From the NCBI GenBank assembly GCA_025330725.1, contig JAIWND010000026.1:337092-401091 (forward strand): 64,000 bases of DNA. Direction: 5' to 3'. Below are positions 1 through 64,000 of this stretch, one piece after another. Below the pieces are notes generated by a model that searched no databases, was not told the DNA's origin, and saw only the letters and a program-made list of their open reading frames with translations. Source of the stretch: Chlamydoabsidia padenii. Its lineage: Eukaryota; Mucoromycota; Mucoromycetes; Mucorales; Cunninghamellaceae. The position numbers were made by a program, and so were the translations under genes. Every line of letters begins with the position of its first letter. The first letter of the stretch is position 1.

Positions 1-2
1 AC

Positions 3-149
3 TATCAACATGTTGCTTCTTCCTCTTCATCGACTTACTCTGATGATGAAAGTCCATTGTTGAAACCTATTGATACTAGTGGTTTTTACTACCCTTCTGG
101 ATTTCAAGACACTACCATGCGGCCTTTGGATTCTCTCATGCACTTTTGA
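3..149 (+). CDS. C-terminal end of an unidentified + strand gene (5' cut by window edge)
   Basis: An open frame enters from the left edge and ends at the TGA at 147-149, giving about 48 residues. They are Ser-rich (a run of five Ser), then acidic (SDDESPLLKP), then Tyr/Phe-rich, ending in DSLMHF. A 3' untranslated region follows, with an AATAAA signal at 417-422. No domain is recognisable in this tail and I cannot name the product. It could be a last exon or the end of a longer exon. Confidence 0.6.
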   Translation, partial: YQHVASSSSSTYSDDESPLLKPIDTSGFYYPSGFQDTTMRPLDSLMHF

Positions 150-1141
150 GTTGGGAACACAGCAGCATCTTTTTTTTTTTTTAACCTATTATCCATATCT
201 CCCCCCATATATAACTTACTCATCTATATCCTATCACATTTATTTATTATCCCCTCCACTCTGATACAATTAGTATAGCTCATGTTTGTTTGTTTGTGCT
301 TGTTTGTTTTTATTCCTCTTATATCATTTACCATCATTCATCATCTTTACTGTTTATATCACTTATCATCATTATCTTGTATCATTCACCTTCCTGTTGT
401 ATATCATGTTTATATAAATAAAGCAACTTCTTTTTACTGGCCTCTAATGTGTAACATTAACTTGATCTGTTTGACCTTTTTTTTTTCAGGGACGTTTAAT
501 GTCGGGGGTTAAAAATCATTCGTGTGCCCTGATGGAAAAAAAAAAAAAAAAAAAAAAAAAGGATGCACTCATTAAACTCTAAAAATGGAAGCATCCACTC
601 GTCAGATTGGGGTCAAAACATATACCATCTGTCGATCCCCTTTTCAAAACCCTGTTTGTTTTTTTTTCGTTCTCAGATGGATACATTCCTTCACTTAAGG
701 TTCACCATTCTCCCTTCATCCCCGGTTTTCGAAGCTTGCTTACTATCGGTCCATTCAACACTAAAGTGGGCGATGCCGGGATTTGAATTCGTCAGCTTAT
801 CATGCAATCAGGTTATTTCCTTGAAGCAAGGAACATCGTTAGCAAATACATCCAGAATCATTTCGACCATCAATAAAATACCCTTTTTGTTAAATGGCAT
901 ATATATGTGTAAAGTACGGTTGAATTAAATGAGGTAACCAGTATCTTGCCCAAACATAATGCCTAGGAATTTTGGCTGGTTTCAAGTTAATTTACCCATA
1001 GACATGTATCAAGCGAATCAAGTTGTCTATTATGTAACCCCAACAAATATGACCAAAACATACACATTATAAAATAAAGTCAAATCACAAATCCATGTTT
1101 ATTAAGATGATCTATACAACACAAACTATTCTACAAAGTGA
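150..1141. other. Intergenic: 3' UTR, A22 tract and a promoter-like motif, no gene recognised
   Basis: Contains the 3' UTR and poly(A) signal (417-422) of the leftmost gene, a poly(A) tract at about 538-560 and one copy of the recurrent motif in reverse orientation (CCGGGATTTGAA, 777-788). The minus-strand AATAAA at about 1098-1103 serves the next gene. A 121-codon open frame at 563-928 has no recognisable composition and is not called. Confidence 0.5.
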
Positions 1142-1507
1142 CTATACTGTAATGGGAAATACATCACCATGTAGGGAAGCCCTTTTTTGCTTGTTCACCA
1201 TAGATGAGTACCAGACTACCCGCAAGCCGAATTCAAATAAACGTCCCTAGATCACAATAAAAATAAAAAATAAAAGTATTGGTTTTCCATGCTTATTACC
1301 TTTTCCTTGTTATAATGAGACTGGCTGGAGGCATCTTCGCCTTCAAGATGTGTTTTGAGATCAGTTTTATAGAAGCAGCGACTACAAAACAACAATAAAG
1401 TTTATGGTGAGTCTCCGTCTTGGTTCCATATGCTGTTTGGTATGAGGTTGTGCCCACTTGATGTGAGCCAGAGTTGCCGTTGTTTGAGGTGAGTCTGTGT
1501 TGCTCAT
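1142..1507 (-). CDS. Unknown 78-residue protein, three exons
   Basis: Proposed exons are 1458-1507, 1300-1381 and 1142-1246. They join in frame into 78 codons plus TAG. The protein starts MSNTDSPQTT and its conserved-looking end contains GRLFEFGLRVVWYSS and GDVFPITV. Intron 2 (1247-1299) has a canonical GTAATA donor and CTAG acceptor. Intron 1 (1382-1457) needs a weak GTGGGC donor, so the first exon is the least certain part. A minus-strand AATAAA lies just downstream (about 1098-1103). A promoter-type motif (TTCAAAACCCGCC, 1713-1725) and an A19 tract (about 1630-1649) lie upstream. I do not recognise the family; no signal peptide or membrane segment is visible. Confidence 0.45.
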
Positions 1508-1836
1508 TGTCGCATCCGATCATGAATCCATCGCAGTCGTTTGTTGTTTATCCACGTTGATATATAATGGATCATTACTGTACCAAAGCTATTCCACACC
1601 AGTTTTATGTTGAATTAGAGTCGAATGGTCAAAAAAAAAAAAAAAAAAAAAGTGGGAGAGAAGAACAAAAGAGGGGAAAGAAATCTTTTGCCAGCACTTT
1701 TATGAATAAATATTCAAAACCCGCCCGAGTACCTGTAAGAGAATGGAAGTGTACTACAATGGTATAATAAAATACGTTTATTTATTAAAGGAGTATCTAA
1801 TGCTATTTGTATAAGGGGAAAGGAGGGTGTGATCAT

Positions 1837-2258
1837 CTACAATAGTATTTCCAATTCACCACATCCTCCACAGGTCCAAACTAAAAACAGGTCATTTCCA
1901 TCTGGTAAGCCCAACGTTGAAGAAGTTACTTTTGAGTCACCACCGGGACAGAGTCTAGATTTTAAAACAAAGGATTAGAGACAGTGTCATGTTTCCACTA
2001 ACAAGCTTACCCATGTTGTTGTTTTGCCAAGTTGATCATGGTTTTGATACCTTGTGGGGATAGATCCTTTTGGTAAGCCAAAGGAATGATTAATTCACAG
2101 TTGGTACAATGAAGCCCCGTCGTTGTTGTTGTCAAACAGTGAGCGCATTGAGGACAAGGGAAGTAGTCAGGTGATAGTATTGTTCGCTTGTTGTTTCCTT
2201 TTTGTTCGTCAATGTTAAAGTCGCTACTGATTTCATCAAAGAGTCTTTTTTTCCACAT
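1837..2258 (-). CDS. RPAIN: RPA-interacting protein homologue, C-terminal zinc domain (121 aa)
   Basis: Exons 2011-2258 and 1837-1954 are split by a 56-nt GTAAGC...CTAG intron and give 121 residues. The cysteine pattern is that of the RPA-interacting C-terminal domain: CPQC near residue 35, CTNC near 53, then a helix (LSPQGIKTMINLAKQQH), a CP pair and a final CGGCGELEILL, matching the way animal RPAIN proteins end. In animals RPAIN carries replication protein A into the nucleus; that role is inferred here. The protein is much shorter than human RPAIN (219 aa) and lacks a clear N-terminal RPA-binding helix. Either the fungal form is short or a 5' exon was missed. Two promoter-type motifs sit just upstream (2301-2311 and 2323-2332). 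Confidence 0.75.
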
Positions 2259-2570
2259 TCTTCATTTCAAAGAGAGAGAGGGAAAAAAAATCCTGTCAGT
2301 CGGGATTTAAATACCAACAAATCGGGATTCAAGTGAGGGCCAGATCTGTTCAAATTGATTCAAGTCCTACAGTTATCATCATTATCATTTTTATTATCAA
2401 AGTTCTAGTTATATGTGAGTGGGGGTACGAAGTGTGAATGGGAAGAGTCAATAATGTCTATATTAGGTCATGGGTAAAAAGTGTCTATAAAACGAGAGAA
2501 GATGGAATAATTGAATGTGTATATACAATAAAAAGGGGGAAGATAAAAAAAAAAAAGTTTATACAGTAAT

Positions 2571-3004
2571 CTAAGATCGAATCCTGGCCAATGTTTTCAG
2601 TTTCCGAAGGGTTACAAAAAAGGCGCCAGCACCAGAGAGAAGAGCCATACCAGAGACAAGACCAAAAGCATATGGATCTTGTTCAAAGTAGTTCTTAAAG
2701 TTCATACCAAATAGAGCACCATAGACACTTACCACACTGGCAGATAAGGTCACCATAGTTAAACGAATATCAAACCACATTAAAGAGTTCCGGGATAAAT
2801 CCAATGTCAATTGTACAACGTCTTCGGTAGATTTCATATTGGAGATGAGTCGTGATGTTTCGTTGGCGATTTCCTCCGTTTGTTTAAGATAGGCTTCCAG
2901 TAACAATTCCACTTCTTCATGATCTGATGCATCTCTAGGGTGTCCAGACTTTTTTGCTGTAAGATACATGGCTGCCAGATCATCATCTAATAAAAAAGGT
3001 ATCA

Positions 3005-3037
<33 letters not shown>

Positions 3038-3882
3038 ATTATTATTATTATTCCTTACCATATTCCAATAATTCATCAATAGCATCCCGTATAGATGAGA
3101 CATCATGTTCAAATTTAGATAACTTCTTGGAGAGTTGTAACAAATCCCGCAGTCGTTCTTGATTCACACTTTCTTCAATATCCACCAGTCCTTCCAAATC
3201 ACTAAGCAGTCGATTGACAGGTCCTTCCAAAGCCTCCAATTCAGATTGCATAGATGAAGTCACCGAGATGAGAATCGCTTCTAAAGCCCTAATTTGATAT
3301 ATATATATATATATAAAAGTTAGTTTCTAGTCAATCATCATGTTACAATAGTGATTGAACTTGCTTGAATTCAAAGGGTAGTTGATCATTTTGTGAGCAA
3401 AGCCGTTCTTGAAGATCTTGGACAAATACGCTTTGGTTATAACTATCGGTTGAGCCAAAGGTATCAAAAAGGACCACCATGTCACTTTTAAGTAATGCCC
3501 GCATGTGTGCCATATTGATCAGAATTGCTTCGGAGCGCACCAGAATGGTCGGTTTTTGGTTAAGAGACCGAGTATCGATCGTTCGTAGATCCCGAGGCAA
3601 TAAAGAATGCTGTTGACAGAATTCAGACTTTCGGATATCACCAGCAGTAGTTTTGACAAGTCCTTGTTGATCAAATTCAGTACCTAATTATATGTTAAAG
3701 CAAAGTGAGTTTTCGTTTATTAGTTTACAAGTAAACTTACATCGTAGTTTGAGATCGGCAGTGTTGGTTGGTAAGGGTGTGATTCGTGTAGGTATGATAG
3801 AGGGACGAATAAAACGTTTGGATATAAAAAAGGAAGTGGAGAAAGGTCTACGTAGAGGTCTAACAAATACTGGTGAGAGCAT
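2571..3882 (-). CDS. MRS2: Mitochondrial inner-membrane Mg2+ channel, Mrs2/Lpe10 family (368 aa)
   Basis: Four exons: 3741-3882, 3365-3683, 3059-3288, 2571-2986. Mrs2 lets Mg2+ into the mitochondrial matrix as a pentameric CorA-type channel. The N-terminus (MLSPVFVRPLRRPFST) is Arg/Ser-rich with no acidic residues, as in a mitochondrial presequence. The core shows LPFEFKALEAILISV and DDDLAAMYLT, typical of the family. The first membrane helix ends in the hallmark GMN motif (residues 324-326), followed by an acidic loop and a second helix; the C-terminus is basic. Intron 2 (3289-3364) starts with GCAAGT, so it is a GC-AG intron, and no GT alternative keeps the frame. Introns 2 and 3 carry TA repeats. 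The gene is divergent from the APSES factor across 335 bp. Confidence 0.93.
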
Positions 3883-4217
3883 TAAATAAAGTGAAGATAG
3901 AATGGGGAAGAAAAAGAAAAAAAGTTATTGTTTTGCCTGGGTCTTTTTTTTTTTTTTTTCTTTGGATGGTTCAAAATAATTTCAAATGCCGCCAAGTCGG
4001 ATCGATTGCATTTTTAGAAAAAACGCGGCACTTTTATTTTCCCAACCTCTTCTTATTATTATCATTATTATTATTATTATTAGTATTATTCCCTTGACTG
4101 ATTCACCACATATTATAATATCTGTAAGTATTAAAACTATTTGACTATAATATGTTGATGCCTTTATTACTGTACAGTATAACTCACTTTCTTTTTGTCT
4201 TTCATGAAAACATCCAG
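3883..4217. promoter_or_regulatory. Divergent promoter between MRS2 and the APSES factor
   Basis: The 335-bp spacer holds a promoter-type motif (TTCAAATGCCGCC, 3981-3993), a T15 tract near 3944-3959, an ATT repeat (about 4054-4090) and a likely 5' UTR intron of the APSES gene (GTAAGT donor at 4124, acceptor AG at 4216-4217). The motif is about 100 bp from the MRS2 start and 225 bp from the APSES start, so it may serve both. Confidence 0.5.
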
Positions 4218-6459
4218 ATGGCGATTCCACGCATTTATACTGCTGTATACTCTGGTGTACCGGTCTTTGAGATGGTGGTCAACGATATAGCCATTATGCG
4301 ACGTCGGGTGGACTCTCATATGAACGCTACTCAAATCCTCAAGGCTGCTGGTATTGACAAGGGCAAACGGACAAAGATCTTGGAAAGAGAAATTCTTCCG
4401 GGTGAACACGAAAAGGTGCAAGGTGGTTATGGGAAATTTCAGGGTACATGGTAAGGCAGAACTAAAATAAAGACAACACGTTTGTTAATGGTGACCAATA
4501 AAAAACCTTTACACATGTATAGGATACCTCTCCAAAGAAGTATTGATTTGGCAAAACAATATCAAGTATACGAACTAGTCAAACCCATGATGGAATTCGA
4601 CCCGGCAACATCTGGTGACATTGATGAAAAACACAAAGTACCAACAAAAGAACAGGCGCAACTTTACGACAAACAAGCTCAACCAAATAAGAAGAAGCGG
4701 AAACTTGTACAGTCATCTTCATCGGCGCCTGCACCTTCACCGTACCAACAACAACAACCTGCTCTTCAACCCCGACAGTATGAACAAGACCAGCATCATA
4801 AACAATCACACTATTGGCACCCTGATAACGATCCTCATGCATCCAAGCAATCTTATGTGACCCCTGATGACTCACTAAACGACAATTCAGCAAACACCAA
4901 AAACAGCACCATCCTCATGTCTATCTTCCTGTCCGATAATTCCACCAGCGTTGGTGACCTTCTCAAGGCGACTCCAGATATTGATGTCAACATGGTACTA
5001 GATGAACAAGGCAATACGGCATTACATTGGGCGGCTTCTCTCGGACGATTCAACACAGTGGAACAACTCACGCTTCATGGTGGAGATATCAAACGACAAA
5101 ACTATACTGGTGAAACAGCCTTGATGAAAAGTGTGGCCGTGACCAACAATTTCGATCGTGATTGCTTCCGTCGGATCCTAAAGTTTTTGGAAGGCTCTCT
5201 CCATCTCACTGATCATAAGCACCGTAATGTCATTCATCACACGGCTATTACAACTGGTGTCCATGGTCGAGAAATGGCGGCCTTGTACTATATGCATCAT
5301 CTGTTGGAACGGTTGGACAAGACATCTTCTAACAAGTCAGCATTATTGGACGCACAAGATGATCAGGGGGATACCGCTATCAATATTGCAGCAAGACTCG
5401 ATTGCTCAAAAATGGTGGATTTACTTGCAGAGGCAGGCGCGAATCAATCAACTGAAAACAACCTCGGATTCACTCCAAAAGACTATGTAGCTGGTGAAAA
5501 CAAGGTAAGCAACAATAATAAAAATGCAAATACCCCCCCCACTTCATTTACTTGACATGTCATCTTTTTATTGTAACATCTAGTCATCACCACAGAACTC
5601 GATTGTCAATAATGAACCCAACTCACCATCTCAACATGCATCTTCCAGTACCACAGCCCATCCCACACTGTATTCAAAACGATCTACAAGCTCAACACAT
5701 CGAGGGAAAGAAATTGTTGCTAGTAAGTAATAATAATTGGTATCTATATATCAGTATACTCAGATACCCTTTCCTCCTTTTTTTTTTTTTGTTTTAGCTG
5801 TACAAAAGATAGTGGATGCATTGGACGAAGAATATGGTGATCAACTATCTAACCGAGAAACACAACTTAAAGAACTACAACAGAAACTGGAAGAAACGAA
5901 CGTCAAACTGGAAGAAGCAAAGAAGGACCTGGAAACACGACAAGAAGAACACCAACATTTGGCAGAAGCACAGCAAAAAGTACGGCATCTCACTCAAGCA
6001 TTGGAAGACGGCTGGCATGAATTAGGGCAACTAACCGACAAGGTGGATCGAAACATTGTACTGCAACTGGATCAGGATATAGACTTGTCATTCAATATAC
6101 AAGATGAAGACGATCATGTAATGAAACTTAAGGCACGGATCGATGCCTACACACGCAACAACGACACTCTCAAGATCTATGCAGACAAATTACGGGCGGA
6201 AACGGCGGAGAAAGAGATGCAATGCAAGCGGTTGATTGCGGCTTGTTGTAATCTTCCTATCGATAAGATTGATGAACTGGTGGAACCATTGACATTGGCA
6301 ATTGAAAGTGACCCCCCTGATCTGGATTTGGGTCGGGTGATTGGATTCATGGAAAAGATTCGACGACAAGGTACATTCCCTGATGCTGGTGCTAATGCTG
6401 ATATCTCTCCTATCTCAACAACCACCTTACCATCTAGTAATATTAAACTACCTTCTTGA
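4218..6459 (+). CDS. APSES-type transcription factor with ankyrin repeats, Mbp1/Swi4/Res family (671 aa)
   Basis: Exons 4218-4450, 4523-5504, 5584-5722, 5798-6459. Residues 1-105 are an APSES (KilA-N-like) DNA-binding domain, visible from [33 protein letters not shown] and [16 protein letters not shown] Gln/Ser-rich linker follows. Ankyrin units are seen near residues 235-275 ([14 protein letters not shown]) and 355-390 ([13 protein letters not shown]). Residues 452-540 are a charged coiled coil. This is the layout of the DNA-binding subunit of fungal MBF/SBF, which drives G1/S genes together with a Swi6-like partner. I cannot separate Mbp1, Swi4, Res1 and Res2 from sequence alone, so no symbol is given. 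A 5' UTR intron probably precedes the ATG. AATAAA follows near 6562. Confidence 0.93.
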
Positions 6460-6934
6460 TCCCTTAACACACATTCCCCATGATTTTTTTTTTTTTTTAC
6501 TCCTTGTACATAGTATTTTATCTCTCTCTCTTTAAACTAGTCTTTTATTCAATTATCTTCTCAATAAAAACTTTGGGACGCTATTCCGGTCCATTTTATG
6601 CGTCAAATGATGAGACAAGCGGAATTTGAAAACGGCTTTATTTCTTTCTCGATGTTTGATTATAATGATGAGAACTCCATCGACAAACTACATCCATCTT
6701 GCTCTTGACCAGACTAACAAAATGGTCTGGTCTAAACAATGTTGGCTGATGAATCAGATAAACACCCACTACATTATCTCTTAAAAAAAATCACTCAAAC
6801 TCAACGTTTTTTAATCCCCAGTTTAATACCAACGAGCCGCAGAAATCACGTAATTTGAAAACCAGCCAGACTTGGAAATGATCACCGATAAATCGCCTGA
6901 AAAAAAAGATGCACTCACCCTCTCTCAAAACAAA

Positions 6935-7400
6935 AGTCAGGGTAAAACAATCTTGAGACTATACTGCTCCATACAGTGGACTTGGTACATTGGCCATTAT
7001 GTAAAGTTTGTTGGAAATAGGCTATAGAATGCTCATGGTCACTTTTGTCATTAGCGGTCGTGGACAATTGGAGCGAGTAGAGCCTTTCCAAATCTTAGTA
7101 GAGTCAGGCGGGATCTAAAAATGAAGTCTGGTTCCTCTTCTTCTTCTTGCAAATGACAGGTAAAGGTCATCGCAAGCCTGGATTGACTAACACAAGGTCC
7201 TGGTGCTTAACTTTTGCGGTAAATTATATTTGAAATGGGTTATAGTATTCACAGCACCACTTTAATCATTAGCATCTTTTAACAATGGAGCGAGTAAGGA
7301 ATCAAGGTAAAGCGGGGTGTGAATATGAAGTGGGTTTCATGACAGGTAAAAGTCATCGCAAGTTCGGATAGATTGACACAATGGACTTGGTGCTTGGATT
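6935..7400. repeat. Diverged direct repeats, about two and a half copies
   Basis: Two long copies begin near 7001 and 7219. Both read GTAAA..., then a TATAG block, then a block with CATTAGC and AATGGAGCGAGTA or AATTGGAGCGAGTA, then ACAGGTAAA(A/G)GTCATCGCAAG and finally a TGGTGCTT block. A partial third copy of the end block lies at about 6935-6990 (GTAAAACAATC...GGACTTGGTAC). Spacing varies from about 187 to 219 bp through indels, so the duplication is old. No coding potential is shared between the copies. Confidence 0.55.
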
Positions 7401-7985
7401 TTAACGTCTCATAAAGATCCTATCTTTTTGTGTCACTTTTGGTTTGATTGACTACATCTAGACATAATCCTAAAAATCGTACAATTTCCCCGACACTGAC
7501 CACCTCCTATCTTTGAATGATTAGTTCACCATCAATTTTTATTCTTTTCTTCTATTTTCCCAGCACTGATCACCTGCTTTTTATCTCTGTATTTTATAAA
7601 AAGGTTGGAACTTCTTCACCTCCGCTTTCTTTTCTTCTTCTTTTTTATCCTGTAAGTTATCGCAACCTACCCTAAACTGCATTAATCTGGTAAGTTTTAT
7701 CATTTCAAAAGACAAGATGGGCTATCCACGTATACTAACTGGCTGTTTGCATTCTTTTCATATGTATCATTGCTTTTAATCATTCCTTCAAACTATTTTA
7801 AAACACCCGTTTAATTGTTTATTTTACTTATTTTAATAAAACTAGTAAGATAGATTAATTAACAATTTGAAAATGCCAATTTGACTAGGGGAACTCTATT
7901 GCATGAATCGGTGTTAGAATTTCAAACGACGACATGATCACAACCAAGGCACATGATCAAATCTGATTGCAAGTATCCCTCAAGG

Positions 7986-8026
7986 AATCCGTGATCAAGC
8001 ATGATCACGGATTTTTTTTTTTTTTT
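7986..8026 (+). other. Perfect 12-bp hairpin followed by T15
   Basis: AATCCGTGATCA and TGATCACGGATT form a perfect 12-bp stem (7986-7997 and 8002-8013) around the loop AGCA. A run of about 15 T starts within the right arm. The shape is that of an intrinsic terminator. In a fungus a long T run alone can stop Pol III, so it may mark the end of a small Pol III RNA, or simply be a palindrome next to a homopolymer. Confidence 0.5.
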
Positions 8027-8176
8027 CGCCAACACCCACTGATGGTAATACAAACAAACACTAGGCATAAATCACACTAGCATGAGAATTAAACCCATGG
8101 ATTATTTTTATTGGATGATCAAATAAATAAATAAAAAACTATACTACTAATCAAACGGGGTTTAACTATACCAAGA

Positions 8177-8199
8177 AGAGAGAGAGAGAGAGAGAGAGG
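8177..8199. repeat. (GA)n microsatellite
   Basis: About eleven GA units lie immediately after the stop codon of the CK1-like kinase gene, in its 3' UTR. Confidence 0.7.
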
Positions 8200-9962
8200 T
8201 TAGACCAAGTTACTTCCACCATAATGTTGTCCATGATGATTGAATGTTGTTGTATGATATCGACTCCAGGGATCGGCCAGTCCGTGTTGTTGATGTCTTG
8301 ATTGTGATGTTGATGACATACATGCATGTTTGAGTGTACGTTGAGGTGCATTGTAGCGATTTTGTTGAGATTGTGCACTGTTATCGTTTTGTTGTTGTCG
8401 TTGACCACCACCACCACCATTCCACTTGAAGGACTTTTTCGAATTTCGTCGGCGTCTTCCACCACCTTGATGAGTTATGATTGTTGATAACTTGTTGTCC
8501 AGGGACAAGTCCAAAAGATCATTTGCAAGATCGTCCATAACAAAGACATCGTCAGTGATGTGGCGAGATTTATTAACCTTGGTGTTTAATACTGTTGATT
8601 CATGTTTTTCAGGGCGTTGTGTATCCGTCATGTTGTTTTCAGCCAAAGTAAACGAGTTCCCCGCGCATGAAGAGAGTAGCAGTCTTCGTAAATAGTTATA
8701 ATCAGGTTCATCAGCAAATCCAAGTAATCGAGTGTAATCAATAAAGGTCTTGATACCACGTGGAAGTCCCACACAGAGATCGATAGTTCTAGTATCCCGT
8801 TTGAGAGCATAAATCATGTCCCAACCAGCTTTTGAAGATCGAGCTTGGATACCATTCCAAGGCAAATCACCCAGAGCCAAATCCACCAACATGTAACCCA
8901 AGCTTTCCATATCATCACGCCTGGCCGGAGTCTTTCCACGATGCACATTAAGCGATGCATACCTAGCTGTACCAGTTTTGTTTCGAATTCGTTTCTTGCA
9001 TTCGGGATAAGGTTGTTTTGTGTCCAAGTTCCGCCAACAGGTTGCCAATCCCAAGTCCACCAAAAACACTTTTGGCTTAGTTTTGCCCCACAGAGTATAA
9101 AGTTCCTGGAAGGTTTGATCATCCCACTGTTCATTCTTGTTGTTGTCATTGTCTTTTATTCCAAATTTACCAGGAAGTTGGCATGAATGGGAGAATAAAA
9201 AATTTTCTGGTTTTACATCCCTAAAGATAAGTGTCAGTAGTCAGTTACTTTCTTCTTCTTCTTCTTCTTACCTATATAAAAGCCCACGGTTGTGTATATG
9301 TTCCAGAATATCAATCTAATGGCAAGATAAAAAAGAAAAAGAGGCAAATAAATAAAAAGAACTCTATTTTGTTTTTGTCTACATACTATCTGACACCCAA
9401 GATCCATGACAATAGGTAGTGGTATATGATGTACCGATTGACATAACTGCTTCAAGCTGCTACCAAGAAGATCCATGACGATACATTCAAAGTCGTCGTG
9501 ACGTCCATACCAATGACATTGAGGAATTCCAGCTACAAAAAAAAAGAAAACGTCCAAGTCACATAATTCATTCTTTTTTAATTTAAAAAGAACTTACGTC
9601 CAGCAGCAAGTATATCATATAAAATGCTTTCATTCTTGATTTGAGAAGGGTGACAGGACCAGGGTTCACGTTTCACTGCATAATGTCGGCCAGTATCAAT
9701 ATCCTTGACTATGATGTTTGAAAAAGGCTAGTTAGTATAATGTCCAGTTTTCCCCCTCCCCCCCCCAACAGGTCTTACCTTCAAAGACTTCACCAAATGA
9801 GCCTTCACCTATCTTTGCAAGTACAATCCATTGTTCACCAATAATGACATCTTGATCGCTAATATTTGATCGATTGCTTTCCAAAGAGGAGTTTGTCAGA
9901 CTATAGGAGGTCGGCAAGGGTACCATGGTTGATTGATACTTGTTGTTGTTAATGGCCGTCAT
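8200..9962 (-). CDS. Divergent casein kinase 1 family Ser/Thr kinase (501 aa)
   Basis: Five exons: 9779-9962, 9598-9708, 9387-9532, 9272-9315, 8200-9220. Features in order are the glycine loop GEGSFGEVFEG (near residue 55), the ATP lysine in YAVKRE (about 74), LAAGPGIPQCHWYG and VMDLLGSSL as in CK1 kinases, catalytic loop YRDVKPEN (about 161-168), then an activation segment with DLG (about 217) in place of DFG. The CK1-specific GTARYASLNVH and RRDDMESLGYMLV follow, and a disordered His/Gln/Gly-rich tail. Between YRD and DLG there is an Asn/Asp/Lys-rich insert of about 30 residues. Catalytic Asp, Asn and metal-binding Asp are kept, so it should be active. CK1 kinases phosphorylate primed acidic sites; the substrate here is unknown. 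Confidence 0.88.
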
Positions 9963-11211
9963 AAGAGATAATCAATCAATAATTATAAAAAAGGGTAAAA
10001 TAATATAATAAGAGGAAGAATAAGTATATGTATATAAATGTATATATGTATAATAAAGTAGTGTGAGAATATAAAGAGTAAGAATAGGGGAAGACCAGAA
10101 TAGAGCAAAGTAGTAATTGTTATAGAACGGTGGAAAGGGTTATTGGAATTCAATGGGTGGTAAAGAATTAAAACTAGTAAAGAATATGAGGAGGGTTGTA
10201 TCTTCTTTTTTTCTTTTGAAAAATCAAACTGCCGTTGAGCCGAATCGGCAATAATGATTTTCAAGAAGAAAAAAAGGTGATCCACCGTTTAACCTTGACT
10301 AAGGATTACAATAGGAAAGGGTTGGAGGAAGTGCACCAAAGTAAAAAGAAGCAGGAAGAAATAGTTGATAGATAAAAAATAATAAAAAGAGAGAGAAAGA
10401 ATGGTGTATAATGTTGTCTGTTTCTTTTCCTAGATGACTACAGTAGTTGTTGTCAAGAGAGAAAGGAAGAGGGATAAAGAGTGATTGGGATAAGAGAGGA
10501 TATAAATATATGTATAATGTAAACAAGGGTAGAAGTAAAAAAAAAAGCAAAAAGTAAAAAGTAAAAAGTAAAAAAAAAAAAGAAAGAAAGAAAGGGTGGG
10601 TCAAATGGAAAGAAAAAGAAAAATTAAAACACTCAATGCAGTCCCCTCACCAATTTCTCATTCACACCAAAATTGGAAACGCAAAAGAATCATTTTAATG
10701 TCCGCTCTTTGATGTCAGATGAGCCTGGGAGAAAAAGAAAAAGAGGACAGACAGAACAGAACCCCTATCATTTAGTTTTATTCGTATATTGCTCTCAAGT
10801 TCCTTGCGACTGATAAAAGATGTAATCAAGTCGACAGGACATGGTTATTCGAAACGAGGGAAAAGGGGGAGAGGTTTTGTCGGAGTTTATGCATCAGTAC
10901 CGGGATACGAATACATTCAAGAGAGAAAGATTTTCCCACTCTAAGAGTGATCATCAACCATCACTATCATTCTCATCTTATGATGACTTTTTTTGTCAGT
11001 ATCCCCCCAAAAAAAAGTGATTCACTTTATTGTATTTTGAATAAAAGCAAGTGGTGATCAAGATGATTAACTTTTTGATTTGATAGATACGCTCGAAAAA
11101 GCGTGAAACAAATGATGTTTTCAAATCCCGCCGAGATCACTTCAATTAAGTGCGAGGCAGATTTTTTTTTTTTTTCATTCCCTCCCCTCTCTTCCCTTTT
11201 TACTTTCCAAA
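9963..11211. other. 1.25-kb intergenic region, low-complexity
   Basis: The divergent spacer between the CK1-like kinase and the coiled-coil gene is A/T-rich with purine tracts (10540-10600, 10607-10625). It carries one good promoter-type motif (TTCAAATCCCGCC, 11120-11132), 79 bp before the ATG at 11212, followed by T14. A weaker match lies near 10222. Long Phe/Leu-only frames here are translations of low-complexity DNA. Confidence 0.5.
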
Positions 11212-12107
11212 ATGGCACTTGCCCCTGCAACACCTCAACCTTCGAAATCGACTTCAAATTATCGCTCTACACGAGTCATTGAAGAATTACAAGAAACTTG
11301 GGACACTTTACAAAAAGATCTGATCACCACTAAAACTCAGGTAAAAAAAAAAAAAAAAAAAAAAAAGAATCATCATCATCTTGTTCACCCTTCTTCTTTT
11401 AGCTTGACACTGCGCTTGAAGCGAAAAAGAACAATGAACAACAAAGTAAAGATTATGTCCAGTCCAATCAAGAATGCCGGGCCCAAATCCAAGAACTAAT
11501 GAAACTTTTAGAAGACAAACAACAATCACTGGACGTCACCAAGCAACAATCGGTGGCATTAGAAAACAAGGTAAAACAACTCAAGGACGAGGCCATGATA
11601 TCTCGAAAACACCTCGATGATCTCAAGAAAAGGGAAACTCAACTAGGTCAAGATCGCGACGCTGCTGTCTTGGCCAAGGCTTGTGTAGAACAACAACAAA
11701 AGATATTAGAACAATCAGTGCTCGACTTGGATCATCGCTCAACAAAGGAACAGCAGCAATTGGAGAAGGAACTCGATACATTAAAACACCAATTGGATCA
11801 AGTCTCTAGTCGAAATCAATGGATGGCCGACATGATGGTATCAGTTATGGATGATGAAACAAGGACTCGACGGGAATGGATACAACAGATGCATACTCAA
11901 CACCAACAACAACGACAGACTACAAAATTATTTATAGAAAAGATTCAATTGGAACTACAATCTTTATTAGAACAAGTTAACTCTCTTGGTGGTGGTGATA
12001 GTCATAGTAATAATACCTTAGATTTAGATGTAGAGGTCAAACAGTGTCAGGATGAAATCAATGGCCTTGTCCAAAAAATTCAATCCTACTCTTTGATTCT
12101 CCAATGA
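11212..12107 (+). CDS. Coiled-coil protein, possibly She3-like (277 aa)
   Basis: Exons 11212-11340 and 11403-12107 join phase 0 after a 62-nt intron that starts with GT and a long A run. After a short Pro/Ser-rich start (MALAPATPQPSKS) nearly the whole protein is a heptad-like, Gln/Glu/Lys-rich coiled coil. It opens with STRVIEELQETWDTLQKDL and ends near IQSYSLILQ. The opening resembles my recollection of the She3 family (RNA- and myosin-adaptor proteins of fungi), but coiled coils mislead and I rate that name as a guess. No membrane segment or zinc motif is present. It is preceded by a strong promoter-type motif and followed by AATAAA near 12167. Confidence 0.75.
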
Positions 12108-12666
12108 AACCCATACACTTTATATATTATACTTATCGTTTATCATTTGTCTGTATTATTGATACCAATAAAATCATGATTGTACTTTACACCAATAATC
12201 TAAAACGATAAATTCAAATCCCGCCTTGTCTTCTTCCCTTTTTATGCTAACCCCCTGTTTGGATGATATATGTATGTGCACGGCAAAGTAAATGGCTCAG
12301 CAACAGTAGTCAAAATGAAACAAGAAGAATCCGATGGAAAGACGGGTTTTGAAATTTCCAAGAAAGGCGAAATGCCAATGTCCGCATGAATCAGCCTCTC
12401 TTTGCTATCACGATATTATGCAAGCCAAGAGGCAAGTCTAATAATAGCAGCGGTTAGTGTTTTACCGTCCCACTCTAACCTTTCAGTATGACGTTTCTTG
12501 AATGATACACCTGCTGGCAGAGAAAAAAAAAAAAAATAGATCAGCTGGAATTGAACCAATAGGAATTTACAAGTCTACAGACTATAAAGAATATGCTATT
12601 TTTCCCAAGTCTGCATTTTTTTTTCTTTCTTTCTCTCTTTTCTTTTTGAAACACACTCTTTGTAAA
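12108..12666. other. Intergenic between the coiled-coil and WW-domain genes
   Basis: Holds the 3' end of the coiled-coil gene (AATAAA near 12167), a promoter-type motif (TTCAAATCCCGCC, 12213-12225), a reverse-oriented relative (ACGGGTTTTGAAA, 12342-12354) and a pyrimidine-rich leader (12616-12645) before the WW gene. No other gene is seen. Confidence 0.5.
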
Positions 12667-13260
12667 ATGGGCTTATTCTCTTCAAGTAAATCATCTCACA
12701 AACCAACAACAACTTATACAGAAGGACCTCCACCTTACTCAGCCAAGCCAGGAACTCCACAGAACTATGCACCACCTTCTCCTCCTCGATCTGGCAATCC
12801 TGATACAAGAACATTACCTAGTGGATGGATCACTCAACTTGACCCTTCTTCGAACAAATGGTTTTATGTCTATACTCCTACAGCCACTCGTCAATGGGAA
12901 CATCCTCAAGACAAGCCCTTGAATGCCTCGGATAGATCAACACCTCAACCTTACTATTCTCAACAACAACCTTATTATCCACAACAGCAACCTTATCCAC
13001 AACAGCAACCTTACTATGCCCAACAACAACAAGGACGAATGGGTGGAATGTTAGGTGGTGGACGCATGGGTGGTGGTGGTGGTATGGGTATGGGAACCGC
13101 TCTGGCCCTTGGTGCTGGTGGTGGTTTATTGGGTTATGCTGTGGGCGACGCTTTATTCGACCATGATGATCAAACTATCGTCAATAATAATTATTATGGT
13201 GATGACTATGGTGGCGGCGGCTTTGATGGTGGTTTTGACGATGGTGGTTTTGACTTTTAA
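12667..13260 (+). CDS. WW-domain, Gln/Tyr/Pro- and Gly-rich protein with N-myristoylation signal (197 aa)
   Basis: A single exon. I chose the ATG at 12667 because it gives MGLFSSSKS, a good N-myristoyltransferase site (Gly2, Ser6), and the in-frame upstream ATG lies in leader-like DNA. A PPPYSA motif follows at residues 21-26. A WW domain lies at about residues 48-75 (LPSGWITQL...KWFYVY...QWEHP, the outer tryptophans 23 apart, then a Pro). Next come PYY-QQQP repeats, then a Gly/Met-rich segment with ALALGAGGGLLGYAVG, which is short and hydrophobic, and an acidic Gly/Asp/Phe tail. WW domains bind Pro-rich ligands. Similar small WW/Gly-rich proteins are common in fungi but of unclear function. 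AATAAA is near 13338. Confidence 0.85.
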   Translation: MGLFSSSKSSHKPTTTYTEGPPPYSAKPGTPQNYAPPSPPRSGNPDTRTLPSGWITQLDPSSNKWFYVYTPTATRQWEHPQDKPLNASDRSTPQPYYSQQQPYYPQQQPYPQQQPYYAQQQQGRMGGMLGGGRMGGGGGMGMGTALALGAGGGLLGYAVGDALFDHDDQTIVNNNYYGDDYGGGGFDGGFDDGGFDF

Positions 13261-13458
13261 AATAATAGTATTGTAATAATAATAGTAGTAGTAGTCCTTC
13301 TTTTTTTATTAGCTGTAGATAACATCAAACTTTATTAAATAAACATATATCATATATAATCCATAATTCACTTTTTATTATTATTATTATATGTTAAGGG
13401 TGTAGTCTAATTCTATGTTTTACTAATGTATGGAGGAGGGGGGGATAAACTAGATCTA

Positions 13459-14729
13459 TTATGATGATAAAGGTGGGATAAGCCGAAGTACTTCTTCATA
13501 CACCAAAAAGTTCAAACTATGTATTGGGAATGCACGTATGAGAGTAACAGATAAACCACGGTACAAGCCTTTGATACCTTGTTGTCCAATAATGCTTCGT
13601 GCGCATTGTAATCCATTCTTGTATTTGGGTTCCACCATCATCACATCTTTCTGTATCACTGATTTGACCAAGTCGATAGGGAATACAAATAGCCATGAAA
13701 ATACACCACACATACCACCAGCAAAGAAATGTGTCATAGGTCCTGATTCCATCGAAGGTCCTGATATCAGTCGTTTTGTCGTTTCGTAACTACCAAAATA
13801 AAATGCCGTTCCCAATGTATCCCTTGCTATAAAATTAAAAAAAGGGGTGAATAAAAAAAAAGAGAGAGAGAGAAGTGGATACCACATATTTACCAGAGTG
13901 TAGCCTGATTCCGTTCCAAAGTCCAAAGAATCCTTTCCGTTTGATGATTTGACTGGCTGCACGTATACTAGATGATTCCATTACTTGTATATTACCACCA
14001 CCAGCTTGTTGTTTTAATAATACTTGTTCCAATTGACGTTGTATCTTGACCAATTCCAAGGGACAACTGAGGAAGGCGACAAATGCCCCACTGCATCCAC
14101 CACTAATTGTCGCCAAGGGGGTTAATGTCGAAAGTGTATCACCTTGTAAATTTGTTCGTGCCCGCAAGATAGCCTTACTCTTTTCGTATATAGTAAAAGA
14201 GACTGATTTGATGATACTAACAGTGACAAGAGGAGGAAGTATACCTACAAAAAAAAAAGTAAAGTAAATGAGCAATCCCGTTTATCTTGTTGCGAGTTGC
14301 TTACCTCTAAAAAACCCACGAGCCCCTTCTTCTTGGTAGGTTATACGAACACATGACATTATCGAGTCGTATGAGTGAGTTTGCATCCTTGTCTTGACTG
14401 AATCAAACTATGTGAATAAAACCAAGAGTTAGTGTGTTGGTCTGCTTTGTTAGAGTGATCAACCTACAGGGAATCCAGAGAGGACAGATGAGGTTGCAGC
14501 ACAAGAAGCGGCAACAACTGTTCGATTGACTATAATAAACATAACGATCAGTTTCCAAGTAGATTGTCCTTTTGCTCCTTACCTTGAAAGAGTTTATAAA
14601 TGGATGTTTGTTGTCCTTGAAGTCTCTTCTGGAGAGGTTCGTTCCTACAATCAAACAAAGGATTAGTTCAGTATCAATATCATTATCTTTCTTTTTATAG
14701 TAAAATTACCTTGTCTTTTCTGTCGTCAT
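13459..14729 (-). CDS. Mitochondrial carrier (SLC25) family transporter (321 aa)
   Basis: Six exons: 14710-14729, 14583-14644, 14468-14529, 14305-14407, 13894-14244, 13459-13826. All junctions keep the frame, and 321 residues is typical of the three-repeat carrier fold. Carrier signatures (P-x-D/E-x-x-K/R) are visible in all three repeats: PFDSVKTRMQ, PLELVKIQRQ and PIDLVKSVIQ. The last is followed by GLYRGLSVTLIRAFPIHSLNFLVYE. The protein exchanges small metabolites across the inner membrane. The third repeat resembles the amino-acid/carnitine (Ymc/Crc/Ort-like) branch, but the substrate cannot be set from what I see. The first coding exon is only 20 nt. It converges with the WW gene over about 200 bp. 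Confidence 0.92.
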
Positions 14730-15204
14730 TTTCTACAAAAGTGTAAGGAAGAATCAAGTTGACATTTGGTTGTTCGATAAACAGTATGCGGAAGAAGGGG
14801 ATCAAAGCAAAATATTGGAGGGGGCGATGGAATTAGCCAATTTTTCAAAACCCGACTTTTTTTTTAAACTTTTCTGGCTGGAAGGGGTGCATGTCTATCC
14901 ACACTCATACTTGTCTTTGCAGCTTTTGAAGATGCCCCTCACAATTTATAATCTAGGCATTTTCAATTCACTACTATAATGAAAGATTGTAAATAACTAT
15001 ACTTGATCATTACAGCGTGGAAGAGGTCAGGGGAAGAAAGATACTGGCGATCGAGATAAATAAGCGGGATTTCAAGTTTTCAAATTTGTGGAACTTTTGT
15101 GTGCCTTGAGCTTCATTTTTTTTTTTTTTTTTTTAATTCTTTTCCTTTCTTCTTCTTCTTTTTCTACTCATCTATTCCTCCCTCATTGTTGATGCGACTC
15201 TATT
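14730..15204. promoter_or_regulatory. Divergent promoter: mitochondrial carrier / TBC protein
   Basis: A 475-bp spacer with two motif copies: TTCAAAACCCG (14844-14854), 115 bp upstream of the carrier ATG, and GCGGGATTTCAA (15064-15075), about 130 bp upstream of the TBC ATG. The second is followed by a T16 tract (about 15119-15134). Confidence 0.5.
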
Positions 15205-18011
15205 ATGACTGTCCACACTGATTATATACCTTCTACTTCTTTAAAACAAACTACAGAGGAATATACCCAGTCCTCTTATTCTACCTCTGATACTGATGAC
15301 CACGATATTGGCTACTATTCCGATGCTTCCACTCGATCCTCTGATACCTTTGACCACCAAGACTATATTGCTGCTGTTGATCCTCTCGAGAATCCACAAA
15401 AGTCCCGCTATGAAGATAATATTGGTTGCGTTGTCCAAGTGCGAACTGATGACGAACTGGACGATGATACTTCTGATTCGGACTCTGACCTTGAAGAAAC
15501 ACCACCACCACCCGATACATCCTCTATCGACCACAACAACAACAACAACAACAACAAATCTGACAATAATGACACCGACTCTTCTTCCAGTGACTACTCC
15601 GACGAAGAGAATTATGAACCATTCCTCAGCCAACCAGTAACTGAACACCAAGAAGAACCTTATATCGTTCACAGCAACAATAATGACCTTCCAACAAATA
15701 ATGTTACTCATATGTCTTCTTCCTCTTCAGTCAGCTCCAACTCTGACCACTATTTTGATGATGGTACTATGGAACCTGGAACTCTTAATCGAAGTGAATC
15801 AGCGAATACAGGGACAACAACACCATCTCTGGATGGAGACTTTGACAACAAACTGAATATCGAACACCACCAACATGACATCATATCAACAGAACCAGCA
15901 GACGAGGATTATAGTGCCGTTAATTTGAACACCACGGATAGAATGATCAACCAAGCACTACCAACAGCAAGCAATCGCAACGCGCTTCGTCTCAGTACTT
16001 TATCTATATCGGAACTCAACGACATATCATTACAAGGAGACACCACCACTACTGATGATCCATCCATCACCAATGCAGTTTTGAAATCCGCAAAATCTCC
16101 GATGTCACCCACTCCACCACCACTACCAACAAAAGATCGAGCTATGAAACCCACACCTATTGATACCACCTTAGTATCAACGAACACAGCAACCACCACC
16201 ACCACCACACCTACGATGACACCGTCAAGATCAAGTACAACACAACGGTTTGTCTCTGGACTTTGGTCGCCCTTTAAATCGACACCCACGAAGAAGATGA
16301 CACGACCATCCACCAATTTCACCGAACGACAAAAACGACCACCCAGTTGTGCATTACCAGGGTTTCAAGAAGCACTATTGGCTCAAATGGAACAACTTAA
16401 CTCGGATAATGGTAATGATCCCAAAGCTCAACAGCTTTTAAATCTCAAACGTCAAACTATTCGACAAAGTCTCGTGCTGGCTTCCTCTAATGTACCGGAC
16501 AAGGATTATTATGATTGGGGTAAGTAGATGTTAACATACGAAAAAAAAAACCCCCCAACTCATATATATCTTTTTGATTGTAGAATTCTGGACCTCGGTG
16601 ATATGTGATTTTGATCAGATGCAAAAGAACAAGGATACTATAATTGCTCAAGTACAAAAAGGGGTCCCACCTTCTTTACGTGGAATGGTCTGGCAACTAC
16701 TCTCTAAAAGCAAGCAACTGGAATTACGGGATGAACATCAATATATTGATTTGCTTCGAACATCAAGTCCTTACGATAAAATGATCCAACGAGACCTGGC
16801 ACGAACATTCCCTGGTCACGATTATTTTAAGGAACAAGATGGCGCTGGACAAGAAGGGTTGTACAATGTGGTCCGTGCATACAGCGTGTATGATACTGAA
16901 GTGGGTTATTGTCAGGGTCTGGCTTTTATTGTTGGTCCTCTGTTATTAAATGTAAAGTACTCGATGAAATTAGAACAATCAAAATGGTTCTAACCACGTT
17001 TTATCTTTTTTGTTTAGATGCCTGATGAAGAAGCCTTTTGTATATTGATCCAACTAATGTCAAAATATGGCCTTCGAGGACACTTCACTCCCAATATGGA
17101 AGGTCTTCATTTACGGCTTTATCAATTCGATTCTCTGGTGGCCGAGTACCTTCCTCATATCTCCCGCCATTTACAACGTCGTGGCATCGACTCGACCATG
17201 TTTGCCTCTCAATGGTTTATGACTCTCTTTGCGTACAAGTTCCCTCTTGATCTTGTCTTTCGAATATACGATATGGTATTTGTCGAAGGTCTCGATGCGG
17301 TGATGAAATTCGCCCTAGCATTACTTAAACGGAACGAGACTCATCTATTGGAGTTAGACTTTGAACATTTATTGGACTTTTTAAAAAATGGACTGTTTGC
17401 AGAATACAAGGTAAAAAGCAAAAGTTTAATGATCTTCTCCTCCGACCTTCCTTGAAAAACTCACAAACTCTTTATAGGATGATGAACGACAATTAATGCA
17501 AGACATCAGTGATTGGAATATACCTCGGAAACGACTGATTCAACTAGAAAAGGATCACAAGGCACAGGTGATGAAGGACGAACAAGATGCGAAACTATTG
17601 GAATCATTACAAAAACAACAAGCAACCCTCCAACAACGAGTGGATCATCTACGACAATCCACGACTACGATCGAAAAAGAGCATCAGGATGTACAAGATC
17701 AACTGCAGGACAGTCAACATCAACGGCAGCAGATGCAAGAGGAACAGGTCTCGCTGAAAACAGTGGTGGATTCTTTACAGGTCGAGGCGGACAATATACC
17801 TTTGATGGTGGAAGCATCTTTTAAAACCGAATTCGATCAACTCTGTGCGGAAAATGCTCACCTAAATCAGAAAAATGCTCATTTGGAAGATCAACTCTCG
17901 GCTATGGAAGCGCTCTTGATCGATATGAAGATGCGGTATGCACAAAGTGAAAATGAACGTGATGAATTATCGAAACGTTTGTTTGAACTTAAAAAGGTGA
18001 TTGGTCAGTAA
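15205..18011 (+). CDS. TBC-domain Rab GTPase-activating protein, Gyp5/EVI5-like (869 aa)
   Basis: Exons 15205-16519, 16584-16951, 17018-17410, 17478-18011. Residues 1-438 are disordered: acidic stretches, poly-Asn, Thr-rich runs and a basic patch. The TBC domain spans about 455-670. It shows GVPPSLRGMVWQLL, the arginine-finger box MIQRDLARTFP (near 504) and the glutamine-finger box YCQGLAFIVGPLLLN (near 546). Both catalytic residues are present, so it should stimulate GTP hydrolysis by a Rab through the dual-finger mechanism. Residues about 700-865 are a long coiled coil. TBC plus C-terminal coiled coil matches Gyp5/EVI5-type GAPs in secretion and recycling; the Rab target is inferred only at that level. 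Confidence 0.93.
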
Positions 18012-18401
18012 TATAGTCTTCCCCTTATCCTTTTATACTTTAACCTCTTTTTAATAAAAATGAATTGTGTTGACTTTTTTTTTTATAAAAAAAAAAAAAA
18101 AGGCAGCTTCAACATATTATGCAGACTTAATTATGGGTAGCGGGATATGTATGGGCATAGTAGTGATTGTGATGGGATGGGATCTGGTATCATACATATA
18201 AAGAAACAAGACTTGGCTTTGGTGCAGTGTTAAGCTTTAGTTGTACCACGAAGGAGGCACAAATGCCTGTTTATGCTGTCTATACAATACTAATAAAAGT
18301 AATAGGCGAATATAATATATATATATTGGCACATGAACAAGTATCTTTACCCTTGGTGCACCATCGAGTAATTTCAAACCCCGATGCATGAATTTTTGCG
18401 T

Positions 18402-18560
18402 CCCACCCTTGGACTTTGAAATGCGTGGTGAGATGGCAAGTTTAAAGTGTCAGGTCTATCACAAACATAGTGGAAACACATTAAACTTTATTTTACATGT
18501 TTATATTACATTTATAGAAGATTTCAAGCACCTGTGTTGTTTTTATGAGCTTCCGTAAAG

Positions 18561-18591
<31 letters not shown>

Positions 18592-18800
18592 AACTTGGGC
18601 TATTTTTATCCCTCCAAGCGACAACTTCCTGATTTTAACCTTTCACACCAATGCAAAAGTAAAAAAAAAAAAAAAAAAACCCTTCTGGACATGTATTATA
18701 AACATGTAAAATGAAGTTGGATGTGTTTCCACTATGTTTGAGATAGACCTAGCACTTTAAACTTGCCAACTCATCACGGATTTCAAAGTCCAAGTGTGGG
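18402..18800. mobile_element. Long inverted repeat (110-bp arms), MITE- or foldback-like
   Basis: The left arm (18402-18511) and the reverse complement of the right arm (18691-18800) match at about 99 of 110 positions by eye and are the same length with no gap. The 179-bp loop holds a T28 tract (about 18562-18589) and an A20 tract (about 18661-18680). There is no coding capacity. I could not confirm target-site duplications, so the mobile-element reading is an inference. Transcribed, it would fold into a near-perfect hairpin RNA. Confidence 0.65.
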
Positions 18801-18924
18801 CAATATACGGGAATCCGAATTTTTGAGTGACCACCGTTATCTACACATAAATGATCAAGACAAAAAAAGCATTTCACATGCAAAAATATGTTTTATTGTT
18901 AAAATAGATAATGATTTATTGATT

Positions 18925-18960
18925 TATGTATGTATGTATGTATGTATGTGTGTGTGTGTG
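18925..18960. repeat. TGTA/TG microsatellite
   Basis: About five TATG units run directly into about five TG units. Confidence 0.75.
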
Positions 18961-19071
18961 AATAAAGAGTATAGTTAAGCTATTTATGTCCAAGACATCA
19001 CTAAACTAAATGGGAGGTGTTATATATATAAATATAAAAAAAAAAAAAAGATGAGGGAATGGACAAACCAA

Positions 19072-20462
19072 TCAAGAGAGTTCTTGTTCCTGCACCACCC
19101 GGACCAAATTATCACGATGAATGACACAATCAGCATTCACATAACCCAAGATACTAGCGATTTCCGAGCTATTGCATTGTTTGATCCGACTGATTTCCGC
19201 GCTAGAGTAGTTCACCAACCCTTTACCGATCGACACATCCACCACACGAGTCTTGTCACCATCAATAGTAGTTTGCCGTAAACAGATCTGGACAGCTTGT
19301 TGAGCATTGAAGGTACCTTGGACGTCGACAATACCTGCTGCAAAAAGACTGCTTCGAAGACCAGGAGTCACCACCGCCTTGGCTGCACCGGCATCAATGT
19401 AAATGGTACCTGCTGTATGTAATCCGTGTAAGATCCACCACTTGCGATCCATCATGGGATTGTTCTTGGCGATGAATTTGGTGTGTAGTGGTTTGTCCTC
19501 GGTGGTATTTTGGATGATGTTGATAATGTTGGTGGGTTTTGATCCATGTGTAATGATGGTGGTTACACCTGCTGCTGTGGCCAGATCTGCTGCAATTAGT
19601 TTTGTTATCATGCCACCTGTTCCCAAGGCGGATCCACCAGAAACGACAGAAACTAGAATATATGTCTTGTGTGTGAGTGATATTATATTTCTTTTATTGT
19701 TTTACCTTTGTCTTTCAAAGCTGCCACATCATCGCATAGAAGTACGGGTTGAGCATCAGGGTTGGTACGTGGGTTGTCGGTATAGAGACAATCAACATCA
19801 GTCATCAGGAAGAGATAGTCTGCCTTGATCATTCCTGCCGTAATTGCTGCCAAGGTATCATTATCACCAAATCGAATTCCTTGAGTGGAGATGGTATCGT
19901 TTTCATTAACAATAGGAACAACATCCATTGAGAGTAGTTCTTCAAGGCAGCTGACAGCATTAAGGTATTGGGATCGCTAAACATCAAAAAAGAAAAAAAA
20001 AACTGTGTGTGAGAGCCAAGTCCATTCCAAAATTAATTCCTATTTCCTATTACTTACATCCGACAAGTCATTTTTAGTTAATAGTACTTGAGCAACAGGT
20101 TGGTTGAATTGCCCAAAAAGATCGTCATAAAGAGCCATCAATCGACCTTGACCGACGGCTGCAACAGCCTACATCATATAAAGTATAGAAAAGATTAGTA
20201 TCTACAGTATCAAAAACTGTCCCTGGTTTACCTGTCTCGCAGCTAATCCTGCAGGTTTTTCAGCAATGTTCAGTCGTCGAAGGCCAGTTCCCACGGCAGC
20301 ACTTGTCACCACCAAGACACGATGTTTCAAAGATTTTAACTTGAGGACAGTTTCCACCAGACCAGAGAGATTGGAGAGAATAGGAAAGTGAGAAGTTTCA
20401 TCACAAATGGACGATGTACCCACTTTGATCACAATGGTTTGAGATTTAAAAGAAGGCTTCAT
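19072..20462 (-). CDS. PRO1: Glutamate 5-kinase with PUA domain (397 aa)
   Basis: Exons 20232-20462, 20058-20168, 19706-19976, 19072-19652. It phosphorylates glutamate to gamma-glutamyl phosphate, the first step of proline synthesis. The amino-acid-kinase domain is clear from [11 protein letters not shown] (near residue 10), [50 protein letters not shown] and [10 protein letters not shown]. The kinase region ends around [19 protein letters not shown] and ITHGSKP. The last approximately 100 residues ([18 protein letters not shown] through [11 protein letters not shown]) are a PUA domain, as in bacterial and fungal glutamate kinases. Full length for the family. It is divergent from the Ser-rich wall protein across 339 bp. 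Confidence 0.95.
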
Positions 20463-20801
20463 TTAAAAGGATGAAAGAAAAAAGGATGAAAGGCACGATT
20501 CAAGAAAAAAAAACCCCCCAAGGGGGTGACTCACGGTGAAATTCAAATTCAATCGCCGGCTGAAATTTTAAGAAGACCAACCTGTCAAAATGGAAACCTT
20601 GTTTGATCTCGAGGGGGGGGGTACCGATGCAACAACATGGGTTGAGTCGTAATCATGTCTTAGTTCATTTCCGTAAGGAAAAAGGATGGAAGGGGGGAAA
20701 GTGAAAACCTTGAAAACCCTCATTTGCATAAAAAGCGTCGAGTTCTCGAACACTCTTCTCTCTCTTCCACTTTAACGCTAAATCGCACTTGGTATCTAAT
20801 C
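20463..20801. promoter_or_regulatory. Divergent promoter: PRO1 / Ser-rich GPI-type protein
   Basis: A 339-bp spacer with A- and C/G-runs (20505-20525, 20614-20621). The motif match is only weak (TTCAAATTCAATCGCCGG, about 20542-20559), 80 bp upstream of the PRO1 ATG. Confidence 0.35.
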
Positions 20802-21282
20802 ATGCAATTCAAGTTCCTCCTTATCGCTTTTATTTTCGCATTCATTTTCAATGCCCAAGCACAAGGTAAGTTTTGAAAATATACTAGACGGAAACACTCA
20901 CTTTTTTCAATCATTAGATGGCCCCGGGCAAGAGGGTGATGGTGGTGGTATGATTGGAAGTGGCAGTGCTGTCAGCTCCATTATAGCCACTGCCTTATCT
21001 GGATCTGCCAGTTCGACTGCGACCGAATCCAGTGCTTCTTCTTCTGCTGCCTTGTCCAGTTCTTCTTCCTTGGCCGAATCAAGTGCCTCTTCATCTGAAC
21101 CTACTAGCAGCGTGAGCAGCAGTGTGAGCAGCAGTGTGAGCAGTGACAGTGTGTCTGCCTCGGCATCTTCTTCCCAAACCGGTTCCCCTAGTGCTGCCAA
21201 TGTCTTGACTGTCGGTTTCCCTACTGAAATGGTCGCTTTGTCTGCTCTCTTCATTGCCAGTTTCATTGCCATTGTTGCCTAG
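20802..21282 (+). CDS. Small Ser/Ala-rich secreted protein, probably GPI-anchored (142 aa)
   Basis: Exons 20802-20865 and 20918-21282. The first exon encodes a classical signal peptide (MQFKFLLIAFIFAFIF, then NAQAQ). The intron falls right after it. The mature part begins DGPGQEGDGGG and becomes a Ser/Ala/Thr-rich, heavily O-glycosylatable stretch with SSVS repeats made by a short DNA tandem repeat (about 21105-21160). The C-terminus is hydrophobic (MVALSALFIASFIAIVA) with no charged tail, as needed for GPI transfer. Likely a cell-surface or wall protein; no enzyme domain is present. Confidence 0.85.
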
Positions 21283-22594
21283 ATGATAAGCTTTTATTTT
21301 ATAATAATCTAACTCTTTATATGAGACTACATTAATTAATCATTCATCTTAATAAATGTTATAAAAACTTTTTCTTACTCGTGTAACATTCATGCAGAAC
21401 TTCTTTTTGATCTAGCCATAATTCAAACCCCGGTCTGGGAATAAAATGGGGGCCGACGGCAGATTTTTTTTTTTTTTTTTTTCTTATCCTTTCTTGTTTC
21501 TGTTCCAAATGTAAAGGTGAAACTCTCTTGGTTTGCCCGAAACAAAACCACACCATCTTTTTGTTTGTCTTGGACTCCTTTTGTAAACAGGTAAGCAGAA
21601 TCAAGAACATCTAGTCATTACACAATCCATCATTCAACATTGTAACAAACGTTGGAAAATTAACACTCTTTTACTCTAGGCATTCAAAGCGTATATGTCT
21701 CTTCTTTTACACTGCTCATACTAGACAATGTTAAATAACTATGCCATCTCACTCTCTCTCTCACTCTCTCTCTTTCTCTCTTTGATCAACCAAGCTTAAT
21801 AGGTCTCAATTAGATACATCGACAAACTGGATTGGATATGTGGAAAACACAGTCATCATCAGGTAAAAGAAACGCAATTACCAAAGTAACTTTATTAACC
21901 ATGATGTTTAAACATAGTTTACTAGACTATACCATACTATTGGACTTCTGGACGCGGTTGCATCGAAGGCTACTCGATTGCATAGTGGATATGGATATGT
22001 TTATTATCTTTTTTAGTTTATAATCATAACTTATTAAATAAAGTCATATTATATATATATATCATCTCCATGTCTCTTTATACTGTTTTAATCCTTCACA
22101 TTACTGCCCTTCTCACCTAGTAAAGCCATTAATGGCCATTCTTTCTGTCGGGATTTGAACTTTAGAACCCAGTTTAATACAATCCTATTGGTTGTTAAAA
22201 AAGACGCCCCCAAAGCGTATAGAAACAAAAGGAAGTCTATTGCGCGTACCAAAAGTATCAATCCAAGTTGGAGAAAAGAGATCAATTAGTATGATAGAAA
22301 AAAGCAGGTGGATGGATAGATTTTACAAAGGGGGAAATGCAGAAACGTTAATTTGTTTGTTTACCAGATACACACACGTCACTCGTCTCCCCTTCGTCAG
22401 GACAATCTCCGGTCCCTATTAAATCGCTTGATTTTTCACTTTTCCCTTTTTTCATTTTTTCTTCCCACTTTATTCCTCTCCCACTTTTTTTTTTTTTTTT
22501 TTACTTGTTTGATCCATTCTTTGTTTCATTACTACTTTTAATTATCCCTTTTATAAAAACTATTACCATCCCATCAGTGAATAACGAACAAGCT
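21283..22594. other. 1.3-kb intergenic region
   Basis: Contains the 3' UTR of the Ser-rich gene, a motif-like TTCAAACCCCGG (21422-21433) next to T18 (about 21465-21482), a CTCT repeat (about 21751-21782), a TA repeat near 22051-22062 and a reverse motif GTCGGGATTTGAA (22147-22159), about 440 bp upstream of the LEUNIG-like start. It ends in a long pyrimidine-rich leader (22435-22520). Short frames here show no protein character. Confidence 0.45.
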
Positions 22595-25500
22595 ATGGCT
22601 CAGCCTCAAGTCAGGAGAAATACCTGGGAAGGGTAAGTAATCTGTTTAAACAGACTTGGTGTTTGTATGCGACTAGGTTGAAGGTGCGTAATGTGGGATG
22701 ACCAGTGAATTGAAAGATAGTGAAGGGTTTTTATTTTACTATAGACCCTTTATCTACCTTTTTTTTTTTTTTTTTTTTTGTTTTTGGTTTGTCTTGGTTG
22801 CATACTATTAAAAAGAAGGGGGGAAAAGGGGGGAGAGGGAAACGATGACCATTGATATTCAACTAACCTGCTTTTTTTTTTCTCTCTTTTTCTTCTCAAA
22901 TAGGCTGCCAGGTGGTCGATCAGTGGTGGATACAACAGAAACCGAATTGCTCCATATCTATATCTATGACTACTGCAAAAAGCACAACTTTAATCAAGCT
23001 GCTCGATTCTTTGCCGCTGAAGCCAACGTCAGCGCTGACCAACGACCTCCTATCGATATTGCAACAGGGTTTTTAGCTGATTGGTGGGGCGTATTCTTGG
23101 ATGTCTATCATGCACAAAACAAGGATATTACAGCGACAAAAGGTGCCGGGGTACATGACGAAGTAAGTTACTATTAAAAAAAAATGGTAAAGGTGTATGG
23201 TTATTATTTTATTTTATTTCATACTTACTTGTCTTGCTTTTAATAGTATCACGAACTAGTCCGCAACAGGAAAGAAGAAGTACTCCAACAACAAAGGACG
23301 TTTAACATGCAACAAGCCATCCAACAACAACAACTTCGTAGGGCATCGGAAATGCAACGTTTGGGACAGTCACCCCAGTTGCATCATAATCAAGTTCAAC
23401 AGACCCATCCTGCACAACCACCACATGTACCATCTCAGCAACAACAACAACAGCTACACCAACAACAACAACAACAACAATTGGCTCAATCACGAGATCA
23501 CCGGTCATCACCAGTCAGTAGCATCGCATCATTACCTAACAACGGTGGTATTCCTCCTCCAAATAACAATAGTACAGGTGGGCCTACTAATGGGAATCCT
23601 ATGGTCAACACACCGCAAGCACTTCCAGCTTCTTTACCTCAACAACAACAACAACAACAACAACAAGCTCCCACTAGTAGACTTGGTACATCCTCTCCAT
23701 CCTTCTCACCTCAACAAGTACAACGTCCTGGTATCCCTGGCAATGGTGGAAACGAAAACATGGCCGGTCACCCTGAAATGATGAATCCTGCTATGATGAA
23801 CACTCAAGGAATACCTATGAATCCTCAAGGCCAAATGATGATGAACCAACAACGTCTAGTCGTCAACCCTCAGAATGCTATTATCATCAACATTATGAAT
23901 GCTTTGGGTTTAGGTGGTCGTGATCCTCAGACTTTGACTCCAGATGAAAGGGTAATACAAAAGGAAAATGGGGTAGGTTGTGTTTTATTCTTTGACTAAC
24001 ACTCTATATTATGTAGGCTAATGTACAATTGCATTTCCGAAGGCAGACTATGCAAATGAATCAACATGGGATGATGCGGAACTCGTAAGTTGTGTAATTA
24101 AAAGGAAGTACATAGGTGTACTGACTTGTCTTCATTGATTTGATATAGGAATATGATGGTTGTGAATAATCCAACGCAAGCCAGGCTCCAAATGCAACAA
24201 CAAATGATTGCAAATCAACAAATGTTACAACAACAGCAACAACAACGACAACAACAGGCACAATTACACCATGGTCAACCTCAAACCCCACAAATGCAAC
24301 ATCAATTACAACATGGTCAGCCTCAACCCCCGCAGCAACAACATATGCAGCATAGTCAAAGTCAACATTCACAGCAACACCAACCTCCAACACCGCAACA
24401 GCAAGCTCAATCTCTGCCTCAGGGTCAACAACGTCAACATGGCCAACCGCCCATACAGTCCCAACAAGGTAATCAAGGGCCACAAAATCATCACCAATCT
24501 ATGGAACACCAACAATTACAACAGCAACAGCAACATGACATACCACAACCTACCCATTCAGTCATGAACAATCAAGCAGGTAAAGTTTTCTTCATGATGG
24601 TTGTTAAAAGAAACAATAATGAAACTAACTGACTTTTTTGAATATGCTCATATAGGAAACGGTCAAAGGATACCCGGTGCAATGACACCCGATAATGCCC
24701 CTATAACAGGACAAGGTCAAATGGTGAATAATGTGCAAAACTCTGAACAGTTTGGTGGTGGAGAAGGTAATGAAAAAGAAAAAGAGGGAGGACACGACTG
24801 AACTTTGAACTAACTTGAACTTTATGCCAAATCTTCAATAGGAATGAACATGATGATGGCTGAACAAATGATGAAGAATGGACAATTATCTGGATTGACA
24901 CAACAGCAACAACAGCAACAACAACAGGTACGCGTGGGTGTTGAAAAGATAACACTGGATAACACTTTGAACTGACTCTTTTATAATACCTTTAATTAGT
25001 TTTTGATGGAACACTATCATCAACAGCAACGTACGCTATTCAGCCAGCGCCGGATGATGCAACAACAGGGCGGTCAGGTACCACCTAATCCGAGTATGAT
25101 GAGCCCCATTCCTCCTGCACCTATGAATGCTGGATCGCCGCAAGATGCCGATAAAAACAATGCATCGCTTGCACAATACCAACGTCAACAATTACAATAC
25201 ACCATGCAACAACGTCAGCAATATAACCACCACCACCAGCAGCAGCAGCAACAGCAGCAACAGCAGCAACCCAACTTTAGTCAAGATCCTCATGCTAACT
25301 CAAGTCAGTCGCCTCAAATGAATCGCAATTTGACCAAACCATCAGCACCACACCAACAGCTACCCACTCAAAAACGACAATTACAGCAACAGCAGCAGCA
25401 GCAACATAACCAAAAGCGCCAAAGAGCGAACAATGACTCTGATGGAACAGGTGGGTCTCAAAATGCGAATCAATCCCCATCACCACGTCTCATGAACACA

Positions 25501-27169
25501 ACGCCAATACCACCAAATACACACAACCTTCCTGGATCATCTCATGGGTCGCCAATATTATCGCAACCGAATTACAATCAAGATCCCACGAATGGCAGTA
25601 ACAGTCAATCCCCTCAAATGGATCGTGGCTTGACCAAACCTCCAACACCACAACAGAAGCAGACCAGAACACCGCAACAAGCTCCTCGACAATTACCAAG
25701 CTCAGTCTCTTCACAACAAGAACAATCAATGTCAAGGATGGGATGGAATCCGTCTCCACTTGGTGATGGTGGTAATATGCAATCATCTGGAATGATGGAT
25801 GGTACCAAGTCACCATCAACACAGCCATCAGCAATAGGCGTGGATACATCTAGCGGTGCCTTTGACAATGGATCAAGCAACAACAGTAACATGATGTCTT
25901 TTGACTTGGAGCGCTTCATGATGAGCGATGGTGGTGACTTTGGCGAAATCTTTACCACAGAACAAAATCTTCTCATGGGCAGTGAAAACAATGAACTATT
26001 TGGTGGTGGCTTTTTATCAAATATGGGTGGTGGTGGATTCGGCGGCGAAGCAAGCTCTTCTCTTGGTGGTATCGACAATGCAACATCAGTACAAGTCTAT
26101 GGTCAACTAACAGGTCACAACAACAAGGTGAATACGGTCGCATTCTCCTCGGATGCACAATGGCTTGCAAGTGCAGGTCATGACAAGAAGGTGATGGTTT
26201 GGTCGGTACAGGAAAAACAACTGCGATGGACATTGGAAGGTCACACCCAACAAATCACATGTGCTCGCTGGAGTCCTGATCAACGCAACTTGCTGGTGAC
26301 AAGCTCTTATGACAAATCTTTACGGGTATGGGATCTTGGTCAAGCTATGAAGGAAGGTGGCGACGGGGTGAAACAAATCGCCAAGTTTAGCTGCAAGGCT
26401 CAAATCACCGCTGTGGATTTTGCACCTAATCGACCTGACACTATTTGCTCTTTGGATGCCGAAGGTGAACTCAACGTATGGAATATTTCCTCCTCCAAAA
26501 ATGAAAAAACAATCAAAATGGTAAGTATACAATATAGATTGGAATTGAGAGTAACACTTACCCGCTTTTTTTTTTTTTGAATAGGCGGCATCCAAATCAC
26601 TATTTGCAGCTAATCCACTACGATTCCATCCTCGTCTTGGCAAGATCCTGGCCTGTGCAGCTGGTAATCAAATCTTCATCATTAATATCGATGCCGCCAA
26701 GAACAACACATCAACCGGGGATTCCTCAGCCGTCCGTACCATCAACGTTGAACACTCAAAAAACATTTGCAGCTTGGATTGGTCTATGGATGGGAGTTAT
26801 TTGGTGACTTCCTCTGAAAACGAAGTGATGGTCTATGAAACTGGTCATTGGAAACTAATCAACAAACATACAGCCACCGACAAAATATCAGCTTGCGCCT
26901 TTATGCCATCAACAACAATTGACAACAGTGGAGAAGCAACCCAAGGACAAGGCGGAGGGGCGACTGGTGCGCGAAAACTGTGTGTGGTCTATGGCTGTTA
27001 TCAATTTATCTATGTTTGGCAATGCAATGTACCTGGATCACAACCACAGCGAATGGGTAAACAATATGGAATGGTGGCTGGATTGACATGCGCTCATACG
27101 AATGGACAATACATTGTGGCATCTGCAAGTCATCATAAGGAAGATAATCTCATGCTTTGGACACTTTAA
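22595..27169 (+). CDS. LUFS (LisH)/poly-Q/WD40 transcriptional corepressor, LEUNIG-like (1267 aa)
   Basis: Nine exons: 22595-22632, 22904-23162, 23247-23951, 24017-24084, 24149-24579, 24656-24766, 24842-24927, 25000-26520, 26585-27169; all phases agree. Residues 15-95 form a LUFS/LisH domain (TETELLHIYIYDYCKKHNF, AARFFAAEANV, GFLADWWGVFLDVYHA), the dimerisation and SSDP/SEUSS-binding module of plant LEUNIG and of fungal Flo8-type proteins. Residues 100-900 are Gln-, Pro- and Met-rich with many poly-Q runs. From about 930 there are WD40 repeats (GHNNKVNTVAFSSDAQWLASAGHD, GHTQQITCARWSPD) to the end. The whole architecture is that of Groucho/LEUNIG-class corepressors, which are recruited by DNA-binding factors. 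Nuclear location and target genes are inferred. Confidence 0.9.
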
Positions 27170-27615
27170 CCATTGACTCTTTCTAACGACAAACATATCA
27201 ATTAAACTGACTAGCTTGATCTACTCCTCGGGCGAACTAGTATATACACTCTCCCCTCTCTCTCTCTTCCATCCATTTTTTATACATATATCAGTAATTC
27301 ATTCTATCATATCTTACATATACTCATTTAAACAAAACATCATCAATTTTATCCTTTTGTTTTTGATTCTACATTTGCATCAATCAATATATCTCTTTGT
27401 ATCATCGAAATAAAGGCTCTATTATATCTTTACAACATGTCTCTAATGCTGAAAGGAAAAAAAAAAAAAAAAAAAAGGAAACGGGGTCTTGTTTAATTAA
27501 AAAGAGGAGGATAAAGACAAACGGAAAAAAAGGGGGGAGAGTATTAGTCACGATGTTACTAAAAAAAAAGGGGGGGGGACGACATCGGTTAGAATATACA
27601 AGAGGATAACATCCT
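27170..27615. other. Intergenic, convergent
   Basis: Holds the 3' UTR of the LEUNIG-like gene (AATAAA at about 27408-27413), an A20 tract (about 27457-27476) and G-runs near 27571-27580. Nothing else is seen. Confidence 0.5.
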
Positions 27616-27897
27616 CTAACGTTGAAGTGGATGAAAAGACAGCTGCATAAATGAGAGGGAATTCGGGATTTGAAAATAATGTGGTGGTGGTTTACGGATA
27701 TAGGAGTGCTGGTATTCATCGTACACCCAGCATCTCGAGCATTGTTCAAGGGTCAAGAATCGATTACAGATTTCACATTTTTTGTGACAATCAGAGCAGA
27801 ACCAGTTGGACGATAATGGTTTTTCACATTCTCCACACATCACCTTGTCAAAGGAAGATGTGGTGGGGGAAGAAGGTGGAGAAGGGAAAAAGTTCAT
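27616..27897 (-). CDS. Small protein with four CxxC pairs (93 aa), probably zinc-binding
   Basis: A single exon. After a Pro/Ser-rich start (MNFFPSPPSSPTTSSF) come four evenly spaced cysteine pairs: CGEC, CSDC, CEIC, CSRC, with a Trp before the second and after the fourth (SNWFCSDC, CSRCWVYDEY). Four CxxC pairs in 35 residues can bind two zinc ions, in tandem-ribbon or LIM-like fashion. The C-terminal third is Pro/His/Phe-rich. I do not recognise the family. The regular pairs make chance very unlikely, but the absence of an intron leaves the start open. Confidence 0.6.
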   Translation of the reverse strand: MNFFPSPPSSPTTSSFDKVMCGECEKPLSSNWFCSDCHKKCEICNRFLTLEQCSRCWVYDEYQHSYIRKPPPHYFQIPNSLSFMQLSFHPLQR

Positions 27898-28675
27898 AAT
27901 GGGAAGGGAGCGGGAATTAAAAAAGGAAAGGAATGGAGGTTGTTTTTAGTCGACGAGTGGATCTGAATTGGAAAAAAAGAAGAAAAAGAAAAAGACTCGT
28001 TTAAATGTTTGGTTTCTTTATAAGCTCATCAAAAATAAAGCATGATGCGATCTGCATTGTGTTGTTGTTGTTGTTTTTTTTTTTTTGATTTACCCATCTT
28101 TCATTCTCTCTTCCATGTGCAATGTACTTTATTCTCATTAGCACAGACGATCGCATGCTTGCGCTTTAATGAATACTTCCTCGATGATGTCTTTAATACA
28201 AGTTTTTTTTTTTTTGATTTCCTCAGAATAATACTTACATGGAAAGTTTATATCAACCAAGGGCTTGGTATCATTTACATGACAGGCAAATAGGAGGGAT
28301 CAGTCATGGATTCATGCAGCTTGTCTTTTAAACCCCGTTCGATGAATGTTCAACCCCCGCCTCACGCTTGTTGATTGGTTGGCTAATGAATACAAATGAA
28401 GGAAAGGGGGTAACTTTACTACTTTCAAAGTCAACACCCCTCACTCCTTAATGTAAGGATGGTTCAGAAAGTCATTCGGGGATGATGCATGGTAATACCT
28501 CCTATGTTATTTCCTCCCAAAAAAAAAAAAAAAGGCAGGGTATCACAATTGATGATACAGCCCCGACTTGCAAAGAGAGTCAATATTATGTTATAAACGT
28601 GTTTCTTTATTCATATAAAAAGTAAAAATAGTATACTATAAGAGTTTTACTAAATCTATAAAGACAATCCCACCA
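27898..28675. other. Intergenic, 778 bp, no gene recognised
   Basis: Contains T-runs (about 28074-28086, 28203-28215), CCCCG-type motif relatives (AAACCCCGTTCGATG near 28331 and TTCAACCCCCGCC near 28350) and an A16 run near 28518. Minus-strand 3' signals of ETR1 lie at its right end. The 83-codon frame at 28042-28293 looks like low-complexity translation. Confidence 0.4.
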
Positions 28676-30069
28676 TTAAAATAAAATAACTTGTTTCCCT
28701 GAGCCAAAACCTTGAATGCCTTGATCCACAGCAGATTTGACAGATTCTTCCTTCCATTCCACTTGGGTCCATTTGGGTTCCACAAAAGCACCATTTGACA
28801 TTAATGCAATCAGTTCATCCACCATTTTTGAGCGTTCTTCAGCACTATGAGTATCCGTCCATCGTGTCATCCAAAAGCCATGGAATGCCAAGTTTTTGAA
28901 TATCAGCAAAGAAGCAGGAAGTGCCAATGGTGCTCTTGCCATTGCCCCATAAGTAACATATTGTCCATTAGCACTAAGAAGAAGATTAATCAATATCTCT
29001 TTTTTTTCTCTCTCTCTCTCTTTCTTATGGATTTACCTCAAATGACGGGCCATTTCTGTAGCTGACTTGCCGCCAACACAGTTCAGTCCTAGTTTTGGTT
29101 GTCCCCATTCCTTGATCATTGTCTTTATTTCATGGCTGCCCAATACATCATCCGTAATTACATGTGTCGCACCCAACTTCTTTAAATCATGTCGTAGTTG
29201 GTCAATATCGGGTCTGTAGTAATCAACATCATAGTTAGTTCAGTCAAAGTTCAAGTAAAAAGAGTCATTGTATCAGATGATTTACCTGTTACGGACAATG
29301 TTGATTGTCTTGATACCCCATGCTTTTGCTAGCTGAATCACCGATTGCCCCACAGCACTGTTGGCTCCATTCTGTATTACATAATCACCTAAGATGAATT
29401 AAATAAGACAAAATTTTGATTAGACATACACGCACACACACACTAATACCATTTTCTATTTACCTTTTTCAAGATGAGCAAAATCCTTCAACATTCTATA
29501 GGCAGTACAAGGATTCACCGAGAGTGTAGCCAGTTGGATGTTGGAGACATTCTTGTCAGCCAAAGACAGTGGTTGAAAATCAGACACCGGACCAGCCGCA
29601 TAGGTGCGCCAAGTACCATAACCCGCTTTAGCCATAATCACCCGATCACCCACTTTAAGATCAGTTACCTTGTCACCCGTAGCAATCACTTGAGCCAGTC
29701 CTTCGTTCCCGCCTACAGCATACTTGGTATCGTCGCCTTGGCCGAGTAATTCAAAAGGTGGTTTGAGTGGGTACGCCCCTTGGACTTGATTAACATCGGC
29801 TGGATTGATGGGTGACGCTAAAAATTTAACATGGACAGTGTCTGGTGTCAGTGCTGGTAAAGGATACGAGTGCCACCTATGTCGTTTTGAGAAACATGAG
29901 ACTAGTGGGAAACAATGAATTGATCTAAATGTTGAGTTTACCTGAGCACTTGAGCTGGTTTCCCGTAATTTGAGTACACCAAGGCATCGACAGTCAAGTT
30001 GGAGCGAACGGTAGAGTAGGTTCTTGTATAGTTTCGGCCAAGAATATATGATGAGCGTGTCAAGATCAT
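28676..30069 (-). CDS. ETR1: Mitochondrial trans-2-enoyl-CoA/ACP reductase (372 aa)
   Basis: Five exons: 29942-30069, 29464-29876, 29286-29388, 29037-29213, 28676-28973. The enzyme reduces trans-2-enoyl thioesters with NADPH in mitochondrial fatty-acid synthesis, feeding lipoate supply. The start at 30069 gives [20 protein letters not shown], a good mitochondrial presequence. The family marker [16 protein letters not shown] holds the catalytic Tyr region. The zinc-less alcohol-dehydrogenase-like fold follows: [40 protein letters not shown], then the nucleotide-binding [17 protein letters not shown] and NCVGGKS. Length matches yeast Etr1 and animal MECR. Confidence 0.94.
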
Positions 30070-30841
30070 GGAATTAAAAAAAAAAAAAAAATACAAGAGG
30101 AAAGAGCGTGGAAAGGGAGGGGGGGGGGAATTTATAGTGCTCAAAATTTTTATGCGGCGTTTCAAATTGATCACCTTCCTGACTTAATTCCGACTAGATG
30201 CGGATCATCATCCTTTTGAACATTCATTATCACCATTGTTGTATATAAAAGGTGATGATACTATGATTGCAAAACAATCATACCATCATAGTCAATCACA
30301 ACAATTCCCACAAGCAAAATAAGATAAAACGTTACTTCTCAAAGTATATGATCTATGGTAAACGCTTAATGAACCGAATTCTAAGGTGTAATAACTACAC
30401 CAAGGAAGAGAAATGATACAATTAAGGGAAACGGAAACCACTTTTTGGGGCTTTCATTGAGAAGAGCAAGTTTCATGCTGGCTGCGGGCTGGTATGATCT
30501 TCTCTCACGCTTGTCGGCATTTCAATTTTTCACTTTTTTTTTTTTACTTTTTGTATTTCTTTTCTCTTTACCCCTCTCTCTTTCTCATACATAACACCAT
30601 TACGTTAATATACTCACCATTCTCTTGTAATTGGTGTCATATTACCTGAAGATACACTAAGTTTGTGGACTTTATTCACCGTCAGGACTACTACCTTCGA
30701 CATCCATCAACAAACAACAGCAACAACAATAATAATAATAGTAATACCGAAAACAGTAAAGGAAAACGACCGAACAACCACCAACCATCTGTCGATCATA
30801 CCACTCAGCTATTCACTTGTTGACTCTTATACAACTTTATA
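30070..30841. promoter_or_regulatory. Divergent promoter: ETR1 / RING E3
   Basis: 772 bp. On the ETR1 side there is an A17 tract (about 30074-30090) and a weak motif (GCGGCGTTTCAAA, about 30154-30166). On the RING side there is GTCGGCATTTCAA (30513-30525) followed by T11. A CAACAA/AATAAT leader (30713-30745) precedes the RING start. Confidence 0.4.
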
Positions 30842-32583
30842 ATGCACTTTAATGTACCCACTTATGTATTAACGTCCCTCCTAATGTTTGGCCTGGCCTT
30901 TGCTTTGACGTTACGATCTTTTTTAAAATCTGATATGATGAAGACTGTATCGGATTGTTACACTGTTGATTTGGATACCTTTGAAGGAGGTTTACGTTGG
31001 ATGGGTCCCGATTCTTTTTTACGACAACCTCCTATAGTCTCTTGTAACAGTTATATTGGTGCCTTTATTACATTTGTAGAATCTCAAAAGATTAGTCTTT
31101 TGGTAAGTTGTTTGATACTTGATCCATCTCATTCTTTTTACTAACTTGTTACTGCTACTGTTCTTATGGCACTATATAGTTCCATGTGAACATGCCTATT
31201 TGTTGCTCTATTCTTTTAGGTCGGGCTATCATTAAATCTGTCTTTGGTGAACTGTGGTTTTTGGAAAGTCAGGTACGAACTCATAAATCGTCAAGCCATA
31301 TATAACTAATACTAATATGAGAAGTCTCTTCTTCTTTTTGGTGTATAGCACATGTATGATCGCATGCTCAACTTTTTATTATTCAAGGTCATCTTCATTG
31401 GTGCAGTGATGGATCCTGTATGGCGGCATATTTTAAGACTCTCCATGTGGATTGGCATTCTTGGATTCTTACGGATATTTAGTCTTCTTAGTCGGGATCG
31501 ATTTGAAAATGTAAGTTGGACACAGTGGCGATTTTTTAATTACCAACTTTGATCTTTTTATACTCTATAGCTTGCTACTGTTGCTTATGTGCCATCTAAT
31601 GCCTATTACAAGATAACTGGTCTATTATGTGGAATCTTTATCCTCAATATCATTTGGTATATTGGAAGCATGATTCTGTTCCCAAACTCATTGACCTTTT
31701 TGACCTTGGAGGTAAGTGATTTGGATCATCTACTTGACTATATCTCACACAACAATTTTATCTAGTTTTTACCTGTGGCTTTAGATACAACTCAAGTCAT
31801 CGCCAAATACCTGGCTCATCTTTTGGATCAATCTAGGGAAAATGGATTCGAAAGTAAACGATTGATCAACTATTATACCGAAATCAGTGCCGATGTCTTG
31901 ATCCTTGGTTGCACTTTACTACAATACCTACAACTTATGGTAAGATATTAGAAAGAAAGAAAAAAAAAGTGGTAAAGAGATCATCTATTAACCCTCAGTG
32001 CCTTTTTGTTTTTAGTGGATGCATGGAATCTCTTTTGGTTTGGTCGACATTGTTTTATTCCTCAACGTACGCAGTGTTCTGAAAAACCTTCATAGCAAAG
32101 TATTGATTCACCGCGAACGATGGAGGGCCATGACCTATGTACAAAGTCAATATGTGGATGCTACGGTGGCCGAACTAAACGCCTATGACGATGATTGCGC
32201 CATTTGCCGGGACGAACTGAAAACAGCCAAAAAGTTATCATGCGGTCATCTCTTCCATTTGTAAGTGAATACAATGATGGGAGGGGGTAATTTATGCGGG
32301 ATGTTTAACTTTTTATAATAGAAATTGTTTGCATTCATGGATCCAACATCACGTCTCCAAACCAACATGTCCAACATGTCGACGATGTCTATCCCCATCT
32401 CCGGATGAAAAACATAATCAGCCAGGTAAGGAAAGACAGGATGATCTTTAAAACTGAAAGAATGAAATGATTGATTGTTTCTATTGTTATATTGAATCAC
32501 CAGTAGCTCCTCCAGCATCACCGCCACGATCACCATTATCATGTTATCCACCAAGTATGACACAACAACAACAACAACAGTAA
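30842..32583 (+). CDS. Multi-spanning membrane RING-H2 E3 ubiquitin ligase, AMFR/gp78-like (419 aa)
   Basis: Eight exons: 30842-31102, 31180-31272, 31349-31510, 31571-31711, 31766-31939, 32016-32260, 32322-32425, 32504-32583. Several hydrophobic helices occupy residues 1-290 (first FNVPTYVLTSLLMFGLAFAL; others in FHVNMPICCSILL, FLLFKVIFIGAV, ITGLLCGIFILNIIWYIG, MHGISFGLVDIVLF). The RING-H2 finger begins near 338: CAICRDELK, CGHLFHLNCLHSWI, CPTC. Layout and RING context match ER-membrane ligases of the gp78/AMFR and Hrd1 group, which ubiquitinate misfolded proteins in ERAD. The CUE and p97-binding regions of animal AMFR are missing; the tail is short and Pro/Gln-rich. Confidence 0.9.
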
Positions 32584-32934
32584 TAGCAAACAAGGCAAAG
32601 TTGTCCCTACAGTCATCCTTCGCCTGGTGCGTTAATAGTATATACCCTTACTCTTCTTATCACACAAATACTTCCCCGATTTTCTTTTTGCTACATTACC
32701 CCTTTTTATATTATCCTAAAAAAATCATATAGCTAGGTTTTTACAAATAAAATTCCCAAATGTTAAATATAAATATTTATTGTGTGTGTGTGTATACATG
32801 AATTACTATCTACGGGTGTTTGGTCTAAACTATTCGGGGGTTGGGATTGGGTCGAAGTAATGTGTTGTTGATGTATGATAATTGGTTGTGTTGTGTGTAA
32901 TCGTAAAAAAGGTACAAGTTGGACGGTATGACAC
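32584..32934. other. Intergenic, convergent
   Basis: 351 bp holding the 3' ends of the RING gene (AATAAA near 32747) and TIM9, plus a TG repeat (about 32780-32792). Nothing else is seen. Confidence 0.5.
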
Positions 32935-33421
32935 TTATTGACCAGGGGGAGCCATCTACAATAAAGAGAAAGTTAGTCCTGTCTTTATGAAAATATAACA
33001 CACACACACCCCATTACTTACTTGTTGACTGAGTTCGGCAAAGCGGGTACCCACACGTTCAGAGTGCTTCAAGAATTTATCAGCACACTTATTCACACAG
33101 GCTTCCTATTAGCTCAAAGAGAGAGAGAGATCAGTCCTACACCGTTTAATCAATTAACCTGTTCTTACTTCTTTTCCAGTGATGGACTTGGTGGTAAAGT
33201 CATTGGCACAATCATCGAAACAACGTTGGACCAAACTGCTGTAAAGACGTAAAAAGTCCTTCATCTATTATGCATAATAAAGAGAGAATGAGAGTTAGGT
33301 AATGTATACGTTGAGGACGACAGACTGCTTGTCCCATCCATAAAGTCCAACTTGCCTGCTTATGTTCGATCATGGCAGCGATTTGTGTTTGTTCGGCTTG
33401 GTTGAAGCGAGAGAAATCCAT
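32935..33421 (-). CDS. TIM9: Small Tim chaperone of the mitochondrial intermembrane space, Tim9 (88 aa)
   Basis: Exons 33356-33421, 33169-33264, 33022-33105, 32935-32955, all phase 0. Tim9 with Tim10 forms the hexamer that escorts hydrophobic precursors to TIM22 and SAM. The twin CX3C motif is intact ([10 protein letters not shown] and [10 protein letters not shown]), with the Tim9-typical [13 protein letters not shown] before it, TTKSITGKE between and [16 protein letters not shown] after it, ending MAPPGQ. Intron 1 (33265-33355) begins GCAAGT, a GC-AG intron; reading through it would destroy the first CX3C. Length is the normal size for the family. Confidence 0.95.
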
Positions 33422-33611
33422 TGTGTCGTATTGTGGAGAGAGAAGAGAAAGGCTGTTTTTTCATGGGAGGAGGAGAATGTAAAAAAAAAAACCTCAAGTC
33501 ACAGCACCGGGGTTCTAACTTGGGAAAAATCCAGGGCTACACGGATGACTCGATGCCTTTATTCATGCCGATCATTTCAAATCCCGCTACCCCTGGAAAG
33601 ATATGTGAAGA

Positions 33612-33652
<41 letters not shown>

Positions 33653-33771
33653 GTTTTATTAAATAGGAGACATCCAAACAGGATATTATGTAAAAAGTAG
33701 ATTAACAGGTAACTAGATGAATTTTTGATGGGGGTATACTAATCCTAATAATGTATATAAAGGGAGGGAGA
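33422..33771. promoter_or_regulatory. TIM9 upstream region with motif and A37 tract
   Basis: TTCAAATCCCGC (33576-33587) sits 155 bp upstream of the TIM9 ATG, and a pure A37 tract (33613-33649) lies 26 bp further out. The 3' UTR of the next minus-strand gene occupies 33650-33771. Confidence 0.55.
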
Positions 33772-35772
33772 TTATCGTTGTCCAGAGAGATTGTCATTTT
33801 CAGTTCCATAAAGTGTTTTCAAGTAATGATCCCGTTCCATTTCGGCAGGTGTTTTATTTTGATATGTGTCTTCATACCAACCAGACAGTCGTTGTTGTTT
33901 TGATCGACCAATGGTAGAAAATGGTGTAGTCGAAGTTTGTCCACTCTTTTCAGATATAGGTGACAGATTATCCACCATTCGTTGTTCATCAGTTGTTTGT
34001 TGTTGAGGAATGCTAGATCTTTTGGGTGGAGTTCGTCCGCTCCATGTTTGTGAGTGCTGCTGTGATATTCTGACCATAGTAGCGACACTGCCATTGCTTT
34101 TTCGACAATTCCCCCCTTCAAAACTGTTCATCCGGTCTTGTACTAGTTTCGAGTCTTCGAGATCATTACTACCCCTTTGCTCCGTGTTGATTGTTGATAA
34201 TGCTGGCTGGTGCAAAAGAGTATTATGGGGTGGTGAATAGTTGGCCGAGTTGTCTTTCCGCATATCGAGAGTGGTTCCTTGCTTTTCGGCCAAATCAAAG
34301 ACTTGAGTCACTTCCACTTTTTCATTTGCTGGGACCATTATATCGTTAGATGGTGTATCAAACAATCCATTTAGGCGAGATTTTTTTCTTTGTTGTTGTT
34401 GTTGTTGCTGTTGTTGAGAGTTTTGATGACTTCTTCCCAAGGTACTTGCACGACGGACGAGGATATCGTTGGTGAGGTATCTTGTGGAGGCACCACCTGG
34501 TTTTGTTGATCGACCTGATACAGTTGTAAATCCTGACATGGCTGTATATGCACTGTGATGATTACTATCGCTGTGTCGTTCGTCCAAATCAGGCATCATG
34601 TCGTTCCGGTTGAACATCTTTAGTAAAGCATCATCACCGATCAAAGTAGAGCGGGTTTTGGATTTTCGAGAGGCAGATCGAATCACATGTCGAGCAGCAT
34701 CAATGGCAGAAGTCTCGTTAGTGCACTCCGTCGCCAAAGTAGGCATTGGTGGTGTTGGTGGCATTTTGTTGGGCGGTGGAGAACCTGATGATGAGGAGGA
34801 GGAAGACAATGATATGTTGGAGGACAATACAGGTGGTGCTAACAATGGTGATTTGGTTGAAGTTGACAAATGAAGTGGTGATGGAGATGTTGACGATGAT
34901 GATGATGTTGTTGTTGCTGATATTGTACTTCCGTTAATATCATATGCTGGTAAAGGCAGGGTGCTTTGGTGATCCACTTGGTCAGGCAGAAGAGTAGTAT
35001 CCTTCTCGATATTAACAGTCGGAGTTATTACTGCTATGGTATCTTGATCCATTTCCGGTGACGATTTTTGAGGAGTATTCACAGACTGCCTTGGAGTGTC
35101 AAACATTTGATGCAAAGGTGCAGCATCCCCAGGAGTTGCACGTGCTTTTGATTTTTGACGTCGAAGAGATTGTCGCAAGTTGCATTTGATTGTCCCCATC
35201 TTTTGTTGTACCGTGTTGACGAGTTGTTGAGGCATATCGAGATCTATGGTTGAGAATCCACCCTTGGTTTGTTTTTCTGATTGCATATATCGTTCAAATA
35301 GCTGCATCGCATCGTCCGAGTTGAGTTCCATTTTGTCCGAGAAGAGTGAAGTCGAAGGAGGAGGTAACGGTAACGCCAACTTGTCTTGATCAATCATAGT
35401 AGGCTTGTAAACTTGAGTGGTACGTTTGCTAAAGGTGTCATCCATTGTCAAAGAAGAGTCGGTAACGATTGTATCATGGTGGTGTTTTTCGATTTGCGCC
35501 ATGTTGTTTAATGCCCTTTTGTTTAAAAGACGCCGACGTAGCATGAATGAGGATACAAGTAGAACCAAGATCCCAACAATAATACCAATAAGAGCAATAG
35601 ACCATATAGGTAGACCAGAAGATGGTTGCTCTAAAGCATCTAATGAGAGGAGGGTGAGAAGAGATTAGCGATGCATCCGTTGCTCTAGTTAATGTCTGTG
35701 AGAGCTACCTGCAGCGACAACAGATTCCAGGAATGCCATTGGAAGCAAAAGTGCCAGATCGATCAACCTCAT
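33772..35772 (-). CDS. Type I membrane protein with a long disordered cytosolic tail (643 aa)
   Basis: Exons 35709-35772 and 33772-35639. The first exon encodes a signal peptide (MRLIDLALLLPMAFLESVVAA). After a very short lumenal stretch (DALEQPSSGLP) comes one membrane helix (WSIALIGIIVGILVLLVSSFML) and a stop-transfer RRRLLNKR. The remaining 590 residues are Ser/Thr/Pro/Gln-rich and predicted disordered, with poly-Ser and poly-Gln runs and basic RRQKSKAR- and RSASRKSKTRS-type patches. The end has an ordered-looking YEDTYQNKTPAEMERDHYLKTLYG-like segment. No known domain. The topology resembles fungal surface sensors or adaptors, but the lumenal part is too short to sense on its own. Confidence 0.75.
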
Positions 35773-36228
35773 TGTTTATATACTGTAATGTAACAATGAG
35801 TTTTTGTTATTATTTTGTTTAATTGAGAGGAAGAAGAGGAAAAGAGAGAGAGAAAGAAAGGGAGAAAAGAGAAATCGAAGATCCACGATTTTTTCAAAAA
35901 AAAAAAAAAAAAAAAAAAAGTAGGGATCGTCGGCATTTGAAAATAGGAGTTGTAAATTCGAGGCCCCTATACCAAATAAGGAGTAAGACTTGCATGAAGA
36001 TTTCCAACATGTCACCCATCCTGGTGATAACCACTATATCATGTATTTGTTCCAAATAAACAGTAAATGAGATTATTTTTTAAATAGAGACAAAGCTTTT
36101 ATTGTAATGTACAAAACAGATGGAGGGAAGGGAGTAATGAATAAATGAATATGTGGATTATATAATATGATAGTGATACTGGATATTAATTCAAATACCA
36201 ATACCATTAATGATAATAAAAGGGTAAT
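35773..36228. other. Upstream region of the type I membrane protein
   Basis: Holds an A22 tract (about 35898-35919), motif-related GTCGGCATTTGAA (35930-35942) and a further AAATTCGAGGCCCC near 35955. The NOP4 3' UTR lies at the right end. Confidence 0.45.
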
Positions 36229-38682
36229 CTATTTTCTAAACTTCTTGGCAGGTCTTTCATTGGATCCACCATCAGATTGTCGTTTGCCACCACGACTAGC
36301 ACCACGACCACGAGAAACACCACGGCCACGAGAAGAGCCTCGACCGCGAGAAGAGCCATCTCTGTCATTTCGATCAGTTCCCCGATCACCATGACTTCCA
36401 CCACGACCACCTCGAGAAGCACCTCGACCACCTCGACTTCCACCTCGGCCACCATCCCGTTGTTGTGTTGATTTTCGGTCATTCTTCTTGTCGTCACGTT
36501 CCTTTTTCCGTTCAGCAGTGATTTTACCATCAGGTCCACGTTGTGATCTCCTTTCCATCACCTTGGAGTTTTCTAGTGAGAATTCGACTGTCAATCGTTT
36601 ACCATCAAAGAGATCAGGGTTGTTGTTGAGATACCGCAGAGAGGCCAAAGCATGAGAATGAGTGAGGAATTCCAAAAAGCCATACCCTTTACTACGTGGT
36701 TTTTGAGTAGCAGAGTCAATACGGTCCTTGCTACGCACAATCTTGGCTTGCTTGACACGAGGTTTGTATTGCCATCCTTCTTCCTTTTCCGCCTTTGTAA
36801 GATCAGTTCGGATACCGCGCTTGACTTGTTCCTTGAATTTTTGAATGCTGTCCATGCCAAGTTTTCGAAGTTCGATTTCATCCACCTTGATGGGCAAGTT
36901 ACGAATGGAGAGACGGGTTTTGGAAATATACAGAGCAGGGTCACCACTAATAAACTTTTTGCGTTGAGAGAAGGACATTTGGCGCTTTTGTAATTCGGCA
37001 GGTGTGATGGTTTCAGCTGCTGGGGTGTTTGGGAAGATGACACCTTCACGCATCAAGTAGAGATTACGAGTGTCGTCTTTTTTCCTGAGAGAGTCCTTGT
37101 CATCCTTCATCTTTTGAGCTGATTGTCGATCCAGAGCACGAGTGACATCCAACACACGACCATGTAGAGTAAACTTGAGACCTTCACCAGAGCCAGCGTC
37201 AGGAGTAAGGATACTTGAATAGACCATGTTGCTCTTCTTCTTTTCACGTTTGGACATGAGAGAGTTGAGAGCCGCTTGATCATCAGTACCATCGTTGACG
37301 GATCTCTTGCGTAGAGCGTCGGCTTCTTCCAGACATTGATCAGCATCCTCCTTGTTTCGCATACAGACAAACCCACTACCTCGTGATAAGCCAGATTCCT
37401 TATCAACCGTGATACGAGCATAGATAACAGGACCCCATTGCTTAAATCTAAAATTATATGGATTAGTTTGCTTCAAATTCCTTTTTTTTTTTTGCTGTTT
37501 TCACTTACAAGTCCTTCAGATCGTCTGCAGTGGTTTCGAATAAGAGATTGCGTACAAAGAGAGTAGTACCAGCAGAGACTTCGGGGAATCGGTTAGCTGA
37601 TTTGGTCTTTTTGTCTTTTTCGTCTTCTTCTTCGGTATCAGATTCCAATTCTTGTTCTTCGTCAGATTCCAGTTCTTGTTCTTCATCAGATTCCACTTTT
37701 TGATCATCGTCGCTGTCTTCATCCATGTTGTCAGATTCCTGTTTCTCTTCGTCATCGTTATCTTCGTCGTCGTCGCTATCGTCATCGTCGCTATCGCTGC
37801 TGCTGTCACTATCGCTGCTACTGTCACTATCGCTGCTGCTATCACTATCATTGCTGCTGTCATCAGTTGCTTCCTTCATCGTAGTATCGTCTTGTGTTGC
37901 TTCTTCGGTTTCTTCCATCTTCTTGAATCGATCCATAGGAATAGCCCAATCAACCGCAATAGTTCTTCCATGATGCTCAGTTGCGTTCAAAGATTCCACC
38001 GCCTACAACAACAACAACAAAAGGGGGAGATTTAGTCATCAACATATATTTTACATTTAAAGATCATACTTACAGTCCCAGCTTCATCAACATTTTCGTA
38101 TTGAATAAAAGCAAATCCACGAAGACGACCAGTATCCGGATTCTTTGGCAATTGCACATCGGTCACCGTTCCTTTTGCTCCAAAGATCTTCTTCAGTTCC
38201 GCTTCACGATATTTCCAAGGCAAGTTGCGCACAATCAAACGAGCAGCCTTGTTACCACTTTCCGAGCCAGTTGTTGATGGAGCTTTTCTTTTGGTGGGCA
38301 AGATCTTTTCTGTAGTAGGATATTTGGTGGAGTGTTCAGTCGTGGTTTCCTTTTTCCGTCTGGCCAGTTCCATTCGAAGCTTGCGACCACCTTTAAATTT
38401 GACAGAGGAGAGTTTTTGTAAAGCTTGTTGTGCATCATCGGCCATGGCATAGTGGACATAGCCAAAACCCTTGTTCTTGAATCCAGGTTCACCTTCCTTG
38501 ATAGTATCTTCGCCACGTTGTTCGGTAACGACAAAGCATTTTCGAATAGGACCAATATCGCTGAAGAATGCTTCAAGATCTTTGCTGGTGGCATCGTAAG
38601 GAAGACCTCGTACAAATAGAGTCGATTTGGCGTGATCCTGGACTTCTTGAGTCGCAGTAGGTGTGGTAGAAGGATCAGACAT
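36229..38682 (-). CDS. NOP4: Nucleolar RNA-binding protein with four RRMs, Nop4/RBM28 (773 aa)
   Basis: Exons 38074-38682, 37509-38002, 36229-37447. Nop4 is a nucleolar protein needed for 60S ribosomal subunit assembly. RRM1 is at about 21-105 (TLFVRGLPYDAT, KGFGYVHY), RRM2 at about 150-225 (RLIVRNLPWKY, RGFAFIQY), RRM3 at about 347-450 (TLFVRNLLFETT, SGFVCMRN) and RRM4 at about 541-650 (RLSIRNLPIKVDE, KGYGFLEF). A long Asp/Glu/Ser acidic linker separates RRM2 and RRM3, as in Nop4. The C-terminal 80 residues are RGG/SRGRG repeats and a basic tail. A pure A37 tract (38716-38752) and CGGGGTTTAAA (38790-38800) lie just upstream. Confidence 0.95.
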
Positions 38683-38712
38683 TAAAAGTATAACGATCTA
38701 AAAAGGAAGAAG

Positions 38713-38714
38713 TT

Positions 38715-38755
<41 letters not shown>

Positions 38756-38800
38756 TTATTGGAAATTTGAGTGGCTTGAAGGCCAAAGACGGGGTTTAAA
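38713..38800. promoter_or_regulatory. NOP4 promoter: A37 tract plus motif
   Basis: The A tract (38716-38752) lies about 34-70 bp upstream of the NOP4 ATG and the motif CGGGGTTTAAA (38790-38800) about 110 bp upstream. This is the same pairing seen at TIM9 and at the type I membrane protein gene. Confidence 0.5.
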
Positions 38801-38890
38801 TTATTTTGACAGGAGGGTGTGGGGAAATGAAGTGTGCAATAAGATGTATAAAAGTAAATGTATGTATGAAGGGGAGGGGGAGGGTGGTAT

Positions 38891-39639
38891 TTACATAACT
38901 ACTAATTCTATTGATTCAGGGTGATAAAAGATATAATCACCTTCTTCTTTTTGATATCCAGTTACCTTGATTTCACCATTGACAAACAAAGGAGCGTTTA
39001 TCACCATAGTATGGAATTCACCATATTCACCCGCCAGATCAGCAGCATCCTTTTCAGCATGTTCCTTGAGCCATTCCAAAGATAATATATCACCTACACC
39101 ACTGCCTTCGGGAGTGCTTGATGACGGTAGTTTGCGTCGATTGATACAAGTTACCATTACCTTGAAGGGGCGTTCCAATATATCTTCCAATAGTCCTTGC
39201 CGAGAGAGCTGCCATAAAGGACGTATTAACGTCACAATTCCATCACATGCACGTTCCATAAAGTCAGAACATACTTGCAATATATCACCTATTACCCAAT
39301 AACAAAACATATGAATTGTCTTTACTAAGAGATAAACACTTTTTTTTTTTTTTTACCTGTTACCAAAGCTTCAATATCATACTCCTGTTTCAGTGCTTCT
39401 AATTTTTGTCGGTAAGATTCCAGATATCGAGGTCCTTCGATGGTACAGATGACGTGAGGAATACCAAGAGCTTGAGCTTGTTGTTTAATGATAGCCATGG
39501 GATGAGCTCGAAAGGGCTTATCAGGAGGAGCAAAAGTAACCAATACAGCAACATTGAATCCTTCATCTATAACCTTATGCAAAGCAAGACAGCAGTCTTT
39601 TCCACCAGTAAATGATACCGCCACAGATGTTGAAGACAT
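38891..39639 (-). CDS. DPH6: Diphthine-ammonia ligase (226 aa)
   Basis: Exons 39357-39639 and 38891-39288. Dph6 makes the last amidation of diphthamide on elongation factor 2, using ATP and ammonium. The N-terminal ATP-pyrophosphatase loop VAVSFTGGKDCCLAL (near residues 7-20) is the signature (SGGKD-like). VLVTFAPP, HAHP-like RAHPMAIIKQQAQALGIP, IEGPRYLESYRQKLEALKQEYDIEALVTGDI and RPLWQLSRQGLLEDIL follow, all typical of the family. It is about 226 residues, as in archaeal and animal single-domain Dph6, and lacks the C-terminal Rid-like extension of the yeast protein. Motif TTCAAATCCCGG (39713-39724) is 74 bp upstream. Confidence 0.93.
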
Positions 39640-40519
39640 ATTTGACAACAAGAAAAAGAGAGAAAAAAGAAGGAGAATCAAAGGGCGAAGATTATATTGG
39701 AAGTCCAAAGAATTCAAATCCCGGTGCCTAAGAACAAATTTCCGCTTGGAGTCCCGCCCTTCTTGGTCCCCCTTAGCCAAGTTTGAAAGGATCACCACTC
39801 GGTCATTTGTCAATGATCAAGTAAAATGGATATAATGCAACTGATTCTCAATCCCAACTGAATCTTACAAGGAAATCAAACGCTCAAATCTTCAAGCTCA
39901 ACTCGGACGGAACTGTGGGAGAAGAACTATTGATTCATGCAAGCAATCACTAATTGAGGCCAATTACAAATGAACGCATTCTTTTAATGACAAAGATTTT
40001 TTCCAAGGTCATAGCATCTTTTGGCTTTATTACAGGGGCAAGATTCATGCAACAGCAAAAACGGAATTTGAATTACTGATTTTCAAACTCCTCTCATCTT
40101 TTCTCTTTTTCTCCATCAAACACCACCAGTCTTAAAATAATCCTACCAGTCATATACTTGGTTTACACAATAATGAAAATTAAAGAATCATTCAATCTAA
40201 CTATTATCATTTTTTCACTCCGGGTAAAGGAAGTGATGCCGACCATTTGCGTACACATACACACAATGTTATAAGGGGACACAAGCCAACAAGATGATGG
40301 GTAAAATGGGTTCATGTTTATTTAATTAATAATTGAATGACTACATAGTTAATACGTAATCCAAAGGCACAAAGACAGCCGATGTTTCTATTAGATTTAA
40401 AAAGGGGGATGTCATACTAAAGAGAATGATACCATATTTAAAATAAGAATACTATATCTAATGATGACAAGGGAAGGAGCATAAAAAGTCCAAAGTAGGT
40501 CCATGAATCAGGGGTAAGT
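39640..40519. other. Intergenic, 880 bp
   Basis: Contains the DPH6 promoter motif (39713-39724), a reversed relative (CGGAATTTGAATT, about 40061) and the 3' UTR of SMG9. No coding sequence is recognised. Confidence 0.45.
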
Positions 40520-42468
40520 TCATCCATCGCGTAGTTTTCGTATACTTTTCATGTATTCAGCGATATAATCCGAGTTTCGCACCATTTCGTAAAGCTTGAC
40601 AGCGTTTCTAAACCTAGTAAAAAGAAAAAGAGATAAACCAATGTATAGAGTCAATATAACGTGATGGATTCACCCCCATGCCTTTTTTTTTTTTTCCAAC
40701 GTACCATTCTTTTTCCGATATCTGTCCTTTTTTACCAGTTCGCCGAGGTCCCGCCATGATGTGATTTCTTAGATTCATAACAATCATTTCAAATGCTTCA
40801 GCACCATTCCTGTCGTCATCCATTCCACGAGCACATGATGTTGATCCTGACCAAAGATGTTTACTGTATGGTAAAAAGTAAAGATTGGGTGGGTCTTGAT
40901 CTTTTGAGGTAAGCTTGTAAGCGGGTAATATATTTCCAAGGGATCCAATTCCTATCAAATAATACATTCAAGGGTTAGTGTATATATCTATATCTACCTG
41001 TTCAGTATTGACTTTTCACCTCGGATCTTCAGTTGGGAATCATGAAATGACTTTTCGATGACAGTTTGTGTAGTTTGGTATCTGGTCAATGTGAAATCAT
41101 CCGAATGACATTTGTTGCATACAAATACTGTGGGGATAAAAAAGGGGCATATTGTTAGTTGATATTTTATGTGTCATGCTATGTATGTGACATACCTATG
41201 TCAGGGTAGTAGTTCATGTCTTGTTGAGCTTGACCGAGGTTACTCGGAGAGATCAGAGGGAATTCCGGAAGTTGGAATTTCAGCATTTCGGCTCGTTGGA
41301 GACAATGTATCATATTAATATCCAGTTCAGTACCATCAAAAACGACAATCACAACATTGCATACAGATAAGAGGAAGACCAAGTTGTACAGTGCCTATAG
41401 TGAGTAATATAAAATAGTAATTAGTGATCTATGGTTGATGGAATCACCCAAAATACACCTACATCCATTTCCAGCCACGCGTCCGGGTGGGATCCATCAG
41501 CTGTATGATGTCGGAGAGCTCTTTCCATCACTGTCCAAGAGAGAATAGGCTAAAAAGGTTGATTAAACATTCGAGTTAGTGTTACAGGAGCACCTATCGT
41601 TGACATATTAATATTACCTCGGTATCCAGTAGAATCATTCTTTCAGGACATATGTGCATATCGATACCAGACGTTTTGTGACCAAGAGACAAGAATAGAT
41701 CATTTGGTTGTGATGGGAAGGTCTATTATATAAAGATATCGTAAGTAGTTAACTAGTCATTTATGTCACTTACATTAGTGGATTGTTCGGTGAAAGAAGA
41801 TAAAATGGATGATTTCCCCACCCCTTGTTGTCCAACCACGCCTACAACATAATGCCCTGGATTATCTGTCAGAACCTATAACACATAAAAAAAACAGAGA
41901 GAGAGTTTTAAGTAACATACACGACCAAGGAGCTCTTTTTTCTTCTTTGAAATTACCTGTGTAATAGATTCTGTATTGAATAGATCGTTACGCCGGAAGA
42001 ATGGAGTGCATGACGTATTCGAAATTATTGGCTGTTGAATTGAATGAAGGCTGGTTTCTTGTCGGTCCAATGGTGCTGATGATGATGATGAAGAAGTGGG
42101 TTGTTTTTTGATAATAGGCCGCTTTTGTTGCTGTTCTTGAGTTGTGGTTGGTGTTGATCGTAGTACTTTAACGTTACGCTTTGGGCTGTTGGGATCGTAT
42201 AAAGCAGGTTTTGTTGTTTCACCAGAAGGAGTACGGTCACGTCGTTCAAGTATCATTGGTGCATGTTTAGACGTTTCTTGATTCTTCAAACATGCCCAAG
42301 ATTATACCGCAATAAAAAAAAAAAAAGAGAGAGATTGCCATTTAGTACAGTGGATGCAAAAGTATCTATACATATCAAGCTTCATAACCTTTTTCTTTTT
42401 TTTCTTTTTTTTTTTACCCTTTCACCATCTTTTCGACCTTGGTCCCGTGTCCTGCGGTGAGATTTCAT
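40520..42468 (-). CDS. SMG9: SMG9-like nonsense-mediated decay factor (at least 413 aa; 5' exon tentative)
   Basis: Sure exons: up to 42256/42276-41957, 41774-41875, 41618-41722, 41463-41549, 41196-41394, 41020-41127, 40705-40951, 40520-40613; phases all agree. SMG9 with SMG8 binds and restrains the SMG1 kinase that phosphorylates UPF1. The first 100 residues are disordered with APMILERRD, like the PIIL box of animal SMG9. The GTPase-like domain has P-loop GVVGQQGVGKSSI, HKTSGIDMHICPERMILLDTE and NVVIVVFDG. The end (EAFEMIVMNLRNHIM, LTEK-like ISEKEWFRNAVKLYEMVRNS) matches SMG9. The first in-frame ATG is at 42254-42256; a likely true first exon is 42426-42468 (MKSHRRTRDQ) joined to 42276 through a GTGAAA donor. 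Confidence 0.88.
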
Positions 42469-42993
42469 GACATTTAAACAAAGAAGAAGGGTGAAAAAAT
42501 AAATTTGAGCCGAAAGAAATAAAAAGGGATGCGGCGGGAGTTGAATTTCCAACACTGTCAAAGAATGGCCAAGGTCTCTTACACCTACCTTACCGGGGAA
42601 ACCTCACCGAATGCACCACAAAGACAATTCTTTCAAACGATTTGCCTGAAGCAAGAAATATGAAACGATCCCATACTTATTTCTATTTTCTGCTTTATTT
42701 GTTCACATGCTGAATCCTAAACTCTTCCATGGTAGGACTTTTATTTTAACTTTTCGGTAATCATTCTTAATGTACCAACTATCCTATACCGATGTGAACC
42801 ATCATGTAACATGAAAAAATGCTGTGGGAACGGCAAAACGGAGAGTAATCACTGATATTACTACTCAAGATCGTCATCTCTGTTTCTTTTACCCGTTCTG
42901 GCGGGGTTTGAATGATAGACTGAATAAAAAAAAGCCAGAACATAAAAAAAAGTTCGTTTCCTTCTTCTTTCGCTCCTTAGCATATCTTATTTT
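42469..42993. promoter_or_regulatory. Divergent promoter: SMG9 / MAM3
   Basis: 525 bp with two strong motif copies, one near each gene: GGCGGGAGTTGAA (42533-42545), 65 bp from the tentative SMG9 start, and GGCGGGGTTTGAA (42900-42912), 82 bp upstream of the MAM3 ATG. Confidence 0.55.
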
Positions 42994-45020
42994 ATGATCC
43001 GATCTTATTACACCAGGGTATCGATCTTGACTACACTCTCACTGATATCCAAGGTTTTAGGTTATCCCACCTCTATGGCCCCAGCTGTGCAATCGATGGA
43101 AGCAACTTTATCTGCTGGCTTCATTGAAAAACTGCTTCTTGTCATTTTCCTTGTCTTGGTGGGTGGTGTATTTGCAGGTAACTAGAAATAAAACAAAAAA
43201 ACAATGGAATCCCACTGTTTGGATCTTGATTCTCTTTGACTTTACTGACCATATTCTTCTATTTTGCGGGGGGGTAGGTCTTACTCTTGGTTTGATGGGG
43301 CTAGACGAAACAAATCTCCATGTCCTTCTTCAAACAGGAACCGAAACTGAAAAAAAGAATGCGAAAAAGGTTATGTCATTACTTCAACGTGGTCGCCATT
43401 GGGTCTTGGTAACACTCCTCTTGTCTAATGTGATTGTCAACGAAACACTTCCTATTATTCTTCACGACGTCATTGGTGGGGGTTGGCAAGCCGTTGCTAT
43501 CTCTACTGCTCTCATTGTCATATTTGGCGAGTAAGTATGGAAAAAACAAAACCCTTCTCCTTTTTTTTTTTCATAACTGACTGCGCTCATGTAACACTAA
43601 TTCGAACTCCCTTTTATTCATCACCTTTGTATGATATAATCTTTATAGAGTCATTCCCCAATGTAAGTAGATACAAATCGATCTCTTTGTATTAACTTTA
43701 CTAACCTCTCTTTCTCTCTGTTTTTTATAGCTATTTGTGTCCGGTATGGTTTGGCTATTGGTGCGAAGACTGCAGAGTAAGTTTCTTTTTTTTTTTTTTT
43801 ATTGGACTCGCTTTTCTCACCTGATTTGGTTATTTTATCTTTTTGTGTAGCATGGTCCTTGTCTTTATGTATTTGATGTATCCTGTGGCTTACCCAACCG
43901 CAATGCTCCTTGATTACTTCCTTGGTGAATCCCATGGCACTGTCTACAAGAAAGCAGGTAATATCGGTGATACTCACTTTATCTAAATGATATTAATACT
44001 TGGTTTAAATTAAATGTATAGGTCTTAAAACACTTGTCTCTCTCCATCAAGCTGTCAGTCCTACAGATGTAGATGCCCTTACAATGGATGAAGTCACCAT
44101 TATCAGTGCGGTCCTCGATCTGCGCTCAAAGGCGGTCTCTACAATCATGACTCCTATTGACGATGTCTTTACTTTGTCTACTGATGATATTCTGGATGAA
44201 GCTGTTGTTGACAAGGTAATAAAAAAGATGGGGTATCTTAGAACTCGTGTATACTAACCACCGATTGTCTTTTTTTAGATTTTATCTCATGGCTACTCCC
44301 GAATTCCTGTGCACGCCCCTGAAGATGCTATGAACTTTGTCGGTATGCTTATCACCAAACACTTAATTACTTATGATCCCGAAGATGCTGTGCCTGTCAA
44401 AGATCTGCAACTCAGCACTTTGCCAGAAACTGGTAAGGACCGGAAAAGGAAATACATAGCATGAATGATTAACACTTTTTTTTACTTTAGGACCGGATAC
44501 CAGCTGTTTGGATATTTTGAACTTCTTCCAAGAAGGGAAAAGTAAGTAGGATGGGAAGAACGTTGATCATAATATACTGATATCTCTTGTTTTACTTTTT
44601 GATAATCTAGGTCATATGGCTTTGGTTTCCAATAACCCCGGTGCTCAAAATGGTGCACTCGGTGTCATTACTTTGGAAGACGTGATTGAAGAACTTATTG
44701 GTGAAGAAATTGTAGATGAAACTGATGTTTATGTTGATGGTAAAAACGAAAAAAAAGGGGGGGAAGGAGTTGGATGATTAGGTAAACTAACATGATACTT
44801 GTTCAATCTAGTCCACAATAAGATCCGGGTGATTCGACGACAAACAGGTGCACGTCGTGGTAGTTCCCGTTTGACTCGCTTGTTGACCCTTCATCGTAAT
44901 GCACAAGTCAATAAAGTAGCTCACAATAATCACAAATCAACCACTGATCATACAAAGACTTATGGTGCCACTCAAACGAACAATGATTCCACTAGCGAAA
45001 ACCAACCCCTTTTAAAATAG
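42994..45020 (+). CDS. MAM3: CNNM/CorC-like DUF21-CBS membrane protein, Mam3 (446 aa)
   Basis: Ten exons: 42994-43177, 43278-43530, 43649-43662, 43731-43776, 43851-43957, 44022-44215, 44279-44432, 44491-44541, 44611-44739, 44812-45020. Mam3 is a vacuolar-membrane protein of fungal metal (Mn/Mg) homeostasis in the CNNM family. The DUF21 domain shows [28 protein letters not shown] and the conserved [17 protein letters not shown], the last built across a 14-nt microexon. The CBS pair follows from [19 protein letters not shown] and [10 protein letters not shown] to HMALVSN and [22 protein letters not shown], ending in the standard DV-DETDVY-like box. The C-terminus is disordered and ends NQPLLK. 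It converges with RPS27. Confidence 0.94.
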
Positions 45021-45402
45021 ATTTTATTTATCATTACTTTTTATGATTCCTTGTTTTTTGATATCAATATAATAAAGAAAAAATATTTATTCATCTATTT
45101 TACCCATTGACTTTATATGCAACAGGATCATTACTGTCACCTGCAACTGTAATACCTCCAGTTTGAAACCCTGACCCCAAATCATGCAATCATGCACACA
45201 TACATTACATCCAATATCCCAGTATAGGAAACCATTAAAGCATGAATATAAAAGCATCATTTTTATTTTTATTGTACTGTTTTCATATATAAAACAACAC
45301 AAAGAGTATACAATCAATGATATCTACAATAAGAAGACTATTTACTATATCCAAAACAGGAAACCAGTTTTGTTATAAGCGTCATTCTATCGTATCGTTC
45401 TT
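45021..45402. other. Intergenic, convergent
   Basis: Holds the 3' ends of MAM3 (AATAAA near 45070) and RPS27. Nothing else is seen. Confidence 0.5.
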
Positions 45403-46081
45403 TTAGTTGGCCTTCTTGCGGAAAGAGCAACCTATATCACAAAAGATTAAAAGAGGTTAGTATGACGATCGGCATCCCTATATATATTGTCGGCATTATT
45501 ATTACCTTCGGTGAGACGAGCACGACCACCAGTGGGTTGACAGAGGACGGTACCGCAAGAGGAGCACAAAACGACGGTTTGAGCGTGGCTGAAGACAGTG
45601 CTAATGTTGAGACAGCCTAAGGTGATGTCACAATAAAGGTGGTGTTAATTCGTGTTAGTCCTACTTCCCAGTCCCATAGTAACATATCTATATTCGTTTT
45701 CGTTTTATAGTCTTCTTACCAGGGCACTTGACATCCATAAAGTAAGAGTTGGGGGATTGCACCAATCGCTTAAGCTTGTGGGAACGCTTTTCGTGTTCGA
45801 CAGTAGGGTGGAGGAGATCGACAGCCAACTATATAGATAAGATACAATCAAAAGGTTCCGTTAGTGTTTGTGAGTACAAGGTGAGGTGGTCCCCTAGTCA
45901 AGCGAGATTAAATGTGTTGGTTCAAGCATTCATCGCAAGTCGTCCTATCCGCCCAAAAATAAAAATCACCATCGATTGTATCAAAAACTTTGTTTTTAAG
46001 GTGTATCTAGTGATTTCTGGTCGGATGGATCACAGGGTGAATGTGTGATAGATAGATGGATGGTAGATGGCTTACAGTCAT
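45403..46081 (-). CDS. RPS27: 40S ribosomal protein eS27 (84 aa)
   Basis: Exons 46076-46081, 45720-45828, 45506-45616, 45403-45431. The first coding exon is only ATG ACT. The zinc ribbon uses CPGC and CSSC. Diagnostic stretches are [63 protein letters not shown] and CSFRKK. Eukaryotic eS27 is 82-84 residues, so the model is complete. The intron right after the second codon is the usual arrangement for ribosomal-protein genes. Motif TTTAAATCCCGCC (46175-46187) is about 95 bp upstream. Confidence 0.97.
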
Positions 46082-46279
46082 ATTGTCGTGATGGATGAGG
46101 CGTGAAAGAGAAGGTTCGATTTCGGTTTTAAAGAATCGGTTGGCATTCCTTCGTTTCCCGCCAGGCCAGTCAAATTTAAATCCCGCCGACGCCTGGATAG
46201 TTCATGCATCCCCTTGATTTCCACACACCCCCCACCACAAACACAAAGATGAGTAATTTGTATCAATAATTAACTTTAT

Positions 46280-47450
46280 TCATTTTAATTTTACTACTAC
46301 TTTCCTGTTTCCCATTTTTACATTAATAGAGGTGATGTTATATTCCACATAGGCCAAATTCTTCATCCATTTTTCGGGCAGGGTCTTGATGGCCTGATCC
46401 AAAGGAGCCGTCTCCAGTGACCAAGCAATACTCGCATGGAATCTTGGTGGCTATAGTTTTCGAGATAAAAGAAGATTAACATTACGATCATCCTACTTTA
46501 TAGATCTCTTCACTAATGTTACCTTGTAAAATTCAGGTTGATTGAATTTGTTCATGACAGAATCGATTTTCTTCAATTTGGCCGTCAGCTATTAAGTAAA
46601 ATAAAAAAGGTTAGTCAGTAATAATGATGTTAAGATAATTTATATATATATCTTACCTCGTTATAGCCAGCACCTACTTCAGCAGTCAGGAAGGATCGTG
46701 TTTCATCTTCATTGGTGAGTATTGACAGTTGGGCAAAAGACATTGAGAATCTGTTGCAAACACCGCGAATCAGTGTCCATCATCTTTACCGTTTCCCTTT
46801 TTTTATGCGAGTTTACCTTTGTGAGTCCTGAAGCTGTTCTTGAATTGCATTGGCAAACCCATCCAACTGGTGCTCTTTCAGATACAAGCATTTTGAGAGG
46901 CTTAGATGGAATCCATGGTTCGTTTGCTCCATAGAGTGTATGCTGGTATCATTAGACAACACCATAGTTAATATGTCCTGAAGTTCATCGCCTGAGGGGA
47001 CTATGTTTTGTAATGTAATAGAAATAAGGGTCAGAAGTGGAGGTTTTTCTTTATTATATGCATTTTTTTTTTTTTAATTCTTACCTTGTATATAGACGTG
47101 AGTTGGCCAGCTGTTTACTATGGCTTTTTGAGTCCTAATCCTTCCTTGGTGGTCTTCTTTAATGTCGGGTTTCGAGGTAAGCACTAAAAGGAAAGAAATA
47201 AGTATAATTAGTATGCTAATTGTAGTCAAAGTACTTTTGATTTACCTGGTAAGAAGAGAGAAGGTAGTTTTGGGACAGTCTGTCTGTGTTTACACAAGAT
47301 TCAATGAGTTTATATAGTTTAATATTTTTTTGATTATTACCTTTTTACATTCTGTTGTTTCTGACAAAGACGCCTTTTCCCAAGTTCGACAATAGGACTG
47401 TGTTCTTCTTCTTCGTCTGAATCAGAGCCATAGCAGTGTAAGGCTTCCAT
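46280..47450 (-). CDS. USB1: U6 snRNA 3' phosphodiesterase, Usb1/Mpn1 (253 aa)
   Basis: Seven exons: 47341-47450, 47246-47283, 47085-47183, 46817-47000, 46657-46750, 46523-46588, 46280-46450, all in frame. Usb1 trims the U-tail of U6 snRNA and leaves a cyclic or 3' phosphate, stabilising it for Lsm2-8. It belongs to the 2H phosphoesterase superfamily, and both His-x-Ser/Thr motifs are present: HLSLS (about residue 113) and HASIA (about 201). The start MEALHCYGSDSDEEE, with VPKLPS after it and WPTHVYIQV before the fold, is typical. Motif TTCAAATCCCG (47520-47530) sits 70 bp upstream. Confidence 0.94.
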
Positions 47451-48936
47451 CAATTTAATAAGAAAGTAAAAAGAAAAGAAAGAGTAAAATGTCAGAAGCC
47501 CCCCTCTTAATGGCACATTTTCAAATCCCGATCGAAGCAACTTTTTCTGGGTATCTTGTAGGTAAGTTCCAAGACAAGACAATCTTCCAAATAACTTGGT
47601 ATTACTTTAATGGATAAAAGATGTTTGTTGGTAGATGATGTGGCAGAAATACGTCGTACTGGCATAATGGAGAATGAGCATTGTGTGCACCACAAGAAAG
47701 AATGGTGAAATGTGTGATCATTTGAGTCTGTATCTAATGTCGATTGTTCAGTCGAGTGTATGCTTATATAATATATTATTTCCTAAACCATGCAATATCT
47801 CTCCCCCCTGAATGAATGCCATACCAACCACTACGACTTGGAATTTGAAATTCCGATGCGAAGGTGATACAAGGTACGTTGAATTCTCTTGATGAAGGTC
47901 GTCTAGGTTGAATGCATACATGAATGAACTTTACCATCTCTTTGAATGAAATGAAACATCCGCATAAAAAAAGATTGAGTTTTTTTTTTTTATAGTTCCC
48001 CCTTTTTACGATTAACTTTCTAGAATCCTTTTTAGGCTCGATTTGGGAATTCATGCCGTGCGGCCTTTTAAAATAGCGACCTGTCAGAACGCCTGACAGT
48101 TTTCCATTAGGGTCAAACTTTTTTGAGGAGATGTTGATCCTTACATTGTATGAAATCGTATGAAGGGTTGAATTCTTGTCATGTTCAAGGGGAAAAAAAA
48201 GACGATGGTGGTGATGAACAAGGGAGGGGTGATGAGTAACATTTTATTTGAAAAAGAATGAAAATGCGATGAATAACTAAATCAATAGAAACTCATAAAG
48301 ACAATACTTCATAATTAAAAATATACCATGTGAATTCTTGCTCAAAATGACTTTCCACGTTTCTCAAACTTGACCCGTATATAAAAATACTGCCATAGCT
48401 CCGTGTAACTGACAACTGTTCCCGCTCATTGAAAGGCAAGTGAAGGGGAGAGGAAAGATGTATATAAATGATAATAATGATGGTTATCTATATATGTTTG
48501 TAGGAGGAAGGGTGCTGTCATTATGTAAGGGCACAGCATGATCAATCGACACCGCTAGTGATAAGAAATGTATCATTTTTCGTTCACCCTTTTTGGGCTT
48601 CAATTTTTTTTTTTTTTTTTTTTTTTTGTACTTTCTCAAAAAGTCCGCCCTTTTTTTTTTTTCTTTCTTTCTTCTTTTCTTTCTTTCTTCCTCTTCTTCT
48701 TCTTCTTTGTCAATTATTTTACCTTTCCCCCCTTCTTTCCTCCCCTTAACAGATCTTATCTTTTATACCATCATTTAATTACCTTCGTCTACTTGAAAAA
48801 CTCTCTTTCTTTCTTCTACATCATCCTTTTGAAGAAAAAAGAGTTGTTATTTCCTGTTTACCCTTTGGTGTTGAAACGTTTTGTTTCTTTATCTATTTAT
48901 CCATACAAACTGTTTGTTTATACCATTACTTAGTCA
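47451..48936. other. 1.5-kb divergent intergenic region, USB1 / spectraplakin-like
   Basis: Contains the USB1 motif (47520-47530), a palindromic relative (GGAATTTGAAATTCC, 47840-47854), T11 near 47981 and a long T/CT-rich pyrimidine tract (48605-48735, including T23) in the probable leader of the spectraplakin-like gene. A minus-strand 92-codon frame at 47776-48054 is not protein-like and spans the palindrome. Confidence 0.45.
48605..48735 (+). repeat. Pyrimidine tract (T23 and TTC/TTTC runs)
   Basis: 130 bp of almost pure T/C on the + strand, 200-330 bp upstream of the ATG at 48937. Shorter CT-rich tracts precede several other genes here, so it probably belongs to the core promoter or leader. 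Confidence 0.55.
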
Positions 48937-51900
48937 ATGACTTCCTTAATATCATCTTTGAATACTATATCCAATGAAGCTTTGTTACCCACGGTCAATG
49001 GCTCTTCACCCAACACTTTGTCCTCCTCCCATGTCGACATGGTTATACGTGTCCTCTCTTCTTGGGTGAATACGCGACTCGGCAAACAGTCTATCGAACA
49101 CTTTGATACGGACTTTAGGGATGGTAAATGTCTCAACAACTTGATGTCTCGACTACAACAAGATCAAATACAGACGACGACTCATATCGAAAACAATGGC
49201 AGCACACACCAGGATCACCTGTCCGACGTTGCACGAATCATTGATGCTCTTATGGAAAACGACAACACTACAAACACCAATCGCCAACAATTATCAACTA
49301 TTGACGAACTGGAATACTCTATTCGAACAGGTCATGTGGGCGTTACCTTGGAACTTGTATCATGCATTATACTCAGGTTATCAATGAAATATATACTTGT
49401 GGATCAACATGTTGCAACTTGGATTAAAAAGGTATGTAGTGAAAAAAAAAAAAAAAAAAAAATAGGGATATGTTTATTTGTTAGATGGAAATAACTTGTG
49501 GAAAAGAGGAGTGCACTTGTGCGGCGAATAGGGGACGAGGAGTCGACAGTGGGGCAAAAAGAGGAGATCAATTACAAGACCAGGTCATCACTAACCTCAT
49601 TTTAATCTTATATACAAATATGCAATATAATAGTCCTACCCTTATGCTTTACAAACACCGGTATCAACATTGCCAACATTCCAAATTGGCGACCTGACCT
49701 TCCACCACACATATTTGAAGGTACGATCTACACTGTTGGCATGGGTTAACTGGCAATTCAAGAATGGATTTGGTGACCTTGAATTTGATCCTATTCTCGA
49801 CTTTGGTCCATCTTGGAAAAATGGCTTGGCATTTACTCTATTGGTTCATTGTCAAAATAATGCATATCTTCCTGGCGATGTGCGACAATGGGTGCATCAA
49901 ATAACACAACTCGGGAATAATCACAATATGTGGACTTTTATCGATGACCGCAGCAATGCTCGTACACTCCTCTCTTTGGTCTTTGATATTGCCTGTCGCC
50001 AAATGGATATACCCACTTACTTTGTCCCTCAAGATCTACTGGATTTGGATACTGTAAACGAATGGTGTGTTATTATTTATGTTTATGGATTCTATCAATA
50101 TGCCTTGTCGTCACAGTCGCAACATCAGCAGCAACTAACGACAGCACAATCTAATCTACAACAAGCCCTGTTATCGGTGCAATCGATTTCTCATACAATA
50201 AATGACGATGGTATTATGGAGCCACTTCACCCACTTGACAACATTGATGACAACACAATCGACCTCTACTCTCAAACTGTATCAAGGGCAAGATCACTAT
50301 GGGAAAACTGTTTATCAGAAAACAAGGACTCAGCACAAGATACTCATCAGCAATTGGAGAAATCTATGGATGCTATGAACCAGGCGTATGATCTCTTCAA
50401 CCTCGGTGTATCGTTTTCCACAATCAGTCAAGCCATACAGACCGAACTACAGGTGGTGGAAACTATGATGAACAATACTGATGCGACAATGACAACCGAC
50501 TCTATACAGCAACTTGAATCGCGAATGTCTATGGTGCAGTCATCACTCTCTGGTATGGAAGAAGAATTTGGCATATTGTTGAAACAAGATCGATACAGCA
50601 ATCATCTCAATCAAGTGCATGAACGGTACAAACTGGTCTGTGCATGGGTGGATCAAGTACGGATATGGATGATTGAAGCTGATCGTATTCGCGGACGTAT
50701 TGGCTATTGGATTGATCTGATTCGGGAAAGAAATAGTCTTGTTGACGACCTTCAACTCAACGCCTTGGCAGTGGTGGATTTAGTGGCTTTGGACAATCTT
50801 GATGTGATGGCGCTCTACAACGAACATGAACAACTGAAAAGGGAAGTGGATCGGTTTGAAGCGGACGACATGAAACGACTTCGAGCTCACGTCAAACAGC
50901 GAACAACAGACCAGGATTTACAAAAGGATGACTTAACACCAGCAGACACATCCACCATCGAAATCACCTTGATTACTCTCAACATGCTTCATCTTCTTCT
51001 TCAACTCATGACCGATCGGGGATTTTGGATCGATTGTTTGGTGCATCGGCTCAAGTGGGAACATCTGTTTGCAAAGGCGGTGGAATGGGTATTTGCCAAG
51101 GACAACGAACTTGATGAATTCTTCCGGGATCAGGCTTTATGGTGTGAACAAAACGACGATGGATTCGACTCATCAATAACAACTGGAATGGTGCAGGCGA
51201 CTGGATCATCAACAACAGCAGCAGCAACCAGTGGCAAAGAAACAGCTGAAGAGATCATTGGTATCCTCATGCGACTGGAACAAGACATTGCGGCATTTGA
51301 TCGGGAATCATTCACAGATGTTTTGGAAGCTTATCAAGAAATGGAAAGACTTGTGACAGACTCTGGCGATGATACTCTTCCTAACTTCCTGGAACAAAGG
51401 CAAACTGGGTTTGAAGCGGCCTTTGAAGATCTTATGAAGCGGTGTGGTCTTGGTCGAAAAGCTGTGGAACAACACTTGGTTATGATGGATATTACGGCCC
51501 AATTCAAAAACATCAAAAACAATGGTGAACTTTTGCGAAGGCGGCTACTCGCGGGAAATGATGGATTTGGAGATAACGGCATCGATGGGAAAATGGGACT
51601 GATCAATAATGGTGATAATGCTGGTGATGGTCTTGATGGGATCGACGACAATTATAATGGCAATCCTATCGACACTAGTGTACGTAACTTTAAAGAAACA
51701 TCAGCCGACTTCCTCTCCCATGCAAAAACTCGTGTTCCATATCCCGATGTACCGATGATGCTGACGGCAATGGGTGCTCAAGACTCACAAAATATCGGTA
51801 CTACAAACGATGCTATTCGAAGCGCTTTGCATACTTATGGGATGTCTCTTGCTTTGATTGCTGATGGTCTTGATCAACTTTTGGCAGAACGGCAACACAT

Positions 51901-54900
51901 GCACTCTCTTCAACGACGTGTCAAGCATGCTTGTGAACAGCTAGTGCGATTTGCGGACTGGATGACTGACAAACGGCGTATGATCGACAAGTCCGATTTT
52001 GATCTTTACGACAATGACAATGATCAAGATGAATTTGCTGCTTTTACCTTTCGGTTTGTACAAGACAAGGACGAACAGCTGGTGCGTTTGGAAAAGGAGC
52101 GTGATGGTATTGCTTCTCGAACACAACAAATGGAATGCGATGAACTGGCCAAACTTCTTGATGCGGTGAATGTGCTGGAATCGGATATTGATGCTGCCAA
52201 TGCTGTTTTTGTGGATCGTCATTCTCTGGTGAATGCCCTGCAAAGTCTGGAAGATGCACGCAATGATCTCAACTCTACTCTCCTGGATCGGGCTCATAAA
52301 TTGGATGTCTTGAAGAAGCATTTGGAATGGAAGACACAATGGATCAAGTCACATCAATGGATATTATCAACAACGCGCAAGCTATGGGACTTTTGTGTAA
52401 AGAAGGCCAGATTTGATCCTGCCGCCGACAATGTGGACAACTCTTCTGCTCCTGATCAACGTAATCTCACCATGGCTCTTCATTCTCATCAAGATCGAAT
52501 CTCTGACGCTGGTGAACGCCAAATGACTGTATTGTTGGAATCATATCAAAGTATGATGGATGGTATGAATGAATGGGCTAAAACATCGGATACAACAAAT
52601 AGTATACATGAAGCTCGTCACAACAACGTTGACCCACTTGCTCACACCAACCAATTAGTATATGACTTCACCAACAAGCAATCCATAGTGGTACAAGAAT
52701 ACCGTGCTCTGATTCAACTCTCTCAATATGCTTCGAAACTTGTCGCCCAAAGGTCTTCGGTGGTGGATATTCTGGTACACATACATGATGCCTCTCGTGA
52801 AGGTGAACGATTACGGGACAACTTGACAAAATCAACACGGCGAATGATGGAGCACGAACCTGGGCAGCATCGTAGCAATAGTCAATCAACACAACAAACA
52901 CTACAACAGCAACAGCAACAATCCATCCAAGAAAGAGTGGAACAATTCCAGCAACTCATTGTCAAGATCAAAAAGAACGTGGACTCTACTGGCTACCATA
53001 TATTCTCGGCAAGGATTGGTGATACTGGATTTAGCTCTATCTTCTCCTCGACACAAACTCAACAATCACATCAATCGGATATCAAAAACTTGCTCTTGAA
53101 CAAGATGAATCAGCTTCTCAAATTGGAATCACTCTTGGTCAATCTCTTGGCGTCATATAATAATGCGGAAAAGAAGAAACAGCTTGTGCTACGATATAGT
53201 GCGGATGCGTTGGAACTCGATCACTGGATTCAAGAACAGATAGCGACATTGAAAAATAGACATCTGGATGTGGCAGCTGAAAGCTTGGATGTACTTTTGG
53301 ATGGCAAATCATGGGATGATCTGGGCCGACAACATCAGCAATTTGTATTAATGGTGGAATCTTTTGAAACCGATCGGTTGAGGCAATTACACGACAAGGT
53401 GGCTGTATTTATGGATGACACTCTTGCGACGAAAAATCATGCTTCCCCTGATCAACCTGAACACCTCCGACAGCAGCATCATCGGCGATCAGTGGATATG
53501 ACATTATCGGTGACTCAGAATCTTGCGGTGACGATCACGAACTTTGCGGCTCTAAAACAGGAAATCATTGACGAAGCTGTTACTATGGATGCTGTCAGGA
53601 AAAGAATTGAATGGTCAAGTGTCCTCGAGAAGACTCTCTCTCAATTGGAACTGATTCAAACAAGACTCTCTGATTGGTGCAAAAAGAAAGATCAGTGGAT
53701 ATACTCGGACGGATTCTTTGGTGATGGTGATGATGGCGATGTGGATCATGGACCGATGCTGTTGGCTCTTTATCAAGATTTGGAACAATTGACGTTGGAC
53801 AAGGATGAATTTACCAGGACAACATTACCCGTGGTGCATGAATTGTACGACACGTTTGTGCAAAGCTTTGCAAACCTTCCACGACCTGCTGCTACTCCTG
53901 ACCATATTGAAAATGCAATGGCTTCGCTGGATCGATCAAGTAATAGGTGCCATGAAGCTCTTGTTTCAAGGAACAAGGAACTGGATGTTATTCAAGGTTG
54001 TATACAATGGGAAACGGACTGGAAGGGAGTCTCTCAGGTCATCAAGGATTGTCAAATGGATCTCGAACACTTTGTGGTCAACTCGGCTCGATGGAAACCG
54101 TTGGTGCATGATCAAGATATGATCACTCTCTCAAAGAACTCACAATCAATACACCAACAATGGGCTTTCTTGGATCAAAAGCTTCAAGACCTCACAAATC
54201 GATTCACCAAGTTACAAGGCGACGTCTCTACCAATAACGTCGGCAACGTTATTACCAAATCTATGTCAAACAAATTGGATCAGGTGGACTGTCATTTTCG
54301 CCATGTCATTGAACTGAATCACTTTATGGATCTGGTCATTAAGCAAAATGGAATGGTGCAAGATTTACTCTGTCGGATAAATCATATTGGTGGAGATCTA
54401 AAACAGGTGCTAGAAGGATACAAAGCAGGACAACATAATACGCATGAAACTTACAACAGCTCAACAGATTATGGTAAACCATCGCATATTAGTATCCAGC
54501 ACAATCAATTCACCAAGGATGTTGGCCAACTTCGCTCTGATGCTTCTGGTATGATCTATCCTGTACGACCTGCATGGAATCGACTCGATGGTGGTACTCC
54601 AACTGATAATGATGATCTGATCGCTTTGGACAATGCTGCAAATAAAAAGATCCGTGACACCCTTACCGATGGTATTAGTCGACTAGATCAAAATGTGCTT
54701 GAACTTGGACGGATCATCCTGGTGAATGAGAAAAGGTCTCGATGTTATGCAACTTTACAGGCATTCAAGAAACAACTCGAATTTGGTGGTGACTTTATCA
54801 AGGAACAAAGGACAAAGCTACAGCAGGCAACAACAACTCTGGAAACAGATCTACTCAATACGGTAAGGAACATGAAAAAAAAAAAAAAAAAAAAAAAAGC

Positions 54901-57900
54901 TTGAAACTTACAATCTTTTATTGCTCCTTTTAAAAAGTATACTGCCACTAGTCCTCTTCTATCACTCGATTGCTACTTGTCAATATTGGACCGGACACTC
55001 TCTTCAGCAAATGAAATCGATCGATGTTTGAAATTAAACAATTATGTTCTTGTCGGGATTCAAGATCTGCATGAACAATACTTGGGCTTGCCACATGATG
55101 AACTTGACACAAAGGTACAAGACGAATTCCGTGGTCTGCACTTGTTACACAATAAAACGGTGGACGATTGGCAGGAACTTCGATCAAAGACGACTGGTAC
55201 AACCTCACGTATAGAAACTGAAATTTTACCGTCTTTATTGACGCATGGATTAAAGCAATTGAACCAAGAGCTGGAGTCTGTCGATACGGAACTTCGGTCT
55301 CAGCACTATTCGATTATATCTGAAGACCAATTGGCGGAACGGATCAAGAAAACCAGGGCACTTCGGCAGAACTTTAATCTCCTCCGTACTGGTATTTGTG
55401 GTGGGTATACAACTCTGTCTGTGGCTCGGTTGGATGATGCAAACAATAATATTGGTCGACTGGAAGATCTCTTGAAGGCTACCGAAAACAGGATGGCTCA
55501 ATGGCGGCAAATAGAACAGCGACAATGTCAAATTAACGTGTTTGTGGATAAGGCTACGACAGTTATACAATCACAACTGGAAATCAAGTCTAGTATTGAT
55601 GCTTTGGATTTCACCGACCGGATGATCGACTCAACATGTATTATGCAGCAACACAAGCAAAGTTCTCGGCAGGTTATGGAGGGTATCCAGGAACTCGAAA
55701 ACTTGTACGAAGATCTACACAACTCTACTCAACTGACAGGCAATGATGAATTCCAGGCGGCTCGACACCAATTGCAAAAGGATCAAATTGAAGAAACGTG
55801 GACCAAGCTTCAAGATACAAATGCTTTGTTGGCTCAGCGCATGAATTTGATGAATAGATGGCTGGAACTTTATGGTGACTTGAAGGAGGTGCGACAAACG
55901 GTGATTGGATGTAAAACTACTTTGGAAACGCTATTACTTGGTATCAAAAACCAATCTAGTAATCATTATGGAAATGGTGCTGCCAAAAACCAAAGTGTTC
56001 TTCTAGACAAGGTGGATCAACAGATGCATATGGTAACACCGAAGCTTAAAAATGGACCTGAAACCCTGGATCAAGCTTTACTGGATGACAAATATCACTA
56101 TGGATTGCTTTCAGATTATTATCAAGAAACACTGGGGCTATCAAATGTGGTGGAAAAGCTATTACAAGAATACAAATTTATTACTGATGTGGCCCGATTG
56201 ACTCAGCGCTATCAAGACGCTATCGAACAACGACAGAATATATGTATCAAGCAAAAATTGGCACTGGAACACTATGATCAGCAATATGAACAACTGAACT
56301 TGCAATATAGGGCCGATGGATATCCAGAATCAAAGTGCATCAACATACCCGACATGCTAAAGTCTCATTTTTACGCCCTGGATTATACTAAAGGTGTTGT
56401 CTCTGATAGCAAGAACGACATACAATTGGATACAGGTGATATTAATGGACTTTACGAACAACTGACTGCCACTTTCAATCAACCTCGTGGAAAAATGGAT
56501 CAATTGCGACAACCTTTACTATCTCTTCTGGACAACTTGACTAATACCATCACTCGTCAAGAACTTTGGCACCAGTTTATTGGATCAGTGGAAACATACG
56601 ACAGCAATGCAACAGAACTTCTTGGTACGATAATGCAACTTCAAACACGCCTAGCTTCTCTGGTTGATGTGGATAACGATATTTACACCGAACTTACTCA
56701 ACAACATTCGAATTTGAAGGAAAACATGGATCTTTTTATGCCGTTTGACTCGAAAATGGTACTCACTGATGGGGGTGATCTTCTTCAAAAAAGCTGCTTA
56801 GACTGGCTTCGTTTACGAAACCGCGATGTGCTACAAACTTGGGCCAAATGTTGCGACACACTCGCTATCCACCAACAGAAGCTACTCGACGATCAACAAA
56901 CACAACAGGAAAACAGTAAATTGGAGGATCTTATCAAGCGCATCGATGATATGAAAAAGCGGGTGGACACTTTACATCTCTCAGGTTGCCAAAACATTGA
57001 ATCTGAACATCAAGAACTGGACGATATTGAAAAGGAATTCCTCGACTCACTTTGCCCTTGTATTGACATTATGCTCGATAATCAAGAACAACGATCACTT
57101 CATTGTAATGACAATTGCGACGGAGACGATACTATCCAACAATTGTATGCCTCATTGAATCAATCCAAGGAGAATCTCAAGCAATGTATCAGGCGTAAAA
57201 AGGTGGATGCATCTCAACAAGACAAGACTCTGCAACTGGTGAATGATATCAATGAACTGGAAAGGCTGATTGATCTTGTAGACGAATCAGTCGCCGCGGC
57301 TGCACCCCATCATTCTAGGATTGTCAATGGTTCTTTTGTTAAATTGGACTTGCAAGACCTTCTCAATAATCTTATCAAGACTTACAAGGTGCACTCACTG
57401 ACGGTGGGCTCCTCCTTAGAAAATCTACAAGGCACATGTGAAAAGGTCTCTACTTCAACATCTGTATTGGATTTATTGGAAACAGCAAAACGACGCTGGA
57501 CAAAAACCAAGGAAGCGGCAGCAGCTAGGGAACGCGAACTACAAATGTGCATCGAACAACTACAGAACGACTTTTTCACCAAGCTCGCAATCATCGGCAA
57601 AACACAGCAGCAACAGAAACGGCACTCGACATTATCTATGGAACTATCATCACCATCTTCGTCAACTTTCTCATACAAGGTTGATAGAGAAAACAGCTTG
57701 GACGTGCAAATCGGTCAATTACTGAAAAGCCAACCATATCGGACCAAGGTTAAAATGGTGCCTGGTCAAGTGGGCAAGTACTGGATTGGTGACAAAAATC
57801 CTCGCCTTGTGTATTGCCGCATCTTAAAAAGCAAGATGGTCATGGTCCGCGTTGGTGGAGGTAAGGGAGGAAAAAATGCATGATCCATCCTCTAACTCAT

Positions 57901-58379
57901 TTTGATTTTTTACAATAGGCTGGGTCGAATTATCTCAATTCTTGTTAGGTAAAAAGATAAAGATAAAGAAAGTGAGCAGGAAAACTAAATTACCGTTTTT
58001 GGCTCTATGATTAGATCACGGCTGTAATGAAGGGACCATCATACCTGGTGGACAACAAAACGACACCTCAAGGTTTAAAGAAGCATTCATGCGTGTATCA
58101 AGTCGTAGCTTATCGCCTTCTAATCGTGTTACACTTCGTGGTGGCGGTGGAATCAAGCATGGTGGTATTAAAGGTAGTGACAGCATTGGTAGTCTCAGTC
58201 CTTCAAGGTCATCCAGTAAAACCTCAACAAGCACAAGATGTCGATCACCTTTGGCAGGATATACCGACGGGGAAAGATATGTCCGTGTGGATGAATCAGG
58301 CAACCACTTTGCATTAAAAATGACCCGTGTGGATGATGATTACTTTATCCCATATCAAAATACCAACAAATCCAACTAA
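48937..58379 (+). CDS. Giant spectraplakin-like protein: tandem CH, spectrin-like coiled coil, GAS2/GAR domain (about 3046 aa)
   Basis: Exons 48937-49431, 49485-49583, 49634-54862, 54938-57860, 57920-57949, 58015-58379. CH1 is at about 33-160 (VIRVLSSWVNTRL, DFRDGKCLNNLM, LELVSCIILRLS). CH2 is at about 213-345 (RSTLLAWVNWQF, FGPSWKNGLAFTLLVH). Together they form an actinin/plectin-type actin-binding region. About 2,450 residues of helical, Trp-punctuated, spectrin-repeat-like sequence follow. Residues about 2858-2925 are a GAS2-related (GAR) microtubule-binding domain: VKMVPGQVGKYWIGD, LVYCRILKSKMVMVRVGGGW, VELSQFLLDH. A basic Ser/Gly-rich tail follows, as in GAS2 proteins. The likely role is to crosslink actin and microtubules. 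The short second exon is doubtful: its donor would be GTCATC; a single 49432-49633 intron also keeps frame. The 54863-54937 intron ends in AAAAAG. Confidence 0.9.
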
Positions 58380-58659
58380 ACTAGCATATAGAAATCCTAT
58401 TATTATCATCAGCGAAGTAGATCCCCTAAAACTTGTATATATTTTACCTTCCCCTGATATTTAGTGTCAATTACTTGTATGATAATAAAACGAACTATGA
58501 AACATAAAACCTTTGTTGTGTATTAATAATTGATATATGTTGTTGCTGCTTTTTTGTAAATGTCTCGACTGTTTTGTCATGAAATAAAGTATTCTGAGTG
58601 GTAAATTAAGAGGTGTCGGGCATGAAATGGGACATGAATTCAGATCCCGGTCTATCAAA

Positions 58660-59640
58660 TTCCTCTAACATTTTTTTCCCCTGACTTTTTATTTTCTTTC
58701 CTTCTTTTTTACTTTCTCACCACTTCCCACCTTGCTTTTGAAAGCTTGCGTAAGTACCTTTCCCACCTTTATACAAAAAAAAGTAACTATACTTTTATAA
58801 CATTACATATACTAACCCGCTCTCTTCTTTATTATTATTTACACTTCTGTTGGTCAATAATATCTTTATCATCCTTTCCTATGGCAGTCAGTTGACTTTG
58901 TGGAACAAACCCTGATAAGAATACTCTCTTCTTCAGACTATTTGCATCTTTTTTTTTTCTGTATAGGTTGTTGCTCATCTGCTATTGCATATACTAATTG
59001 ACTTGACTTTTAATATTCTCCATTGTTTTCTTCTAACTGCTAATGTAACATAACACAAGTCATATTGATGTTATGCTATTCCCCCCCCCCTTCCTTTTTT
59101 TTTTTTTAATCGTGGTAATCAAGTTGCCTGTCTCCTCTGAAGAAGAACAACATCATGATCATGGTAAAAGGTAATTACTCAAATTAGTCAATAGTCATCT
59201 AACACAGTCATCTTTTTGGGAGGGGGAAGACATTATATAGATTCTTTCCAATGCTGCTTGATTTGGGTGGCTGTTGAACAAACAAGTAGGGATCAGGCTG
59301 GTGTTTAATAAATGATGATGATCCTTCCCCTTTTGCTTAATGAATGTAATCGAACTACCTGATTGATGATACGCGCCATTTTAAATCGATGACCGGTGCA
59401 AGTAAAAGACCTTGCTGCTTGCTGATTGATATTGCTACCGTTTACCAATTAATCTTTTTGCCTTTTTCTTTAGATAATGACACCTCTCCTTTTTATCGGC
59501 GGTAGTACTCAAGATACCTGGTGGTTGTTATAATTGCGATCATACATTGGTTTATATTGTCATTTGTAATTTAGTTTAGTATAGCAATAGTATAGTATAG
59601 CTTGCTTTTTTTGTATAAAACATCCAATAAACGAACTGTT
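58660..59640 (+). other. Possible small spliced transcript, mostly non-coding
   Basis: Signals in order are a motif copy (58639-58650), a pyrimidine-rich leader (58670-58735), a GTAAGT donor at 58750, a T/C-tract acceptor at 58965-58966, a donor at 59164, an acceptor at 59472-59473 and AATAAA at 59626-59631. The last two exons would encode a short C-terminus (SSEEEQHHDH joined to DNDTSPFYRR, TAG at 59503-59505). I could not find a start codon in that frame, so the coding reading is weak and an RNA gene is equally possible. Confidence 0.25.
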
Positions 59641-59868
59641 TGAAAACTAATTATTTACAACATAGGCAACGTATGGAAGTGTATGGAAGTGTATCGATGC
59701 TTTTTGCGCCATTAATAGTCAATTAAACCATCAGTATACATGAGGACTATGCGTCATATCACGAGAAATAGACATATAATCATCCTAAAACATAGGGTCA
59801 TACATAACTATAAGATTTTAAATAAAACATATCATAATTTCAGATCAAATCATTATGTGGGGAAAGCA

Positions 59869-59869
<1 letters not shown>

Positions 59870-59905
<36 letters not shown>
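59870..59905. repeat. A36 homopolymer tract
   Basis: About 36 consecutive A, 38 bp from the B-box-like motif at 59943-59955, repeating the tract-plus-motif pairing seen at promoters. Confidence 0.8.
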
Positions 59906-59908
<3 letters not shown>

Positions 59909-60390
59909 TGAGCATTAACAAAGCATGCATGAATTCAAATTATTCGAATCCCGCCACAGGGGAAAGTGGGAATAAATGAAAACAAGTATAGAACCAAGGA
60001 CAAGCATCAACAAGATAAATTCCCTCAGAGAGGATCACTCTCTAATCATAAGCACCTGTAAAATACCTCGATGATGCAGAGAACCAGACTACTTTTAATA
60101 TACTACTTTACACCACTCCAACTATGAATTTTTACATCTCAAATCCTCCCCCCCCCGCGATCTCACACTTGGTCACCCACTAATCGGGCCACATCATGAT
60201 GAAAAGACTCGGGATTTTTTTTTTGAAGTCGAATATCTTCTCGTGCAGACTACCTCTAACGTTAAGAGTCGGTTTTCCAGACAAAGCGTCGGAATTTAAA
60301 TCAGGGGTAAAAAAGTGATATGTGTTAGTGTAATTTGAGGGGTAATGCAGTGAAAAAAGATATAAAAAAGCGACACGCGTTAGATTATCA

Positions 60391-60433
60391 TGTCGGTCTC
60401 GCTGACCCTAGCGAGGGAATTCAAGTCCCGACA
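60391..60433 (+). other. Three-helix foldable segment
   Basis: An outer stem TGTCGG/CCGACA (60391-60396 with 60428-60433) encloses a perfect CTCGCT/AGCGAG hairpin (60398-60403 with 60410-60415, loop GACCCT) and a small GG/CC arm whose loop carries AATTCAAGT. It looks like part of a tRNA-like cloverleaf, but no full tRNA fits around it. Confidence 0.4.
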
Positions 60434-61012
60434 GTTGTCCATCGTGGAGTACCTTTGGTAACCGCAGGTACAAAGCGGAGAAAGAAACGGCCAAACCCTT
60501 TATCAGTTAAACTCCGACATTGAATGACCGATTCACAAGAATATCGTGGTAGATTCTACAACTTTTTTTATGATTAATACAACACCAATAGTTTTTCCTC
60601 GAGTATATATTAGTAATAGACATAAAAAAAGTTGCTAGAATTATAGAATAGTATAATTATGTGTTTATTTTATTATCAATAAAGAACAATAATTAACAAT
60701 CGCTATTTGAAATTTACAAACCCCGACCTATCTGCTTTATATAGTACATAGAGATTGATAATATATATAACTTCTTAGATAGTATAGTTCAAAGTTTATT
60801 TTTATTAAAGGTTGTGTGTCAAACAACAACAAGCACTAGAAAAACCGAGCACGAAACGTATATGGTTGGCTTGTGGGGAGGACTGGGGGGAGGGATTCAG
60901 AAAAAAAAGAAAGTGATCAGGTAGTGCCTGATCAGAATTTAAAAAAAAAAAGTAGGTTGTGTGAGAGAGTGAGATGGGAAGGTCGGGTGTTGAAAATATG
61001 TTGCATGAATGA

Positions 61013-64000
61013 TCATGATGATGTTGAGGTGAATGGGGATGGAGCAGATTGCATCCACCTTAGGTCAATGGGTTCGGGTTCAAATGTGGCAGTTGGGTGG
61101 GAGTGGATATCGATGGCGAGAAGGGTGGAGAGAAGAAGAGGCCATGTTCGATGCCAGTGGGAGTGTGGGAGCTTCATCTTGTTGTGATCACTCGGAAGGA
61201 GGTTGAGGAAATGATCAATGATATTAAGATGGTGGATGTGAGTTGGTATTGGTGGGAGGTTGTACCGGGCCATTGTCATTTGGAGCTGAATGATGAAGGG
61301 TTCTAGAATGTGGCATTCTTGGGTGTAATGGATTCTTGTGCCTGAACTGATATGATCGCAGGAGCAAGTTGGTGTAGGATGTGGTGGGAGCCAATGCATC
61401 CTCCATTTGATGAGGCGATGGCGTTCTTTGGTAGTGGCAGGTATGGTGATTATAGGGTCCATACGGCGAGGAAGAGGAGGAGGACGTGATCTCTGGAGGG
61501 TGACATGTTGTTGTTGGCGAGTGCGATGATCAGCATCTCGGTGTTCTGTGATAATGGTAGTGATGGAATCTATACTAGGGGGAGGGGGATCTAATTCTAA
61601 ATCAGAATCTGAGTCTGAAGTGGGTGTATCCGAATTAGGGTTAGTGCTGTGACGATAATTTAAGTTTTCTGTTTCTTTTTCTTTTGCTTTTTCTTTTTGT
61701 GTTTTTTTATCTTCTTTTTTTTTGTTTCTTTTATCTCTTTTGTTTTTTTCTTCTTCATATTTTATCTTTTTTTCTTGTTGTTTTTTAAATAATTGATATA
61801 GGTTATTACGTTTAATCATCTTTGACCATTCAGCATCTCGGGACACAAACGGAAGGAATGAAGCGACGATATTAGCGATTAAAACACATGGTGGAAGTTG
61901 GTGGATACGAGCAAGGAACTTGAATTGCAATATCTTGATACGAATGTCGGTAGTCGGTATATTGCCAATGTGCTCGATAATGGTGGTGGGTGAATTCGCT
62001 GTGATGTTATGATTCAACAGAAGACGGATGCATCTCTGCTGGCACTTGTGGATTTCACGAAGGTGTGTTGGATGAAGTTGGACGATGGCCAGACCATATT
62101 CAAGGATGGGGCGGATAAAGGTGCGATAGGCTTTGATGGCTTGGTGGATGCCTAGCCCATATTGGTGTAGACCTATTCGACGGAGGGCTTGTTGTTGGTT
62201 GGTGGCTTTGGTAATGGCTTGATGGACCAGTTGGGAATTACAGATACCGTCTTCGTTGAAAGGAATGCCCAAATATTTGAATGATGTCGATACAGGTAAG
62301 GGCTGGTTGTAGATGGTGTATGGAATGGTAGGCGAAGGATTGACTAGTTCGCATTTGGTTGGACTCCATTGGTAACCATTATCTTGGGAATGGCGTTCAG
62401 CGATGGTAAGCATGTTGGCGATATCTTCGGCAGAACCAACCAAGGCAACGTCGTCGGCAAAAAGGGTGGAATTGATTATACTTACCTGGGTGTCTAACCT
62501 TTTGGCTTTTCTGTTTTTTCTTTTCTTTTGTAGGATGGCTGATTCTGATAATAATGATGGAGGTAGGGTGCGAATGGTGATGGGGTGGTTACCTGTTATC
62601 CTTAGGGCTTCAGGTAAGGAATCTATAAAAACGGCGTACAGGAGTGGACTCAAGATAGAACCTTGTAGGACACCGGTGGTGGGGTGGATAGGGGTGGATA
62701 GATAATTTTTGATGATGATTTGAATACTCACCTCTTCGAACATATTTCTGATAATAGATAATAGCTCGGGTTGGACGCCTTGATCGTGTAGTTTGGTCCA
62801 GATAATGGTGCGTTGGACGGAGTCATAGGCCTGTTTGATGTCCAAGAAGGCTAGTGTTGGTGAATGGTGGTATTGGCGCTTGTATTCCCGGATGATCATG
62901 TGAAGGTTGAATGCTTGATCAAGACTGCCTCGTTTCTCTCGGAAACCACCTTGGACGAAGTCTAGGGCCTTCATTTGGTTTTTCAGTATAGGTAATAGGG
63001 TACGCTCGATGATCTTGCGGAATGTACAGGTTAAGCTAATGGGTCGGTAGTTGCTGGGGTCGGTAGTATCATTCTTTTTATAGATTGGTACCACTTGGGC
63101 AGTACGCCACATTGTTGGAATATAGGACCATACCCAACACATATGGAGAAGTGGTGATAGGACTTTGGATAATGGATCGGCGATGGGTCGTAACATCTCA
63201 CTGGTGATATGGTCTTTACCTGGAGCTTTGCGCATCGGCAGTTCGGTGGTGATGATTCTATGTAAGTTAGCAGAAGAGAAAAAGGAGGGTATGGGAGACG
63301 AAAATGGAGTGGGGTTGGGTGGTTGGGTGCTCTGCCTATGACCTCCAAATACCGTGGCTAAATGATTGCGCATTTGATCCGCTGCATCTTGGGGGCCGAG
63401 AGGGGTGGAAAATGTGGGGGAGGGTGTGGATGTTTTTTTTCTTCTTTTAATATACTTATTAACCTCATTACCTGTTGAAGCCTGTAGATCCTGTGCAAAT
63501 TGTCGCCATTGTATTGCCCTGGCTAGCTTGACTGCATTGGTGAACTTGGACTTGGCTTGGATGTATTTCTTCCATGTGGCGATTTGGGCGATGGGGTTGG
63601 TGGTATTCCTCCATGTGTTGTAGTGGTGCTGTCGATTGGTGGCTAGGTTTTGAAGTTCTTCGGTCCAAAACCATTTCCAATTTTTGGGCCTGACTTTGCT
63701 TGGGGTGACACTGGCATCCAACGCGTCGTAGATGTTGGTGGTGATCTGGGTGGCAATCTCTTCGATTAGGTGGTAGCCATCAGAAGCGCAGTAGGTAGGT
63801 GAGGATGAATGTAGGGTGTGAAGGCGCTCTATTATTGGTAGGGTGGATGTGGTGAAAGTATTAATGTATATATTGCTTAGGTCCTGCTCGGTTAATCGTT
63901 GGAGTTTCCATTGTCGTCTGCCTGGAGGTGGTGGTGGAAGGATTGCGATGGTCTGGTCTATTACAAAGGAAGCCTCACATAGATGGTGGTCGGAATTAAA
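61013..64000 (-). mobile_element. Non-LTR retrotransposon ORF (endonuclease end, reverse transcriptase, zinc finger), runs off the right edge
   Basis: One open frame covers the whole stretch, with TGA at 61013-61015 and no start within the window. At the edge it reads FNSDHHL (63980-64000), the C-terminal S-D-H signature of an AP-like endonuclease. The reverse transcriptase follows: RKAPGKDHITSEML, YRPISLTCTFRKIIER, FREKRGSLDQAF, LAFLDIKQAYDSV, GVLQGSILSPLLYAVFI and the catalytic TLFADDVAL (FADD codons 62450-62461). A Lys/Glu-rich low-complexity insert lies at about 61665-61795, then a C-x-C...H-x4-C zinc finger (CSCDHI...IHYTQEC). The order is that of LINE-type elements. No stop or frameshift interrupts the visible part, so the copy may be recent or still active. 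The coding strand is Thr/Pro/His- and C/A-rich, unlike the host genes. Confidence 0.93.

What the first reader, a model, noticed from the sequence alone, without database searches (positions are those of the whole stretch)
48937..58379. Fungal spectraplakin-like giant: tandem CH + spectrin-like rod + C-terminal GAS2 (GAR) domain
The gene joins an actin-binding CH pair to a clear GAR microtubule-binding domain (KYWIGD, CRILKSKMVMVRVGGGW) through about 2,450 residues of spectrin-like coiled coil, with a basic Ser/Gly tail. That is the architecture of MACF1, dystonin, shot and VAB-10, normally discussed as animal proteins. If real and conserved in early-diverging fungi, it implies an actin-microtubule crosslinker that predates animals or arose in parallel. 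It contrasts with yeasts, which have no GAS2-domain protein that I know of.
Basis: partly seen in the sequence, partly recalled or inferred. Interest (0 to 1): 0.88.

Follow-up and report, generated by a model that had tools for sequence, protein, structure and literature searches.

The report
Fungal spectraplakin-like actin–microtubule linker
A bread-mould relative carries a giant protein built like the animal linkers that tie the actin skeleton to microtubules; it belongs to a large fungal family, so the design is older than, or separate from, the animal version, although fungal forms of it had already been noticed in print.

Summary
The gene is real and at the stated place. It encodes a tandem calponin-homology (CH) pair, about 2,490 residues of helical rod and linker, and a GAR (GAS2) domain. 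Pfam finds CH and GAR but no spectrin repeats; predicted structures match spectrin, plakin and actinin repeats best. The genome holds nine different GAR loci, at least five with CH domains. Relatives abound in Mucorales and Umbelopsis, and a shorter CH-less form occurs in smut fungi. The GAR keeps most microtubule-contact residues known from GAS2, lacks the Cys-x-Cys of the zinc site and is acidic at one contact. Grouping its actin-binding module with MACF1/plectin is rejected (AU p = 0.003); closer placement is unresolved. In the window's own gene that module changes unusually fast, so this copy may act mainly on microtubules. Fungal CH/spectrin/GAS2 proteins were reported in 2022 (PMC9145010); the paralogue family, ABD change, zinc-less GAR and conserved C-terminal block are additions. 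Function is inferred; nothing was tested at the bench.

The parts
48937..49431 (+). exon 1: N-terminus and CH1 (CH1 about 49033-49407)
   Evidence: Pfam CH 4.6e-7 over 49051-49251; public model P0001
   Evidence: P0001 skips it; no counterpart in 10 of 10 aligned relatives
49634..54862 (+). exon 2 of the public model: CH2 (about 49721-50104) and about the first two thirds of the rod
   Evidence: Pfam CH 1.9e-5, 25.2 bits against a cut-off of 26; phmmer to alpha-actinin-like 5bvr 2.8e-7
50606..51538 (+). family rod block (...ERFxADDMxRLRxHVK...SPADTSTIEITLTTLN...), well conserved part of the rod
   Evidence: phmmer with the corresponding P0063 block hits 113 of 131 family proteins, including a 640-aa smut protein at 2.9e-11; a profile of it hits 25 of the 120 proteins listed from the smut query
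50336..52138 (+). rod fragment modelled: tandem spectrin-like three-helix repeats
54938..57860 (+). exon 3 of the public model: last third of the rod and most of the GAR (GAR starts about 57701)
   Evidence: Pfam GAS2 922-974 of this exon, 9.9e-7
57701..58019 (+). GAR (GAS2-related) domain, split over exons at 57860/57919 and 57948/58015
   Evidence: P0001 residues 2830-2894, 8.1e-13, 48.5 bits (mapped); family GAR profile hits solved GAS2 1v5r 6.9e-10 and MACF1 5x57 2.4e-9
57919..57948 (+). exon 4 of the public model (WVELSQFLL of the GAR)
   Evidence: reading-frame join, same in P0001
58015..58379 (+). exon 5 of the public model: end of the GAR, Ser/Gly/Thr-rich basic linker (12 K+R, 4 D+E in 77 residues), conserved C-terminal block, stop
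58257..58337 (+). second conserved C-terminal block GYxDGDxFIxVDExGNQxxVKMTKA
   Evidence: profile hits 124 of the first 131 family proteins and 0 of the 120 listed from the smut query (the profile was built from 117 of the former); columns; place

Best explanation
The gene encodes a member of an old fungal family of giant actin-microtubule linkers. An N-terminal CH1-CH2 actin-binding domain (ABD) sits at one end of a spectrin-repeat rod; about 2,490 residues lie between CH2 and the GAR, room for some 23 repeats of ~106 residues and a reach of the order of 100 nm (an estimate from recalled repeat size). At the other end a GAR, followed by a basic Ser/Gly linker and a short conserved block, grips the microtubule lattice. 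In CH-bearing relatives the protein would tie actin filaments or the actin cortex to microtubules in hyphae. In this particular paralogue the ABD is changing fast while the GAR is not, so its actin grip may be weak, altered or lost, and it may work mainly as a long microtubule-binding rod. Shown here: the architecture, repeat fold (prediction of a fragment), conserved GAR contact residues, paralogue family, faster ABD change. Inferred: filament binding, crosslinking, role in hyphae.
Confidence: 0.78

Rival explanations
1. Descent from a common ancestor: a CH-spectrin-GAR protein existed before fungi and animals split; spectrins and dystrophins lost the GAR, animals added plakin, SH3 and EF modules, fungi lost or never had these.
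For: If the ABD tree is rooted on alpha-actinins, the fungal giants are sister to all animal spectrin/dystrophin/plakin ABDs together (support 89/95), as expected if the animal groups split after fungi left. CH is found in all three Mucoromycotina groups and, weakly, inside the mostly CH-less one (8.1e-6 and 2.5e-7 in P0055 and P0066), so CH seems old in the family and lost repeatedly. Smut proteins share the rod block with the GAR. The published scenario is similar (PMC9145010).
Against: The rooting is assumed: the constraints 'with all actinins' and 'with all animal spectrin-type ABDs' are both met by the same unrooted best tree, so the data do not choose. The stem is long (about 1.2). No EF-hand or SH3. 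Early-diverging fungi and protist relatives of animals were not sampled.
Confidence: 0.47
2. Independent assembly in fungi: an alpha-actinin-type ABD with a few spectrin repeats was lengthened by duplication and joined to a fungal GAR, giving the architecture of animal spectraplakins in parallel.
For: The ABD of P0063 scores best with alpha-actinin (149 bits), then beta-spectrin (136), dystrophin (112), plectin (103), MACF1 (101). Giants plus MACF1/plectin is rejected (AU 0.0034), giants plus the C. padenii actinin is not (0.12). The zinc-less GAR differs from animal GARs.
Against: By summed BLASTP bits the preference is slight and varies: P0063 actinins 175-182, beta-spectrins 170-179, MACF1 172; P0043 beta-spectrins 193-201, dystrophin 195, actinins 181-190. 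Order CH-rod-GAR is kept where CH is present; no intermediate was seen; a long branch weakens the tree.
Confidence: 0.42
3. The window's gene has lost actin binding and is a microtubule-only rod; 'crosslinker' applies to its paralogues, not to it.
For: CH scores near the cut-off; ABD stem branch of 2.0 for P0001+P0002 against tips of at most about 0.45 in the other giants; ABD less conserved than rod block and whole protein in this pair, the reverse in both control pairs; orthologues P0003 and P0004 carry no precomputed CH; many siblings lack an ABD.
Against: CH hallmarks (SWVN, DFRDG; recalled) remain readable; Pfam still finds two CH stretches in P0001; my own family search still finds the ABD in P0003 and P0004, the stricter one in P0003 only.
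Confidence: 0.45
4. Two adjacent genes (CH-rod and rod-GAR) wrongly joined by gene prediction.
For: A 75-bp intron with a poly-A tract (54863-54937) separates the two long frames.
Against: Relatives from many species are predicted as one protein; P0017, P0023, P0025 and P0030 run from CH2 to the C-terminal end and start at an internal Met, which fits one exon (inferred).
Confidence: 0.03

Closest known systems
Fungal CH/SR/GAS2 'spectraplakin-like' proteins of Paradzik et al. 2022 (PMC9145010)
   Same: CH, spectrin-type repeats and GAS2 in fungal proteins; proposed actin-microtubule link; proposed origin at the base of opisthokonts
   Different: Its dataset had three fungal species plus additions (the fungi of its Fig. 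4A not visible to me); a search for spectraplakin together with a word beginning 'Mucor' found no paper, this one included.
Animal spectraplakins (MACF1/ACF7, dystonin, Shot, VAB-10)
   Same: N-terminal tandem CH, long spectrin-repeat rod, C-terminal GAR, basic Ser/Gly-rich tail
   Different: ABD not grouped with MACF1/plectin (AU p 0.0034); no EF-hand pair, SH3 or plectin repeats found; GAR without the CxC of the zinc site and mostly D/E at GAS2 K266
alpha-actinin and beta-spectrin
   Same: best-scoring ABDs; spectrin-repeat rod
   Different: no GAR in those; no EF-hand module here; C. padenii has two separate alpha-actinin-like genes (C62, C45)
GAS2 / GAS2-like 1-3
   Same: GAR with most of the same microtubule-contact residues; CH and GAR in one protein
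   Different: single CH and no long rod in GAS2; tandem CH and giant rod here
Yeast Kar9 (7ag9)
   Different: smaller, no CH or GAR known to me; a shared helical fold shows no kinship
Smut-fungus GAR proteins (e.g. Sporisorium P0131, 640 aa)
   Same: rod block and GAR homologous (2.9e-11 for the rod block)
   Different: no CH pair found, short, no C-terminal block

Membership tests
animal-type spectraplakin | N-terminal tandem CH actin-binding domain | tested here: met
   Pfam CH twice; weak in the window's copy, strong in P0063 at 8.2e-33
animal-type spectraplakin | ABD of the plakin/spectraplakin lineage | tested here: not met
   giants + MACF1/plectin rejected, AU p 0.0034; KH 0.054 and SH 0.097 do not reject; 225 columns, 25 sequences, long stem
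animal-type spectraplakin | spectrin-repeat rod | tested here: met
   [not shown]
animal-type spectraplakin | plakin domain with nested SH3 | tested here: inconclusive
   no SH3/plakin Pfam hit in P0001, P0063, P0088, P0036, P0008, P0050, P0037, P0105; plectin plakin-domain repeats are among the fold matches but so are other spectrin repeats
animal-type spectraplakin | EF-hand pair before the GAR | tested here: not met
   no EF-hand Pfam hit; the stretch before the GAR in the P0126 model is low-confidence, pLDDT < 50 at 754-770 and 772-824
animal-type spectraplakin | GAR (GAS2) domain | tested here: met
   8.1e-13; family profile to MACF1 5x57 2.4e-9
animal-type spectraplakin | zinc-binding cysteines of the GAR | tested here: not met
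   CxC before beta3 in 0 of 130 proteins matched; PMC12084551 passages describe a zinc-binding fold; which residues bind zinc is recalled
animal-type spectraplakin | EB1-binding SxIP motif in the tail | not tested
   the window's tail holds TIIP; conservation not measured
animal-type spectraplakin | binds F-actin and microtubules | not testable with these tools
   needs protein
fungal CH/SR/GAS2 proteins (PMC9145010) | CH, spectrin-type repeats and GAS2 in one fungal protein | tested here: met
alpha-actinin | C-terminal EF-hand module | tested here: not met
   no EF-hand in P0001; EFhand_Ca_insen in this genome above cut-off only at C62 and C45
GAS2 / GAS2L | single CH plus GAR without a giant rod | tested here: not met
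   two CH stretches and about 2,490 residues to the GAR

The most novel reading that the evidence does not exclude
Mucoromycotina run an expanded, paralogue-rich linker system: nine different GAR loci in one 34-Mb genome. Crosslinkers repeatedly shed their actin-binding end and become microtubule-only rods. The GAR has dispensed with zinc and reversed a key charge at the tubulin interface. The CH-spectrin-GAR design itself predates the split of fungi and animals.
Probability: 0.33. Interest if true: 0.68.

Novelty: new member of a known kind. Interest (0 to 1): 0.48.

Why it matters
Actin-microtubule linkers of this size are mostly studied in animals. A family in fungi with CH-bearing and CH-less paralogues makes two questions testable: whether the design predates animals, and what a linker does once it loses its actin end. 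Mucorales grow fast, tip-polarised, largely non-septate hyphae (recalled), where long-range filament coupling would matter.

Tried and rejected
Pfam Spectrin on the rod: nothing; in the whole genome only two sub-threshold matches, both at the alpha-actinin-like loci. An idea that C. padenii lacks alpha-actinin, because outside the fimbrin-like C56 only GAR genes showed clean CH pairs, was dropped when C62 and C45 proved to carry CH plus EFhand_Ca_insen. Rod profile against PDB also hit dynactin, so sequence alone was not taken as proof of spectrin repeats. Foldseek gave no E <= 0.001; VIA-align is a second look with its caveat on helical models, and Kar9, myosin and designed helical proteins also score. 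A search for mid-length GAR proteins with the window's exon gave 11 hits from 29 candidates, one of them a smut protein. The search from that protein scored only the 7,991 candidates sharing most words and lists 120 of 132 hits, most without an organism name. The first search lists 120 of 282 hits, so absence of other fungal phyla there is no evidence. In the rod+GAR tree the 22 outgroup proteins were not monophyletic (P0154 apart from the other 21) and several inner nodes are weak, the one joining the two CH-rich groups 0.67. P0001 and P0002 were left out of the AU test as long branches. P0035 escaped the GAR pattern, and P0027, P0033 and P0035 that. In print: spectraplakin+fungi (22 papers, 20 listed), GAS2 domain+fungal, GAR domain+fungi+microtubule, spectraplakin+Mucor (none), GAS2+calponin homology+fungi+evolution, spectrin repeat+Mucoromycot, growth arrest specific 2+fungi+microtubule: of the listed titles and abstract openings only PMC9145010 is on the subject.

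Full report
What is there. The window lies at the end of a 401,091-bp contig (C19) of a 34.2-Mb genome. The public protein P0001, hypothetical protein BC941DRAFT_128836 of Chlamydoabsidia padenii (Mucoromycota, Mucorales, Cunninghamellaceae), comes from a contig of the same length and equals letter for letter a five-exon translation of the window (3,013 aa, introns GT...AG). I take five exons as right.

Domains. Pfam finds CH1 (4.6e-7), CH2 (1.9e-5, 25.2 bits, just below the cut-off of 26) and GAS2 (1e-7) on the separate frames; on P0001 GAS2 8.1e-13 and CH 3.6e-12 with two stretches. Solved relatives: CH2 resembles alpha-actinin-like protein 1 (5bvr, 2.8e-7). The GAR frame alone is weak against PDB (0.03), but a nine-sequence family profile reaches GAS2 1v5r at 6.9e-10 and MACF1 5x57 at 2.4e-9.

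The family. With the GAR region as query, 282 proteins pass E 0.001 among 1,184 candidates (lengths limited to about 1,675-5,330 aa); of the 120 listed, those with an organism name are, to my knowledge, all Mucorales or Umbelopsis, and many carry both PF00307 and PF02187. Of the 131 proteins, phmmer finds the P0063-type ABD in 76 and the rod block in 113; some of the rest are fragments. In G000, GAS2 has ten places: C19 (window), C1, C11, C34, C67, C36, C14, C23, and two on C12 that are 99.8% identical over 5.85 kb in inverted orientation, hence nine different loci. CH above cut-off lies beside the GAR at C19, C1, C11, C34 and C67. C11 looks like a shortened copy of C1: CH1 90.6% identical to P0063, middle of the rod missing. 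A rod-block plus GAR tree of 140 proteins rooted on the smut-type proteins shows three Mucoromycotina groups in which my strict ABD profile hits 52 of 57, 9 of 14 and 4 of 41, and six further proteins without a hit outside them. Inside the CH-poor group Pfam also marks P0086, P0088, P0091 and P0118, and P0055 and P0066 score 8.1e-6 and 2.5e-7, which suggests repeated loss rather than late gain. A search from the smut protein P0131 lists 120 of 132 hits; 25 of those 120 carry the rod block, 0 the ABD, 0 the C-terminal block.

GAR at residue level. The GAS2-GAR-microtubule structure (PMC12084551; section 10 read, abstract and other passages seen) names K237, R242, R252, G254-256, W257, K266 and H267. 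My pattern matched 130 of 131 proteins: 130 have K/R at 237, 129 W at 257 (the exception, probably P0121, seems to read into an intron), 122 H at 267; R242 and R252 are part of the pattern and GGG nearly so. The K266 position is D in 106 and E in 9, and basic in none. No protein has a CxC upstream, and 108 of 130 have no Cys in either stretch examined. GAS2 K266E raised the Kd from about 0.69 to about 10.6 uM in that paper. A zinc-free GAR with a reversed charge at one contact is therefore predicted. A second block, GYxDGDxFIxVDExGNQxxVKMTKA, closes the protein: 124 of the first 131, 0 of the 120 smut-query proteins; no Pfam family was reported there for P0001, and its function is unknown.

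Origin of the ABD. P0063's ABD scores alpha-actinin 149, beta-spectrin 136, dystrophin 112, plectin 103, MACF1 101 bits; summed BLASTP bits for 18 members show smaller and varying margins. In a 225-column ML tree with nine solved animal ABDs and one C. padenii alpha-actinin, the fungal giants form one clade (100/100) on a long stem between the actinins and the animal spectrin/dystrophin/plakin ABDs (repeated without P0001/P0002). AU tests: giants+MACF1/plectin 0.0034 (KH 0.054 and SH 0.097 do not reject), +spectrin 0.057, +dystrophin 0.20, +fungal actinin 0.12. The constraints with all actinins and with all animal spectrin-type ABDs (0.78 each) are both met by the best unrooted tree, so without an outgroup they cannot be told apart.

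The window's copy. At the same whole-protein identity (58%), the ABD is 52% identical between P0001 and its Absidia repens relative P0002, against 78% in P0063-P0050; rod block 72 and 69%, GAR 90 and 84%; a third pair, P0008-P0010, has ABD 87%, rod 85%, GAR 96%, whole 75%. With the low CH scores this points to a decaying or re-purposed actin end in this gene.

Mechanism (inferred). ABD on actin, spectrin-type rod as a long flexible spacer, GAR plus basic linker on the lattice. For the window's copy microtubule binding is the safer half. Surroundings: of 33 frames of 150 aa or more in the window I scanned 10 others with Pfam; they include RRM, WD40, CNNM, ankyrin-repeat and a kinase-like (sub-threshold) frame; no tRNA or Rfam family was found; nothing suggests a functional cluster.

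Prior knowledge and verdict. Paradzik et al. 2022 (abstract and section 2.3 read, other passages by search) report intermediate CH/SR/GAS2 proteins in fungi and place spectraplakin origins at the base of opisthokonts.

Noticed in passing
G000 C12:1879236-1879307 (-) and C12:1888831-1888902 (+); L018, L019: A GAR-like gene (288-aa frame with a divergent GAR, near a 648/682-aa rod-like frame and a pyruvate-carboxylase-like frame by eye) lies in two copies, 99.8% identical over 5.85 kb in inverted orientation; recent duplication or assembly effect.
   Followed up: partly
L013 (G000 C11:309000-317000): A shortened paralogue of C1/P0063: CH1 90.6% identical, residues about 793-2211 of the rod without a match, GAR kept.
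   Followed up: partly
L009-L012 (G000 C14, C23): Two further GAR paralogues with 2,236- and 1,932-aa open frames and the C-terminal block, but neither rod block nor ABD detected in the stretches fetched.
   Followed up: partly
window 58257-58337: Conserved C-terminal block GYxDGDxFIxVDExGNQxxVKMTKA of unknown function in 124 of the 131 proteins.
   Followed up: partly
window 57860/57919: The intron after VGGG in the GAR seems to recur in C. padenii paralogues: GAS2 matches stop at model position 53 in 7 of 10 places. It might be compared with animal genes.
   Followed up: no
P0008, P0010, P0102, P0103: Public names such as 'Spectrin beta chain, non-erythrocytic 1' (P0008, P0010, P0103) and 'Glutamine synthetase' (P0102) are given to these fungal giants; misleading annotation.
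   Followed up: no
[not shown]
   Followed up: no
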